A stretch of 40,751 nt of DNA. Source: a virus. Under the pieces are notes generated by a model that was not told where the DNA came from, searched no databases, and saw only the letters and a list, made by a program, of their open reading frames with translations. Shown piece by piece: positions 1 to 40,751 of this stretch (positions within the stretch are counted from its first letter, which is position 1; the number at the start of each line of letters is the position of its first letter). The DNA is taken from positions 1 through 40,751 of IMG/VR virus record IMGVR_UViG_3300022751_000024; one strand, given 5' to 3'. A program made the translations under genes and the position numbers.

Positions 1-201
1 AATAACACTCCTACATATGGAGGACTGGTAAGTAATCTTGCACAAGCGTCAAGCCAGCCAACTCAACAATATACTGACCTTACAAAGCAAGCAGAAGGAG
101 CATACAAGCAAGCTGCAGATTTTGGAAGACAAGTAGGTCAGGCTCAAGCAGACGTACAAAGTAATCCTGAATATTCACTTGATACTGGAGTAGGTCTTGG
201 T
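1..201. repeat. Left copy of terminal overlap (genome circularises)
   Basis: Bases 1-201 match 40551-40751 in the same orientation. Six mismatches fall at window positions 36, 48, 54, 62, 74 and 75; bases 76-201 are identical. The overlap is inside one gene and keeps its frame, so it is best read as the two ends of a circular assembly carrying two alleles, not as a packaged terminal repeat. Confidence 0.85.
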
Positions 202-1020
202 AATAGAATTGCTCAAACTCAAGGACTTAAAATGCAACAATTAAATTCAACAGCGGCAGGATTAGGAAATCTAGCTGGATTAGCTAATACACAACAAGGA
301 CTACAACAAACTGGTCTTGCAAGTGCAGCAGGTCTAGCAGCTCCAATTCTAGGACAATACGGACAAGCTAACTATGGTATAGGAGGTAACACATCAGGTG
401 GAGTACAAGAGAGTGACCCATTTTATAAGACACTACAAAACTATGCACAACTACGAGCCACAGGACAAGAAAGTTTAATACCAAGTAGTGTTACAGGTAA
501 TGCGGTACTTAACGACCAGCTTACTCAAATGACTAAGGCAATAAATCCTAGTTACAATGCAAATACTGCAGGTGCTCAAGGACAAGTTCAAGGACAACAG
601 TATCAACAAGTACAGAATCTTACTTCTGCTCTACAGCAAGGTCAGAATCTTCAAGGACAGCTTACTGACCTTATTACCACATTTGGACTTAACCCAAGTG
701 ATGTTAATGCTGCTAACAAAGGTCTGCAAGCTATTGCTCAAAATACTTCAGACCCTAGATATCAGATGTTACAAAACTATGTAAACGACATTGCAAATAC
801 ATATGCTCAGGTCCTTACACCAGCTGGAGGAAGTCAAACAGACTCCACACGAAGTATAGCGGCAAGTATGCTTGATTCAACTGCTAAAGGACAAAGTCTA
901 ATACAAGTAATGCACGGCCTTGACGAAGCAGCTAAGGCAAAGATTGCAGGTATTCAGACAGTTGGAAATAATCAAACTAATTCATCTAATAGGGGTGCTA
1001 CTTCATGGGATGACCTATAA
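1..1020 (+). CDS. Ejection/internal virion protein, 3' part (gene continues from 40224)
   Basis: The reading frame is open from base 1 and is the same frame as the gene that starts at 40224 and runs off the right end, so this is the C-terminal 339 residues of a protein of about 448 residues. It is rich in Gln, Ala, Gly and Asn, largely predicted helical, with no enzyme motif I recognise. It lies between a connector protein (39118-40209) and a virion transglycosylase (1026-2723). That is where short-tailed phages keep the internal virion proteins that are ejected with the DNA. The role is inferred from position and composition only. An internal ATG at 232 is not the start because the frame upstream is open and matches the 40224 gene. 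Confidence 0.7.
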   Translation, partial: NNTPTYGGLVSNLAQASSQPTQQYTDLTKQAEGAYKQAADFGRQVGQAQADVQSNPEYSLDTGVGLGNRIAQTQGLKMQQLNSTAAGLGNLAGLANTQQGLQQTGLASAAGLAAPILGQYGQANYGIGGNTSGGVQESDPFYKTLQNYAQLRATGQESLIPSSVTGNAVLNDQLTQMTKAINPSYNANTAGAQGQVQGQQYQQVQNLTSALQQGQNLQGQLTDLITTFGLNPSDVNAANKGLQAIAQNTSDPRYQMLQNYVNDIANTYAQVLTPAGGSQTDSTRSIAASMLDSTAKGQSLIQVMHGLDEAAKAKIAGIQTVGNNQTNSSNRGATSWDDL

Positions 1021-1025
1021 AATAT

Positions 1026-2723
1026 ATGAATCCAATAACACTTAATACAGGAGAACAATTAGACCCTCAAGCTGTAAAGCTTATGCGGGCAATACGTCAA
1101 AAAGAAAGTGGTGGAAACTATAATGCTGTTGGAGATTCAGGTACCTCTACAGGTGCATTTCAATTTCAGAATGCAACATGGAAAGGATATGCAAAAGATG
1201 TTTTAGGTGATGAAAATGCAGAGCAAAATAAAGCAAATCAAAATAAGGTTGCCTATACAAAAATAAAAGGTTGGAAAGATAAAGGCTGGACACCTGAACA
1301 AGTAGCGGCCGCATGGAATGCAGGAGAGGCTAAGGCTCAAGATGGAAGATGGAAAACTAATGTCGGACATAATGCAAAGATAGATTTAGATTATGATACT
1401 CCTAAATATGTAAGTGATGTTATGGCAATTGCTAAAGGACAACCAACATACAATCCTAAACCATTCTCGCAACCTACAGGGCAATCATTAGTACCAGAAG
1501 TTCCACAAGTAGATGAAACTACACAACCTAAAGAAGAAACTTTAGGAGGTAAACTCATGGGTAGAATCAGTCAAGCAGGTACAGCATTAACAGATTCAGC
1601 AAGTGGCAAGATAAATCCATTCTCAGGACTTCTACAAACAGCTGGAGCTGGGGCAGGAGCTATTGGAGATGTTGCAGGAGCAGGGCTAGGATTGCTAAAT
1701 AAAGGAGCTAACTATCTTACAGGAGGACTACTTGGAAAGGCAGAAGACAAAGCTACAGAGTTGATTGGGAAAGGTATAGAAAAAGTAGCAAATACAGATA
1801 TTGGTAAATCAGTAATAAAAGGAACACAAGACTTTTCACAATCCCACCCTGAAGCTACAGGAAACCTTAAAGCAATAGGGAATATTGCAATGGCTGTTCC
1901 TGTTGTTAAAGGAGTTGGACTTGCTGGAGGTTTGGTTAAAGGAGGATTAGAAAAAACATTTGCAGGAGCTACAGAGAAAGCTATTCAAAAAGAACTTACA
2001 AGTGCAGCGATGCGTACTGTAGGTGGAAGAAAAGCATTAGAGAATGTAGGTGAGGATGGATTAAAAATACTAGCTAAAAAAGAAATAGCACCTGTAGTTG
2101 ATGCTACTGGAAAATATACTGAAGAATCACTAAGAAACTCATCTGAAAAGCTAGGGGAAATGATTAGTCATATTGAAAATAACGAACTACAACCACTACT
2201 TCAAAAAGGTTCTAACGGTCTTATATCTCAACGTGTACCACTCAAAACTTATGCAGATATGGCAGTTAAAGAGGCTGAAGACAGTTTAAAAGACGCTAGT
2301 CCAATAAAGAAATACTTTGAACGTATACAAAAGAAGTATGGGGACTTTCCTACTATCGGACAACTTAATGAGGCTAAAAGAATCGTTGCGAACAACATAA
2401 GTGAAGCTGGTTTTGCATCACCTACAATGACTACAGATAAGGTTGTACGAAGTGTACTACAGCAAAGTGTGGAAGACGCTGCTAAGGCACTTAAACTAGG
2501 AGATGTTGCTGCAATAAATGAAAAAATGGCCCAGCTTATAAAAGCAGATAAATTACTAGATACCATTGCTAATCGAAAAGTAACTCAAGACCTTGTGAGA
2601 AAAGTAACAACTAATGCCAAAGGTACAACTAAAGGATTATTAAAGAGTGGTCTTAAGAAAGCTGGTGCAGGTGCTTTAGCTGGAGCAGGATTCTATGGAG
2701 CAGCTAATCTACTTGAGAAGTGA
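1026..2723 (+). CDS. Virion-associated lytic transglycosylase / ejection protein
   Basis: 565 residues. Residues 15-135 form an SLT (soluble lytic transglycosylase)-type lysozyme domain: KESGG with the likely catalytic Glu27, then GAFQFQNATW at 43-52 and an AAAWNAGEAKA stretch near 95. The rest is a long Ala/Gly/Lys-rich region with helical, partly hydrophobic segments (about 190-240 and 275-310) and a glycine/alanine-rich C-terminus. This resembles short-tailed phage ejection proteins that carry a peptidoglycan-cutting domain and cross the envelope during DNA entry (T7 gp16 is the classic example). It starts 5 bases after the previous stop at an 'atATG' without a Shine-Dalgarno sequence. The enzyme domain is well supported; the ejection role is inferred. 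Confidence 0.8.
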   Translation: MNPITLNTGEQLDPQAVKLMRAIRQKESGGNYNAVGDSGTSTGAFQFQNATWKGYAKDVLGDENAEQNKANQNKVAYTKIKGWKDKGWTPEQVAAAWNAGEAKAQDGRWKTNVGHNAKIDLDYDTPKYVSDVMAIAKGQPTYNPKPFSQPTGQSLVPEVPQVDETTQPKEETLGGKLMGRISQAGTALTDSASGKINPFSGLLQTAGAGAGAIGDVAGAGLGLLNKGANYLTGGLLGKAEDKATELIGKGIEKVANTDIGKSVIKGTQDFSQSHPEATGNLKAIGNIAMAVPVVKGVGLAGGLVKGGLEKTFAGATEKAIQKELTSAAMRTVGGRKALENVGEDGLKILAKKEIAPVVDATGKYTEESLRNSSEKLGEMISHIENNELQPLLQKGSNGLISQRVPLKTYADMAVKEAEDSLKDASPIKKYFERIQKKYGDFPTIGQLNEAKRIVANNISEAGFASPTMTTDKVVRSVLQQSVEDAAKALKLGDVAAINEKMAQLIKADKLLDTIANRKVTQDLVRKVTTNAKGTTKGLLKSGLKKAGAGALAGAGFYGAANLLEK

Positions 2724-2748
2724 TAATCCTATAAAAACTATAAAGAAA

Positions 2749-2886
2749 ATGAAACATATAGGCATGGCAATACAAAGTAATATGAAAAACCAAACTGAAA
2801 TTAAGTATAACAAAGCTTTGAGTTCATTTTCTTTGGGTATGAATAAAGCCTTTAACATATTAAAACAATACCATGACAGTATATAA
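2749..2886 (+). CDS. Small hypothetical protein (45 aa)
   Basis: ATG at 2749 lies just after the previous gene in an A-rich context typical of this genome. An upstream in-frame ATG at 2695 would overlap the transglycosylase gene and is less likely. The 45-residue product is polar and basic with two Met-rich stretches. It overlaps the tail-fibre start by 14 bases. No family recognised. Confidence 0.45.
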   Translation: MKHIGMAIQSNMKNQTEIKYNKALSSFSLGMNKAFNILKQYHDSI

Positions 2887-5872
2887 TCCGTCAACAGGAG
2901 GTGGAGGAACTCCAGCAGGCTCACTTACTAACCTACAATTCAATGATTCAGGTTCTTTTGGAGGACTATTAAACAGTTCCGCATATAGCAGTACTGGATA
3001 CATGTCTTTAGGGGGTAGTGTTAACCCGTACTACGGAGGACCACTTGGAGCATTAACTTTAACTGGCCCTAGAATGTCCACTGTTTTACCGTGGTTTCAG
3101 CACGATACATCTGGGGCAGAACTTCTTACATTTCATGCAGATGGAGAAACAGGAGCAGAATTTAGTGGTTTTAGAATACGACCTCTGTCAGGCACACCTA
3201 ATGACCTTGAGTTATTTGCTGGTAGATTGTATTTTAACGCGTATCAATTATATTTTGAAACAAATCAACTAATTCAAAGCATAGGATTCACTGGTAATCC
3301 TGCCAACGCTATCACTATTCCTGATGGAACTTTCAGTATCGTAATGCAAAATAACAGTTATGCAGGTGCTCTGGTAACCGATGTTGGAAATGCAGCAGTG
3401 CTTACTTGGGATGCTTCGATGCCAGTCAAAATAAATCCTTATGATGCATCAACAGTAGGATTTCAGATAAACGCTAGAACGGGCCAGACTGCTAACTTGT
3501 ATGAGATAAACTCGTTCGGAAATACTGGGGGTGACCTACTTAATATATCATCTAGTGGGTATCTAGGACTAGGAACGAACACTCCTCTTGCTAGACTCCA
3601 CTCTGTAGGTGGGTCGTCGACAATCGTAGCGCCATCATTATTTAGTGCAATTCTTGTTCCAGAAAGTCTTATAGGCACTCCTACAGATACTGTATCCCTT
3701 ATCTATGGCCCACAAGATTCTCCGAGCGGTGGAAGTAGCCAGAATCTTGGAATTACAGGTTATATAGCAAATGGACAGACTATAAATGCAAATGTATATT
3801 CATACAGAATCTTGGGAGGTATTAAATATGCTGGTCCTTCTTCTCTTCCTATAAGTTTTACCGACAGTATCAACGATGGAACGACTGATTTCGGCATCGA
3901 CTGGTCATGGACCGTCGCAACAAATGGAGATGGTTCTGTAGTTGACGGATATGTTATTCAAACAGGAGCAAGTACCTATGATGTAGGAAACACCACAAGT
4001 TATCAGGATACAAACTCGGGAGGAAGTGACCCTATTCCTTCTCCATTTACGTCATCTTTTACTTCTGCTGGACAGACGTTTAATTTTGATAGTTACGGAA
4101 TAGGTATTTCTCCTTCTAGTGTTACGTATTATGCAGGACCTAACTCTACAAGCATAACCGACAGTCCTGCCAATGGCACTTTATTTTGGATTTCCCATAC
4201 AATATATGGAACTTTAGGTAACAATTGGAGAAGTATTCAGGACTTTAGTTCTGGATTTGACGGAACATCAGACCAGACATACTACCAGACTTCAAACTAC
4301 GCAGGCTCTGGCACTAATTCCCCGAATCACTATGGAATACTGTCTGATGGTTCGTCTCTTAACCTAGATTTTCGTTCATACTCAAGGGAAACTACTCCTG
4401 GAATCTATTATTCTTCAGGTCATACGGATGGTAGTGTTTCAGACCCCAACAATGGAAGTTACTATACGATATCGATTACTCAAACTTTCACATCGTCGGG
4501 AACTAAGATTTTAAAGCAGATAAATGGAGGAGGTTATACGACGGGATATGATACTGCACAGACGGCATTTGAAATAGATGCATTCGGACCTAGTTTCAGC
4601 TCGGGTGTTGTCGTACTTCCAAGCAGTCTTTCTTCATCCTCAATAATCGCAGAAAACGGAGCAACTGATTTAGACCCAATGCCCCAGCTTATATTGAAGT
4701 CAAACGATATTTCAGGTCACGAATCCATTTCGTTCAGTCAGAACGGGTCTGAAGTGGGACGTATCTTGGTGAATGCAACAGGAGATATGCTTCAGCAGAT
4801 ACTTTCAAGCAAGAAGCTTAAGATAATGCCTACGTTCGGAGGGACTATGCCAGAGATTCAGTACACAGACAGCACTGGTAATAACGCTTTCGCTTCAATG
4901 TCTACATCGGGTCAGATGGCTCTCAATAGAAGCATACTCGCAGGAGGAGCAACTCTTGCCCTTGGAGCAGCTGATTCTTCAAATACCCAGATACTTTTTG
5001 ATTCGTCGGCATCGAGACTCGTAACGAACGGAGGTATGGCTTGGAATGGTCAGCATTGGTTTGGTACTGACAACAGTGTGGATAGGCAATTCATTCGAGG
5101 AAATGGTACGGCTAATCTAACTATTGCCACTATTCCTATAGCTACGTCTAACGGATTTCTTATTGACGGTCCTCTAGACGTACAGTCAAGCGTTATTCTG
5201 CGGTCGAATCTAACATTTCTTATGACGCAAGGTGCTTCAATCTCTTCTGGACAAAGTTTTTCCATGGGTGCGGGCTCACAATATCTTGGAGGAATTAGAA
5301 CAACATTTGCCACACGTTCAACATCAGGAACTCTTTCAGTTGCAAACAACTCCCCAATAACAGTCTTCACTGGTTCAACAGCGTCTCAAATTCTTACTCT
5401 TCCACCTGCTGCTTCTATTAGTGGTACAGTATTTGAGATATCTAATGAAGCATCTGTTTCAGTTACTATTGCTACAACAAGTTCACAAAACATGAACTTA
5501 GGGCTAGGTACTCAAACAACTCTTGTTCTACAATCTGGTGACAGAGCTAAATTTATAGCTACTGCAAGTTCAACATGGGATGTGACTAGTTATACTCAAT
5601 GGATAACACCTGTAGCCAATGGAGGAACAGGACAAACTACTCCTGTAGTAATAGCGAATAGCTTTTCAGGTGTCGGTACAGCAACCACAGTATTTACAGT
5701 TACTATAGGTACTACACAGGCAAACAACACATATAAAGTAATAATCGAACCTACGAACTTATTAGCTTGTGCTGTTCAATATGTAACAAATAAAACAACA
5801 ACAACTTTCGATGTCACTTATATTGCAGGATTAACAGGAACTGTAACATTTGATTGGTCATTATTCACTTAA
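2873..5872 (+). CDS. Tail fibre / receptor-binding protein
   Basis: 999 residues, rich in Ser, Thr, Gly and Asn with almost no Cys, as expected of a beta-structured trimeric fibre. The N-terminus carries a GGGGTPAGS linker and an LQFNDSGSFGG-like motif common in phage fibres. Near the C-terminus (about 915-925) is the PVANGGTGQTTP motif seen in many tail fibre tips, followed by a compact beta domain. It sits between ejection-protein and lysis genes, as many adhesin genes do. The middle of the gene (about 3000-5250) uses more CG-containing codons than the AT-rich ends, which suggests mosaic exchange of the host-range part. No chaperone or peptidase tail was recognised. Confidence 0.75.
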   Translation: MTVYNPSTGGGGTPAGSLTNLQFNDSGSFGGLLNSSAYSSTGYMSLGGSVNPYYGGPLGALTLTGPRMSTVLPWFQHDTSGAELLTFHADGETGAEFSGFRIRPLSGTPNDLELFAGRLYFNAYQLYFETNQLIQSIGFTGNPANAITIPDGTFSIVMQNNSYAGALVTDVGNAAVLTWDASMPVKINPYDASTVGFQINARTGQTANLYEINSFGNTGGDLLNISSSGYLGLGTNTPLARLHSVGGSSTIVAPSLFSAILVPESLIGTPTDTVSLIYGPQDSPSGGSSQNLGITGYIANGQTINANVYSYRILGGIKYAGPSSLPISFTDSINDGTTDFGIDWSWTVATNGDGSVVDGYVIQTGASTYDVGNTTSYQDTNSGGSDPIPSPFTSSFTSAGQTFNFDSYGIGISPSSVTYYAGPNSTSITDSPANGTLFWISHTIYGTLGNNWRSIQDFSSGFDGTSDQTYYQTSNYAGSGTNSPNHYGILSDGSSLNLDFRSYSRETTPGIYYSSGHTDGSVSDPNNGSYYTISITQTFTSSGTKILKQINGGGYTTGYDTAQTAFEIDAFGPSFSSGVVVLPSSLSSSSIIAENGATDLDPMPQLILKSNDISGHESISFSQNGSEVGRILVNATGDMLQQILSSKKLKIMPTFGGTMPEIQYTDSTGNNAFASMSTSGQMALNRSILAGGATLALGAADSSNTQILFDSSASRLVTNGGMAWNGQHWFGTDNSVDRQFIRGNGTANLTIATIPIATSNGFLIDGPLDVQSSVILRSNLTFLMTQGASISSGQSFSMGAGSQYLGGIRTTFATRSTSGTLSVANNSPITVFTGSTASQILTLPPAASISGTVFEISNEASVSVTIATTSSQNMNLGLGTQTTLVLQSGDRAKFIATASSTWDVTSYTQWITPVANGGTGQTTPVVIANSFSGVGTATTVFTVTIGTTQANNTYKVIIEPTNLLACAVQYVTNKTTTTFDVTYIAGLTGTVTFDWSLFT

Positions 5873-5884
5873 AAATAAAAACAT

Positions 5885-6067
5885 ATGAACGAATATACAA
5901 AAACAATAGATGGAAAATTAGCGCAATTGGTAGTTATAGATATAAGAATACTTCAAAGTGAATTATCTATGCTTGAGTCTGCAATTATTCAAGCTACTAC
6001 AAGGGCAGATGAAATTAAAAAAACTCTTGATAAAGCTAGAGAGTTAGGAATTTTACAAAACGAATAA
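5885..6067 (+). CDS. Small coiled-coil protein (60 aa)
   Basis: 60 residues forming an almost continuous heptad-like helix (residues 12-55), with no transmembrane segment or signal peptide. It starts at 'aaacatATG', 12 bases after the fibre gene. It could be a fibre-associated or lysis-control protein; nothing in the sequence decides this. Confidence 0.6.
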   Translation: MNEYTKTIDGKLAQLVVIDIRILQSELSMLESAIIQATTRADEIKKTLDKARELGILQNE

Positions 6068-6086
6068 ATAATAATATAATAAAACA

Positions 6087-6254
6087 ATGAAAGAAATCTC
6101 CCAATCAGCAACAAAAATAGTATTCATCTTAATGGCAGTAGCAGTAGTTGCTATGACATTCATGGGTATCATAACAAGTGAACAATTTATGCCACTTATC
6201 ACAATGGTATTTATGGCATATTATAAAACTCCACCAGCTTCAAGTAAAGAATAA
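6087..6254 (+). CDS. Holin-like small membrane protein (55 aa)
   Basis: ATG at 6087, stop at 6252-6254. After a short polar N-terminus (MKEISQSATK) there is a strongly hydrophobic helix (residues 11-28) and a second, weaker one (34-45), ending in a polar tail (KTPPASSKE). Two short helices and a charged tail next to an endolysin gene fit a small holin. There is no family motif; the call rests on topology and position. Confidence 0.55.
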   Translation: MKEISQSATKIVFILMAVAVVAMTFMGIITSEQFMPLITMVFMAYYKTPPASSKE

Positions 6255-6256
6255 TT

Positions 6257-6670
6257 ATGCAAGCAGAAACTCTCATGTCACGAGTATTAGATAAATTGGA
6301 TATATTGGATACTAAAGTTACAGCTGTTAGTGACCGTACTGTTCGTGTAGAAGATGCTATAAAGAGACAAGATGATTATGCTATTCCAGAGATGCAAAAA
6401 GCTATATCTGAACTACAACAAAACAAGAAAATAATAGATGATTTGTGTAAAGTTGTTTCTAGAAGTGATGGTAGAATGAATACCATGGAAGCTGATATCA
6501 TTATAAATAGCAAAGCTAATAAAATGATAGAAGAAATCACTACAGGTTGGAAAGCAGGGAAATGGATTATATCAATTGTTGTTAGTGTATTATTATTCAT
6601 AGTAGCAATAAAGAACATCATATCAGGAGGAATAGTAGATGGATTAAAAGCAATTAAAAACTTATTATAA
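6257..6670 (+). CDS. Coiled-coil protein with C-terminal membrane anchor (lysis-associated)
   Basis: 137 residues. Residues 1-90 form an amphipathic coiled coil, and residues 101-120 form one transmembrane helix with a short basic tail. This layout resembles haemolysin XhlA-type proteins that act with phage holins. It starts two bases after the holin-like gene and ends five before the endolysin, so it is part of the lysis cassette. A structural role is possible. Confidence 0.6.
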   Translation: MQAETLMSRVLDKLDILDTKVTAVSDRTVRVEDAIKRQDDYAIPEMQKAISELQQNKKIIDDLCKVVSRSDGRMNTMEADIIINSKANKMIEEITTGWKAGKWIISIVVSVLLFIVAIKNIISGGIVDGLKAIKNLL

Positions 6671-6674
6671 ATAT

Positions 6675-7727
6675 ATGCTAACAGTATCAACAACAGGGGT
6701 ATGTATAGATAACCGTTCAGACTATGAAAAGTCTAAGGACTTTAAGCATGCGGAACTTGCTTCAGGGTTCACTCCGTATGTCTGGGAAGAACGTCCAGCT
6801 AAATCTAAATATTTCTATCCATATAACCAATCATCTTCTCTTTCGTGCGTCGCAGGAGGAGGTGCGATAGTCCTTGAACATTTTGACGGAGGAGTGATAT
6901 CACGAAAAGACATATACAATCGTCGTGTGAATTATCCAAGGGGAGGCATGATGATGTATGACGTATGTAACCTTGTTCGTTCAGGAGTATGCGAAGAGAA
7001 ATACGTTCCATCTCAAGAGCTTGGAGAAAATAAGATGAATGAACGATACACTATTACAGACAATATCATTCATTCTCGGGTTACTAAGAAAGTAGCCATG
7101 ACTATCGACATTACGGGAAATTCTATAAATGAAATTGCTAAGGTTCTATCAACTTCACCTGTCATTGCATTCTGGTATTTTGATGAGGCAGGAAAAGAAT
7201 GGTGGAAGCCATATCCTGAAGTATTATTCAACTTTAAATCTTATGTAGATACTGGAGTAACACGTCACCAAGTAGCCATAGTAGATGCTATTTTGATTGA
7301 TGGTAAAAAATACCTCGTAGGACAGGACACAGCAGGAGTGGGAAGCGGTGCTGGAGTAGATGGTAACATTCGATATATATCAGAAGATATGGTGTCTAAA
7401 AGGCTTTACAGTGCTCAATACGCTATAGATGATGAAAATGAGGTCATTATACCTAATAATGGTACAAAACCTGTCTATAACAATTCTGTGACGTTACAGG
7501 TAGGGTCTATTGGAGATAAGGTAAAGATGCTTCAATCAGTACTTATTTATGAGGGATTCTTGAAGATTAAAACTCCTACTGGTTACTTTGGAGGAATGAC
7601 TAGAAATGCTCTCATTCAACTACAAAACAAATACAAAGCCGATATACTTACACCTGTAGGATTAAAAGTAGGAACTGGAATATGTGGTTCTCAAACTAAT
7701 AACTTTCTAAATAAGAAATATGCTTAA
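6675..7727 (+). CDS. Endolysin: papain-like cysteine peptidase/amidase plus PG-binding domain
   Basis: 350 residues. The N-terminal domain (about 30-245) looks like a C39/papain-like cysteine peptidase: NQSSSLSCVAGGGA puts the likely nucleophile at Cys58, TRHQVAIVDA puts His198 in the expected second position, and Asp or Asn in the following GQDT region could complete the triad. Residues 271-350 match a PG_binding_1 repeat (LQVGSIGDKVKMLQ, then GYFGGMTRNALIQLQNKY). There is no signal peptide, so it would need the neighbouring holin-like proteins to reach the wall. The likely role is peptide cross-link cleavage at lysis; the exact bond is unknown. The start at 6675 overlaps nothing and has an 'atATG' context. 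Confidence 0.75.
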   Translation: MLTVSTTGVCIDNRSDYEKSKDFKHAELASGFTPYVWEERPAKSKYFYPYNQSSSLSCVAGGGAIVLEHFDGGVISRKDIYNRRVNYPRGGMMMYDVCNLVRSGVCEEKYVPSQELGENKMNERYTITDNIIHSRVTKKVAMTIDITGNSINEIAKVLSTSPVIAFWYFDEAGKEWWKPYPEVLFNFKSYVDTGVTRHQVAIVDAILIDGKKYLVGQDTAGVGSGAGVDGNIRYISEDMVSKRLYSAQYAIDDENEVIIPNNGTKPVYNNSVTLQVGSIGDKVKMLQSVLIYEGFLKIKTPTGYFGGMTRNALIQLQNKYKADILTPVGLKVGTGICGSQTNNFLNKKYA

Positions 7728-7866
7728 TATAATCTTATTATCTGTTGGTGGTATAGTTGCATTTTGTGTTTTGACTTATATCATAATAGTCACAGCATTG
7801 AATGACGCTACTGATGTAGATTGGGATGACTTTACAGGAATTGATGGTGGTGGTAGTGTAAAATGA
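7720..7866 (+). CDS. Small membrane protein of the lysis block (48 aa)
   Basis: The ATG at 7720 overlaps the end of the endolysin gene by 8 bases. One transmembrane helix covers residues 4-27, followed by an acidic, glycine-rich tail (TDVDWDDFTGIDGGGSVK). N-in/C-out topology with a short outside tail could suit a spanin-like or accessory holin role, but no family motif is visible. Confidence 0.55.
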   Translation: MLNIILLSVGGIVAFCVLTYIIIVTALNDATDVDWDDFTGIDGGGSVK

Positions 7867-7931
7867 CCTAGCGACGGATGCTCACGCTTTCGTAAATTGG
7901 GTTTGAAAAGGGTACTAGTAATAGTGCTTCT

Positions 7932-7949
7932 TTTCATTATATAATGAAA
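7932..7949. repeat. 18-bp perfect palindrome containing TATAAT
   Basis: The two halves around 7940/7941 are exact reverse complements, and TATAAT lies inside at 7940-7945. No -35-like hexamer lies at a suitable distance. It could be an operator, a small stem at an RNA end, or chance in AT-rich DNA. Confidence 0.4.
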
Positions 7950-7953
7950 GTCT

Positions 7954-8112
7954 ATGAACCGCTCATACACACCCGCACATTGTACCCCTATCACACTCAT
8001 GAGACAGTTCGGTATCGAACATCTCCCATGTCGGAAACCCAGTGATTCCAAACTACCAAAACCTCCTGTTGCTATGGTACATTCAGGTCGTCCTTGGTGG
8101 AAGAAATCCTAA
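7954..8112 (+). CDS. Possible small basic protein (52 aa)
   Basis: ATG at 7954, stop at 8110-8112. The product is Pro-, Cys-, His- and Lys-containing, ending PWWKKS, with no hydrophobic helix. A second, shorter frame (ATG at 7944, 33 codons) overlaps it, so coding is uncertain. The stretch is less AT-rich than its surroundings. Listed because it fills an otherwise gene-free gap before a terminator. Confidence 0.3.
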   Translation: MNRSYTPAHCTPITLMRQFGIEHLPCRKPSDSKLPKPPVAMVHSGRPWWKKS

Positions 8113-8124
8113 TCTGACTAAATC

Positions 8125-8150
8125 GCCGTACCTAACCCCCACGGCTTTTT
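8125..8150 (+). terminator. Rho-independent terminator after the lysis genes
   Basis: GCCGT (8125-8129) pairs with ACGGC (8141-8145) around an 11-base loop, followed directly by five T. The stem is short but the U-run is clean. It would end the long rightward late transcript and insulate the separately promoted gene at 8224. Confidence 0.55.
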
Positions 8151-8167
8151 ATTTTGTGTATAACTTA

Positions 8168-8196
8168 TTACACTCGACCTTGTAATTTGTTACAAT
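8168..8196 (+). promoter_or_regulatory. Promoter for the 8224 gene with overlapping inverted repeat
   Basis: TTACAC (8168-8173), 17-base spacer, TACAAT (8191-8196), about 28 bases before the start codon. A perfect inverted repeat (TTGTAA, TTTG, TTACAA; 8180-8195) spans the spacer and -10, so a repressor could bind there. No protein is known for it. Confidence 0.45.
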
Positions 8197-8223
8197 TAAA
8201 TCACACGTCATACGACTGTAATT

Positions 8224-8640
8224 ATGTTATCAACACTACTACTGGTATCTCTTCTATCCGCTCCACAGATACCAGACAAAGGAGAAGTTATATCTCAAGG
8301 CAAATTAACACCTAGAGAAATAATGGAAGTAAAAGCATACGAATACCACGTATCACCAAAACTACTCGACAAAATAATAACTTGCGAGAGTAACTGGAAC
8401 ACTACCCTGCAAAGCAAACATATCTATAAAACAGATAGACCTCGTGAGGGTGTCAAGAAAGGACAACGAGAACAATCTTTTGGACTAGTGCAAATACATT
8501 TACCAGCTCACCCTAACATTACTAAACAACAAGCATTAGACCCTGAGTTTGCATTGGACTTTTTGGCTAAAAATGTAGCTAAAGGCAAAGGCATGATGTG
8601 GTCTTGCTTTCCAAAGAACGTAAAAATAATTACAAAATAA
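8224..8640 (+). CDS. Secreted lytic transglycosylase-like protein
   Basis: 138 residues. A hydrophobic N-terminus (MLSTLLLVSLLSAPQ) looks like a signal peptide or anchor. An SLT/lysozyme-like fold follows: ITCESNWN with the likely catalytic Glu55, then QSFGLVQIHLPAHPNIT at about 89-105, and DPEFALDFLAKNVAKG. Cys54 and Cys128 flank the domain and could form a disulphide outside the cytoplasm. It has its own promoter and terminators, unlike the late genes before it. It could act in lysis or modify the host wall early. The short length suggests a minimal catalytic domain. Confidence 0.7.
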   Translation: MLSTLLLVSLLSAPQIPDKGEVISQGKLTPREIMEVKAYEYHVSPKLLDKIITCESNWNTTLQSKHIYKTDRPREGVKKGQREQSFGLVQIHLPAHPNITKQQALDPEFALDFLAKNVAKGKGMMWSCFPKNVKIITK

Positions 8641-8672
8641 AGTATGATATACTGTTGGTGTTCGGTCATGCA

Positions 8673-8716
8673 AAAACACCTACTCCCTTAAGAAAAGTTG
8701 GTGTTTTACTGTTTTT
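8673..8716 (+). terminator. Terminator with a competing upstream hairpin
   Basis: An 11-base stem with one mismatch (8673-8683 with 8697-8707) is followed by ACTGTTTTT. The same AACACC strand (8675-8680) can instead pair with GGTGTT at 8657-8662. The two folds exclude each other, the layout of an attenuator. It lies just after the 8224 gene stop. Confidence 0.55.
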
Positions 8717-8802
8717 ATACGTTCATACGCTTTACCCAATGAATTGAGGCTTATATAAATAAACGTAGCACACTTATTAATATTACGCAATAGATGCTTA
8801 AA

Positions 8803-8826
8803 GGAACCTACATACCTAATTACCCT
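8803..8826 (+). repeat. Left arm of a perfect 24-bp inverted repeat
   Basis: Bases 8803-8826 (GGAACCTACATACC...) are the exact reverse complement of 9964-9987. The identity stops sharply on both sides. The arms enclose about 1.1 kb holding two minus-strand genes and structured RNA, and each sits outside an outward-facing terminator. Confidence 0.9.
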
Positions 8827-8832
8827 GAACAG

Positions 8833-8853
8833 AAAACACCCCTTTATGGGGGG
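8833..8853 (-). terminator. Terminator-like hairpin of the minus-strand gene pair
   Basis: On the minus strand CCCC pairs with GGGG around ATAAA, with extra G residues on the 5' side, and is followed by TGTTTT. It lies immediately after the stop codon at 8855. The stem is short, so strength is uncertain. Confidence 0.45.
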
Positions 8854-8854
8854 G

Positions 8855-9172
8855 TTATTCGTTATTCTTTGGTAGTACAGTTCTAGATAGTACTCCGACC
8901 ATATAACTAGTTACTGGTATAATCATATCTTTCAGAGTATCTTCTAATTTATCCCAATCTCCGATGATTGCTCTATGTATCAATACAGACAAGTATAAAA
9001 ATATAAGTAAGCCAGGAATAATATATATTAATACTGCACAAACAGAAGTTAATGCATTCAACAAATTTTGCTGTCGCTTATGACCTTGCTCTTGAGCCTT
9101 CTGAATCATAAGTCTTTTGAATTCACCGTTCGACGCAGGCTTTATGTTTTCTTCTGAGTTTCCAGATGACAT
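8855..9172 (-). CDS. Membrane protein of unknown function (105 aa)
   Basis: A polar N-terminus (residues 1-38, with many Glu/Gln/Lys) is followed by a long hydrophobic stretch (about 40-67) and a second one (about 84-100). This is a two-helix membrane protein with a cytoplasmic N-terminal part. It is the second gene of a two-gene minus-strand unit, 3 bases after its partner. Genes isolated on the opposite strand with their own signals are often morons (host-altering or exclusion genes). That role is only a suggestion. Confidence 0.65.
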   Translation of the reverse strand: MSSGNSEENIKPASNGEFKRLMIQKAQEQGHKRQQNLLNALTSVCAVLIYIIPGLLIFLYLSVLIHRAIIGDWDKLEDTLKDMIIPVTSYMVGVLSRTVLPKNNE

Positions 9173-9175
9173 ATA

Positions 9176-9406
9176 CTATTCGTTTTCGTTACCCTTATCC
9201 TCTTTTAATTTCAATAAAAGAGATAGGCTTGTTCTGACAACATCAGACAAATCTTCACTTATAGGAAAACCTTTTTCTTTGAGAAAGACAGCTAGTTCTT
9301 TAATTTGAACCACAGTCCCATTAGTTACTGTAATAGTAAGTCTCTCTTTATCTGTTGGTATTCCCTCATCATCTATTTCTTTTTCTAGTTTTCCCATTAA
9401 AGCCAT
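9176..9406 (-). CDS. Possible ribbon-helix-helix-like small protein
   Basis: I chose the second in-frame ATG (9406; 76 residues). A longer frame opens at 9427, but a perfect TATAAT lies at 9421-9416 between the two, so the first ATG is probably upstream of transcription. A third ATG at 9397 is also possible. The segment RLTITVTNGTVVQIKEL followed by DLSDVVRTSLSLLLKL has the strand-helix-helix pattern of small DNA-binding proteins and antitoxins, but the match is weak. It heads the two-gene unit inside the inverted-repeat cassette. Confidence 0.55.
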   Translation of the reverse strand: MALMGKLEKEIDDEGIPTDKERLTITVTNGTVVQIKELAVFLKEKGFPISEDLSDVVRTSLSLLLKLKEDKGNENE

Positions 9407-9415
9407 TTGATTTCC

Positions 9416-9421
9416 ATTATA
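9416..9421 (-). promoter_or_regulatory. TATAAT -10 element for the cassette genes
   Basis: A perfect TATAAT on the minus strand just ahead of the chosen start. No good -35 is visible 16-18 bases upstream. The 8-base palindrome CACATGTG lies just upstream and might bind a regulator. Confidence 0.4.
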
Positions 9422-9438
9422 GCACACATGTGCAAGTA

Positions 9439-9531
9439 TTATTTCTTCTTATTTTTAGGTTTTGCTGAAGTACCATCAATGTATTTACACACGAGATATC
9501 CATTAACCTGCTTACAAAATATAATCGACAT
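9439..9531 (-). CDS. Possible 30-residue peptide
   Basis: ATG at 9531, stop at 9441-9439. The peptide starts MSIIFCKQVNGYLVCKY and ends in a very basic tail (KPKNKKK). It has the genome's usual 'tatATG' context and lies upstream of the cassette genes in the same direction. Too short to be sure. Confidence 0.35.
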   Translation of the reverse strand: MSIIFCKQVNGYLVCKYIDGTSAKPKNKKK

Positions 9532-9633
9532 ATAGGCTTATCTGTAATTAAGGGAGGTGGGACTATTATTGTTATTTCTATTTGCAAATGAATTGCGGTC
9601 TATGTTAAACTATATCTGTACTTGAAAGAGTGC

Positions 9634-9709
9634 GGCGAATAAACTCAAAAACACCTTTTCGGTGAGTGCTTATGGGTAAAACTATAAGGATTCGCCAATG
9701 AGGTGTTTT
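9634..9709 (+). ncRNA. Candidate structured RNA with two exclusive folds
   Basis: Fold A is a three-way junction: GGCGAAT (9634-9640) with ATTCGCC (9690-9696), CACC/GGTG (9652-9655, 9661-9664) and CTTAT/ATAAG (9669-9673, 9684-9688). Fold B pairs AAAACACCT (9648-9656) with AGGTGTTTT (9701-9709), which destroys fold A. The region has no convincing coding frame. I recognise no riboswitch class. The strand is inferred from the T-rich right side. Confidence 0.4.
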
Positions 9710-9881
9710 GTATTGATTTCCTTTATTACGGAATGTGTAAAACAAACTAGTCCAATAAGGGGGTCAATAGGTAGTCGACTATATTAGTACGACCTCTGGT
9801 AATAACATCTATGTTCATTACACAAAACGAAATAATACCTCCACCGATTAAGGTAGAAGTATTATAACCTCATTAACAATG

Positions 9882-9905
9882 ACATCCCTTAGGGGGTGTT
9901 TTGTT
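9882..9905 (+). terminator. Rightward terminator inside the cassette
   Basis: ACATCCC (9882-9888) pairs with GGGGTGT (9893-9899, one T-G pair) around TTAG, followed by TTTGTT. An outer ACAAAAC/GTTTTGT pairing around 9822-9828 and 9899-9905 is an alternative. It implies that something in 9430-9880 is transcribed rightward, perhaps the RNA at 9634. Confidence 0.55.
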
Positions 9906-9963
9906 ATCTATACAGTATATCTAGTATGAGATTTTTGCAAGTATTACATCTATATTGTCTAGT

Positions 9964-9987
9964 AGGGTAATTAGGTATGTAGGTTCC
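9964..9987 (-). repeat. Right arm of the 24-bp inverted repeat
   Basis: Exact reverse complement of 8803-8826. It lies 17 bases beyond the 3' end of the minus-strand NinG operon, so both arms sit in places where no gene is interrupted. Confidence 0.9.
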
Positions 9988-10004
9988 GTACAATAAGCAA
10001 CTTT

Positions 10005-10385
10005 TTATTCAAAAGCCTTATAGTATGCAATCTTATCAAGATAATCTTTCTCAGTCCATTTAGTAAATATTCCTTTTTTCTTGTAAAGCTCCTTAGCAAT
10101 CTTTCCCAATCTTAAACTATATTCATATTGGTTTCCTCCTAAGTTTATATTGCAGTGATAGCATTGAGCATGCACATTATCCTCATCAAAGTATAATTCT
10201 ACTCCCCCTATTGCCTTGCTAATAAAATGCCCAGCATGCATACTTCCTCCCTCACCTGACCTTCCACACGTAAAACAGATAAACTTGTCTCTACGACGAA
10301 TATAGAGGCTAAATAGAGCCCATAATTTGCGCTTCAGAGTTGATATTTTTTTAGGACTTACTTTCTTGAGTTTTGTTTTTTTCAT
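10005..10385 (-). CDS. NinG-like recombination/HNH-type nuclease
   Basis: 126 residues from ATG 10385, chosen because it forms an ATGA overlap with the preceding methyltransferase stop; a start at 10418 would add 11 residues deep in that gene. Features typical of lambda NinG/Rap-type proteins are visible: a Lys-rich N-terminus, LWALFSLYIRRRD, CFTCG and CYHC zinc-binding pairs, HAGHFISK between them, and DNVHAQCYHCN. NinG (Rap) is a branch-specific nuclease in phage recombination. Here it would pair functionally with the ERF protein at 13808. Last gene of a four-gene operon. Confidence 0.75.
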   Translation of the reverse strand: MKKTKLKKVSPKKISTLKRKLWALFSLYIRRRDKFICFTCGRSGEGGSMHAGHFISKAIGGVELYFDEDNVHAQCYHCNINLGGNQYEYSLRLGKIAKELYKKKGIFTKWTEKDYLDKIAYYKAFE

Positions 10386-10918
10386 AATATTATATCTGAT
10401 TTTATTTCGTTCCCCCAACTATCCCAACCATCTACTTTTTCTCGTGCGAATAGCTCTACTCGGGGTAAATCACCTAATAATTGAATAATTTTTTCTCGTA
10501 CTTCACTTGGTTTTTTACTGTGAGCTTCAATAGGTGTCATCACAACAGAATGGACTCTAGCTGATATCCTTTTAGGTTTACCTTTTGTTGCCAATAAACA
10601 TAATTCTGCATTTGCTCTAGTCCAACGACCCATTCCCATAAAAGGTGTTGGTTTATTCTTATTTAATTTTACCCAAGTAAAAGCTACAGTCTTGTATTCA
10701 AATCCCCATGCTTTTATTAAATCAAAACACTGATTTAACTTTGGCATAGTAACCCACATGAATAATACACAATCATTATCAGCTAAACTTTTCACATCAA
10801 TATTTTCCATATCTTTTGGTTGCATAGTTTCATAGTGATTATGAACTCCTCTATCTCCGTCCATTGAAGAATTATATCCCCATGCTGGGTCTGCGTATAT
10901 TATGTTGTATTTTTTCAT
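10382..10918 (-). CDS. MT-A70 family adenine-N6 DNA methyltransferase
   Basis: 178 residues. DPAW at residues 10-13 is the catalytic DPPW-type motif. FMWVTMPKLNQC and the W-x-K/RANAELCLLATKGKP region, then HSKKPSEVREKI and RVELFARE near the end, are the usual conserved blocks of MT-A70 phage methyltransferases. Full length for the compact phage form. It would protect phage DNA from restriction or mark it. ATGA overlaps on both sides show translational coupling. Confidence 0.85.
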   Translation of the reverse strand: MKKYNIIYADPAWGYNSSMDGDRGVHNHYETMQPKDMENIDVKSLADNDCVLFMWVTMPKLNQCFDLIKAWGFEYKTVAFTWVKLNKNKPTPFMGMGRWTRANAELCLLATKGKPKRISARVHSVVMTPIEAHSKKPSEVREKIIQLLGDLPRVELFAREKVDGWDSWGNEIKSDIIL

Positions 10919-11112
10919 CTTGTTATATCTAATACATGTCGTTTTTTAATACCTTTCCTTTTAATACCTAGTTTCTTATCTGTATATAATGAATCAACTT
11001 TAATCTCCTTGATGCCATTAGTCATATTTACAGGCTTTTTATCCCTTGTATATACAGTAGGTTCTACTGGTGTCTTTGTGTCGTTGAAAACCCAGTGATT
11101 AAATGTCTTCAT
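10915..11112 (-). CDS. Small basic hypothetical protein (65 aa)
   Basis: Polar, Lys-rich protein with no hydrophobic segment. An ATGA overlap joins it to the methyltransferase downstream and another to the gene upstream. A nucleic-acid-binding or methyltransferase-accessory role is conceivable only from its charge and operon. Confidence 0.65.
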   Translation of the reverse strand: MKTFNHWVFNDTKTPVEPTVYTRDKKPVNMTNGIKEIKVDSLYTDKKLGIKRKGIKKRHVLDITR

Positions 11113-11276
11113 TTTGTTTTCTTAATGTTAAGGTTTTCTATATTGTATTTAACTCTGCATGTATTTTTAGTTTCAAACTTATCAACAAATTTATCTAATT
11201 GGTCTAGGAAATCATATTGAAGCAGTAAGTCTTTAGTTACTTTCTTTTCTTTGACTCTTGATTTTTTTAAGTGCAT
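11109..11276 (-). CDS. First gene of the minus-strand operon (55 aa)
   Basis: ATG at 11276, stop 11111-11109, overlapping the next start by ATGA. The product is very basic (MHLKKSRVKEKKVTKDLL), mostly helical, with no recognised family. It lies 8 bases from a good -10 box, so its leader is very short. Confidence 0.6.
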   Translation of the reverse strand: MHLKKSRVKEKKVTKDLLLQYDFLDQLDKFVDKFETKNTCRVKYNIENLNIKKTK

Positions 11277-11283
11277 GAGTTAT

Positions 11284-11313
11284 ATTATAACAGTACATTG
11301 AATCATTTGTCTA
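11284..11313 (-). promoter_or_regulatory. Promoter of the methyltransferase/NinG operon
   Basis: On the minus strand TAGACA (11313-11308), 18-base spacer, perfect TATAAT (11289-11284). The predicted start of transcription lies within a few bases of the ATG at 11276, so the mRNA would be leaderless or nearly so. Confidence 0.6.
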
Positions 11314-11359
11314 TTGTATCTTGTCAACACGTTGCTCTCCTCATAGTTTGTTCCGTGTT

Positions 11360-11384
11360 GGTAAGATTGAGTAGGTAAGATTGA
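11360..11384 (+). repeat. Tandem 11-bp direct repeat
   Basis: GGTAAGATTGA occurs at 11360-11370 and 11374-11384, separated by GTA. It abuts the outer stem of the ribozyme RNA. TAAGAT inside each copy equals the -10 box of the 17603 promoter, so this could be promoter or operator DNA; no clear -35 is spaced correctly. Confidence 0.7.
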
Positions 11385-11562
11385 AAATATATACCGTGGG
11401 TTACAAAGTTTAAATCCGACGAAAATTGAGTCTGTACTCGTAACATCTTGCCCACCTAAAACGGCTGAAGAGAGCTTTGAGCTTGAAACGTAGAAATACG
11501 TACCGCGGAGTGTCCCATGGTGGGGAATAACTGGACACCAACAGACTCACGGTATATATTTT
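11384..11562 (+). ncRNA. Large structured RNA enclosing a hammerhead ribozyme
   Basis: A 15-base perfect stem (11384-11398 with 11548-11562) closes the element. Inside it GAGTCTGT (11428-11435) pairs with ACAGACTC (11541-11548; they share one base at the edge), then CCCACC (11451-11456) with GGTGGG (11519-11524), and then the hammerhead core. An alternative GTGTCC/GGACAC hairpin (11510-11515, 11533-11538) would put GGTGGG in its loop, making a pseudoknot with CCCACC. Such a nest of perfect stems is very unlikely by chance and has no coding explanation. I know no RNA class matching the outer part. Confidence 0.75.
11462..11505 (+). ncRNA. Type I hammerhead self-cleaving ribozyme core
   Basis: In order: stem I CGG (11462-11464) pairing with CCG (11503-11505); invariant CUGAAGA (11465-11471, consensus CUGANGA); stem II of five pairs, GAGCU/AGCUU with a UUG loop (11472-11484); invariant GAAA (11485-11488); stem III, A15.1-U16.1 plus CGUA/UACG capped by a GAAA tetraloop; and the cleavage triplet GUA. 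Cleavage is predicted between 11502 and 11503. All core bases of the family consensus are present. The open stem is stem I, hence type I. Stem I continues after an internal loop into the 6-bp CCCACC/GGTGGG helix, where the usual loop contacts could form. Confidence 0.8.
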
Positions 11563-11571
11563 TAATAAAAA

Positions 11572-11588
11572 GATATCAACATGATATC
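11572..11588. repeat. GATATC-AACAT-GATATC repeat upstream of the early promoter
   Basis: Two GATATC copies (11572-11577, 11583-11588) separated by 5 bases, forming both a direct and an inverted repeat, end 6 bases before the -35 box. A plausible operator or short hairpin. Confidence 0.5.
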
Positions 11589-11593
11589 CACAC

Positions 11594-11623
11594 TTGACAA
11601 TTAAAAACAGGAGGGAGTATACT
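11594..11623 (+). promoter_or_regulatory. Rightward early promoter
   Basis: Perfect TTGACA (11594-11599), 18-base spacer, TATACT (11618-11623). Transcription would begin near 11630 and give a leader of about 330 bases before the first gene at 11962. This is the main candidate for driving the early region. Confidence 0.7.
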
Positions 11624-11629
11624 TAATAT

Positions 11630-11713
11630 GTTAGCTGAAAACTAACCCTAGAGTGTACATCTCACAAGAAACTTTTCTTGGGGTGGCCAGATATAATGTC
11701 TGGTATCTCTAGG
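11630..11713 (+). ncRNA. Structured 5' leader: hairpin plus three-way junction
   Basis: GTTAG/CTAAC hairpin (11630-11634, 11642-11646), then CCTAGAG (11647-11653) with CTCTAGG (11707-11713) closing two hairpins: CAAGAA/TTCTTG (11665-11670, 11675-11680) and CCAGA/TCTGG (11687-11691, 11699-11703). It sits exactly at the predicted 5' end of the early transcript and is followed by a T-rich stretch (11720-11728), so it may control elongation or stability. No known riboswitch consensus was recognised. Confidence 0.5.
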
Positions 11714-11784
11714 AAAGGTTTTTCTTTTAATACTGCATACACGTACAACTAGCGCCATGAACGTATATGTTTACCCTCTATATT

Positions 11785-11875
11785 AAGCAGGTATAGCTGG
11801 AGAGTCTGTGGCTAAGAAGAATCTCAACATATAAAGAGAAAATTCTTCAGTTAAACAACTGTATTTCTACTGCTT
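11785..11875 (+). ncRNA. Second multi-branched element in the leader
   Basis: AAGCAG (11785-11790) pairs with CTGCTT (11870-11875) and encloses a TAGC/GCTA arm, a long arm (GAAGAAT + CTC with GAG + ATTCTTC, 11816-11848) and CAGTT/AACTG (11848-11861; one base shared). It looks cloverleaf-like but lacks the tRNA T-loop, D-loop and acceptor features. Confidence 0.35.
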
Positions 11876-11896
11876 GAGTTTAGTGATAATCTATAT

Positions 11897-11929
11897 GTGA
11901 GCTAGCGCTCACACCAAGCTAAAGCTTGG
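11897..11929 (+). promoter_or_regulatory. Tandem perfect hairpins before the first early gene
   Basis: GTGAGC-TAGC-GCTCAC (11897-11912) and CCAAGC-TAAA-GCTTGG (11914-11929), each with a 6-bp stem and a 4-base loop, one base apart, then CTCTTTAAT. The T-run is poor for a strong terminator. They may be an attenuator, an RNA-processing site or an mRNA-stabilising end. Confidence 0.55.
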
Positions 11930-11961
11930 CTCTTTAATAAAAGATAATTAAAATCAAATCT

Positions 11962-12183
11962 ATGAGTAAGGAATGCTTAGAACATGGTAAAAAGAAAAAA
12001 TGTATTATAGAAAAACAAAATAAAGATATGGATACATTTGAAGTAAATAAAGAGGGAAAGTATCATATTAAGGGTATACCAGAGATAACATGGATGTTTG
12101 ATAGGCATCCTGTAAATAGAGAGGATGCTAAAAATATGTTTATTGAAAGAGTGAAAAATAACTTCCTTAAAAACAATGTCTAA
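11962..12183 (+). CDS. First early gene, hypothetical (73 aa)
   Basis: Lys-rich, charged protein with one CxxxxxxxxxC pair near the N-terminus (Cys5, Cys14) and no membrane segment. The stop overlaps the start of the next gene by 8 bases. No family recognised. Position directly after the structured leader suggests it is made first. Confidence 0.6.
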   Translation: MSKECLEHGKKKKCIIEKQNKDMDTFEVNKEGKYHIKGIPEITWMFDRHPVNREDAKNMFIERVKNNFLKNNV

Positions 12184-12637
12184 ACCTAAAAAAGAACCTT
12201 CAGAAGAAGAAAAGAAAAAGAACATAGAAATAAGCGATACGATATTTCTCTTCACTGAAGTAAATGAAGGAGTACAATCACTTTATGCTCGACCAATAGA
12301 AAGAAGAATGACAGCACATCTTCTTAAGAAGTATGGCTTTGATAAGGTAAAGAATATGATAGCTTTCCTTCCAACATACAACAAAGGACTTAAAGGAAAA
12401 TGGGGTAAGGTAATAAAACCCTCTCAACTGGTAGAACACTTACAAGATGTGATTGATGCTAAGAGAAAGCTTGATAGACAACTTCAATATGAACTTCAAA
12501 AGGAAGCTGTAGAGAAGAAAGAAAAAGAAGACTTGCTTGCTCTTCAAAAAGAAAGAGATACATATACTCAAGAGGAAAAGGAACGTATGAGAAAAGAAAG
12601 AAATGAACAAATTAAAAAAGCAATACTAGGATTTTAA
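12176..12637 (+). CDS. Putative replication-associated protein
   Basis: 153 residues. Residues 20-95 contain a pattern common at the C-terminus of phage replication initiators and loaders: LYARPIERRMTAHLLKKYG, then a helix, a short LPTYNK link, and IKPSQLVEHLQDVI. Residues 98-150 are a charged coiled coil. It lacks the usual N-terminal winged-helix domain, so it may be a shortened form or only a distant relative. No polymerase, helicase or primase gene is present elsewhere, so this may be the only replication-specific protein. Tentative. Confidence 0.45.
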   Translation: MSKPKKEPSEEEKKKNIEISDTIFLFTEVNEGVQSLYARPIERRMTAHLLKKYGFDKVKNMIAFLPTYNKGLKGKWGKVIKPSQLVEHLQDVIDAKRKLDRQLQYELQKEAVEKKEKEDLLALQKERDTYTQEEKERMRKERNEQIKKAILGF

Positions 12638-12638
12638 T

Positions 12639-13193
12639 ATGAAAGGTAAAAGACCATGTAAAAGGGGAAACATATTTGAAAGGGATAAGACGGGACACTG
12701 TCTATGTCAAGATTGTAAACTATATAGATATAAAGTAAGTATTAGCAACCCTAATACAAAATTGTACAGACAAAAATGGAAACGAGATAATAAAGACTTA
12801 GTTTATGGATATGCTAAAAAGTGGAATGAAAATAATAAAGAGAAGAGAAAAGGTATTGTTGAATCTTGGAGAAAGAGAAATACAGATAAGGTTGCAATAA
12901 TTAATTCAAAGGCTGGTAAAAAATGGCATAATAATAACAAAGATAAAAGAAGTGTTATAGGAGCAAGAAGAAGAGCATCACTATTAAATCAGATAGATAT
13001 ACATGCTGATAATGAGAAAATAAGGTGGTTTTATAAAGAGGCTAAAAGATTAACGAAAGAAACAGGTATACCACACGAGGTTGACCATATAATTCCACTA
13101 CAAGGAAAAGAAAAAAGAGGAATGCATACACATACAAATTTACAAATACTAACTAGACAAGAAAATCGTTCTAAGAAAAATAAAATATGCTAA
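12639..13193 (+). CDS. HNH endonuclease
   Basis: 184 residues. The N-terminal part is a Lys/Trp/Asn-rich DNA-binding region with two cysteine pairs. Near residues 145-172 is the HNH core: HEVDHIIPLQG, then HTHTNLQIL and QENRSKKNK. It starts two bases after the replication-associated gene and overlaps the next gene by 7 bases. Free-standing HNH enzymes of this sort are often homing nucleases; no intron is visible around it. Confidence 0.75.
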   Translation: MKGKRPCKRGNIFERDKTGHCLCQDCKLYRYKVSISNPNTKLYRQKWKRDNKDLVYGYAKKWNENNKEKRKGIVESWRKRNTDKVAIINSKAGKKWHNNNKDKRSVIGARRRASLLNQIDIHADNEKIRWFYKEAKRLTKETGIPHEVDHIIPLQGKEKRGMHTHTNLQILTRQENRSKKNKIC

Positions 13194-13744
13194 AAATATT
13201 GATTGCGTGTGAAGAAAGCCAGGCAGTTTGCAAGGCATTTAGAAAGAAAGGACATGAAGCATATTCATGCGATGTATTGCCTTGCAGTGGAGGTCACCCA
13301 GAATGGCATATACAAGGTGATGCGATTAAGGAAGCGTATAGAGGAAAATACGATATGATGATTGCTCATCCGCCATGCACGTATTTATCTGTTAGTGGTG
13401 CACGTTGGTTTAAAGACAGACAACAAGAACAAAAACTTGCACTTGATTTTGTCCATAAACTTCTAAATGCACCTATAGAAAATATAGCACTTGAAAATCC
13501 TATAAGTGTTATCAGCTCTAAGATAAGGAAACCAGACCAGATAATACAACCTTGGCAGTTTGGGCATGGAGAAACCAAGGCGACATGCTTATGGTTAAAA
13601 AATTTACCAAAGTTAGAACCAACTAATATCGTTGAGGGAAGAGAAAATAAAATACATAATATGCCACCAAGCAAAGACAGAGGAAAATTAAGAAGTAAGA
13701 CATTTCAAGGGATAGCTGATGCTATGGCTGAACAATGGGGATAA
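13187..13744 (+). CDS. Cytosine-C5 DNA methyltransferase-like protein
   Basis: 185 residues. LIACEESQ (residues 5-12) occupies the SAM-binding motif I position; HPPCTYLS contains the PC catalytic motif with Cys64; ALENP (101-105) matches the ENP/ENV motif. It is about half the length of a full C5 methyltransferase and has no recognisable target-recognition domain. It belongs to a compact phage group usually annotated as DNA cytosine methyltransferase, with activity not certain. Last gene before a new promoter. Confidence 0.65.
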   Translation: MLKILIACEESQAVCKAFRKKGHEAYSCDVLPCSGGHPEWHIQGDAIKEAYRGKYDMMIAHPPCTYLSVSGARWFKDRQQEQKLALDFVHKLLNAPIENIALENPISVISSKIRKPDQIIQPWQFGHGETKATCLWLKNLPKLEPTNIVEGRENKIHNMPPSKDRGKLRSKTFQGIADAMAEQWG

Positions 13745-13750
13745 GTACAC

Positions 13751-13779
13751 TTGACACTATGTACACACTTTGCTAGACT
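13751..13779 (+). promoter_or_regulatory. Promoter of the ERF operon
   Basis: TTGACA (13751-13756), 17-base spacer, TAGACT (13774-13779), 28 bases before the ERF start. The -35 lies within ACTTGACACTATGTA (13749-13763), which recurs inverted at 15589-15603 and nearly so at the 17603 promoter. Confidence 0.65.
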
Positions 13780-13807
13780 TAAACTATATCAATAATAAAA
13801 ACAAACT

Positions 13808-14470
13808 ATGAAAATTTTAAACGAAATACAACAAAAACTAAAAGTACCAAAGCAAGTTAACAAATCAGTTTCTTATAAATCAAGAAGTGCTGAAGATATA
13901 ATAGAAATGGTTAAACCTTTACTAGGTGAAGCCATACTCACAATATCAGATGAGCTTATAATGGTAGGTGAAAGATACTATATAAAAGCAACTGCTACTA
14001 TTACAAATACAGAATCAGAACATGAAAAATTTTGTGATATTAGTTCTTATAGAAGAGGAGAAAAAGCAATAGGTAAACCAAAACCTCCATGCAGTTGTGG
14101 AGCAGATGAAAAATCTGTTGAATCTGTATCTGCTACAGCATATGCAAGAGAAGATGAAACACCTAAATTCATGTCGGTTGCTCAAGGAACTGGTAGTACA
14201 TCTTCATATGCACGTAAATACGCTCTAAATGGTCTGCTATTGATAGATGATACACAAGATGATGATACTAGACCTCATGTAGAACCAAAGAAACTTACAT
14301 TACCTGAACAAATCAGTGAAGCTATAAGTCAAGCAACTAATATAAAAGAACTTGAGACTATAGCAGATAAAACAAGAAAATCTGTAAAACTTACGGATAA
14401 TGAAAAAGATGTACTCATGGCAGAGATTGACTTCAAGTCAGAGGATTTATCAAACGAACTAACTAAATAA
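13808..14470 (+). CDS. erf: ERF family single-strand annealing recombinase
   Basis: 220 residues. The ERF domain spans about residues 5-155: SYKSRSAEDIIEMVKPLL near 23-40, a central beta region, then QGTGSTSSYARKYALNGLL and DDTQDDD, which are hallmark ERF blocks. The C-terminal third is a charged helical region. ERF proteins anneal complementary DNA strands and promote genome circularisation or recombination-dependent replication. An inserted CSCG pair at about 97-100 is unusual and might bind metal. It heads an operon with its own promoter. Confidence 0.85.
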   Translation: MKILNEIQQKLKVPKQVNKSVSYKSRSAEDIIEMVKPLLGEAILTISDELIMVGERYYIKATATITNTESEHEKFCDISSYRRGEKAIGKPKPPCSCGADEKSVESVSATAYAREDETPKFMSVAQGTGSTSSYARKYALNGLLLIDDTQDDDTRPHVEPKKLTLPEQISEAISQATNIKELETIADKTRKSVKLTDNEKDVLMAEIDFKSEDLSNELTK

Positions 14471-14474
14471 TTAT

Positions 14475-14741
14475 ATGGAAGAAGAAATTGAAGAAGAACT
14501 AGAATGGGAAACTAAAGACGGACAATCTATTCCATTCAGTAAATTAGAGGATAGTCATCTATTGAATATAATTAAATTTGTAGAAAATAGGGCTGAAAAT
14601 GGAATGACAAAATCTATAGGAGGGGGAGGTTGGGACATAGAGGATATGTGGTTTGACGAAACTGAAATTGAAGGAGAAGAAGTACTAGATTATTACAATT
14701 ACAAAGAACTAATAAAAGAAAAAAATAAAAGAAACATATGA
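14475..14741 (+). CDS. Acidic hypothetical protein (88 aa)
   Basis: Strongly acidic (Glu-rich N-terminus EEEIEEELEWE) with a glycine patch (IGGGGWDIEDMWFDE). It lies between ERF and a small protein and overlaps the latter by ATGA. A DNA-mimic or regulator is conceivable from the charge; no evidence beyond that. Confidence 0.6.
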   Translation: MEEEIEEELEWETKDGQSIPFSKLEDSHLLNIIKFVENRAENGMTKSIGGGGWDIEDMWFDETEIEGEEVLDYYNYKELIKEKNKRNI

Positions 14742-15043
14742 ACGAAAAAACAGAACTTATATTCGCAGACGGAATGAACATATACAGACCTAACGAGAAA
14801 ACATCACATTTTCTATTTGGTAATGCTAGTTTCAATGTAAAGAAGTTTACAGCTTTCTTACAGGCAAACGAAGATAGTAAAGGATACGTTAAAGTAAAAT
14901 TCCCATTGTCTAAAAAGAACAATGAACCTTATGTAGTACTTGATACGTTTGTACCAGAACAAAAGGAAGTCGTAGAAGATAACATGACAAGTGAGGGATT
15001 TAATGGAGAACCTGCTATAGATGTAACTACACTAGAGTGGTAA
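14738..15043 (+). CDS. Possible single-strand DNA-associated protein (101 aa)
   Basis: Mixed beta pattern with an acidic C-terminus ending in TLEW. It lies directly after the ERF gene, where many phages put single-strand-binding or recombination-accessory proteins. An acidic tail is usual in SSBs, but no OB-fold signature is certain. Confidence 0.45.
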   Translation: MNEKTELIFADGMNIYRPNEKTSHFLFGNASFNVKKFTAFLQANEDSKGYVKVKFPLSKKNNEPYVVLDTFVPEQKEVVEDNMTSEGFNGEPAIDVTTLEW

Positions 15044-15047
15044 TTGT

Positions 15048-15254
15048 ATGAAATACTATACAGAGCCAAAGTTTTATGACCTATTGTACTTTATGAAGTC
15101 TAATAATATGACATATAGAGAATTTGGAGAATTAGTAGGTATATCTAATGGTTATATACATGCTCTTATTGCAGGTAAATATATAGCAACTCCTGAAACC
15201 GCACAAAAAATATTATATGTATGTAATAATTACAAAAAATTAATTAGCAAATAA
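15048..15254 (+). CDS. Cro/CI-type helix-turn-helix protein (68 aa)
   Basis: MTYREFGELVGISNGYIHALIAGKYIATPETAQKI matches an XRE helix-turn-helix: helix 2 REFGELVG, helix 3 SNGYIHALIAG. The size equals a single Cro-like domain. No partner CI repressor or integrase is visible, so it may regulate lytic timing. Candidate binder of the repeated ACTTGACACTATGTA sites. Confidence 0.65.
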   Translation: MKYYTEPKFYDLLYFMKSNNMTYREFGELVGISNGYIHALIAGKYIATPETAQKILYVCNNYKKLISK

Positions 15255-15255
15255 T

Positions 15256-15570
15256 ATGCAAAGAACTTCACAACAGAACAAGGCTTTGCATATCTGGTGT
15301 GAAGAACTAGCAAGAGAGTCACAAGCTCAAGGTATATCTTATAAAGCAGTAGTACAGAATATGTCAGTAGACTGGACACCAGAGGCAGTAAAAGGAATCA
15401 TACGAGCAGTTGCAAAAGCTATGTATAAGAAAGATAGTACAGCAGATTTATCAACAATAGAACTCACTAACGTCTGTAAAGAGGTAGATAAGATATTTTT
15501 AGAACAAGGTATCAATATAAATTTTCCGAGTTTTGAGGAGAAAGAATTTGTAAACTACTACAATACATAA
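15256..15570 (+). CDS. NinB-like recombination-associated family (tentative)
   Basis: 104 residues. RTSQQNKALHIWCEELARES at the start, VDWTPEAVKGIIRAVAKAMY in the middle and the DLSTIELTNVCKEVDKIF block are typical of a small phage family found with ERF/NinG genes. I recall this family near NinB-type genes but cannot confirm membership. Starts 1 base after the HTH gene stop. Confidence 0.5.
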   Translation: MQRTSQQNKALHIWCEELARESQAQGISYKAVVQNMSVDWTPEAVKGIIRAVAKAMYKKDSTADLSTIELTNVCKEVDKIFLEQGININFPSFEEKEFVNYYNT

Positions 15571-15588
15571 AATTAAGTTTGTATAGTA

Positions 15589-15603
15589 TACATAGTGTCA
15601 AGT
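15589..15603 (-). promoter_or_regulatory. Inverted copy of the ACTTGACACTATGTA element
   Basis: The reverse complement of this 15-mer equals 13749-13763 exactly. No good -10 follows on the minus strand, so it looks more like a protein-binding site than a promoter. On the plus strand a TATACT lies at 15609-15614 ahead of the HNH gene. Confidence 0.55.
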
Positions 15604-15640
15604 GATGCTATACTAAAAGAGTGTTAAACAAATTAAGAAT

Positions 15641-16132
15641 ATGAAATTCGATTATAGATTCAAAAAAGAAAAATACATTAGAAACTTTTTCAAACATGTA
15701 AATAAGACAGAGACATGTTGGAATTGGATGGCAAGTACAAATCATGGATATGGAAATGTAAAAATACTTAAAAAGTCTATAAGAGCTCATAGATATTCAT
15801 ACTTTATACACAATAACGAAATGAACCAAGACTTATGTGTTCTACATAAGTGTGATAACACAATATGTGTAAATCCTGAACACCTATTTTTAGGAACACA
15901 GATAGAAAACATAGAGGATATGTATTCAAAGAATAGAGCAAAACCTTTCTTGGGAGCAATAAGAGCTAAAGGAGAGAATGCAGGAAGAGCAAAATTAACC
16001 AATAAACAAGTAGAACAGATAAGAAGGCTAAAACTTAAAGGTAAACAAACACAAAAGGAAATATCTGAAAAGTATAATGTGTCTCAAATGTGTATATCTA
16101 AAATTATAAAAAACAAAACATATACTAAATAA
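15641..16132 (+). CDS. HNH endonuclease with C-terminal helix-turn-helix
   Basis: 163 residues. CWNWMASTNHGYGNV, then SYFIHNNEMNQDLCVLHKCDNTICVNPEHLFLG form an HNH_3-type nuclease core. The C-terminal 55 residues (KGENAGRAKLTNKQVEQI and QKEISEKYNVSQMCISKIIKN) form the AP2/HTH-like DNA-binding part common to such homing nucleases. It stands between early genes with its own upstream AT-rich region, consistent with a mobile insertion. Confidence 0.85.
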   Translation: MKFDYRFKKEKYIRNFFKHVNKTETCWNWMASTNHGYGNVKILKKSIRAHRYSYFIHNNEMNQDLCVLHKCDNTICVNPEHLFLGTQIENIEDMYSKNRAKPFLGAIRAKGENAGRAKLTNKQVEQIRRLKLKGKQTQKEISEKYNVSQMCISKIIKNKTYTK

Positions 16133-16151
16133 TTAAAACGTAAAACAAACT

Positions 16152-16427
16152 ATGACTAGAACAGAACAAATACAAAAAAATATAGAGTTCCTAAAATCAC
16201 TACAGTTCTGGGTAAAAGGAATTGATGATGATATGTATGGAGCATATGAGATATCTATCATGTATCTTGAAAAGAAAATTGAAGATAATGAAAAGAAAAT
16301 ATTTTCAGTTAATGACCCTCATAATGTGATTACAAGTGTATCTTATAAAGATAAGGTTATTTATAAGGCAAAAGACCCCGATGATTACATAGACATGAGT
16401 GGTGCAACTGATAATGGAAATAGATAA
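16152..16427 (+). CDS. Hypothetical protein (91 aa)
   Basis: Helical N-terminal half with a Lys/Glu-rich segment (EKKIEDNEKK) and a beta C-terminal half. No membrane segment or motif. 'caaactATG' start context. Confidence 0.55.
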   Translation: MTRTEQIQKNIEFLKSLQFWVKGIDDDMYGAYEISIMYLEKKIEDNEKKIFSVNDPHNVITSVSYKDKVIYKAKDPDDYIDMSGATDNGNR

Positions 16428-16441
16428 CTCACAAATATAAT

Positions 16442-16822
16442 ATGAAACTCGAACAACAAGTAACTAACCTAGAGCTATCAAAAAGAATGAAAGAGCTTGG
16501 ATTTAAGCAAGAGAGTTTGTTTAAATGGCACTCTAAAATTGATGAAAAAGGAGATAGATGTCATACGGAATTAGTTTATCTTCCTACACCAACAATGGAA
16601 CAGGATTACTCCGCATACACTGTAGCTGAACTTGGTGAGATGTTGCAATCAAGATACGAGCCACTAAGCTCATCTATGAAAGGTAGTACAGTACCTGTGT
16701 ACATAGGTGGAGAGTATGGTTGGTATGTAAATGGAGAACTTACTATTAGAGGAGATACCGAAGCAGATGCCCGAGCAAAGTGTTTGATATGGCTTGCTGA
16801 ACATGATATGATTAAAACATGA
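16442..16822 (+). CDS. Phage hypothetical protein (126 aa)
   Basis: AYTVAELGEML near residue 58 and a C-terminal DTEADARAKCLIWLAE block are a recurring pattern in small phage proteins of unknown function (about 120-160 residues). No catalytic motif seen. The last codons overlap the next start by 4 bases. Confidence 0.6.
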   Translation: MKLEQQVTNLELSKRMKELGFKQESLFKWHSKIDEKGDRCHTELVYLPTPTMEQDYSAYTVAELGEMLQSRYEPLSSSMKGSTVPVYIGGEYGWYVNGELTIRGDTEADARAKCLIWLAEHDMIKT

Positions 16823-17181
16823 AACACTACAAGTACAGAGCAATACATACAGCAATAGCAGCAGTTTATGGAAAACCAAATGCATGTGAAATTTGTAAAG
16901 GTGAGAATAAATCCAAAAGGTTTGAGTGGTCAAACAAAGACCACAAATACACACTCCTAAGAAAAGATTGGCAAATGTTATGTGCTACATGTCATAGACA
17001 ATGGGATAGAAAAAAGTTTGGTTGGGTTGCATGGAATAAAGGAAATAGAAAAGAAAGACCGACAATAATATGTGAGTGGTGCAAGAAACCCTTTACACAA
17101 AAAAGAGTCAAACAAATATTATGCTCCGCAAAATGCACAGGTCATAGGAACGGAAACATTACAAAACTTAAAAGAAAATAA
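16819..17181 (+). CDS. Zinc-ribbon HNH-like protein (120 aa)
   Basis: CEICKGENKSKRFEWSNKDHKY followed by DWQMLCATCHRQWDRKKFG has the CxxC - H - CxxCH layout of a small HNH nuclease. A second zinc motif, CEWCKKPFTQKR and CSAKCTG, follows at 90-110. ATG overlaps the preceding stop by 4 bases. It may be a nuclease or a nucleic-acid-binding protein. Confidence 0.6.
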   Translation: MKHYKYRAIHTAIAAVYGKPNACEICKGENKSKRFEWSNKDHKYTLLRKDWQMLCATCHRQWDRKKFGWVAWNKGNRKERPTIICEWCKKPFTQKRVKQILCSAKCTGHRNGNITKLKRK

Positions 17182-17187
17182 CCTTAT

Positions 17188-17343
17188 ATGAAAATACTCT
17201 ACGCAATAATCCTTGTATACATACTAGTCCAAGTATCACATATAAAGTCTGATATACAGGACATACGAGGCGATAACTTTTACCTAGAACGTAAGATAAA
17301 TGTACTAGAGGGATATATAGAGGACATACAAAGTAACTTATAA
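17188..17343 (+). CDS. Small anchored coiled-coil protein (51 aa)
   Basis: ATG at 17188, stop at 17341. Residues 2-16 are a hydrophobic anchor (MKILYAIILVYILVQ), and residues 20-50 form a charged helix. The size and layout suggest a membrane-tethered coiled coil; no family known. Confidence 0.55.
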   Translation: MKILYAIILVYILVQVSHIKSDIQDIRGDNFYLERKINVLEGYIEDIQSNL

Positions 17344-17354
17344 TTCCCTTTTGG

Positions 17355-17386
17355 GACTCTCAGGTTCGATTTCTAGCCTGCGAGTC
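17355..17386 (+). repeat. GC-rich hairpin in an intergenic gap
   Basis: GACTC (17355-17359) + CAGG (17361-17364) pair with CCTG (17377-17380) + GAGTC (17382-17386), with one T/C mismatch. Only two T follow, so it is not a standard terminator. The loop contains TTCGATTTC, which recalls a tRNA T-loop, but no tRNA can be drawn. Confidence 0.5.
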
Positions 17387-17405
17387 TTAACAGAGAATAA
17401 AATAC

Positions 17406-17585
17406 ATGCCAAATAAAATAAACAAAGAATTAAACAAAGGACTCGTTAAAAGACTTAAAGTCTATCTCAAGAAGAATTACAGAATAACTGATATAGCACG
17501 TATAGAAGGCAAATCACGTAATCATATCTATGACCTTATCAGAGAGTGTAATTTGACAAGACCTGTTATTAGTCGTGTATTGTAA
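17406..17585 (+). CDS. Small helix-turn-helix protein (59 aa)
   Basis: ATG at 17406, stop 17583-17585. Lys/Arg-rich; YRITDIARIEGKSRNHIYDL reads as a helix-turn-helix, with the recognition helix near residues 37-45. Likely a DNA-binding regulator. Directly upstream of a promoter at 17603. Confidence 0.55.
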   Translation: MPNKINKELNKGLVKRLKVYLKKNYRITDIARIEGKSRNHIYDLIRECNLTRPVISRVL

Positions 17586-17602
17586 TATCCACATATATTT
17601 AC

Positions 17603-17631
17603 TTGACACTGTGTAATCATGGGTGTAAGAT
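17603..17631 (+). promoter_or_regulatory. Promoter of the small-gene block
   Basis: TTGACA (17603-17608), 17-base spacer, TAAGAT (17626-17631). The extended -35, ACTTGACACTGTGTA, differs at one base from the ERF promoter element. It probably drives the genes from 17677 onward. Confidence 0.65.
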
Positions 17632-17676
17632 TAAAGAGTAGAGCAATTATCAATAAACGCTCTCGTAAAACAAACT

Positions 17677-17856
17677 ATGAAAAAATATAAAGGATATATA
17701 CAAACAAGAATTAGTCCACTTATGGATGAAATTGATGTGTTTACTAGTAAGGATAAAAAGAATTGGAAACATATTTATACAGGCTTTAGAGAATCTGTAG
17801 AAATAATCATAGAAGCATTTATTAAAATAGATTATAAGAAGCTTAAAAATAAATAA
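17677..17856 (+). CDS. Hypothetical protein (59 aa)
   Basis: ATG 17677, stop 17854-17856. Lys-rich, mostly helical (FRESVEIIIEAFIKID), no motif. First gene after the 17603 promoter; the next ATG follows one base after its stop. Confidence 0.55.
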   Translation: MKKYKGYIQTRISPLMDEIDVFTSKDKKNWKHIYTGFRESVEIIIEAFIKIDYKKLKNK

Positions 17857-17857
17857 T

Positions 17858-18067
17858 ATGAAAAAACCAACACAAGAACAAATAGTAGAGGCAAGACTTA
17901 CTAGATATGGTGCTATTAACAATCTATGGGCAATAGACCACCATATATGGAGACTAGGAGCTATCATATGCAGACTACGAGTAAAAGGACTTAAAATAGA
18001 GGGAGAATATTTACCTAATGCTACTGGAGGATTAACAAAGATATATAATTACGTACTAGTAAAATAA
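17858..18067 (+). CDS. Winged helix-turn-helix-like protein (69 aa)
   Basis: The stretch IVEARLTRYGAINNL, then HHIWRLGAIICRLRVKGLKI and a beta hairpin with NATGG, fits the phage winged-helix family (HTH_39 type) in which a helix pair is followed by a G-rich wing. Probably a DNA-binding regulator. Confidence 0.55.
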   Translation: MKKPTQEQIVEARLTRYGAINNLWAIDHHIWRLGAIICRLRVKGLKIEGEYLPNATGGLTKIYNYVLVK

Positions 18068-18068
18068 T

Positions 18069-18335
18069 ATGACTAAAAGACTCAAAAATTACATAGCAAA
18101 TAAGGAATGGAAAACTCAAGTAGAAAGTAATAACTTTATTCATGACCAATTTATATATGAATCTAGATTTAACAAACCACACACTCACCTACAAGACGAA
18201 ATATGGCATACAGAACGAAAGAACAATACTGCTCTCTTCATCATTGGCGTGTTTGTCATAGTAGCAATGGTCATTATCTGGGGTTCAAATGTATGGGGCT
18301 TGGCTCATTATCAAGAAATAACTATGATGCAATAA
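18069..18335 (+). CDS. Single-pass membrane protein (88 aa)
   Basis: Polar, basic N-terminal 50 residues, one transmembrane helix at about 54-74 (LFIIGVFVIVAMVIIWG), short C-terminal tail. Starts one base after the preceding stop. Unknown role. Confidence 0.6.
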   Translation: MTKRLKNYIANKEWKTQVESNNFIHDQFIYESRFNKPHTHLQDEIWHTERKNNTALFIIGVFVIVAMVIIWGSNVWGLAHYQEITMMQ

Positions 18336-18336
18336 T

Positions 18337-18552
18337 ATGGATATATACTATTGCATAGTTTTAATGGGATTTTCATTTATAGTAGGTTTACTTACTGGTA
18401 ATGGATTTTCTAATAGTTACTATGAAAACTTAAATAATAAACCTAGTTGCACAACCCTATCATGTTGGGAAGCAGAACGTACACAACTCATAGAAGAAAC
18501 TGCCAAGAAGATGTATCTTATCAACGCTGAAATTAACTATTTAAGTAAATAA
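18337..18552 (+). CDS. Membrane-anchored small protein (71 aa)
   Basis: N-terminal hydrophobic segment (residues 2-24), then a loop with two Cys (CTTLSC) and a helix to the end. The Cys pair may be outside the membrane. Unknown role, tightly packed with neighbours. Confidence 0.55.
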   Translation: MDIYYCIVLMGFSFIVGLLTGNGFSNSYYENLNNKPSCTTLSCWEAERTQLIEETAKKMYLINAEINYLSK

Positions 18553-18553
18553 T

Positions 18554-18700
18554 ATGAAAGGTACACACAAATGGTGGCACTTCATTTATGGTAAAGAATT
18601 AAAATGTCAAGTAGAAAAAGAAGACGGATTTATTAAAACTAAAGGATTCTATTATGTATGTAAGCATTGTGAAATCCAAATAGGTAATCTATTTAATTAA
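18554..18700 (+). CDS. Small zinc-knuckle-like protein (48 aa)
   Basis: ATG 18554, stop 18698-18700. MKGTHKWWHFIYGKELKC at the start and YYVCKHCEIQIG near the end give one full CxxC pair and a further Cys. Possible small metal-binding protein. Confidence 0.5.
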   Translation: MKGTHKWWHFIYGKELKCQVEKEDGFIKTKGFYYVCKHCEIQIGNLFN

Positions 18701-18732
18701 CCACCTAACCGCTACAAGTAACAAATAAATAT

Positions 18733-18969
18733 ATGAGAATATTCAAATTCAATAATAAATTAGTAGAAGAGATATCACATGTAGAAGGACATAAGGTTAT
18801 ATTCTTTCAGTACCTTAAAGAAGAGGATAAAGACAAATGTCCTCATTGTCAAAAACCTATAGACATACAGCACGATATAGTAGAGGGTTGTCTTAACTTC
18901 GTATCATCAGTGAAACCTGTTGATACAGTAGATTTACAAGCAAAATCAGCTCGCAAGCTTGATATATAG
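18733..18969 (+). CDS. Small zinc-binding hypothetical protein (78 aa)
   Basis: CPHCQKPIDIQHDIVEGC gives a CxxC pair plus His and Cys that could bind one zinc. C-terminus is charged. No family recognised. Confidence 0.55.
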   Translation: MRIFKFNNKLVEEISHVEGHKVIFFQYLKEEDKDKCPHCQKPIDIQHDIVEGCLNFVSSVKPVDTVDLQAKSARKLDI

Positions 18970-18973
18970 ACAT

Positions 18974-19390
18974 ATGAAAATACATACAAAAGACTTAATG
19001 CTTCTTGGAAATCCACAACATCCAGACTTTGGAACATACGCAAGATTTATAACTTCAATGGGAAATATTGTGGAGCTACCAAATCCTGTGCAATATCTAT
19101 GTGATAAGTGTATTAGACCATTACAGAATATTGGAGACATAAGGATATGTCAGTATTGTAGAGGGTTTGAAGATGGATTAAAAAAGAGCACAAAAGTAGT
19201 GGAAAAAATTATTGAAAAAACAGTTGAAGTTCCAACGAAATACGTTTTACTTAAAGACAGAATAAATAACCATGAGCATACCTTCTCGACAAGTAAGAGA
19301 AATAATCCTTGTAGTTACTGTGGACTTTTCAAAGATTGCTGGAAGATAGTCAGTGAAGATGAAATTATAAATAATATACAAAAAAATTAG
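18974..19390 (+). CDS. Zinc-ribbon hypothetical protein (138 aa)
   Basis: ATG at 18974 chosen ('acatATG' context, after the preceding stop); an in-frame ATG at 18959 would overlap the previous gene. Two CxxC pairs at about 37-60 (LCDKC and CQYC) and a third motif near the C-terminus (CSYCGLFKDC) suggest two zinc sites. A charged helix lies between. Role unknown. Confidence 0.55.
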   Translation: MKIHTKDLMLLGNPQHPDFGTYARFITSMGNIVELPNPVQYLCDKCIRPLQNIGDIRICQYCRGFEDGLKKSTKVVEKIIEKTVEVPTKYVLLKDRINNHEHTFSTSKRNNPCSYCGLFKDCWKIVSEDEIINNIQKN

Positions 19391-19394
19391 ACAT

Positions 19395-19691
19395 ATGAAA
19401 GAAGAATACGAAAACAAAGGACACATTATAAACGATATTCTTGAATATAGGGGAATATATGACGGAGCAAAGTGTTTTGATGAAGATTGGAATGAAAAAA
19501 TACTACCCTTATTTGTTGAAGTCCACAACAACGCACTCAAGATGGTGGAGGATGGGTTGCCTGAAAAAGAAACAGATATTAACCCTGCCACTGGATTTCC
19601 TTTCTACAAGGATATAAACATAGGTGAAGTTACTGGACATAACTCATGCCTCAAACAAGTTATCAATAACATACAAAAATTAAAGATATGA
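19395..19691 (+). CDS. Hypothetical protein (98 aa)
   Basis: Acidic N-terminal half and mixed C-terminal half (NPATGFPFYKD). No motif or membrane segment. Its stop overlaps the next start by 4 bases. Confidence 0.55.
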   Translation: MKEEYENKGHIINDILEYRGIYDGAKCFDEDWNEKILPLFVEVHNNALKMVEDGLPEKETDINPATGFPFYKDINIGEVTGHNSCLKQVINNIQKLKI

Positions 19692-20002
19692 CATCACAAA
19701 AAGAACAACAACTACTAGAAGAATACAGAAAACACGTTTATGACAATAGATTACATATAGAAGATATAAGTGATTCATTTCAATGGTTTATTTCTCGCAT
19801 GAAAGAGCAGGAAGAAGAATTGGTGAAGAAATGTGCAGAGATTGCGAGAAACGAAAAACGAGATGTATTGGACTTATATCCAAATGCACAGACAAGTAAA
19901 CCTACGTTAGAACTTGCAATACAGGTAGAAAATAAGAATAGATTTAATGAGGTATTTGAACAGATAGCATTACAAATAGAAAGCCTACTAGGCAAAGAAT
20001 AG
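19688..20002 (+). CDS. Helical hypothetical protein (104 aa)
   Basis: Almost entirely charged helix. Its last codons (SLLGKE) and the DNA around them resemble the end of the next small gene (ALLGKE), which suggests a local duplication. Confidence 0.55.
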   Translation: MTSQKEQQLLEEYRKHVYDNRLHIEDISDSFQWFISRMKEQEEELVKKCAEIARNEKRDVLDLYPNAQTSKPTLELAIQVENKNRFNEVFEQIALQIESLLGKE

Positions 20003-20006
20003 CATT

Positions 20007-20120
20007 ATGAACGAAGAAAACATGTCAACTCCTGAAATCCTTTTTTGGAGAGAAGTCAAACAAAGAGAAGAAACAAACAAAAGATTACGAGAACTAAAAG
20101 CCTTATTAGGCAAAGAATAA
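20007..20120 (+). CDS. Small helical protein (37 aa)
   Basis: ATG 20007, stop 20118-20120. A single charged helix ending LKALLGKE, like the end of the preceding gene. Likely a partial duplicate of it. Confidence 0.45.
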   Translation: MNEENMSTPEILFWREVKQREETNKRLRELKALLGKE

Positions 20121-20123
20121 TAT

Positions 20124-20234
20124 ATGAATACACAACTAACACAGTCAGACATAGCATTCGGAGTAGCTTATGGATTATTACTATATAAGTTTGTAACTTT
20201 AATAGCAGATTTAATTATATCTTTAACCAAATAA
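20124..20234 (+). CDS. Small membrane peptide (36 aa)
   Basis: ATG 20124, stop 20232-20234. Residues 10-33 form one hydrophobic helix (AFGVAYGLLLYKFVTLIADL). Unknown role. Confidence 0.45.
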   Translation: MNTQLTQSDIAFGVAYGLLLYKFVTLIADLIISLTK

Positions 20235-20238
20235 CTAT

Positions 20239-20679
20239 ATGAAACAAACAAGCTGTTGCAAGGCAACGTATAAAGATTGGATAAACACACAAGGAGTACC
20301 TGACGGGTATAAGTGTGATAAATGTTGTAATGAATGTACCCTAGAAGACATACCAGCTTATATAGAGAGTATGGAATATAAGTTTGATAGAGAGTTTGTT
20401 CAATTCTACCCAAAAGATTATGGTGATGAGGGAGATGAACCCTATGAAGCATTTTTTGATAAAGACCGTAAAAACTTACCGGTTAGAATAAAAAAATTCA
20501 TAAAATCAGAACGTGAACTATGGGAGAAAGAGTTGGTGGAACTCCTTGAAAAAGCAAAGTTACCACAAAACACATATAAGAACGGCATGTCAACACTTAT
20601 GTATATACCTGATGAACATATAAACATGCAGGTAAATAATAGGATTGAATGGATTATCAACCTTATACAAGAAAAGTAG
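20239..20679 (+). CDS. Cys-rich N-terminus hypothetical protein (146 aa)
   Basis: Residues 6-33 carry a cysteine cluster (SCCKATY, then CDKCCNEC) that could bind zinc. The rest is acidic then helical (ERELWEKELVELLEKAK). No family recognised. Last gene before a promoter. Confidence 0.55.
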   Translation: MKQTSCCKATYKDWINTQGVPDGYKCDKCCNECTLEDIPAYIESMEYKFDREFVQFYPKDYGDEGDEPYEAFFDKDRKNLPVRIKKFIKSERELWEKELVELLEKAKLPQNTYKNGMSTLMYIPDEHINMQVNNRIEWIINLIQEK

Positions 20680-20680
20680 T

Positions 20681-20710
20681 TTGCTATTACATATTGTTTA
20701 CTGATACAAT
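20681..20710 (+). promoter_or_regulatory. Possible promoter of the chaperonin operon
   Basis: TTGCTA (20681-20686), 18-base spacer, TACAAT (20705-20710), just ahead of the gene at 20742 and hence of groES and groEL. Weaker than the other promoters. No CIRCE-type repeat is visible, so heat-shock control like that of host groE is not indicated. Confidence 0.45.
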
Positions 20711-20741
20711 ATATATATTACAAATAATTTAAATCAAACAT

Positions 20742-20957
20742 ATGAACAATTATACTGAAGAACAATTAAAAGATATTAAAGAGCGACAAGAAAAACTTAT
20801 TGCGTACTGTACAGAACTAGAGGTACAACCTCTTATTAGAGCAACTAAAGAACTTATTAAAGACGGTAACGTATATGCTGATAAACTAGAGATTGTACTC
20901 ATGGATACTAAATATATACCAAAAGAAGATAAAGTAATCGCTGAAAAAGTAAACTAA
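20742..20957 (+). CDS. Small protein in the chaperonin operon (71 aa)
   Basis: Charged helical protein (EEQLKDIKERQEKLIAYC), no family. Its stop overlaps the groES start (taATG), so it is probably co-translated with the chaperonin pair. Confidence 0.55.
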   Translation: MNNYTEEQLKDIKERQEKLIAYCTELEVQPLIRATKELIKDGNVYADKLEIVLMDTKYIPKEDKVIAEKVN

Positions 20958-21229
20958 TGATACACATTGAACCTTTTGGAAAAAATATTCTTGTTAGACC
21001 TAAAGAGAAGAAAACATATGCTTCTGTAAAGAACGCTAGTTTTACTGACGTAGGTGTGGTTATTGCTGTAGGTGACGAAGTAAAGAAGATTAAAGTAAAT
21101 GATGAAGTAGGGTTCGTGAACCACGGACTTCTATCGCTTGATTATGAGGGTACAAAGCTATACATGCTACCTGAGACAGATGATTTCCTCATGTGCAGAT
21201 TTATAGAAAAAGCAGATGAAATACTATAG
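20957..21229 (+). CDS. groES: GroES-like co-chaperonin (phage-encoded)
   Basis: 90 residues. IEPFGKNILVRPKEK at the start, GVVIAVGDEVKKIKVNDEVGF in the middle and the YMLPETDDFLMCRFIEK end match the GroES beta-barrel. The mobile loop that docks into GroEL is about 6 residues shorter than in E. coli and has no IVL triplet. Binding to the phage GroEL must therefore use a different contact. It overlaps the next gene by 14 bases and lies 226 bases before groEL. Confidence 0.8.
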   Translation: MIHIEPFGKNILVRPKEKKTYASVKNASFTDVGVVIAVGDEVKKIKVNDEVGFVNHGLLSLDYEGTKLYMLPETDDFLMCRFIEKADEIL

Positions 21230-21455
21230 CTTTGACAACAGTAAGTGCTTGAGGGGGTATCTTCATGATTTCAAGATAGTTGGAGAGTATGGGACTCATA
21301 CAAGAGAACGATGTACATATTGTCGTAAAGAAATGATGTTTAGTAAGCAATCAGGCAGAAATACATCACTACGATATCTTTCATATCATATTAAAAACGC
21401 TCTTACTCCACAACACTACCTGTTTTATTTACACTATCCACAATATAAAAAATAA
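21216..21455 (+). CDS. Small Cys-containing protein between groES and groEL (79 aa)
   Basis: Basic, Tyr-rich protein with a CTYC pair (about residues 33-36) and one further Cys. It overlaps groES by 14 bases, and its stop overlaps the groEL start. It may assist the chaperonin or be an unrelated passenger. Confidence 0.55.
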   Translation: MKYYSFDNSKCLRGYLHDFKIVGEYGTHTRERCTYCRKEMMFSKQSGRNTSLRYLSYHIKNALTPQHYLFYLHYPQYKK

Positions 21456-23122
21456 TGAATAACGTAACACAAGGAACAAAAGCTATACAAGGAATGATAG
21501 ACGGTATCAAGCTTGTAACTAATGCTATACGACCTACATATGGTCATAATGGTATCAACGTAGTAGTAGAAGCAGACCGATACCCATTTCACAAGGTAGC
21601 TAACGATGCTCAAACTATCATACAAGCTATTGAAACAGAAAACCCAGTACAAAATCGAGGACTTGGTTTCTTAAAAGAACTATCTGATAAGCAAAATGCA
21701 ACTTCGGGAGATGGTCGTAAAACCACATGTATCATAGCTGAAACCATACTTGAGGAGGGTTTTAAATCAGAACTTAAAGGAATGAACTTAAAGCGTGAAC
21801 TAGACGCTCTTATTCCTGTTATAGAGCAGAAGATTGACGAACATAAACGAGTTATAGATATAGATGAAGTACACAAGGTGGCAACAATTGCAGGTGAATC
21901 AGAATCAATCGGTAACCTTATAGGCTCAATCTACAAGACGATAGGTAAAGATGGAGTTATAACTGTAGAGGGTTCAGGTACATATGACGATGGTATCAAG
22001 TATATAGATGGTGTAAGGTTCAATGATTGTGGTTTCTTAAGTCCACTCATGGCTCACGATAAAGACTCTGACAAACACGGAGATACAGGTTCAAAGAAGA
22101 ATGAGAATGGTATGGAAACTATGGGAGATAAAGTTCTTACTAAAGCAGTCTATGAAAATCCACTCATCTTAGTAACGTATCAGAAAATGGAGAAGCAAGA
22201 ACACTTTGATACTATCCTTGGACTTATGGATAAGCACGGTAAAAAAGACCTTATTATCTTCACTCATGATATGGATAGTCGAGTGGCCCAAGTCCTACTA
22301 GACACCCATAAGCAAGAGATGTTCAACATTTGTATTATCAAAGCACCATCAGTATTCAGAATGGAAGTATTTGAAGACTTCGCAAAGGTAACAGGAGCTA
22401 CAGTTATATCAGACATCACAGGACTGGACTTAGCAGACTTGCCTATAGACCTTTCATTTTGTGGTACATGTTATAAAATTATAGTAGACAAGAACGAAAC
22501 AACTATTATCGGAACTCAAGATGTATCAGAACATATAGCCGAACTGAAAGCACAGAACACAGAACTAGCAAACATGCGTATTAAATGGCTATCAACAAAG
22601 ACAGCTGTACTTAAACTTGGAGCAAATAACGAGAGTGAGCTATCATACAGACGATTGAAGTGTGAAGATGCTGTAAATGCCTCACGATTAGCCCTACAAG
22701 ACGGCGTAGTGCAAGGAGGGGGTATAACCCTGTACAAAGTAGCTCACGAACTTCCAGACACTGTAGCAGGCGATATATTGCGAACGGCACTTATTGCTCC
22801 AGTATGCCAGATTATGACGAATGCGGGAGAAGCAAAAAAACCACTTATGATGTTTTCAGGAGCAGATAAACTAAAACTCAAAGATATAAATACTACAGGT
22901 GAAATAATAATGTTACCTGAAGGAGTAGAAATGAAGACACTACCTGACTACATGTTTGATATACCTGATACATTTGGAGATAATGTCCTTGACGCTTCAC
23001 TTGTAACTAAGAACGCTATTCGCAATGCAATATCACTCGCTTCAACAGTCCTTACTACAGGAGTAGTTATCACACTACCTCCAAAGGAGAAAGAATTACC
23101 AAATAAACCATTTACAATATAA
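21455..23122 (+). CDS. groEL: GroEL-like group I chaperonin (phage-encoded)
   Basis: 555 residues, close to the usual 548. Nucleotide-site residues are kept: KVANDAQ with Asp51, SGDGRKTT with Asp86 and KCEDAVNAS with Asp405 (E. coli 52, 87, 398), and GGG at 421-423. The usual GDGTTT is GDGRKTT. The apical domain carries an insertion of about 20 residues (roughly 199-232), rich in Asp, Lys and Asn. The C-terminus lacks the GGM repeat tail. It looks active as an ATPase. Its place directly ahead of terminase and capsid genes suggests folding of structural proteins. Phage GroEL genes are rare but known (for example Pseudomonas phage EL). Confidence 0.9.
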   Translation: MNNVTQGTKAIQGMIDGIKLVTNAIRPTYGHNGINVVVEADRYPFHKVANDAQTIIQAIETENPVQNRGLGFLKELSDKQNATSGDGRKTTCIIAETILEEGFKSELKGMNLKRELDALIPVIEQKIDEHKRVIDIDEVHKVATIAGESESIGNLIGSIYKTIGKDGVITVEGSGTYDDGIKYIDGVRFNDCGFLSPLMAHDKDSDKHGDTGSKKNENGMETMGDKVLTKAVYENPLILVTYQKMEKQEHFDTILGLMDKHGKKDLIIFTHDMDSRVAQVLLDTHKQEMFNICIIKAPSVFRMEVFEDFAKVTGATVISDITGLDLADLPIDLSFCGTCYKIIVDKNETTIIGTQDVSEHIAELKAQNTELANMRIKWLSTKTAVLKLGANNESELSYRRLKCEDAVNASRLALQDGVVQGGGITLYKVAHELPDTVAGDILRTALIAPVCQIMTNAGEAKKPLMMFSGADKLKLKDINTTGEIIMLPEGVEMKTLPDYMFDIPDTFGDNVLDASLVTKNAIRNAISLASTVLTTGVVITLPPKEKELPNKPFTI

Positions 23123-23280
23123 TGTTTAAGAAAAAAACATGTAATGCTTGCAATAAAAAGAGTTTCTTTGTAAAGATACGTCAATATGATGCTCCGACCG
23201 TATCAAAATACCCTATTACATCTAAAGGAGAACTCTGTAGACGATGTTATAAACAATTAAAGAAAATAATACCAAGATAA
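23122..23280 (+). CDS. Small zinc-ribbon protein (52 aa)
   Basis: The ATG overlaps the groEL stop (taATG). TCNACNKKSFF and LCRRCYKQLKK form a two-pair CxxC zinc ribbon with basic surroundings. Possibly nucleic-acid-binding. Confidence 0.55.
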   Translation: MFKKKTCNACNKKSFFVKIRQYDAPTVSKYPITSKGELCRRCYKQLKKIIPR

Positions 23281-23585
23281 TGAAAAAACAATCTAAAAAG
23301 ATATCACTAGACCTTACAAGAGAATCACTGCCTATTAACTCTGTAATGATGTACATGATAAGTCTATCAGACAAGGCAAAAAGAGATAATAAAGTAATGG
23401 AACACCTCAAGGTATCAGAAATCAATCACTTCATAGCTAGAACTAACAGAGGAGAACTCATGCTTCACTTACCTTATCAAGGAACTTCGGAAGACTATTG
23501 GTTTATACTAGACTCTGTAAGAGTAGACCCTGAAGCAAACAAGGAACTTATTAAAAGCTTTAATGGTATACTATACACACTATAA
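23280..23585 (+). CDS. Hypothetical protein (101 aa)
   Basis: Overlaps its neighbours by one base at each end (taATG). Helical with a mixed C-terminal half (WFILDSVRVDPEANKEL). No family. Confidence 0.55.
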   Translation: MKKQSKKISLDLTRESLPINSVMMYMISLSDKAKRDNKVMEHLKVSEINHFIARTNRGELMLHLPYQGTSEDYWFILDSVRVDPEANKELIKSFNGILYTL

Positions 23586-23731
23586 TGACTCCTATAAGAC
23601 TGCTTATAACAACCTTGTTGATTATATATTTAGTGTTTATTCTTATGGTGTATATAAATAATCATCAACATACTGACTGCATACCATATCGTAACGATGC
23701 ACAAGAATACAATCAATATGGCAGAAACTAA
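23585..23731 (+). CDS. Small membrane protein (48 aa)
   Basis: ATG 23585, stop 23729-23731. One helix at residues 4-24 (IRLLITTLLIIYLVFILMVY), then a polar tail with one Cys. Its end overlaps the terminase small subunit start by 14 bases. Confidence 0.5.
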   Translation: MTPIRLLITTLLIIYLVFILMVYINNHQHTDCIPYRNDAQEYNQYGRN

Positions 23732-24209
23732 CCCTAATGGAGCAAATGGAACAACATCAGACCCTAGAGAGCAAATAACATGGGATATTTATGTTGAAAA
23801 TCTAGCAAAAGGAATAGATAATGCTTATAAAAGTGCTATAGATGGAGGTTATGAAGATAGTAGTGCTAAACACATAACACTTAGACGATGGTTTATCGAA
23901 AGAAAAGAAAATCTAGAACGTCAAGACATGCTATCAGATGCAGAAAAAGTATTACGTAAAACATTAAGATACAATGTAGAAAGAACTAATAAAGAGACAG
24001 GAGAGACAGAGATAAAGACTGACTTACTTAGAATACAAACAGATGTGGCAAAGACAGTAGCAACTACACTAGGTAAAGATAAAGGATATTCAACTAGAGT
24101 AGAGAACACAGGAAAGAATGGACAGGATTTAATAAACACGGTATTAGTACATTTCTTAGATAAACAAGATGAACCCACAAATAACGATATCGATACCGAT
24201 AGAGTATAA
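23718..24209 (+). CDS. terS: Terminase small subunit (putative)
   Basis: 163 residues from ATG 23718, preferred to 23697 for its 'caatATGG' context. A helical N-terminal part with an HTH-like segment (SSAKHITLRRWFIE) is followed by a coiled oligomerisation region and an acidic C-terminus. It overlaps the large subunit gene by 41 bases. The assignment rests on position, size and a helical DNA-binding pattern; sequence signature is modest. Confidence 0.65.
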   Translation: MAETNPNGANGTTSDPREQITWDIYVENLAKGIDNAYKSAIDGGYEDSSAKHITLRRWFIERKENLERQDMLSDAEKVLRKTLRYNVERTNKETGETEIKTDLLRIQTDVAKTVATTLGKDKGYSTRVENTGKNGQDLINTVLVHFLDKQDEPTNNDIDTDRV

Positions 24210-25560
24210 AAGACTATTCGATACTGACTGGAGAGAGGTTGCAGTATGGGGAGGAAGATACTCAATGAAATCGCATAGTGTTGCGAGAGTTCTTCTAATT
24301 AGAGCAAGACAAAAGAAAATACGTATACTATGTTGTCGTGAATTCCAAAACTCAATAGCAGAATCATCACACCAATTATTATCTGACCTTATAAAGCAAT
24401 ATGGACTAAATGACTTTGAGATAACTGATAAGTCTATTGTAAATAAGATAACAGGCTCAGACTTTATCTTTAAAGGTCTATGGAATAACGAACAGTCATT
24501 AAAGTCTATTGAAGGTATTGATATAGCATGGGTAGAAGAAGCACAAACTATCACTAAGGCAAGTCTTGAAGTACTCACACCTACTATTCGTAAAGACGGT
24601 TCACAGATTATATATACATACAACCGATTGACAGTAAGTGACCCAGTACACGTAAGACTAGTTGAAGAGGGAAGACCTAACACGTTGTTAATAAACGTAA
24701 ACTATGATGTGGCCGATAAATATGGATTCTTGCCTGATGTCATAAAACAAGAGATTGAAGACGATAGACTGAAACGACCTATCTTGTACAAGCAGAAATG
24801 GTTAGGAGAGCCATATGTAAGTCCTAATGACTTGCTTTCACTGCTTATCCTTACGAAGTGTTTGAACCCTGATGTTAACTCCCAAGAGGGTAGAACTATA
24901 ATTGGTATGGATACAGGACATGACATCTACTACACACTCATGAACAAACAAGGAGTGTTCTATCATGGATATTGTCAAAGCCCTCAAGAAGTAAATGACC
25001 CTAACTATGACCCATATGATGAAATAGATAAACTTATGAGAAACAATCCTAGATGGGTACTTGTAGCTGACCAAGGAGGAGATTTGATTGGTATACGTAA
25101 AATGCAAGCTAAATACCCAGGTAGAGTATTCTTAGTATGGTTTGTTAAAGAAACAAAGACTAAACAGCTTATTCGTTGGGGAGAAGATACAGAACAAGGC
25201 AAAGTATTGGTAGATAGAAACAGAACCATTCAACTAGCAGTAGACCAACTAAACGAACAGCTCATAACCTTTAATGGAAGTAAGGAAGATTGGATGCCTT
25301 TCTTTGAACATTGCATGAACATATACCGTGTAAAAGAGATAACAGGTGATGAAAACGACCCACAATATGGATGGAGATGGGTGTGGAAGCGTAAAGGACC
25401 TGACCACTGGTTTATGTCTATGATATATGCCCTTGTAGGTATGGATAAATACGGAGGAGACTTAGCTCAAATTATTAACAACAACATAACATTTCATACT
25501 GGAAGTAATCCTAATGGAACTATGAATCCTGGTATGTTAAAATATGGTAGACCACTATAA
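24169..25560 (+). CDS. terL: Terminase large subunit
   Basis: 463 residues. ATPase domain: Walker A GGRYSMKS at 28-35 (a Tyr and a Met replace the usual small residues), Walker B IDIAWVEEAQ at 117-126, and a YNR motif near 151. Nuclease domain: IIGMDTG with Asp248, ADQGG with Asp301, and PDHWFMSMIYA with Asp412, a plausible RNase H-like metal triad. The pattern is that of PBSX/Terminase_3-type enzymes. Packaging motor and headful or site-specific cutting. The circularly permuted assembly fits headful packaging but does not prove it. Confidence 0.9.
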   Translation: MNPQITISIPIEYKRLFDTDWREVAVWGGRYSMKSHSVARVLLIRARQKKIRILCCREFQNSIAESSHQLLSDLIKQYGLNDFEITDKSIVNKITGSDFIFKGLWNNEQSLKSIEGIDIAWVEEAQTITKASLEVLTPTIRKDGSQIIYTYNRLTVSDPVHVRLVEEGRPNTLLINVNYDVADKYGFLPDVIKQEIEDDRLKRPILYKQKWLGEPYVSPNDLLSLLILTKCLNPDVNSQEGRTIIGMDTGHDIYYTLMNKQGVFYHGYCQSPQEVNDPNYDPYDEIDKLMRNNPRWVLVADQGGDLIGIRKMQAKYPGRVFLVWFVKETKTKQLIRWGEDTEQGKVLVDRNRTIQLAVDQLNEQLITFNGSKEDWMPFFEHCMNIYRVKEITGDENDPQYGWRWVWKRKGPDHWFMSMIYALVGMDKYGGDLAQIINNNITFHTGSNPNGTMNPGMLKYGRPL

Positions 25561-25565
25561 AATAT

Positions 25566-25922
25566 ATGAATAACAAAAAGTTTAGAGCATGGGATAAAGG
25601 AGTACAAAGGATGTTTTATCTGGGAGATATTCATGATATCTTAAAACAGCAGCAAACTATGTCAGATGAGAACTGGCTTTTAAACACAGAACATGTACTG
25701 ATGAATAGTACATGTCTCAAAGATAAAAATGGTGTAGAGATATATGAGGGTGATATTGTTGCAGAATGTAGAGCTGTTGGAGGAGGTTCTGAAATACAAG
25801 AAGTTAAATATTCAGATGGAGGATTTAATCCATTTTGTGTGTATCAATGGGAATGTTCTGAAGACCCAAATAATGTAGTAGTAATTGGGAACATTTATCA
25901 AAATCCAGAACTTATAAAATGA
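25566..25922 (+). CDS. YopX family protein
   Basis: 118 residues. KFRAWDKGVQRMFYLG at the N-terminus, the central NSTCLKDKNGVEIYEGDIV block and the VVVIGNIYQNPELI end are the conserved pieces of the YopX family, common in phages with unknown function. The position between terminase and portal is unusual for it. Overlaps the next gene by 4 bases. Confidence 0.8.
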   Translation: MNNKKFRAWDKGVQRMFYLGDIHDILKQQQTMSDENWLLNTEHVLMNSTCLKDKNGVEIYEGDIVAECRAVGGGSEIQEVKYSDGGFNPFCVYQWECSEDPNNVVVIGNIYQNPELIK

Positions 25923-26113
25923 TACCAGTATACATGACAAAAGAAGAAGCAGAGAAGTTCTTGGTGTTTCAAAAGCATTATGATTTTTTTCTGCAATTAG
26001 ACCAACATAGAATATTTGATATAAACTTTGGTAAAGTTACTCTTAACTTTGCGTTTAAGACACTCCAGAACATAGTCAAGGAAGAGATGGTTTACAGAAA
26101 ACTTGACAAGTAA
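25919..26113 (+). CDS. Small hypothetical protein (64 aa)
   Basis: Helical and acidic at the start (YMTKEEAEKFLVFQ), no recognised motif. The strong late promoter at 26103 lies within its last codons. Confidence 0.55.
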   Translation: MIPVYMTKEEAEKFLVFQKHYDFFLQLDQHRIFDINFGKVTLNFAFKTLQNIVKEEMVYRKLDK

Positions 26114-26130
26114 TTTATATAGCATATAAT
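26103..26130 (+). promoter_or_regulatory. Strong consensus promoter ahead of the portal gene
   Basis: TTGACA (26103-26108), 16-base spacer, perfect TATAAT (26125-26130). The best sigma70-type promoter in the window. Transcription would start near 26137, 80 bases before the portal start. Confidence 0.8.
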
Positions 26131-26170
26131 TAAATCACAACACAATAAATAACTCAAACCAAACATATGG

Positions 26171-26208
26171 CGAGTATTCCCTAAAAAGGAGTATTCGTCT
26201 TTTGTTTT
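26171..26208 (+). terminator. Leader terminator/attenuator between promoter and portal
   Basis: A 10-bp stem with two G-T pairs (26171-26180 with 26188-26197), loop CTAAAAA, then TCTTTTGTTTT. It is only about 35 bases after the promoter and 10 before the portal start, so transcripts may stop here unless antitermination occurs. A five-codon frame (ATG at 26166: M-A-S-I-P-stop) overlaps the stem and could act as a leader peptide. Confidence 0.65.
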
Positions 26209-26217
26209 ATACAAATC

Positions 26218-28041
26218 ATGAACGAAGATTCATTCATCAAAAACATAGAAGGAGTATCAAGTCTTGTTAATAGCGAGACGAATAAGACTTATTCTACTAC
26301 AGAGTTAGAAGATGGGGTTATTGGTCAGCCTATAAATGCACTCAAGTTAAACATGGATGATGAAGAGCTTGTACGATTATCTAAAGAATGGGAACTTATA
26401 TCAAAGAACTACAATAAGCAAGTAGAGGGACGACAGAATAATAACCTTAAATATTACCTAGGACGACAGATTGATAATCCTAATGATAAAGTGGTAGCAT
26501 CTAACCTTATCTTTGAGGCAGAAGAAACCTTTATACCACAAGCTCTTTCACGTAATCCTGACCCAGTAGTGTGGAGCGATGATTCTAAAGAGGGGCAAGA
26601 AGCATCTAATCAAATTAAGACAATGCTTCAGTACAAGGCTCATACACTTGGACTACGAGGTAAGCTTGGAGTAATGGTACGTCACTGGTCTGTTTACTTT
26701 ATTGGTATAAAGAAATACGGATGGAGTATAGAAGATAATGATATTAAGGATGAGATACGAAAGCCAAAGAACTTTCTCCTGTCACCTAAGGCATGGATTG
26801 ATGAATTTGGTAACTATGTAGGTGGACCACTTGGAGAAATGATTGATTCTACAGCAGAGGAATTAATTAAACTATATCCTGAACATAAGACATACATCAC
26901 TCTTAAGGTAGATGCAAAGTTAGGTACTGAAGTTGTACGAACAGAGTGGTGGACTGATGAGTATTGCTTCGTGAAGTTCGGAGAAAAGATACTTGATAAG
27001 TATAAAAACCCTTTCTTCAACTACGAAACAAAGGAGCATGATATGTTTGGTACTGAAACTGTTACACCAGCTAAGAACCATTTTAATAAGCCACGAATGC
27101 CGTATACGTTCTTGTCAGTATTCTCACTACAAGAAGCACCTCACGATGTAACAAGTCTTATCGAGCAGTCTATTCCTAATCAAGATAGAATTACTGAACG
27201 AGATATACAAATCAGTAAGAACCTACGAGCAGGTAACAACGCCATTGTCCTGTCAGGTCAGTCTTTCAACAGTGAAACCGCTCATCAGGCTGCACTTGCT
27301 ATTGAAATGGGTCACCCTATCCTTTCACCTGATGGGAATACAGACGCTGTAAAACGCCTACCAGCGAACGATATTCCTAGTGCTGTATTCAACTCACAAG
27401 AAAATGATAAAGAGGCTCTACGGGGCATATTTGGCACTTCAGGGCTATCTGCGGTGACACAAGACGAGAATACAACAGCTAGAGGAATGATTCTCAACCA
27501 ATCACATGATTCTTCACGTATTGGAGGAGGTATTGGAGAAGCTATTGAACGAGTAGCAGATACAACATTTAACTGGTATCTACAACTCATGATGGTGTTC
27601 TATGATGAACCTCACTATGCGTCAATGATTGGTAACGGTAGAGCAGTAACATATGTAGCAATAGTAAACTCTGACATTAATCGACACTTCAACATCAAGG
27701 TAGAACCTGATTCAATGAAGCCTAAAGATGAGATTTCAGAACAGAACCTAGCAGTAGAATTATGGCAGCAGAAAGCTCTTGACCCTATATCCCTATTTCA
27801 AAAGATGAATTACCCCGACCCAATGGACACAGCAAAGAAAGTAGCTCTATGGACAACAAACCCACAACTGTATATGCAGATGTACTTCCCTGAACAGCCC
27901 GTAGCTCCCGATAGTGCGAACCCTGAAGTAGGAGGACAACCACAACCAATACCAGCAGATACACAAACGGGACTATCAGCACCACCTGCAAGTGCATCAT
28001 TATCAAATGTTCCAATAAATAGCATGGCAACGCCACAATAA
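26218..28041 (+). CDS. Portal protein
   Basis: 607 residues. The N-terminal half has NNLKYYLGRQIDNP, VASNLIFEAEETFIPQAL and the YFIGIKKYGWSI block; the middle has NQDRITERDIQISKNLRAGNNAIV and a GTSGLSAVTQDENTTARGM segment with a helical stem. These fit a portal ring subunit of the large phage type. It directly follows the terminase and precedes the scaffold gene. The C-terminus is a Pro/Gln-rich tail. No protease or head-morphogenesis gene lies next to it. Confidence 0.8.
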   Translation: MNEDSFIKNIEGVSSLVNSETNKTYSTTELEDGVIGQPINALKLNMDDEELVRLSKEWELISKNYNKQVEGRQNNNLKYYLGRQIDNPNDKVVASNLIFEAEETFIPQALSRNPDPVVWSDDSKEGQEASNQIKTMLQYKAHTLGLRGKLGVMVRHWSVYFIGIKKYGWSIEDNDIKDEIRKPKNFLLSPKAWIDEFGNYVGGPLGEMIDSTAEELIKLYPEHKTYITLKVDAKLGTEVVRTEWWTDEYCFVKFGEKILDKYKNPFFNYETKEHDMFGTETVTPAKNHFNKPRMPYTFLSVFSLQEAPHDVTSLIEQSIPNQDRITERDIQISKNLRAGNNAIVLSGQSFNSETAHQAALAIEMGHPILSPDGNTDAVKRLPANDIPSAVFNSQENDKEALRGIFGTSGLSAVTQDENTTARGMILNQSHDSSRIGGGIGEAIERVADTTFNWYLQLMMVFYDEPHYASMIGNGRAVTYVAIVNSDINRHFNIKVEPDSMKPKDEISEQNLAVELWQQKALDPISLFQKMNYPDPMDTAKKVALWTTNPQLYMQMYFPEQPVAPDSANPEVGGQPQPIPADTQTGLSAPPASASLSNVPINSMATPQ

Positions 28042-28042
28042 T

Positions 28043-28237
28043 ATGAAACAATCTACACTCGACAAAGCATTAAATAGCAAGAAGACACAATTAGGTGTTG
28101 GATTTGGTGGAGAACCTGAGTCAAAGAAAAAACTACCACCTGCACCTTCTATGAGAGGAGTTCCAATGCGAAACGATGCTCAAGCTTACGACCAATATCC
28201 GAAATCTAGGGCACTTGTAAAAGCAAAATTGAAGTAA
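28043..28237 (+). CDS. Small basic protein after the portal (64 aa)
   Basis: Lys/Pro/Gly-rich and disordered-looking (GFGGEPESKKKLPPAP). Starts 1 base after the portal stop. Small proteins of this kind often occur between portal and scaffold genes in short-tailed phages; role unknown. Confidence 0.55.
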   Translation: MKQSTLDKALNSKKTQLGVGFGGEPESKKKLPPAPSMRGVPMRNDAQAYDQYPKSRALVKAKLK

Positions 28238-28262
28238 ACTTCACGACCTGTTCCTAGGCTAT

Positions 28263-28331
28263 GTCGCTAAAGATAAAGTCCGACTCACACATTTAACAAT
28301 AATATAGGCCTTCCTGCTTGAGCCTGAATCA
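28263..28331 (+). promoter_or_regulatory. Structured leader element, copy 1 (before scaffold)
   Basis: GTCG/CGAC can enclose 28267-28280, and AGGC/GCCT bracket 28306-28325. The 3' part (AGGCCTTCCTG ... CCTGAATCA, ending at 28331) resembles the element at 32138-32159 before another structural gene. It ends 15 bases before the scaffold start. Function unknown. Confidence 0.4.
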
Positions 28332-28346
28332 ACTTGCAAACATATT

Positions 28347-29117
28347 ATGGAAAATGAACTCGATAAATTCTTAGCAGAAAATAAAGAAACTTTAGATAAG
28401 GTTATTGAACCTGAACAAAAAGAACTCTATGACTTTTCTGAAAAGAAAAAACCTGAACCTGAAGTAGAAGTATCTGAAATAGAAGAAGAGACTGTAAAGA
28501 AAGTCCCTTTTAATAAAGATGAGAAACTACAAAGATATATAGAAAAGCAAGTTTCAAAAAAACTAGCTGAATATGAACCAAAGGTTCAGACAGCTCCTTT
28601 ACAAACTACAGATGAAGTTGACCCTCTTACAGAAGTACTTACTCGAATTATCGGTAATGACACACCCGAAAAACTATCTGCAATCAAGGACTTTAAAAAG
28701 ACACTTGAAGGTAGAGAAGAGAGAGTCAGACAAGAAGCTCTAAACGATATACAATCTCGTGTTGATTCAGAGAAACAGGCAGAAGTACAAGCCCTAGAGG
28801 AAGTATCTAATGCACTCGACGATATAGAAGATACCTTCAACGTCGACCTGACAAACAACACTAAATTGCGTAATGGATTCTTGGACTTCATGGGTAAGAT
28901 TTCACCAAAGGATGCAAACGGAAACATCATTGCGTATTCCGATTTCAATGAAGCATTCAAAACCTTTAAAGAAATGAACAAAGCACCGTCTAATGACAGA
29001 GCTAAAGACCTCGCCAGTAAATCAATGTCTAATCAAACAACGATTAAGCCAGCTGAACAATCAGTTAACTCATTCGATGATTTCGATAAGTGGGCAGAGT
29101 CATTACAAATAAATTAA
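28347..29117 (+). CDS. Scaffolding protein
   Basis: 256 residues, highly charged, nearly all helix and coiled coil with an acidic first half (EEVEVSEIEEE) and no catalytic residues. Its place directly before the major capsid gene fits a scaffold that guides head assembly and leaves or is cut out. No protease motif is seen. Confidence 0.75.
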   Translation: MENELDKFLAENKETLDKVIEPEQKELYDFSEKKKPEPEVEVSEIEEETVKKVPFNKDEKLQRYIEKQVSKKLAEYEPKVQTAPLQTTDEVDPLTEVLTRIIGNDTPEKLSAIKDFKKTLEGREERVRQEALNDIQSRVDSEKQAEVQALEEVSNALDDIEDTFNVDLTNNTKLRNGFLDFMGKISPKDANGNIIAYSDFNEAFKTFKEMNKAPSNDRAKDLASKSMSNQTTIKPAEQSVNSFDDFDKWAESLQIN

Positions 29118-29136
29118 CAATTAACATTAAAAAATT

Positions 29137-30159
29137 ATGCTTCCAGACGCAAATATATTAACTACGGTTAATAACTATCTAGGTAACTCTTGGGTTGACC
29201 AAGTGCTACGAGATAACAAATTCTTTGGAGAAGTATTGTCAAATACAAAAGATTTCAAAGCAGGACTTATGAACTTTCCTATGAAATATCAGAAAGGTAA
29301 CGCTTCAGTTTCTTTTAACGGATTTGACCAACTTCCAACTTCGCAGCAACCTGTATCAGTTAACATGACTTTCTATCCTACATTCGTTGCTACAAACGTA
29401 GCCCTATCAGGAACAGACCTTTCAGTTAACAAAACACAAATGCAAACTATCGACCTTATGAAAGTAACTATGGCTTCACGAGCACAAGATGCTGCTGATG
29501 ACGTTGGTAACTACTTCCAAGGTAATGGTATCGGTAAAGACCCATCAGGTCTTGGAAATATCGTTGACGATGGTACAGTAGCTTCAACATACGGAGGACT
29601 TTCACGAGCAACTTACACTGGCCTAAACGCTACAGTAACAGCTTCAGGAGGAACTATCTCACTATTGAAGGTACGACAATTAGCAAACAGTATTACAGAT
29701 GGTAGTGTAGAACCTACATTCGCTATCACAGACTATACAACTTGGTCATACTTCGAGCAGCTTCTAATGCCATTCCAGATGAATATGTATAACACATTCA
29801 ACGGAAAAGCAGAGAATGCTTCAACAGGTTATCAGGGTCTATACTGGGATGGTCTTAACATCAAACGAGATAAAAAGATTACTACAGGTAACTTCTATCT
29901 ATTGAACATGAATTATCTAAAGTTCTATGGTCTAAAATACTATGATGGAGAAAGTGTAACATTGTCATCTAAACTCATTATCGGAAACATCTATGAGAAT
30001 GGTTATGACAGAGCAAATGCTAATAAGGCATTTACATGGACAGGATTCATCAAACCTTACAACCAAGCGGCAGTAAACGGATTCATGATTATGGGAGGAC
30101 AACTTCTTTCTACAAACCCATGGAGAAATGGAAAGCTAACAGGTGTAACAGGAATCTAA
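29137..30159 (+). CDS. Major capsid protein
   Basis: 340 residues. Length, mixed alpha/beta composition, and position after the scaffold point to an HK97-fold coat protein. An Ala/Gln/Asp helix (SRAQDAADDVGNYFQ, about 108-122) reads as a spine helix, and a beta-rich region with LLMPFQMNMYNTFNG follows. The start is close to the mature N-terminus, so no large pro-region is evident. It has Ile/Asn/Tyr-rich C-terminal strands. Confidence 0.8.
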   Translation: MLPDANILTTVNNYLGNSWVDQVLRDNKFFGEVLSNTKDFKAGLMNFPMKYQKGNASVSFNGFDQLPTSQQPVSVNMTFYPTFVATNVALSGTDLSVNKTQMQTIDLMKVTMASRAQDAADDVGNYFQGNGIGKDPSGLGNIVDDGTVASTYGGLSRATYTGLNATVTASGGTISLLKVRQLANSITDGSVEPTFAITDYTTWSYFEQLLMPFQMNMYNTFNGKAENASTGYQGLYWDGLNIKRDKKITTGNFYLLNMNYLKFYGLKYYDGESVTLSSKLIIGNIYENGYDRANANKAFTWTGFIKPYNQAAVNGFMIMGGQLLSTNPWRNGKLTGVTGI

Positions 30160-30196
30160 TCTGATTACTAATTATTAACTAATCAAATTAAAAACC

Positions 30197-30676
30197 ATGG
30201 CATTATTACTAGAACAATATCTACCAGTAGTATCAATTAACGGTCTAAATACTAACAAAGCAACAGTTCTCGGTAGTACATTGACAGTAACTGGAGCAAC
30301 TACTTTCTCAAGTACAGTTGCAACAGGTGCTCAAACTATCACAGGAACGCTTTCAGTATCAGGACTTACAACACTCACTGGAGGATTACAAGGTGGAACA
30401 CAGGCACTTTCAGGAGCAGGAGCAGTTAACCTAACTACTCTTACAACTAAAGTAACTTCTACAGGTGCTAACGCACTTACACTTGCTGACGGAACTGATG
30501 GACAAGTGAAGATTATCGCTATGGTAGTAGACGGAGGTGATGCAACACTCACACCAACTACTAAAACAGGATACTCAACAATTGTCTTCAATGATGCAGG
30601 AGATGGAGTAGTCCTTGTGTTTACAACAACAACAGGATGGATTGTAGTAGCCAATAACGGAGCTACAATTTCATAA
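30197..30676 (+). CDS. Beta-rich capsid decoration-like protein (159 aa)
   Basis: Thr/Val/Gly/Ala-rich with repeated short strands (LTVTGATTFSSTVATG, LSVSGLTTLTGGL). It follows the capsid gene, where head decoration proteins often lie. The repeated LTVTG pattern is also like a fibre shaft, so a fibre role cannot be excluded. Confidence 0.6.
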   Translation: MALLLEQYLPVVSINGLNTNKATVLGSTLTVTGATTFSSTVATGAQTITGTLSVSGLTTLTGGLQGGTQALSGAGAVNLTTLTTKVTSTGANALTLADGTDGQVKIIAMVVDGGDATLTPTTKTGYSTIVFNDAGDGVVLVFTTTTGWIVVANNGATIS

Positions 30677-30701
30677 TTATCAATTAAATTAAAAACATAT
30701 T

Positions 30702-31517
30702 ATGTCATTCATATCAGACTTCAAAAGTTCAGCTCTAAAGCTATACGCTCAAGCAACATCAGTTGCGACAGGTACAGGTTCAGTTGATACTTCATTGTTC
30801 ACAGAAGTTGGACAGAGATTTGCACTTAACGATGGACGAGAAGTAGTACTTGTATCTAACGGAGCAACAGCTCTTGCAGGTGGATTACTAGCTCAATCAT
30901 CAGCTATTGTTGCAGGTCATCAAACTCTTGCTATGACAGTGCCTTCAACAGCACCAGCAACAGCAGGAACATTCCTAGTTTCAGTAACTAACGGCTCAAC
31001 AGTAATTCAACAGAACTACTATGCAGGAGGTTACATGATTATAAAGGATGGTACAGGAATAGGACAGACACTACGAATCAAGTCACACAATGCAGGTGCA
31101 GCTAACGCGCAAACTGTGTTTACACTTGAAGACGCTATTGTCACAACCCTAGACGCAACTTCTATTGTTAACCTTATTGCCAACCCTTACCAAAACATTA
31201 TCATCGCACCTACAACTGCGACTGGTAACGTAGTAGGAGGAACTTTGTATCCACTAGCAGCATCTGTAGCACCTACATTTGACGCTACATCAGGAGTACA
31301 GACAGCAGCAGGGACACAGCAATACGGATTCATACAAACTAAAGGTATCCTTTCAGTTTTGTCAGATTCAAACACAGCAACAGTAGGACTAGGACTTATG
31401 CGGTCAACAACAACAGCTGGAACAGTAGCGGTAAGAACTGCAACTGGAGCAGACGTTGGAATTGCACTTCAGACAACTATCTCTGCAAAGGCAGGAGCAA
31501 TCCAAATCGACCTATAA
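30702..31517 (+). CDS. Beta-rich structural protein, possible head decoration (271 aa)
   Basis: Ala/Thr/Val/Gly-rich with no Cys, compatible with a secreted-style beta fold, following the 159-residue protein. A segment RFALNDGREVVLVSNGATA precedes repeated Ala-Thr strands, typical of surface decoration proteins of large Thr-rich type. Position supports a capsid role. Confidence 0.6.
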   Translation: MSFISDFKSSALKLYAQATSVATGTGSVDTSLFTEVGQRFALNDGREVVLVSNGATALAGGLLAQSSAIVAGHQTLAMTVPSTAPATAGTFLVSVTNGSTVIQQNYYAGGYMIIKDGTGIGQTLRIKSHNAGAANAQTVFTLEDAIVTTLDATSIVNLIANPYQNIIIAPTTATGNVVGGTLYPLAASVAPTFDATSGVQTAAGTQQYGFIQTKGILSVLSDSNTATVGLGLMRSTTTAGTVAVRTATGADVGIALQTTISAKAGAIQIDL

Positions 31518-31574
31518 TCGATTCACTCAATTCATTACATAGCACTTTGAAACAGAATGATGTATAATTACATC

Positions 31575-32090
31575 ATGAATAATCAGATAAAATATATATC
31601 TAAGATAAAAGAATGGCAAAAGCTTAATCCAAATAAAGTAAAAATCTATAACAAAAATTATAGATTAAACAATAAGGATAAGTTGAAGGAACGCAAGGAT
31701 AAATGGAGAAAGGCAAATCTACAAAAAGTTAATCAAAGAAATAGAGAGTGGCGATATAAAAATAAACTATCAGTCATAGAATCTAGTAGGAAATATTCTT
31801 TAAATAACCCATTGCAGATAAGATATCACAGATATAAATATAGTGCCAAAGTACGAGGTCATAAGTTCAATCTTTCAAAAGAAGAGTTTATGCGTTTGTT
31901 AAATGAAAAATCTATATGTAAATATTGTGGTGTTGGCGGAAAACTTGGTCTTGATAGAGTAAACAATTCTATTGGATACCTATTAGATAACGTTGTTCCA
32001 TGTTGCCGTACTTGTAATACTTTAAAGAAAACCATGTCTAAAGATAAATATATAAATATCTGTATTTCTGTTGCAAAAAGATATATGTAG
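31575..32090 (+). CDS. HNH endonuclease (free-standing, in the capsid operon)
   Basis: 171 residues from ATG 31575 ('catcATG'); an earlier in-frame ATG at 31557 is possible. The N-terminal 90 residues are Lys/Asn/Arg-rich repeats (WQKLNPNKVKIYNKNY) as in group I intron homing enzymes. The core is CKYCGVGGKLGLDRVNNSIGY and NVVPCCRTCNTLK. It interrupts the structural gene row and uses much more Lys/Asn than its neighbours, suggesting insertion by homing. No flanking intron splice elements were seen. Confidence 0.8.
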   Translation: MNNQIKYISKIKEWQKLNPNKVKIYNKNYRLNNKDKLKERKDKWRKANLQKVNQRNREWRYKNKLSVIESSRKYSLNNPLQIRYHRYKYSAKVRGHKFNLSKEEFMRLLNEKSICKYCGVGGKLGLDRVNNSIGYLLDNVVPCCRTCNTLKKTMSKDKYINICISVAKRYM

Positions 32091-32093
32091 TGA

Positions 32094-32159
32094 GTTGGAG
32101 TGGGTCTGTAATAAGGCCCAACATTATATATTAAATAAGGTCAACCTGAACCTGAATCA
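32094..32159 (+). promoter_or_regulatory. Structured leader element, copy 2
   Basis: GTTGG/CCAAC (32094-32098, 32118-32122) closes a hairpin, and CCTGA/TCAGG (32145-32161 region) forms a second. The segment AGGTCAACCTG then CCTGAATCA parallels the element before the scaffold gene. It ends 10 bases before the gene at 32170. Confidence 0.4.
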
Positions 32160-32169
32160 GGAAATATAA

Positions 32170-32610
32170 ATGAACAACACAACACAAGATTTTGACGGAG
32201 TATTTAGATTTACAAACGCATCAAAAGAAGACTTTATCTTCCTATGGAACAACAAAGAATATAAGTTTCCAGCAGGTAAATGCTCTCCTATGGTGATTGA
32301 CAATGCAACAGACCTTGAAAAGCAAGAGATTCGTAAGAAAGCCGCTAAAAAGTATGCTGAAAGAGAATTCTTCAAATCAGAAGGTTACGATAAACTTGTG
32401 GCAATAGGAAATGGAACTAAAATGGGTATCCCTCCAACATATACAGACGATGAGCTAGCTCCTTGGATACAGCAATGCCTAGAACCTTTACCAGTTGGGA
32501 AAGTAGAAGTTAAAGAGGTTGAAGATAAAACTCCAAAGCTAAAAGCCTTTCGTTCAGTAGGAGAGAAATCAAGTTTGAGAGCAGAGTTTAAAGACGAATT
32601 AGAGGAATAA
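32170..32610 (+). CDS. Hypothetical structural-region protein (146 aa)
   Basis: Charged alpha/beta protein with no Cys-rich or membrane segment; its N-terminus (GVFRFTNASKEDFIFLWN) is beta-like and its C-terminus is acidic. It follows the HNH insertion and precedes a coiled-coil gene. Possible head-completion protein, by position only. Confidence 0.55.
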   Translation: MNNTTQDFDGVFRFTNASKEDFIFLWNNKEYKFPAGKCSPMVIDNATDLEKQEIRKKAAKKYAEREFFKSEGYDKLVAIGNGTKMGIPPTYTDDELAPWIQQCLEPLPVGKVEVKEVEDKTPKLKAFRSVGEKSSLRAEFKDELEE

Positions 32611-32611
32611 T

Positions 32612-33316
32612 ATGAAACTACTCACTAAATCTCAAGTTTCTCAAGAAGTAAACTTTCAGAAAAAACAACAGATTGACGAGGGTATATCTATAGCTACTAG
32701 AGTTGATGCATTACGTAAGACACTTGGAGAACTTGAACTGCAATACAAAGAGTTTGCGACATTAAAACAGAAAGAGCTTGATGGACTATTTACCGCTTTA
32801 GAAAAAGAAATACAAGAGAAGCGATACGAGATTAAGATATTAGAAGAAAGACGTATTAAACTCTTAAAGCCTTTAAACGAAGAATGGAAACAAGTGAAAG
32901 AAGCTCAATCTGAACTAGAAACTAAAGAAGAGGAGTACAATGGACGTATCATAGTTCTTAAGTGCTTAGAAAATAGATTAGAAGCAAGAGAAAATGGTCT
33001 AGCTCCACAACTCAAATCTCTGGGTGAAAAAATCACTGCAAATGAACTAGCGACCAAGAGAACTCAAGTCAATCTGAAGAAATCTGAAGAAATCTTAAAG
33101 TCTGCTGAAATTAAGGAAAAAGATATTAACAATCTAGTATCTGAGAAGATGCAAGAGCTACTTGAAAGAGAGGCCTTAATGGCCTCAAAGGAACGAGAAC
33201 TTGATATTAAGAACTCTCAACTTGAAGCAGACAAGAAAGAAATTAACAACAAACGTATCCAACTAGAAGACCGAGAGGCAACCCTAGAACGAGAAATTAA
33301 ACGAAGAATTAAATGA
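32612..33316 (+). CDS. Long coiled-coil protein (234 aa)
   Basis: Charged heptad-rich helix over most of its length (for example QSELETKEEEYNGRI and KEKDINNLVSEKMQEL). One Cys. It resembles the second coiled-coil protein at 33621-34088, with a beta-type protein between. Could be a tail rod or scaffold-like structural protein. Confidence 0.6.
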   Translation: MKLLTKSQVSQEVNFQKKQQIDEGISIATRVDALRKTLGELELQYKEFATLKQKELDGLFTALEKEIQEKRYEIKILEERRIKLLKPLNEEWKQVKEAQSELETKEEEYNGRIIVLKCLENRLEARENGLAPQLKSLGEKITANELATKRTQVNLKKSEEILKSAEIKEKDINNLVSEKMQELLEREALMASKERELDIKNSQLEADKKEINNKRIQLEDREATLEREIKRRIK

Positions 33317-33615
33317 CAACTGCATACTCAACACAAAACGCTAATACACCTTCTATAGCTTCTGCTGCAACAGCTTTAGCTGCTAATGAAAAACGTATAG
33401 GGTGGTCAATTCAAAATCTAGGAACAAACCCATTGTTTGTACTTTTAGGTAGTGGAGCTTCTACAACTGTATTCCACTATGTCTTAAAAGGAGGTAGTGG
33501 AAATGATGATGGTCTCGGAGGTTCTGTTACATTCATGGGAGGAACAGTCTATAACGGAATAGTAACAATTGCAGGTACATCTCCAAGATATACTGCATTA
33601 GAAGTAGCACCATAA
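33313..33615 (+). CDS. Small beta protein, paralogue of 34092-34433 (100 aa)
   Basis: ANEKRIGWSIQNLGTNPLFVLLGSGAS parallels NASRKGLCIVNLSSNTVSFGIGSN in the 34092 protein. Such small phage proteins with an 'R-x-G-x-x-I-x-N-L' motif are common surface proteins of virions. Starts 4 bases before the preceding stop. Confidence 0.55.
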   Translation: MTTAYSTQNANTPSIASAATALAANEKRIGWSIQNLGTNPLFVLLGSGASTTVFHYVLKGGSGNDDGLGGSVTFMGGTVYNGIVTIAGTSPRYTALEVAP

Positions 33616-33620
33616 AACAT

Positions 33621-34088
33621 ATGCTCAACCAACCTGAAGAACTAAAAACAATAGAACAAAAGATTGAAGATGCTCGAAACACTTTGACTGTTATTGAACA
33701 AGACCAAATTCGATTCAATAAGCTTATGGCTTCACAAGGATATGAACTTGAACAGCAATCAAATAGGAAAGCAGAACTTACATCTGAAATCGCAGTGTTA
33801 GAAATCAAGAAATCAACTCTTATGAGTGAAATATCTTACCTAGACACTGTGGTTATGGATAAGGAATCTTCTAAAGCTACACTTGAAAGTGAGATAGAAA
33901 ACATCTCTCAAGAAATTAAGAAAGCGGAATCTAAGTTTAATTCTTACACAGAGAAAGTTGCAGAAACAACTAAGGAATTAACTAGTAAAATTGTAGAACT
34001 TGACAAACGAGATAAAAAGTTAGAGCAATCTGAAATCAAAGTTCAAGAAAAGTTAGAAATTATCAAAGCATTTAAACTATCATTGTAA
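33621..34088 (+). CDS. Coiled-coil protein (155 aa)
   Basis: Continuous charged helix with heptads (KSTLMSEISYLDTVV, ESEIENISQEIKKAE). Second coiled-coil protein of this region; may be a partner or a duplicate of the 32612 protein. No motif. Confidence 0.55.
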   Translation: MLNQPEELKTIEQKIEDARNTLTVIEQDQIRFNKLMASQGYELEQQSNRKAELTSEIAVLEIKKSTLMSEISYLDTVVMDKESSKATLESEIENISQEIKKAESKFNSYTEKVAETTKELTSKIVELDKRDKKLEQSEIKVQEKLEIIKAFKLSL

Positions 34089-34091
34089 ACC

Positions 34092-34433
34092 GTGTCACAG
34101 AACCCTGGCATAGGCTCATCAGCCACTATATCGGGTACAGTTAGTACCAAAACACCGCTAACAGCTTCATCTCCTACAACAGCAACTGTTACGGCTTCTT
34201 CTACACAGGTTGTACCAGCTAACGCGAGCAGAAAAGGACTATGTATAGTAAATCTATCATCTAACACTGTATCGTTCGGCATTGGGTCAAATAACGCGGT
34301 TTTAAACAGTGGTATAACTCTAATAACCACAGGTAGTGTATGGTCAATGAGCGAATATGATTACACAACATCTGCAATTAATGCCATTGCTTCGGTTAAT
34401 CCATCGACAATAAGTATACAAGAATTCGTATAA
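34092..34433 (+). CDS. Small beta protein (113 aa), GTG start
   Basis: GTG at 34092 is the likely start (rare here, since ATG is nearly universal). Ser/Thr-rich N-terminus, then the paralogous RKGLCIVNLSSN block shared with 33313-33615. Its stop overlaps the next ATG. Confidence 0.55.
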   Translation: MSQNPGIGSSATISGTVSTKTPLTASSPTTATVTASSTQVVPANASRKGLCIVNLSSNTVSFGIGSNNAVLNSGITLITTGSVWSMSEYDYTTSAINAIASVNPSTISIQEFV

Positions 34434-34717
34434 TGGCTAATGTATCAAAAAAAGATGAAAACGGGAGAAACTCAATCACTTGTGCGTCGAGCACGAATGG
34501 TACTGATATTGTAGTAATATGTGCTAACCCTGTGACTCACGGAGTGTGTATAGAGGATGCTTCAACTGGAAGTGATAATGGAAATAATGGTAACAATGCA
34601 ATGATAGATGAAAATGGAGTAGCAGTATGGTATGCACTATCATCAGTAGATGGAACTTCACTTGTAGAAGTATACGCAAACCCTTTAACAAATAAGATTT
34701 TAATAGACAGCAATTAA
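34433..34717 (+). CDS. Repeat-containing structural protein (94 aa)
   Basis: Contains two copies of a degenerate unit: a NGTDIVVICANPVTHGVCI-like stretch and ALSSVDGTSLVEVYANPLTN. The second unit recurs at the start of the next protein with 23 identical bases in a row. Likely an adapter or fibre base. Confidence 0.6.
   Translation: MANVSKKDENGRNSITCASSTNGTDIVVICANPVTHGVCIEDASTGSDNGNNGNNAMIDENGVAVWYALSSVDGTSLVEVYANPLTNKILIDSN
34634..34656 (+). repeat. 23-bp exact direct repeat, copy 1 (copy 2 at 34764-34786)
   Basis: GCACTATCATC... through GGAAC is identical at 34634-34656 and 34764-34786, coding for the same ALSSVDGT segment in two adjacent genes. It marks a recent duplication or recombination between fibre genes. 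Confidence 0.85.
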
Positions 34718-34718
34718 T

Positions 34719-35996
34719 ATGGCAAACGCACCTATAGACCAAAATAGCAGACAAGGATTATTCGCACTATCATCAGTAGATGGAACAACTTTAGTTCCTC
34801 TGTATGCTAACCCAACAACACATAGACTTCTAGTAGACAGTGCAGCAGGTACAGGAACTGTAACTTCAGTATCAGTAGTAACAGCAAATGGATTTGCAGG
34901 AACTGTAGCAACAGCAACTACTACTCCAGCAATAACGCTTACTACAACAATTACAGGACTTCTTAAAGGAAACGGTACAGCAATTAGTGCGGCTACTGCA
35001 GGTACAGATTATGTTACTGCATCTTCTACAAACACTTTTACAAACAAAACATACGACACAGCAGGTGCAGGAAATGTATTCAGTATTAATGGTACAGGAA
35101 TAACAGCAGTTACAGGTACGGGAGCAGTAGTTCTCGCAACAAATCCAACTCTATCAGGTCTAACATTTGCAGATGCAACTAATGTTGTTATCAATGCAAC
35201 GACAGGTACAAAGTTTGGTACAGCTACTACTCAAAAGTTGGCTTTCTACAATGCTACACCTATCGTACAGCCTACAGGTGATGTCATTACAGCACTTCAG
35301 AACCTAGGACTAATTGCATCAGCAACTATTGCGAGTTCAACAAATATCAACACAACTACAGAATCAACTGATACAACTTGTTTTCCTGTATTTGTCACAG
35401 CTTCAGGAACTCAAACACTCCCAGCTAAGACAAACACCACTCTTACTTATAACTCAAACACTAATGATTTGGGTATAACGAAGATAAATGGTCTTACAAT
35501 GACTGCATCGACTGGTACATTTACTCTGACTAACGCAAAGACTCTATCTGTAACAAATACCCTTACTTTGTCAGGTACTGATGGTACAACAATGACCTTT
35601 CCATCTACTACGGCAACTATCGCTCGAACAGATGCAGCTCAAACGTTTACTGGAACACAAACGTATTCGAATGCAGTCATCTACACTAACAATGCAATAG
35701 CAGCATCAGGAAACGCAGCGACGGTACCAGTCACAGCAAGACTAAACACAGTTACAAACAACTCAGCTGCAACTCTTACTATCACAATGACAACTGCGTC
35801 TGCAGTAGATGGTCAGATGACTATAGTAAGGGTATTAGACTTTTCGGCTGCAGCTCAAACTATAACTTGGGTTAACACAGAAAACTCTACAGTGTCAGCA
35901 CCAACAACGTCGAACGGATCGACGACGTTGCCATTAACAGTCGGATTTATGTATAATTCTGCCACATCAAAATGGCGAACAATAGCATCAGCATAA
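34719..35996 (+). CDS. Tail fibre/spike-like protein (425 aa)
   Basis: Starts with the GLFALSSVDGTTLVPLYANP unit shared with the previous gene, followed by a long Thr/Ala/Gly/Val-rich beta region and a C-terminal domain (VPVTARLNTVTNNSAATLTI ... TLPLTVGFMYNSATSKW) of the kind that ends phage fibres. No enzyme motif. Probably a side fibre or appendage. Confidence 0.6.
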   Translation: MANAPIDQNSRQGLFALSSVDGTTLVPLYANPTTHRLLVDSAAGTGTVTSVSVVTANGFAGTVATATTTPAITLTTTITGLLKGNGTAISAATAGTDYVTASSTNTFTNKTYDTAGAGNVFSINGTGITAVTGTGAVVLATNPTLSGLTFADATNVVINATTGTKFGTATTQKLAFYNATPIVQPTGDVITALQNLGLIASATIASSTNINTTTESTDTTCFPVFVTASGTQTLPAKTNTTLTYNSNTNDLGITKINGLTMTASTGTFTLTNAKTLSVTNTLTLSGTDGTTMTFPSTTATIARTDAAQTFTGTQTYSNAVIYTNNAIAASGNAATVPVTARLNTVTNNSAATLTITMTTASAVDGQMTIVRVLDFSAAAQTITWVNTENSTVSAPTTSNGSTTLPLTVGFMYNSATSKWRTIASA

Positions 35997-36003
35997 TAAT
36001 TAT

Positions 36004-36825
36004 ATGGCAACACTAAAAGCATTAGTAGTAGCAGGAGGAGGAGCAGGTGGTTTCGGAGGTAATGGAGGTGGAGGTGGAGGAGGAGGAGCAGGAGGATTTA
36101 TATATAACACATCATTATCAATAACCGCTGGAGCAAAAACTGTGACCGTTGGAGCTGGAGGTACTGGTGCCGCTGGAGCATTGGGAACAAACGGAGCTGA
36201 CAGTGTATTCGATTCTATTACTTCAACTGGAGGAGGAAAAGGAGGTGGTCCAGGTTCTACTGTTGGAGGTTCTGGTGGAGGTGGTGAATATCAAGGAACA
36301 GGTTCAGCAGGAACAGGAAGCCAAGGAAGTGCAGGAGGTAACGGTTCACCATCAGGAACTCCTTTTGTTGGAGCTGGAGGTGGAGGTTCTGGTGCGGTTG
36401 GAGCTAATGGTGTCACAAGTACAGCTGGAGCAGGAGGAGCAGGTACATCAAACTCAATTTCAGGTGGTGCGGTCACATATGCTGGTGGTGGTGGAGGAGG
36501 AGGACGTACAGGTGCTTCAGGTGGAGCAGGAGCAGCAGGTGGAGGTAATGGTTCACTTACAACTGGAGGAAATGGTAGTAATGCAACAGCAAACACTGGT
36601 TCTGGTGGAGGTGCTGCAGTAGACGGAGGGACTGGAGGTAACGGAGGTTCTGGTATCGTTATTGTTTCGTACGCAACAGATGGTAGCGACGGTGTGTCAA
36701 CATCTTCTACGGGTGGTTCTATAACTACTTCAGGAGGCCAAACAATTCACACATTCACAGCGAGTGGTACATTCACAGCAGTACTCACAGCCACTACAAA
36801 CGGTAATTTCTTAGTTTTCATGTAA
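36004..36825 (+). CDS. Glycine-rich tail adhesin (273 aa)
   Basis: MATLKALVVAGGGAGGFGG opens a polyglycine-rich domain with many GGGG and GAGG runs (about 9-205), then a short beta tail (GSGIVIVSYATDG, QTIHTFTASGTFTA). This layout is found in phage glycine-rich adhesins, where the polyglycine helices form a host-binding tip. Reading it in another frame gives Glu/Val/Gln strings, which are artefacts of the repeated GGAGGT DNA. Confidence 0.7.
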   Translation: MATLKALVVAGGGAGGFGGNGGGGGGGGAGGFIYNTSLSITAGAKTVTVGAGGTGAAGALGTNGADSVFDSITSTGGGKGGGPGSTVGGSGGGGEYQGTGSAGTGSQGSAGGNGSPSGTPFVGAGGGGSGAVGANGVTSTAGAGGAGTSNSISGGAVTYAGGGGGGGRTGASGGAGAAGGGNGSLTTGGNGSNATANTGSGGGAAVDGGTGGNGGSGIVIVSYATDGSDGVSTSSTGGSITTSGGQTIHTFTASGTFTAVLTATTNGNFLVFM

Positions 36826-36829
36826 TCAT

Positions 36830-38614
36830 ATGTATAAATACGAAAAAAACTTAAACGGACAACAAGACCTAGTAATAAGTGGTTTTGAGGGTGGAATTGC
36901 AGATAGTCCATTCAATGGTATTGCTAATATATCAAACTTAAACATTTCGTATATTGATGGGGTTGCTTATGTTAACTATCAAAAGCAAGCATGTACTTTT
37001 TCAGGAGGTACACTACAAAGACCTATCTATAAAACAGTATCCGACCAAGGTTTAATTTATATAGCAGATTTTGATGGTTCTTCGACCAGTCAAGTATGGA
37101 AGCAATCAGCAGTTAACAGTTCTACATTTAACTTACTTACAGGAGCAACATATACAACTCAAATATACGGTATGCAATTTTGGCAGAACTATTTGATAGT
37201 GTTTAGAAGTAATTATGTAGAGATTTGTGGAGATGGAGGAGGAGATAGTGGTATTACTTCAAGTAACTGGAATACATCACCATATTCAAGTACAACAGGT
37301 TCGTGGCCAATAAAAGTAAGCGTAACTGTAACCTCAACAACTTCACCTTTAGCTGGTTCTACTACTATAACAATACAATCATATAATGACGGTTCGGGAA
37401 CTCCTACAGTATGGAACGGTGCTACAGGAACATATCTAGCAGACTTTGTAGGAACATACGGAACACAAACAGTTGTTGCTTCACTCATCCAAGGTAGTGC
37501 TACAGTTAACTTTTCTCCTGCACTACTAACAAATATGTCAGGTACTACATTTACAGTACGAATGTATGATGGTACTCCAGTTTCTCCAATCACAAACAAA
37601 ACGTCTTTGACTTCAATCAATGATGGTAACTTATATTTCTGTAATGGTCATTATGTAGGTGCATGGCTAGTTCCTCCATTCACTACGATGGTTAAGAAAG
37701 ACTTTAAAACATTTAGATATAATGCAGCTTCTTTAGGACTACCTAAAACAGATGGGGCTATTTGTCTAACAGAAGCGAGAAATCTACTCCTTATTGCTGG
37801 GTATCATAAGATATATCCTTGGGATAGAATATCCCCACAATGGCAGAATCCGATTCCTCTACATGAAAACATCTACAAAATGATAAACATACTAAACAAT
37901 GTTTATATTTGTGCTGGATATAAAGGAAATATATACATATCAAATGGATATAACTGTGAACTATTTAAAAAGATACCAGACTCGATAACTGGAGTTGTAG
38001 ACCCTAAATGGGTATATGGTGATATTATGGAAAATAGAAACAACCTATACTTCCAAGCTTCAGCAGTAAATTCAGCAAATCAAAACAATATATCAACAGG
38101 TGTTTATAAATTAGATATTTCTTCAAAATCATTAACTTTAGACTCTCAATATTCAGCAGGACTTACACCAGCAGGGTTACGAACTGATTATGGTTTGCTT
38201 ATAAACAATAACAACATTCAGTCGCTTGATTATGATAACTACTATTCAGCAATTGCAGCAACAACTAACATTGTAAACTTCAACAATACAACTCTATGGA
38301 ATAATAGCGAATCATTTATCGAAACAGACATCATTCCAATCGGAACGAGTGTTCAGCCTAAAACATTTGGAAGTGCTGAGTTTAAACTAGACCAAGCAAT
38401 GACTTCAGGTGATTCAATCACACTTTATGCACGTCAATCATTGTCTGATTCATATGTACAACTTGGAACAACTACAACTGCTGTACTTTCAGAGTTTTAT
38501 CCAAGTGTATCATTCCAAAACTGGCAATGGATACAATGTAAAATTGTGTTTAATACGAATGGTTCGTCGACCACTTCGTCAAAAGTTAGATTAAGAGAAA
38601 TCAGACTAAGATAA
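36830..38614 (+). CDS. Tail hub/DNA-stabilisation-type protein (594 aa)
   Basis: Beta-rich with repeated Trp/Tyr/Gly segments (LIYIADFDGSSTSQVW, MQFWQNYLIVFRSNYVEI, NVYICAGYKGNIYISNGYN), as expected of a beta-propeller. Size and position between the adhesin and two connector-type genes match P22 gp10-like or T7 tail tubular B-like proteins of short-tailed phages. The assignment is by position and fold pattern, not by a specific signature. Confidence 0.6.
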   Translation: MYKYEKNLNGQQDLVISGFEGGIADSPFNGIANISNLNISYIDGVAYVNYQKQACTFSGGTLQRPIYKTVSDQGLIYIADFDGSSTSQVWKQSAVNSSTFNLLTGATYTTQIYGMQFWQNYLIVFRSNYVEICGDGGGDSGITSSNWNTSPYSSTTGSWPIKVSVTVTSTTSPLAGSTTITIQSYNDGSGTPTVWNGATGTYLADFVGTYGTQTVVASLIQGSATVNFSPALLTNMSGTTFTVRMYDGTPVSPITNKTSLTSINDGNLYFCNGHYVGAWLVPPFTTMVKKDFKTFRYNAASLGLPKTDGAICLTEARNLLLIAGYHKIYPWDRISPQWQNPIPLHENIYKMINILNNVYICAGYKGNIYISNGYNCELFKKIPDSITGVVDPKWVYGDIMENRNNLYFQASAVNSANQNNISTGVYKLDISSKSLTLDSQYSAGLTPAGLRTDYGLLINNNNIQSLDYDNYYSAIAATTNIVNFNNTTLWNNSESFIETDIIPIGTSVQPKTFGSAEFKLDQAMTSGDSITLYARQSLSDSYVQLGTTTTAVLSEFYPSVSFQNWQWIQCKIVFNTNGSSTTSSKVRLREIRLR

Positions 38615-38618
38615 ATAT

Positions 38619-39107
38619 ATGGCATTTACACCAGACCAAATAAAACAAATAAACGAGTTAATAGATTCAAAAATGCAAAAGAACTATTTTGCAGGAAGTC
38701 CTGATACTGCACCACATGAACATAATGGTACAGATAATTTGAATATAAATCCTGTAAATCTAGTAGGGTTCACACCATTGCCTACATCAGACCTTCTTTA
38801 TCTTAATCAGGTTCAAAATGAGGACGGTACAATAACTAACCCAGGAGTTCAAGAGTATGGATTTGCTTCTAAAATAACTCTACAAGGTGGGGATTCTAGT
38901 ACACCTAGCCAGTTTCTGACTGATACAACCATATCCCAATATCCTATACCTATAGTAAATGGGTTCGGTGTTGGAGTACAAGGTGCATTTAATGGGGGAT
39001 ATGCACCAGAAGGTACTCTTGTATATTTTAACAATGCAACATTAGGAGGATTATATATAAGAGTTGATGGAGCTTGGAGAGGGGTTAACTTTAACTTAAC
39101 AGCATAA
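38619..39107 (+). CDS. Tail-associated protein (162 aa)
   Basis: MAFTPDQIKQINELIDSKM begins a short helix. PDTAPHEHNGTDNLNINP follows and is typical of phage tail-needle or baseplate-like small proteins. The beta C-terminus contains a DGAWRGVNF end. Unknown exact role. Confidence 0.55.
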   Translation: MAFTPDQIKQINELIDSKMQKNYFAGSPDTAPHEHNGTDNLNINPVNLVGFTPLPTSDLLYLNQVQNEDGTITNPGVQEYGFASKITLQGGDSSTPSQFLTDTTISQYPIPIVNGFGVGVQGAFNGGYAPEGTLVYFNNATLGGLYIRVDGAWRGVNFNLTA

Positions 39108-39117
39108 TAAAAAACAT

Positions 39118-40209
39118 ATGTTATCATTCACAGACTTAAAAACAAAATACGGAAAATTAACACAAAACACTTCAACTGCTAACCTAGATAGTGGAGGTGA
39201 GTACATGAACATTTACCAAAAGTACTTACTTGAAAAGTATTACAGTAACGAGGGTTCATTCAGTATGACAACTGTAGGAAGTCAATCACTTACAGCAACG
39301 GGTGCTTTATCAGCAGGTGCAACATCACTAACACTGACAACTAACTGGCTATATCATACAACTCAAGCAATTATAACATTCTCAAGTGGAGATACACGAT
39401 TAGCTACTTTTAACAGAGGTTCAACAGCCGTTACATGGGCCGTAGGACTGTCTACAACAGCCACCACAGCACTTTCAGTAGGAGGTCTACAGTTCTACCC
39501 ACTACCGCCTAATTACTCTAAATTGAAGACGTTTACAATCACTCAAGGCAATCTAAAATGGGTGCCAACAGAGATACTTTCACGACAAGAATGGGATAAC
39601 ATGAACATGTTCCCTTATTATTCAGATATCCCAAACTACTACTACATTTATGGCGGAAATATAGGAGTATGGCCAATACCTGTTACAACTGGAAATACAA
39701 TCACATCTAACTACAAATATAGAATACCTGATTTATCTCTTGAAGATGCTACTGCAGGAACAGTATCCATATCAAATGGAGGTACTACAGTTACAGGAAC
39801 TACAACAGCCTGGACACCAACTACTAACCCACAAAATGAGAGTAGATGGATTAAAATTGCACAGACAGCAGGAGATAACCTGTGGTATCAAGTCCAGAGT
39901 GTAACTAGTACTACATCACTCACACTATACGAACCATATCAAGGTATAGCAGTAACAGGAGGAACTTATATTCTAGGGCAAATGCCTATTCTTATCGAGG
40001 ACTTTCACGATATGCTCATTTGGTATGCATGTGTGGTGTACTTCTCATCAATTGTAGATAATCCTCAAAAAGTAAAACAATTCCAAGACATGTTAAACAT
40101 GAAACTAGAATTGCTTAATGAATACGCAGGAAGCAAATCGGTTAATGTAGATTTATCAAAAAAACCAAACATGATGAACCCTAACTTGTTTCAAACTAAC
40201 TTATCATAA
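39118..40209 (+). CDS. Head-tail connector / tail tubular A-like protein (363 aa)
   Basis: Helical N-terminus, the YYIYGGNIGVWPIPVTTGN block near the centre, an inserted beta domain (SISNGGTTVTGTTTAW), and a C-terminal helix (QKVKQFQDMLNMKLELLNE). This combination is common in podovirus gatekeeper/adaptor proteins (T7 gp11 or P22 gp4 class). It directly precedes the ejection protein gene. Confidence 0.65.
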   Translation: MLSFTDLKTKYGKLTQNTSTANLDSGGEYMNIYQKYLLEKYYSNEGSFSMTTVGSQSLTATGALSAGATSLTLTTNWLYHTTQAIITFSSGDTRLATFNRGSTAVTWAVGLSTTATTALSVGGLQFYPLPPNYSKLKTFTITQGNLKWVPTEILSRQEWDNMNMFPYYSDIPNYYYIYGGNIGVWPIPVTTGNTITSNYKYRIPDLSLEDATAGTVSISNGGTTVTGTTTAWTPTTNPQNESRWIKIAQTAGDNLWYQVQSVTSTTSLTLYEPYQGIAVTGGTYILGQMPILIEDFHDMLIWYACVVYFSSIVDNPQKVKQFQDMLNMKLELLNEYAGSKSVNVDLSKKPNMMNPNLFQTNLS

Positions 40210-40223
40210 TATATAATAAACAT

Positions 40224-40751
40224 ATGGCAAACGCATTCTCAACATTAGGAGCAACTCCAAATAACTCAATAGACTTTAATAAGATAAATTATGGTGGTAC
40301 AAAAGGTAATGCCTTATCTTCTGTCATAAGTGGTCTTGTAAAAAAACCAGCTATCGCTCCAGTAACTACACAACCTAAAGCAGTACAGCCTAAACCAGTA
40401 ACTCAACCTGTTCAACAACCAACACAATCATCAAATGTTAAACATGTAATTACATATTCACAGCCAACAACTTCAGGTATGATAGGTCAATCAAATACAG
40501 CTCCACAATCTCCTACAACACCACCTGTTCAAAATACACAACCACCTGTAAATAACACTCCTACATATGGAGGACTGGTAAGTAACCTTGCACAAGCATC
40601 AAGTCAGCCAAGTCAACAATATATAGACCTTACAAAGCAAGCAGAAGGAGCATACAAGCAAGCTGCAGATTTTGGAAGACAAGTAGGTCAGGCTCAAGCA
40701 GACGTACAAAGTAATCCTGAATATTCACTTGATACTGGAGTAGGTCTTGGT
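40224..40751 (+). CDS. Ejection/internal virion protein, 5' part (continues at base 1)
   Basis: ATG 40224 in a 'catATGGC' context. The first 30 residues are mixed, then a Pro/Gln/Thr/Ser-rich linker (about 40-105) leads into the Ala/Gln-rich helical region found again at base 1. Frame and sequence continue into 1-1020. Two amino-acid differences exist between the overlapping copies (Thr to Ser, and Thr to Ile). Confidence 0.75.
   Translation, partial: MANAFSTLGATPNNSIDFNKINYGGTKGNALSSVISGLVKKPAIAPVTTQPKAVQPKPVTQPVQQPTQSSNVKHVITYSQPTTSGMIGQSNTAPQSPTTPPVQNTQPPVNNTPTYGGLVSNLAQASSQPSQQYIDLTKQAEGAYKQAADFGRQVGQAQADVQSNPEYSLDTGVGLG
40551..40751. repeat. Right copy of terminal overlap
   Basis: Matches 1-201 at 195 of 201 positions. 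The last 126 bases are identical, and the six differences lie in the first 75. Three are silent (AAT/AAC, GCG/GCA, AGC/AGT) and three alter two codons. Confidence 0.85.

Follow-up and report, generated by a model that had tools for sequence, protein, structure and literature searches.

A phage RNA of two interlocked halves, found in two permuted orders and with an optional hammerhead ribozyme

What is the larger RNA that surrounds a hammerhead at positions 11384-11562 of the window, and what does the ribozyme do for it? The window is the whole stretch of DNA that was analysed, 40,751 nucleotides from a virus (IMG/VR virus record IMGVR_UViG_3300022751_000024, positions 1 to 40,751). The phage is tailed, with genes for a terminase, a major head protein and GroEL; the GroEL-like chaperonin is phage-encoded at 21455-23122 (PHROG match, E = 8e-72). 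On one side of the RNA is an MT-A70 methyltransferase gene on the minus strand and on the other are small plus-strand genes, ~850 bases separating the two; the region of the element folded better than 200 of 200 shuffles (z = -4.36). DNA methyltransferase-like genes flank the RNA at 10382-10918 and 13187-13744, one of the MT-A70 family and the other of another PHROG family. Just 3' of the RNA there is a strong sigma-70-like site (TTGACA-18-TATACT, 11594-11623). The 362 nt at 11600-11961, with a long hairpin near 11666-11722, also outfolded all shuffles (z = -4.84) and are possibly a second structured RNA.

A preliminary description of this DNA had three stems nesting around the ribozyme. The perfect 15-bp stem that it proposed (joint D) is present in the sequence, and the 6-bp stem or pseudoknot through GGTGGG (helix B) is real, one of its strands lying within the loop of hairpin A (Table 1). 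The stem described as 8 bp (helix C) also corresponds to real pairing, but it measures 7 bp, plus 2 nt in common with the outer stem. A fourth helix, E, had been missed. Rather than simply nesting around the ribozyme, the stems form two halves, Y and X, each a hairpin with a tail, which interlock through two pseudoknots, and the 15-bp stem is not the sole closure of the RNA, being one of two equivalent joints (D and D').

Table 1. Positions of the RNA element and its parts in the window
Feature	Position	Strand	Remarks
Whole RNA element	11384-11562	+	Order Y half - hammerhead - X half
Joint D, 5' strand	11384-11398	+	AAAATATATACCGTG; 15-bp closing stem; contains conserved CGUG opening half Y
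Helix E, 5' strand	11400-11404	+	GTTAC; partner 11440-11444
Helix C, loop strand	11429-11435	+	AGTCTGT, in half-Y hairpin; partner 11541-11547 in half-X tail; first pseudoknot
Helix E, 3' strand	11440-11444	+	GTAAC
Conserved AUCUUG	11445-11450	+	From helix E to helix B; AUCU is a search anchor
Helix B, tail strand	11451-11456	+	CCCACC, half Y; partner 11519-11524; second pseudoknot
Type I hammerhead	11462-11505	+	Inserted at joint D'; core, triplet, stems
Hammerhead stem I	11462-11464 / 11503-11505		CGG / CCG, 3 bp
Hammerhead core	11465-11471, 11485-11488		CTGAAGA, GAAA
Hammerhead stem II	11472-11484		5 bp with one G-U pair
Hammerhead stem III	11488-11501		5 bp
Cleavage triplet	11500-11502		GTA; predicted cut 11502^11503, just 5' of X
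CGCGGA	11504-11509	+	Conserved 5' start of half X and cleaved strand of hammerhead stem I
Helix A, 5' strand	11510-11515	+	GTGTCC; partner 11533-11538
Helix B, loop strand	11519-11524	+	GGTGGG, inside loop of hairpin A
Conserved GAAUAACU	11525-11532	+	Half X; search anchor
Helix A, 3' strand	11533-11538	+	GGACAC
Helix C, tail strand	11541-11547	+	ACAGACT, half X
Joint D, 3' strand	11548-11562	+	CACGGTATATATTTT; 15-bp closing stem

A distant BLAST search from the window gave a 50-nt match to Pectobacterium/Dickeya phages, at whose locus the same pieces stand in a different order and the hammerhead is written differently. Patterns built from the conserved blocks were run against phage contigs, and a parser based on pairing returned at least 124 distinct copies besides the window; figures given below out of 124 refer to the copies among the matches listed, the window not being counted. 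The hosts include Enterobacteria, Pseudomonas, Mycobacterium, Arthrobacter and Microcystis, through phages or prophages, and many copies come from uncultured phages. Annotated phages of Enterobacter, Arthrobacter, Mycobacterium and Microcystis carry copies, and a Streptomyces phage gave a partial match. Among complete E. coli genomes, 15 of 5,426 had a copy. Bacterial chromosomes outside prophages, searched in 274 sampled genomes, yielded only the already known Pseudomonas genome, and a search of plasmids gave no match. The retrieval anchors were GAATAACT-like and CATCT-like sequences, which partly accounts for the invariance of the anchor letters but not for the helices. A covariance model built from 18 copies that lack the hammerhead returned further loci, and a model made from hammerhead-less relatives only recovered both halves of the window element (X half, E = 6e-9; Y half, E = 0.009).

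Half Y consists of CGUGG, E5, the loop strand C3, E3, AUCUNG and B3, and half X of CGYGGA, A5, the loop strand B5, GAAUAACU, A3, a linker and C5. Helices A and E are self-closing, B joins the X loop to the Y tail and C joins the Y loop to the X tail; these two cross-pairings interlock the halves. The four 6-bp helices were paired in 97-100% of alignment cells. The preliminary description had proposed a covariation check on the outer stems in relatives, and had held that its larger RNA would fail if relatives kept the hammerhead with no compensatory changes there. All four helices covaried strongly: in a weighted mutual-information scan of 124 sequences and 102 columns, the 17 highest-scoring pairs all fell within them. 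Pairing at fixed offsets in 126 anchor-only copies reached 99.6% for A, 99.1% for B and 97.2% for E, compared to 78, 79 and 68% with shuffled partners. With helix C placed in each sequence by complementarity, 111 of the 124 copies reached 7 bp or more, compared to 8% of shuffles. Taken separately, both orders and the hammerhead-less set each had the helices, with pair types that vary. Of the 25 pairs in a model alignment of 18 sequences that lack the hammerhead, 18 had changed on both sides, and no shuffle reached the covariation score. Unpaired positions beside the helices are conserved as well, and every aligned relative, whether or not it has a hammerhead, begins half X with CGYGGA. The interlocked fold of two halves is shown by this comparison of sequences.

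The two halves occur in two orders. Y-(hammerhead)-X, the order of the window, was found in 100 further copies, and hammerhead-X-Y in 24. Joint D forms the outer end of the RNA in the first order; the second has its end at D', with D as a hairpin inside the RNA. On the sequence evidence, the two orders are a natural circular permutation. Order switches 6 times on a poorly resolved tree, compared to at least 18 times in shuffles. One locus holds two head-to-tail tandem copies 14 nt apart, neither with a hammerhead (L060:237-334 and 349-442), and such a tandem duplication is a natural intermediate for circular permutation. Joint D is a closed hairpin in most hammerhead-X-Y copies. Among the 98 scorable Y-hammerhead-X copies, 40 had a joint D of at least 10 bp and the remainder were little above chance, so that a long joint D is not a universal feature. 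Within this order, the association between a long D and the presence of a hammerhead was not significant (p = 0.15).

By every sequence feature tested, the inner part is a hammerhead of type I, and self-cleavage is predicted. Stems II and III are closed by loops and stem I is open, and an A15.1-U16.1 pair accompanies the NUH triplet, as in type I. The 100 hammerhead copies all have an NUH triplet, with U16.1 and H17 in every one, and 97 of them have the canonical core CUGANGA; across the same set, stem I pairs 1.1 and 1.4 vary in a compensatory manner. No hammerhead family reached the Rfam gathering score in the window, and one relative (L052) gave a weak sub-threshold Rfam hammerhead match. 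The core reads UUGAUAA in L029 and L054 (Mycobacterium phage Gaia), where the paired C3U and G8A changes would preserve the 3-8 base pair. At positions 10.1-11.1, beside the core, the usual G-C is replaced by A-A in 26 and by U-U in 10 of 100 hammerhead relatives. The stem I strand that would be cut is the same CGYGG that starts half X in every copy, including those that lack a hammerhead. The hammerhead would thus take up a strand of the domain itself, and cutting would free that strand.

No recognisable hammerhead was present in 24 of the 124 copies, which indicates that the fold is independent of the ribozyme. Most of these copies have a link of 6-9 nt at D', and four have other links of 20-25 nt. 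Degenerate remnants of a hammerhead are kept in L139 and L141. In L183 and L189, a related insert with GAGATACCACAT replaces the hammerhead and is perhaps another element at joint D'. L163 shares the expanded hairpin-E loop of the window and has an 18-bp joint D and no hammerhead. The presence of the hammerhead switches ~19 times on the poorly resolved tree, which is near random.

The genomic setting of the copies was not random with respect to tRNA genes. A tRNA lay within 300 nt of 38 of the 124 copies, compared to 9% expected at random positions in the same loci, and in all 38 the RNA was on the same strand as the tRNA. In the other 86 no tRNA was detected within 300 nt, many of the contigs being fragments. 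The packing can be tight: in L039, L092 and L137 the RNA core is separated from the preceding tRNA by as few as 2 nt and from the following one by 5-7 nt. The hammerhead was missing from 9 of 12 copies where the locus had at least seven tRNAs, compared to 15 of 112 at other loci (Fisher p = 1.4e-5), a correlation that may be confounded by lineage, as the large-array loci come mainly from large phages. Some loci with the RNA also have a tmRNA, a permuted tmRNA (L009, L145) or GOLLD (L145); the permuted tmRNAs and the GOLLD RNA in these contigs are at L009:6426-6770, L145:12697-13051 and L145:4754-5180. Stand-alone copies had promoter-like sites just upstream in 22% of cases against 8% of shuffles, and were followed by 16 T-runs where 6 were expected.

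From the structure set out above, we infer a function. The reading that we prefer, which we regard as about evenly poised between right and wrong, is that of a discrete small trans-acting phage RNA that would be produced along with the phage tRNAs or come from a late transcript of its own, the hammerhead opening D' in the latter setting. In tRNA arrays, tRNA-processing enzymes would release the RNA at D, and D' would be a tight loop. Outside arrays, the transcript would be its own or that of an operon; a long stem or hairpin would often close D, and D' would be opened by the hammerhead. Before the cut, the conserved CGYGGA would be bound up in hammerhead stem I, and cleavage would free it. The preliminary suggestion that the ribozyme releases the ends of a stable RNA survives in a modified form: the predicted cut would open D' and leave a nicked, base-paired RNA of two pieces, held together by helices B and C and, where present, D. 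After cutting, Y-hammerhead-X copies with a paired D and hammerhead-X-Y copies would have the same architecture and the same free 5' end at CGYGGA. Against the reading count the 86 copies with no tRNA detected within 300 nt and the stand-alone copies L163, L126 and L200, whose sealed D and missing hammerhead show that an open D' is not obligatory. That the core is conserved in phages whose hosts are unrelated suggests a cellular partner that is itself conserved, and on account of the tRNA-array setting our best guess is that this partner acts in translation or tRNA metabolism. Tentatively, and with rather less than even confidence, we would place this trans-acting family in a phage-encoded translation kit together with tRNAs and tmRNA, with the hammerhead nicking one permutation into the architecture of the other.

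Neighbouring genes offer some support for a different role, in which the element acts in cis: the hammerhead would cut a polycistronic transcript, and the interlocked domain would cap the new ends and stabilise the downstream mRNA or tRNA precursor. The shared strand of the tRNA-adjacent copies is consistent with this. In one E. coli genome that we inspected, the RNA lies in a lambdoid prophage with the Q antiterminator gene on one side and holin-lysozyme genes on the other, and in Pectobacterium phage Pappous tRNA-Met and the genes for scaffold and capsid lie downstream of it. Several copies, on several contigs, stand directly before a start codon. However, clustering and PHROG/Pfam scans of the flanking proteins gave no common family, only scattered HNH endonucleases and terminases, which argues against a cis-regulator of one gene family; flanking ORFs occur in every strand orientation, hammerhead-less copies would not cut, and the pieces of the window RNA would remain joined through D, C and B. 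We consider such a cis-acting element unlikely, though it retains some weight. In a second E. coli genome the RNA is flanked by portal and terminase genes. The 25 nt just 5' of the RNA in phage Pappous (L002:1442-1466) are identical in many Salmonella phages.

A natural allosteric ribozyme, whose domain would bind a metabolite or protein and control hammerhead cleavage, we regard as improbable. A coupling between domain and hammerhead could run through the conserved unpaired positions beside the helices and the common CGYGG strand, but retention of the domain in the 24 copies that have no hammerhead argues against cleavage-sensing as its main role, and neither the near-random distribution of the hammerhead on the tree nor the inconsistent downstream gene favours such a switch. 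Hammerheads gain speed through stem I contacts, and the outer part could in principle be a mere peripheral stabiliser of this kind. The existence of the domain without a hammerhead makes this very improbable, as does an apparent hammerhead without the domain in Cellulophaga phage phi18:3, where model R1 found no trace of the outer domain. The sequence concerned, L056:1000-1050, reads as a stand-alone hammerhead and is situated among a series of small genes 5' of ardA. Finally, some of the statistics are inflated by the placement of helix C by complementarity and by the use of conserved anchors in the search, but chance or an alignment artefact is refuted by the mutual-information ranking, the fixed-offset pairing of A, B and E in anchor-only copies with its shuffled-partner controls, the 18-sequence shuffle test and the recovery of the window by a model made without it, and we give it practically no credence.

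The family combines unusually clear covariation and an interlocked fold with two permuted orders, and its ribozyme is optional, being usually present in stand-alone copies and usually missing in dense tRNA arrays. To the question of what hammerheads do in phages, this RNA would offer a testable answer: the maturation of a separate structured RNA. The copies in E. coli lambdoid prophages put the question within reach of ordinary genetics.

The proposal that the hammerhead sits within a larger RNA of an unrecognised class held up, as relatives keep the core and no Rfam 15 family, at the gathering score or at relaxed E-values, covered the element or its outer domain, whether in the window or in those relatives that were scanned. 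The literature that we searched, in which subscription journals and preprints were thinly covered, held no description of the RNA, and the family, though widespread, is apparently undescribed. Small stable RNAs are annotated in a phage tRNA cluster as T4 RNA C and RNA D (~120-140 nt), but model R1, run unfiltered on the T4 tRNA cluster, gave no match at an E-value of 5 or better. GOLLD and ROOL, the ornate RNAs (PMC12286853), are also structured phage RNAs and are far larger than this one. Neither Rfam model matched at the element (RF02032 for GOLLD), and the GOLLD of L145 lies at other coordinates without overlap. The element has no tmRNA features, and Rfam tmRNA matches fall at other coordinates; still, permuted two-piece tmRNA, which co-occurs with it in L009 and L145, likewise has a circularly permuted gene order and a mature RNA of two pieces. 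Type I hammerheads (Perreault et al. 2011, PMC3088659) share with the inner part CUGANGA, GAAA, an NUH triplet and three stems with stem I open; here, they are embedded in a conserved double-pseudoknot domain that also exists without the ribozyme. In the non-circular hammerhead permutants of Eckert et al. (PMC10085705) the ribozyme itself is permuted, whereas here it is the surrounding RNA. An HDV-like or theta fold was rejected, since the helix order here, E(1,3) C(2,8) B(4,6) A(5,7), differs from the nested double-pseudoknot order of HDV, with P3 between the 5' strand of P2 and the 3' strand of P1, and no Rfam HDV match was found. The theta ribozymes (HDV-like, PMC10879173), for which cutting of tRNA 3' trailers was proposed, are nevertheless the nearest precedent: they too are self-cleaving, occur in phages and adjoin tRNA genes. 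They belong to another ribozyme class, and in the RNA described here the predicted cut falls inside a separate structured RNA.

Follow-up and report, generated by a model that had tools for sequence, protein, structure and literature searches.

The locus and its hammerhead

The window, by which we mean the whole stretch of 40,751 nucleotides analysed here (IMG/VR virus record IMGVR_UViG_3300022751_000024), carries the element in a gap between divergent genes: the last minus-strand gene occupies 10915-11112 and the first plus-strand gene begins at 11962. A methyltransferase gene and a NinG-like gene lie to the left of the element, an early operon with an ERF recombinase lies to its right, and a promoter-like site is found downstream of it at 11594-11623. 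Elsewhere in the window, 21455-23122 encodes a GroEL-like chaperonin (PHROG 5725, E=8e-72) and 26218-28041 a portal-like protein, for which one distant match is annotated as portal and the only matches in isolate phage records, a TM7 phage and an environmental Caudoviricetes, are at about 22-25% identity.

Every element of a type I hammerhead core could be read in order from the plus strand at 11462-11505. Stem I is formed by CGG (11462-11464) and CCG (11503-11505). It is followed by CUGAAGA (11465-11471), which agrees with the CUGANGA core and is supported by the core counts across the family. Stem II (11472-11484) has 5 bp and a UUG loop, GAAA occupies 11485-11488, and stem III (11488-11492 with 11497-11501) carries a GAAA tetraloop and is closed by the A15.1-U16.1 pair. 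The combination of GAAA with A15.1-U16.1 (11485-11488 and 11501) recurs in 65 of 65 family members, and both stems II and III are conserved as base pairs whose covariation in the family is far above that of shuffles. The GUA triplet (11500-11502) is of the NUH type and puts the predicted self-cleavage between A11502 and C11503, a placement consistent with the composition of position 17 in the family. The preliminary description had predicted cleavage after A11502 as well, and we judge it right as a prediction. At 10.1-11.1, hammerheads usually have G-C, which is not strictly required; the window has G.U instead of this pair. Stem I had been described as open, but this was not so: its three pairs, for which compensatory triplets exist in named phages (see below), are followed by an internal loop, then the 6-bp helix P3 and then outer helices. 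An A.C mismatch lies beyond the three pairs, and stem I has a probability of 0.004 in the thermodynamic fold of the whole RNA under a pseudoknot-free model. With its short stem I, the mismatch, the G.U at 10.1-11.1 and this low probability, the ribozyme of the window could be slow or inactive.

A mere chance resemblance to a hammerhead might be suspected from the loose core pattern, which gave 4 matches in the window where 0.99 would be expected by chance and is alone not significant. However, the full descriptor (stems I≥3, II≥5 and III≥5 bp) gave one match in 940 Mb of simulated sequence, corresponding to 8.7e-5 per window on both strands, and it was found nowhere else in 1.3 Mb of fetched phage loci. 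Together with the family-wide pairing and the intact cores, this leaves chance with practically no weight, and the covarying stems already refute it. The Rfam hammerhead covariance models, proposed as a check in the preliminary description, returned nothing above threshold: the clan gave no match in the window even at E≤10, the gathering scores of RF00163, RF02276 and the others were not reached, and the relative L160 obtained 15.9 bits against Hammerhead_HH9, whose cut-off is 52. On sequence grounds, the homology evidence outweighs the missing match and the observation is confirmed; the earlier claim of a type I hammerhead with all elements is borne out by the sequence, the chance rate and homology. 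Rfam was rejected as the sole test, since it fails across the family; used alone, it would have led to this finding being discarded in error. In one phage contig with a family member (L144), a separate Hammerhead_II match of 43.2 bits was obtained at 2070-2133 (+), about 10 kb from the element, i.e. two hammerhead types in one phage.

A larger RNA around the ribozyme

The ribozyme takes the apical position of a larger RNA on the plus strand at 11380-11566, which is indicated by a covariance-model match and by a shuffle z-score of -4.3 for the fold of 11380-11565. From 5' to 3', the order is P0, CCGUGGG, hairpin H1, CAUCU, the 5' strand of P3, the insert, CCGYGGAGU, the 3' strand of P3, GAAUAAMUG, the 3' strands of pseudoknots PK2 and PK1, and P0 again. 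The conserved outer RNA amounts to about 105 nucleotides, and H1, P3, PK1, PK2 and the four conserved blocks are all present in the window. The terminal helix P0 is an inverted repeat, also seen in the MFE fold, in which 11380-11396 pairs with 11550-11566. The 5' block CCGUGGG (11394-11400) is near-invariant across 92 members, and its C, C, G, G and G columns are invariant in the hammerhead-less set. H1 (11400-11444) pairs GUUAC (11400-11404) with GUAAC (11440-11444), as supported by covariation, and its large loop carries the 5' strand of PK1, UGAGUCUGU (11427-11435), which forms 9 exact base pairs with the 3' strand ACAGACUCA (11541-11549). CAUCU (11444-11448) is invariant in the alignment and present in the parsed members. 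Six pairs each make up P3 (CCCACC at 11451-11456 with GGUGGG at 11519-11524) and PK2 (GUGUCC at 11510-11515 with GGACAC at 11533-11538), both supported by covariation. The CCGYGGAGU block, here CCGCGGAGU (11503-11511), doubles as the 3' strand of stem I; PK2 begins at its end, and it is kept in hammerhead-less members too. The GAAUAAMUG block, here GAAUAACUG (11525-11533), is near-invariant. A first MFE fold with one closing helix of 22 bp was partly replaced by H1 and PK1 given the relatives.

About 80 nt after the RNA, the window has a cloverleaf-like segment (11645-11715) closed by the 7-bp CCUAGAG...CUCUAGG and containing a 5-bp hairpin with a 7-nt loop. It was not called as a tRNA; a degenerate tRNA or some other small RNA is possible.

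The pairs of H1, P3 and PK2 were Watson-Crick or G.U in 97-100% of 88 members, with up to five pair types. For P3, the six pairs were formed in 87-88 of the 88 members, and for PK2 in all 88, each with up to five types. Shuffled partners fell short at all variable pairs except one nearly invariant pair of P3 and one of PK2; for the variable pairs of H1 (97-100% paired) no shuffle equalled the observed value. PK1 typically formed 7 Watson-Crick pairs, compared with about 4 when partners were swapped. Furthermore, G/U in the 5' block covaried with C/A at the seventh base of GAAUAAMUG in 88 of 88 members, which, as far as covariation can tell, is the mark of a tertiary base pair. RNAalifold applied to 17 hammerhead-less members recovered H1 and P3 unaided. 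A covariance model (R1), built from 17 hammerhead-less relatives with the window excluded, matched the window at 11382-11576 (+) with 45.3 bits and E=5.7e-10, and at E=1.4e-10 in a further search, E-values which are to be taken as rough. In a search of Rfam release 15 at E≤10, the hammerhead-less member L276 yielded no matches apart from its adjacent tRNA and some due to chance, and at gathering thresholds no Rfam family, GOLLD and ROOL included, matched the element in seven loci. As a separate observation, the two CCGUGG-type blocks change their first base in concert, to the same letter, in L296, L299, L300 and L301 (C/C, G/G, U/U), although C in the second block is also combined with A in the first; a tertiary or dimer contact is possible.

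Relatives and their distribution

A scan of IMG/VR with the core pattern and the local stem-I letters gave 16 loci, 10 of which share the core and the flanking helices and motifs with the window. A wider scan gave at least 119 matches; among those listed, 100 (78 distinct) have the AAYAA motif that is found downstream in the family, and they share the outer architecture with the window. A third scan, for which the conserved 3' block only was used and the ribozyme core was ignored, also gave at least 119 matches, and those listed include many members in which the outer RNA is complete but a hammerhead is absent. Altogether the outer RNA recurs in at least 100 phage contigs, the prevalence from these scans being a lower bound. 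The matches L293 and L295, both from genome_contigs, and the match L093 were rejected as chance. A similar pattern gave only 5 matches in GTDB genomes (one per species), two of them chance, and blastn with one member found no match in plasmids; thus the outer RNA is essentially a phage RNA. It occurs in isolated phages of Arthrobacter, Mycobacterium, Microcystis, Pectobacterium and Enterobacter, including the culturable phages Constance, Gaia, Pappous and Mwe-JY26, and the contigs that bear it range from about 20 to 266 kb. Tandem pairs of the RNA were seen at L237:2539-2889 (-) and in G083 (L261).

Seeking relatives through the neighbouring methyltransferase gene was abandoned because that gene family is too broad. 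The portal and terminase relatives of the window phage lack the whole element, and L275, the one locus that closely matches the window in the H1 loop, lacks a hammerhead and shows no close similarity to the window at the protein level. The element is therefore patchily distributed, and ribozyme presence seems to change often. It had been argued earlier that loss of the invariant bases in related phages would speak against the hammerhead. The outcome of this check was mixed: the nearest phages by terminase and portal are uninformative on this point since the whole element is absent from them, whereas among the relatives of the RNA itself the core is intact in nearly all copies with an insert.

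The hammerhead as an optional insert

Within the family, the hammerhead is inserted at one fixed position, between the 5' strand of P3 and CCGYGGAGU. Among the listed matches found without regard to the core, 65 were distinct: 44 had an intact core and 16 a short insert or none, two (L267 and Mycobacterium phage Gaia) had a broken core, one (L269) was cut by a contig end and two were unusable. In this sample about 70% of the members thus have an intact hammerhead and about 25% have none. Among the isolated phages, the hammerhead is intact in Constance and missing from Mwe-JY26. In the 65 parsed members that bear a hammerhead, the 10.2 pair of stem II was formed in 65 of 65 (shuffle mean 29.8), as were the 15.1-15.3 pairs of stem III (shuffle mean 30.1 for 15.3). 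Residue 17 was C in 40, A in 21 and U in 4 of them, the parsing having excluded G, and 10.1-11.1 varied with unusual freedom, being G-C in 35, A.A in 19, U.U in 6 and others in 5. The 3' strand of stem I is the CCG of the CCGYGGAGU block, and where this block differs the ribozyme differs with it: phages Pappous and SDFMU_EhYP have CGC with GCG, and phiGD24-3 has CGA with UCG. Hammerhead-less members keep CCGYGGAGU, so the block is a part of the host RNA to which the ribozyme has adapted. As judged from these comparisons, core and stems of the hammerhead are under selection in an optional insert at a fixed site, and the combination of variable stems with cores that stay intact suggests that catalysis is being selected for.

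Two other readings of the insert have to be weighed here. The hammerhead fold may be real but non-cleaving in this phage and be retained as a structural arm of the host RNA, which seems to be the case in Gaia. The G.U at 10.1-11.1, the 3-bp stem I and the competing fold in the window would agree with this, and Gaia retains the stems around a broken UUGAUAA core. However, the invariant core bases of the window are all intact, its A at position 17 is shared by about a third of the members, and only 2 of about 46 inserts have a broken core, so that we regard a non-cleaving arm as unlikely. Alternatively, the hammerhead could be a selfish or mobile self-cutting insert which uses the RNA as a landing site with no benefit to phage or RNA, comparable to the intervening sequences that fragment ribosomal RNA without re-joining. 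Its single fixed point, where permutation (see next) also interrupts the backbone, is in line with such an insert, and so are the at least 20 changes of ribozyme presence or absence on a poorly resolved tree; but this outer-RNA tree has too few columns and is too weak for counting gains. Moreover, the core is kept in nearly all copies, stem I is tailored to the CCG of the host RNA, suggesting long co-evolution, and nothing like a mobility gene was found. A selfish insert is accordingly not a likely explanation either.

Circular permutation

In some members the gene is permuted: the hammerhead and the 3' half come first, a hairpin closes the former P0, and CCGUGGG, H1, CAUCU and P3 come last. 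This order was found in the IMG/VR members L151, L163, L165, L187, L191, L221, L223, L230 and L252 and near copies, and the same order in Pectobacterium phage Pappous and Enterobacter phage SDFMU_EhYP. The backbone of the permuted gene is broken in the same loop in which the ribozyme of the ordinary gene is predicted to cut, as would be expected if the RNA could do without an unbroken backbone there. A recurrent hairpin with the conserved loop GGAAAGAC was also observed right after the RNA (for example CCCC-GGAAAGAC-GGGG), 3' of the permuted RNA in L163, L221 and L230 and 3' of the ordinary RNA in L157, L180 and L210; sometimes it precedes the RNA as well (L230). It is possibly a terminator or a processing signal.

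Genomic neighbourhood and proposed mechanism

A tRNA gene lies within 600 nt of 24 of 107 elements, compared with 6.9% of random positions, and the 69 tRNAs found within this distance all share the strand of the element. The RNA lies inside a tRNA array in Microcystis phage Mwe-JY26, between tRNA genes in Mycobacterium phages Gaia and phiGD24-3 and just upstream of tRNA-Met in Pappous, while in SDFMU_EhYP it is placed between capsid and tail genes. The placement in tRNA arrays suggests a stable RNA made together with the phage tRNAs. No neighbouring protein or downstream gene was found to be constant across the members, and control of one downstream gene was rejected for want of a consistent neighbour. 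The preliminary description had placed the ribozyme in a divergent control region, which holds for the gap in the window, though the RNA family has no fixed link to control regions. It had also suggested the processing of an early or regulatory RNA. This was not supported, because members occur in tRNA arrays, beside tRNAs and between structural genes, and many have no hammerhead; fragmentation of a non-coding RNA fits better than the processing of an early or regulatory mRNA.

These neighbourhoods also bear on two further readings. If the outer RNA were a riboswitch-like cis control of the downstream operon with the hammerhead as its expression platform, the position of the window element between divergent genes and the promoter-like site after it (11594-11623) could be accounted for. 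However, the lack of a consistent downstream gene, the member inside a tRNA array with no coding gene adjoining, and the long closing P0 helix, which marks a self-contained RNA, make this very unlikely. The element could otherwise be a part of the DNA packaging machinery, either a packaging RNA or a signal beside terminase, given that terminase genes are the commonest identifiable neighbours. In 50 whole records, though, a terminase lay within about 1.5 kb of the element in 4 of the about 22 with a detected terminase, not clearly above chance, and the search of the hammerhead-less member against the Rfam library gave no relevant match. We consider packaging extremely unlikely.

The family, its helices, both pseudoknots, the optional insertion at a fixed site and the permutation are evident from comparative sequence data. 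The reading that we prefer, and hold with good confidence, is a phage non-coding RNA with an inserted type I hammerhead that is cleaved in cis to give a two-piece RNA. The transcript would adopt a compact fold with two pseudoknots, closed off by P0, in which the apical hammerhead would cut in cis after A11502, just before CCGYGGAGU. The 5' piece is expected to end in the ribozyme with a 2',3'-cyclic phosphate and the 3' piece to begin with 5'-OH-CCGCGGAGU, and both pieces would stay bound to each other via P0, PK1, P3 and PK2. The ribozyme would thus yield a "fragmented" RNA whose backbone may not be needed at the cut point. In permuted genes, which begin with the ribozyme, the cut would define the 5' end of the RNA. 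Since hammerhead-less members keep the same RNA intact, cleavage cannot be essential to the function of the RNA in general. The host RNA may act in trans with phage tRNAs. More broadly, it is rather likely that these RNAs form one widespread phage RNA class, with the hammerhead as an exchangeable module, that exists uncut, self-cut in two pieces that stay together, or permuted with a ribozyme-set 5' end, and that it probably acts in trans with phage tRNAs during infection.

Comparison with known systems

The hammerhead is one of the best-studied ribozymes, although, as far as we know, its role in phages and bacteria is largely unexplained. In the present family its structural setting is concrete, namely a defined position within a conserved RNA, and natural versions that lack the ribozyme, have lost it or are rearranged around it make the purpose of the cut testable by comparison. 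The outer RNA is a candidate for a new class of RNA that is present in culturable phages, and its occurrence in contigs of about 20 to 266 kb and in such phages suggests a widely useful function in infection. The link between permutation and self-cleavage would offer a simple route for permuted RNA genes to arise. In the openly available papers (main texts) and databases, we found no description of the outer RNA, nor of a conserved RNA with permuted forms into which a hammerhead is optionally inserted. The ribozyme is of a known kind, whereas the outer RNA and the modular arrangement are new.

With the type I hammerhead (Rfam RF00163, clan CL00010) the insert shares CUGANGA, GAAA, A15.1-U16.1, the NUH triplet and three helices with the ends on stem I. 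It differs in that 10.1-11.1 is often A.A, U.U or G.U, in scoring below the Rfam thresholds, and in its stem I of 3-4 bp, which is built on a block conserved in another RNA and continues into a host RNA with pseudoknots. Hammerheads have been reported in intergenic regions of phages and archaeal viruses, including PaP3, Bcep176 and HF1/HF2, and the available portion of that report describes no shared host RNA (Perreault et al., 2011; PMC3088659). The PaP3 hammerhead as given there shares the phage-intergenic setting and was rejected as a family member, the outer RNA being absent. GOLLD and ROOL are phage-encoded structured RNAs of unknown function often found near tRNA islands, GOLLD often exceeding 800 nt (PMC12286853); the outer RNA has the same kind of setting, but there is no Rfam match between its members and these families. 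Two-piece tmRNA is made from circularly permuted genes as a functional RNA of two fragments (PMC10085705). In contrast, a predicted self-cleaving ribozyme would do the cutting here, and unpermuted, cut and uncut versions coexist. Finally, in the non-circularly permuted hammerhead of type SGC the ribozyme's own blocks are rearranged (PMC10085705); both are new natural hammerhead arrangements, but in the present family the type I order is kept and it is the host RNA that is permuted.

Follow-up and report, generated by a model that had tools for sequence, protein, structure and literature searches.

In the E. coli chaperonin, the IVL triplet of GroES touches L234, L237 and V264 of GroEL, and GroEL N265A does not bind GroES while substrate is still bound (PMC3514286). 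Chaperonin-lid specificity is not readable from contact residues alone, and distant residues can matter (PMC3514286). Mitochondrial Hsp60 works only with its own co-chaperonin, Hsp10, and its contact residues stay hydrophobic (V232, L235, and L262) (PMC3514286). T4 gp31 and RB49 CocO are phage-encoded co-chaperonins; gp31, a Cpn10 fold without roof loops, helps the major capsid protein to fold (PMC6318259) and uses the host GroEL. The giant phages EL, OBP, and AR9 encode GroEL homologues (gp146, gp246, and gp228, respectively) that work without a known co-chaperonin (PMC9598537, PMC7185714), and in the EL chaperonin the apical groove is remodelled (PMC7185714). Both groES and groEL are carried by the Flavobacterium phages elemo and immuto, Bacteroides phage DAC19, and Cellulophaga phage phi40:1, whose GroELs have no GGM tail. 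In a literature search of incomplete coverage, we found no description of the lineage or the gene cassette reported here.

The cassette was found in the virus record IMGVR_UViG_3300022751_000024, of which a stretch of 40,751 bases, hereafter the window, was analysed. As the first-pass annotation had proposed, there is a groES-like co-chaperonin gene (20957 to 21229, 90 aa) together with a groEL-like gene (21455 to 23122, 555 aa), both on the plus strand, as are all other genes of this region named below, and groES precedes groEL as in E. coli. The two small proteins that it had left unnamed are also encoded as open reading frames (ORFs), i.e., an acidic protein of 71 aa 5' of groES (20742 to 20957) and, between groES and groEL, a 79-aa zinc-ribbon-like protein with a CHCC pattern (C11, H17, C33, and C36; 21216 to 21455), which represents a conserved family and is here called zr. 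The groES, zr, and groEL ORFs abut or overlap one another. Directly 3' of groEL lies a four-cysteine protein of 52 aa (23122 to 23280), followed by a 101-aa protein, a TerS-like ORF, and the terminase large subunit (24169 to 25560; PF04466, E=8.9e-33), and the major head protein gene (29137 to 30159; phrog_9953, E=2.1e-34) is found approximately 6 kb beyond groEL. The 52-aa protein recurs in the lineage described below, with tblastn matches of 34 to 51% identity in at least 17 loci, and its matches to zinc ribbons were weak only. The 71-aa protein has relatives in the corresponding location of other lineage members: tblastn matches of 35 to 47% identity were obtained in L042, L045, L054, and L055, and small YTxEQ proteins resembling it by inspection precede groES in L021, L023, L192, and L194. 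Elsewhere, the window encodes an SLT transglycosylase (1026 to 2723), an MT-A70 methyltransferase (10382 to 10918, minus strand), an ERF recombinase (13808 to 14470), and an SU10-type adaptor (39118 to 40209).

Used as a single query, the window GroEL did not retrieve any relative from IMG/VR viral contigs. The window terminase large subunit retrieved 28 IMG/VR loci, several of them with the same cassette, and further relatives were collected by scans with GroEL, zr, and capsid-protein alignments plus searches of whole records, resulting in a set of 62 distinct groEL genes, each coding for 300 aa or more. A scan of genome contigs gave a single, ordinary Desulfovibrio GroEL, from which no host was assigned. 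Linkage was counted over the 49 distinct groEL genes with more than 700 nt of upstream sequence. Among these, zr sits 5' of groEL in 49/49 records and groES precedes zr in 48/49, the sole exception being cut off by the contig end. Of the records with a capsid gene, 13 showed no cassette close by, and these were searched over their whole length. All seven of at least 28 kb carry groEL elsewhere, a 16.7-kb record has just part of groEL, at the edge, and no match was obtained in the other five, which are fragments of less than 24 kb. In three records (L118/L192, L120/L194, and L158/L190), the cassette and the capsid gene are on opposite strands, and the order groES, zr, groEL is unbroken.

In a tree of 62 GroELs, bacterial ones among them, 39 near-full-length lineage members formed one clade with 100/100 support and a stem of 1.13 changes/site, while the bacterial GroELs sampled fell outside it. 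The distant contig L002 and one Manatee Spring phage adjoin this clade, with weaker support and on long branches. The groES and groEL genes belong to an old, uncultured phage lineage. Across the 25 loci having all four genes, median pairwise identity was highest for the major head protein (67%), followed by GroEL (39%), zr (36%), and GroES (27%). The major head protein was more conserved than GroEL in 299/299 pairs, a count that is only descriptive because these pairs are related and therefore not independent.

The window GroEL matched PF00118 over residues 21 to 539 (E=1.3e-29; 103.7 bits with a cut-off of 34.3) and phrog_5725 among the PHROGs (E=7.9e-72). Its top PDB match was a group I ancestor (8.7e-55), with an ancestral group II chaperonin reaching only 1.3e-9 and EL gp146 (6tmt), at E=5.8e-9, falling well behind bacterial GroELs. 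The protein is thus a group I chaperonin, closer to GroEL than to group II, and it is homologous to E. coli GroEL with an identity of about 29 to 30%. The ATP-site aspartates are retained (D52, D87, D398, and D495), in line with the earlier reading of the sequence, as is the GGG at 421 to 423, and T89/T90 are replaced by R/K. D52 and D398 are conserved in all 39 lineage GroELs, and D87 in 36 of them. On the basis of the conserved catalytic aspartates, the phage GroEL would be expected to bind and hydrolyze ATP, but ATP handling may differ in parts of the lineage, since the adenine loop N479-A481 is missing in 13/23 clade A relatives.

Both allosteric salt bridges of E. coli GroEL are also changed. 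R197 is lost in 39/39 lineage GroELs, while 12/14 other phage GroELs have R or K at this position, and D83, replaced in the window too, is mostly K across the lineage. The partners of E386 and K327 are thereby removed. The D83A/R197A variant of E. coli GroEL is described as allosterically compromised, with a destabilised taut state (PMC5941174). By analogy with this mutant, loss of the R197-E386 and D83-K327 bridges suggests a less stable closed T state in the phage proteins, from which the apical domains would open more readily. Most lineage members also lack the inter-ring residues, including R452 and E434.

The assignment of the window GroES is firm at the level of the family and weak for the single sequence. 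On its own, the protein scored 18.4 bits against PF00166 (E=0.0023), under the Pfam cut-off of 21.1, and matched phrog_3188 with E=1.3e-4, while its relative in L021 passed the Pfam cut-off with 23.0 bits. When GroES families were compared with bacterial GroES by hhalign, a probability of 97.3 and E=2.7e-11 were obtained for the family of the window clade (A11), and E=1.5e-8 for the family of the second clade. An AlphaFold2 prediction of the monomer (pLDDT 85) is a Cpn10 beta-barrel, aligning to Cpn10 structures over 66 to 83 residues with Z of about 9 to 12 (12.2 to M. tuberculosis Cpn10, 1p3h; 10.5 to the GroES of 1aon; 9.2 to gp31, 1g31). The roof hairpin is absent in the window GroES and its clade, as in gp31 and unlike E. 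coli GroES, and the length of this region varies in the second clade. By inspection, the roof is similarly reduced in elemoC and DAC19.

The mobile loop of the window GroES, from P15 to G33 (20999 to 21055), has 19 residues, which by direct sequence count is 6 fewer than in E. coli. The same span is 19 residues in 35/46 alignment rows, 17 to 20 in ten others, and 25 in one. hhalign places a 5-residue gap immediately before the IVL triplet, where the window has YAS, and residues 20 to 23, within the loop, are the only part of the model with pLDDT below 50. The loops of elemoC and DAC19, by inspection, have the E. coli length, and that of gp31, which acts with the host GroEL where this phage brings its own, is longer than the one found here. 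The first-pass annotation had described a shortened loop lacking the IVL triplet. The shortening proved to be a property of the lineage, but the loss of the triplet did not: in 44/46 rows, at least two of the three residues at this position are hydrophobic, which makes the window with its YAS an exception. The loop consensus is KKQILVSD for one clade and FIAS for the second.

On the GroEL side, the contact positions for GroES lie in the region of helices H and I (residues 246 to 287; 22190 to 22315), where D252, L255, A278, L282, D283, T284, and K286 of the window protein are equivalent to L234, L237, L259, V263, V264, N265, and M267 of E. coli GroEL. The position of L234 is occupied by N, E, D, A, G, T, or S in all lineage GroELs (hydrophobic in 0/39), and it ranks second by departure among 61 hydrophobic apical positions, of which the median position is 97% retained. 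None of the 39 proteins has V at V264 (A, K, L, E, D, R, Q, S, and others instead). All 39 have T, A, or L in place of N265, and most have K, A, or R in place of M267. Among 14 other phage GroELs sampled, by comparison, N265 is kept in 13 and falls in a gap in one. Mitochondrial Hsp60 likewise differs from the lineage, since its contacts stay hydrophobic while L234 and, mostly, V264 are here polar or small. Hydrophobic character is kept at V263 and F204 in all lineage members, at Y199 in nearly all, and at L237 in most. The earlier suggestion of changes on both sides of the contact is thus supported, with L234, V264, and N265 replaced throughout and the GroES loop shortened, and it extends from one phage to the whole lineage.

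Two further features had been put forward as signs of an altered docking surface, namely an apical insertion of about 20 residues and the lack of a GGM tail. The insertion is real, comprising 23 residues relative to E. coli (about residues 207 to 229; 22073 to 22141) just past the equivalents of E. coli Y203/F204. It lies in a loop of variable length, with 32 residues in the window, 7 to 16 in 38 relatives, and 9 in E. coli, and its length is therefore private to this phage. The GGM tail, present in E. coli, is indeed absent from the window GroEL, but it is not distinctive, as none of the 14 other phage GroELs sampled carries one, and we dropped it as a marker. The insertion and the missing tail therefore say little in favor of a private pair, and less than the first-pass annotation had taken them to say.

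The zr gene has no counterpart between groES and groEL in E. coli, and the protein found between Cpn10 and GroEL in phi40:1 lacks the zinc motif. In an alignment of 51 zr rows, C11, C33, and C36 are invariant and H17 is present in at least 90%, a ligand pattern from which we infer that zr may bind zinc. The predicted structure of zr (pLDDT 86) did not give any significant match in fold searches (lowest Foldseek E 0.23, highest Z 2.7), nor did the sequence against PHROGs and Pfam, and two zr proteins had no tblastn match in 50,697 phage records. For scans with zr, two closer alignment subsets were used, since the nine-row zr alignment was too diverse. No zr was found without groEL in the lineage records recovered. 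In L002, groES is followed by a zr-like gene (HMM E=2.9e-13), one extra ORF, and groEL. The widest gap within a cassette, 1.2 kb, was seen in L023 (6338 to 7539), where zr and groEL are separated by several small ORFs, one of them HNH-endonuclease-like.

From this linkage, we lean slightly towards a role for zr in the chaperonin machine. There is a substantial chance, although somewhat short of even, that zr is instead an unrelated neighbor, e.g., a packaging or head accessory protein, whose position reflects common descent and a compact gene arrangement. All members belong to one phage lineage, so the linkage must partly be inherited, and another small four-cysteine protein comes after groEL. 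Against such a passive association, zr kept its position between groES and groEL in every record counted while other neighbors vary, it traveled with them in the three rearranged records, a similar small protein occupies the same place in the distant L002, and zr was not encountered apart from groEL. Of the parts of the cassette, zr is the one that could prove new in kind. A stronger version, i.e., a three-part viral chaperonin of GroEL, GroES, and an obligate zr, is tentative and seems to us doubtful. In it, zr would be an adaptor, a loading factor, or a piece of the lid, and the lid would dock in a way distinct from cellular GroES, making the machine orthogonal to that of the host.

The reading that we favor, and regard as reasonably likely, is that the cassette encodes a chaperonin dedicated to phage morphogenesis, i.e., the phage's own group I system with remodelled lid docking and a co-diverged pair of GroEL and GroES. 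In this scheme, the cassette would have been inherited with the head genes over a long time, and phage proteins would be enclosed under a roofless GroES dome, much as by gp31 on the host GroEL. Most likely, the main client would be the major head protein, given that the cassette adjoins the terminase and head genes and that gp31 provides a precedent. The groove between GroEL helices H and I is more polar where L234, V264, N265, and M267 are replaced and stays hydrophobic at V263, F204, and mostly L237, and the GroES loop has lost about 5 residues before its short hydrophobic motif. Since the groove is part polar and part hydrophobic and the loop is shortened before the motif, the lid probably docks by its loop in an altered geometry, and mainly with its cognate partner. 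The zr protein would probably be a dedicated partner of the machine. Chaperonins such as those of phage EL and mitochondria make it plausible that the pair would not interchange with that of the host. Several points weigh against this scheme: the docking triplet of the window GroES itself is weak, the adenine loop is deleted in over half of the clade A relatives, specificity can be governed by residues distant from the interface (PMC3514286), and the head protein as client is argued from gene order and gp31.

Some of the same observations could be accommodated by a divergent but conventional GroES/GroEL with the usual docking and with parts exchangeable with those of the host, the changes being compensated within the same groove. 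The hydrophobic residues remaining at V263, F204, Y199, and mostly L237, the hydrophobic loop triplets of the relatives (e.g., ILV or FIA), and the acceptance of co-chaperonins of many origins by E. coli GroEL (PMC3514286) would all fit such a pair. We nevertheless consider it unlikely, as N265 and L234 are lost from every lineage GroEL, the loop is short in nearly all members, and no interaction with E. coli GroES was seen for the divergent chaperonin of phage EL (PMC7185714). It is also rather improbable that the two genes work apart, with a lidless phage GroEL like those of EL, OBP, and AR9 and a phage GroES acting on the host GroEL like gp31. Such a division has precedents in the phage chaperonins that need no known lid, in the narrower and shallower groove of EL, and in lone phage GroES genes, e.g., that of DSL-LC05, and the loss of N265 recalls the E. 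coli mutant that binds substrate and not GroES. However, in contrast to the giant phages, the lineage has groES next to zr and groEL in all records but one, and the two genes are inseparable even when the cassette is on the other strand; the shortened loop is not obviously suited to that of the host. Finally, the pair might be explained by host capture or assembly contamination. Two records listed as phage in the public collection, L005 (MT835992.1) and L010 (CAKLQH020000021.1), look bacterial-chromosomal around groES-groEL. Identity to the best bacterial GroELs (plasmids, alignments) is approximately 30%, the lineage GroELs form a separate clade, phage terminase and capsid genes share the contig, and dozens of independent contigs have the same layout, making this explanation exceedingly improbable. 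A recent host gene capture, which the first-pass annotation had asked phylogeny to check, is ruled out by the tree and the synteny.

If the dedicated, co-diverged pair is the right reading, the lineage would represent a large family of natural chaperonins with a rebuilt lid contact, in which it could be studied how chaperonin and lid stay matched while both change, and which could be a source of pairs that keep apart from those of the host. The strict linkage of zr suggests a new chaperonin partner. A capsid protein changing more slowly than the chaperonin also reverses the usual view of GroEL as being among the most conserved proteins.

Some minor observations concern the terminase and head genes of the relatives. 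L026 and L028 have only the ATPase half of the terminase in common with the lineage (74 to 78% identity), and the chaperonin cassette is absent from the approximately 3 to 4 kb upstream; these are mosaic terminases. In L160, L178, and L187, the capsid-protein HMM match is broken into two segments with a few hundred bases between them, which suggests an intron, an intein, or a frameshift in the major head gene. In L021 (7399 to 9717) and L015 (2474 to 4789), the terminase large subunit has an insert of approximately 310 to 330 residues after GGR[YF] with matches to Hint/Hom_end_hint; the ATPase domain of these terminases thus probably contains an intein.
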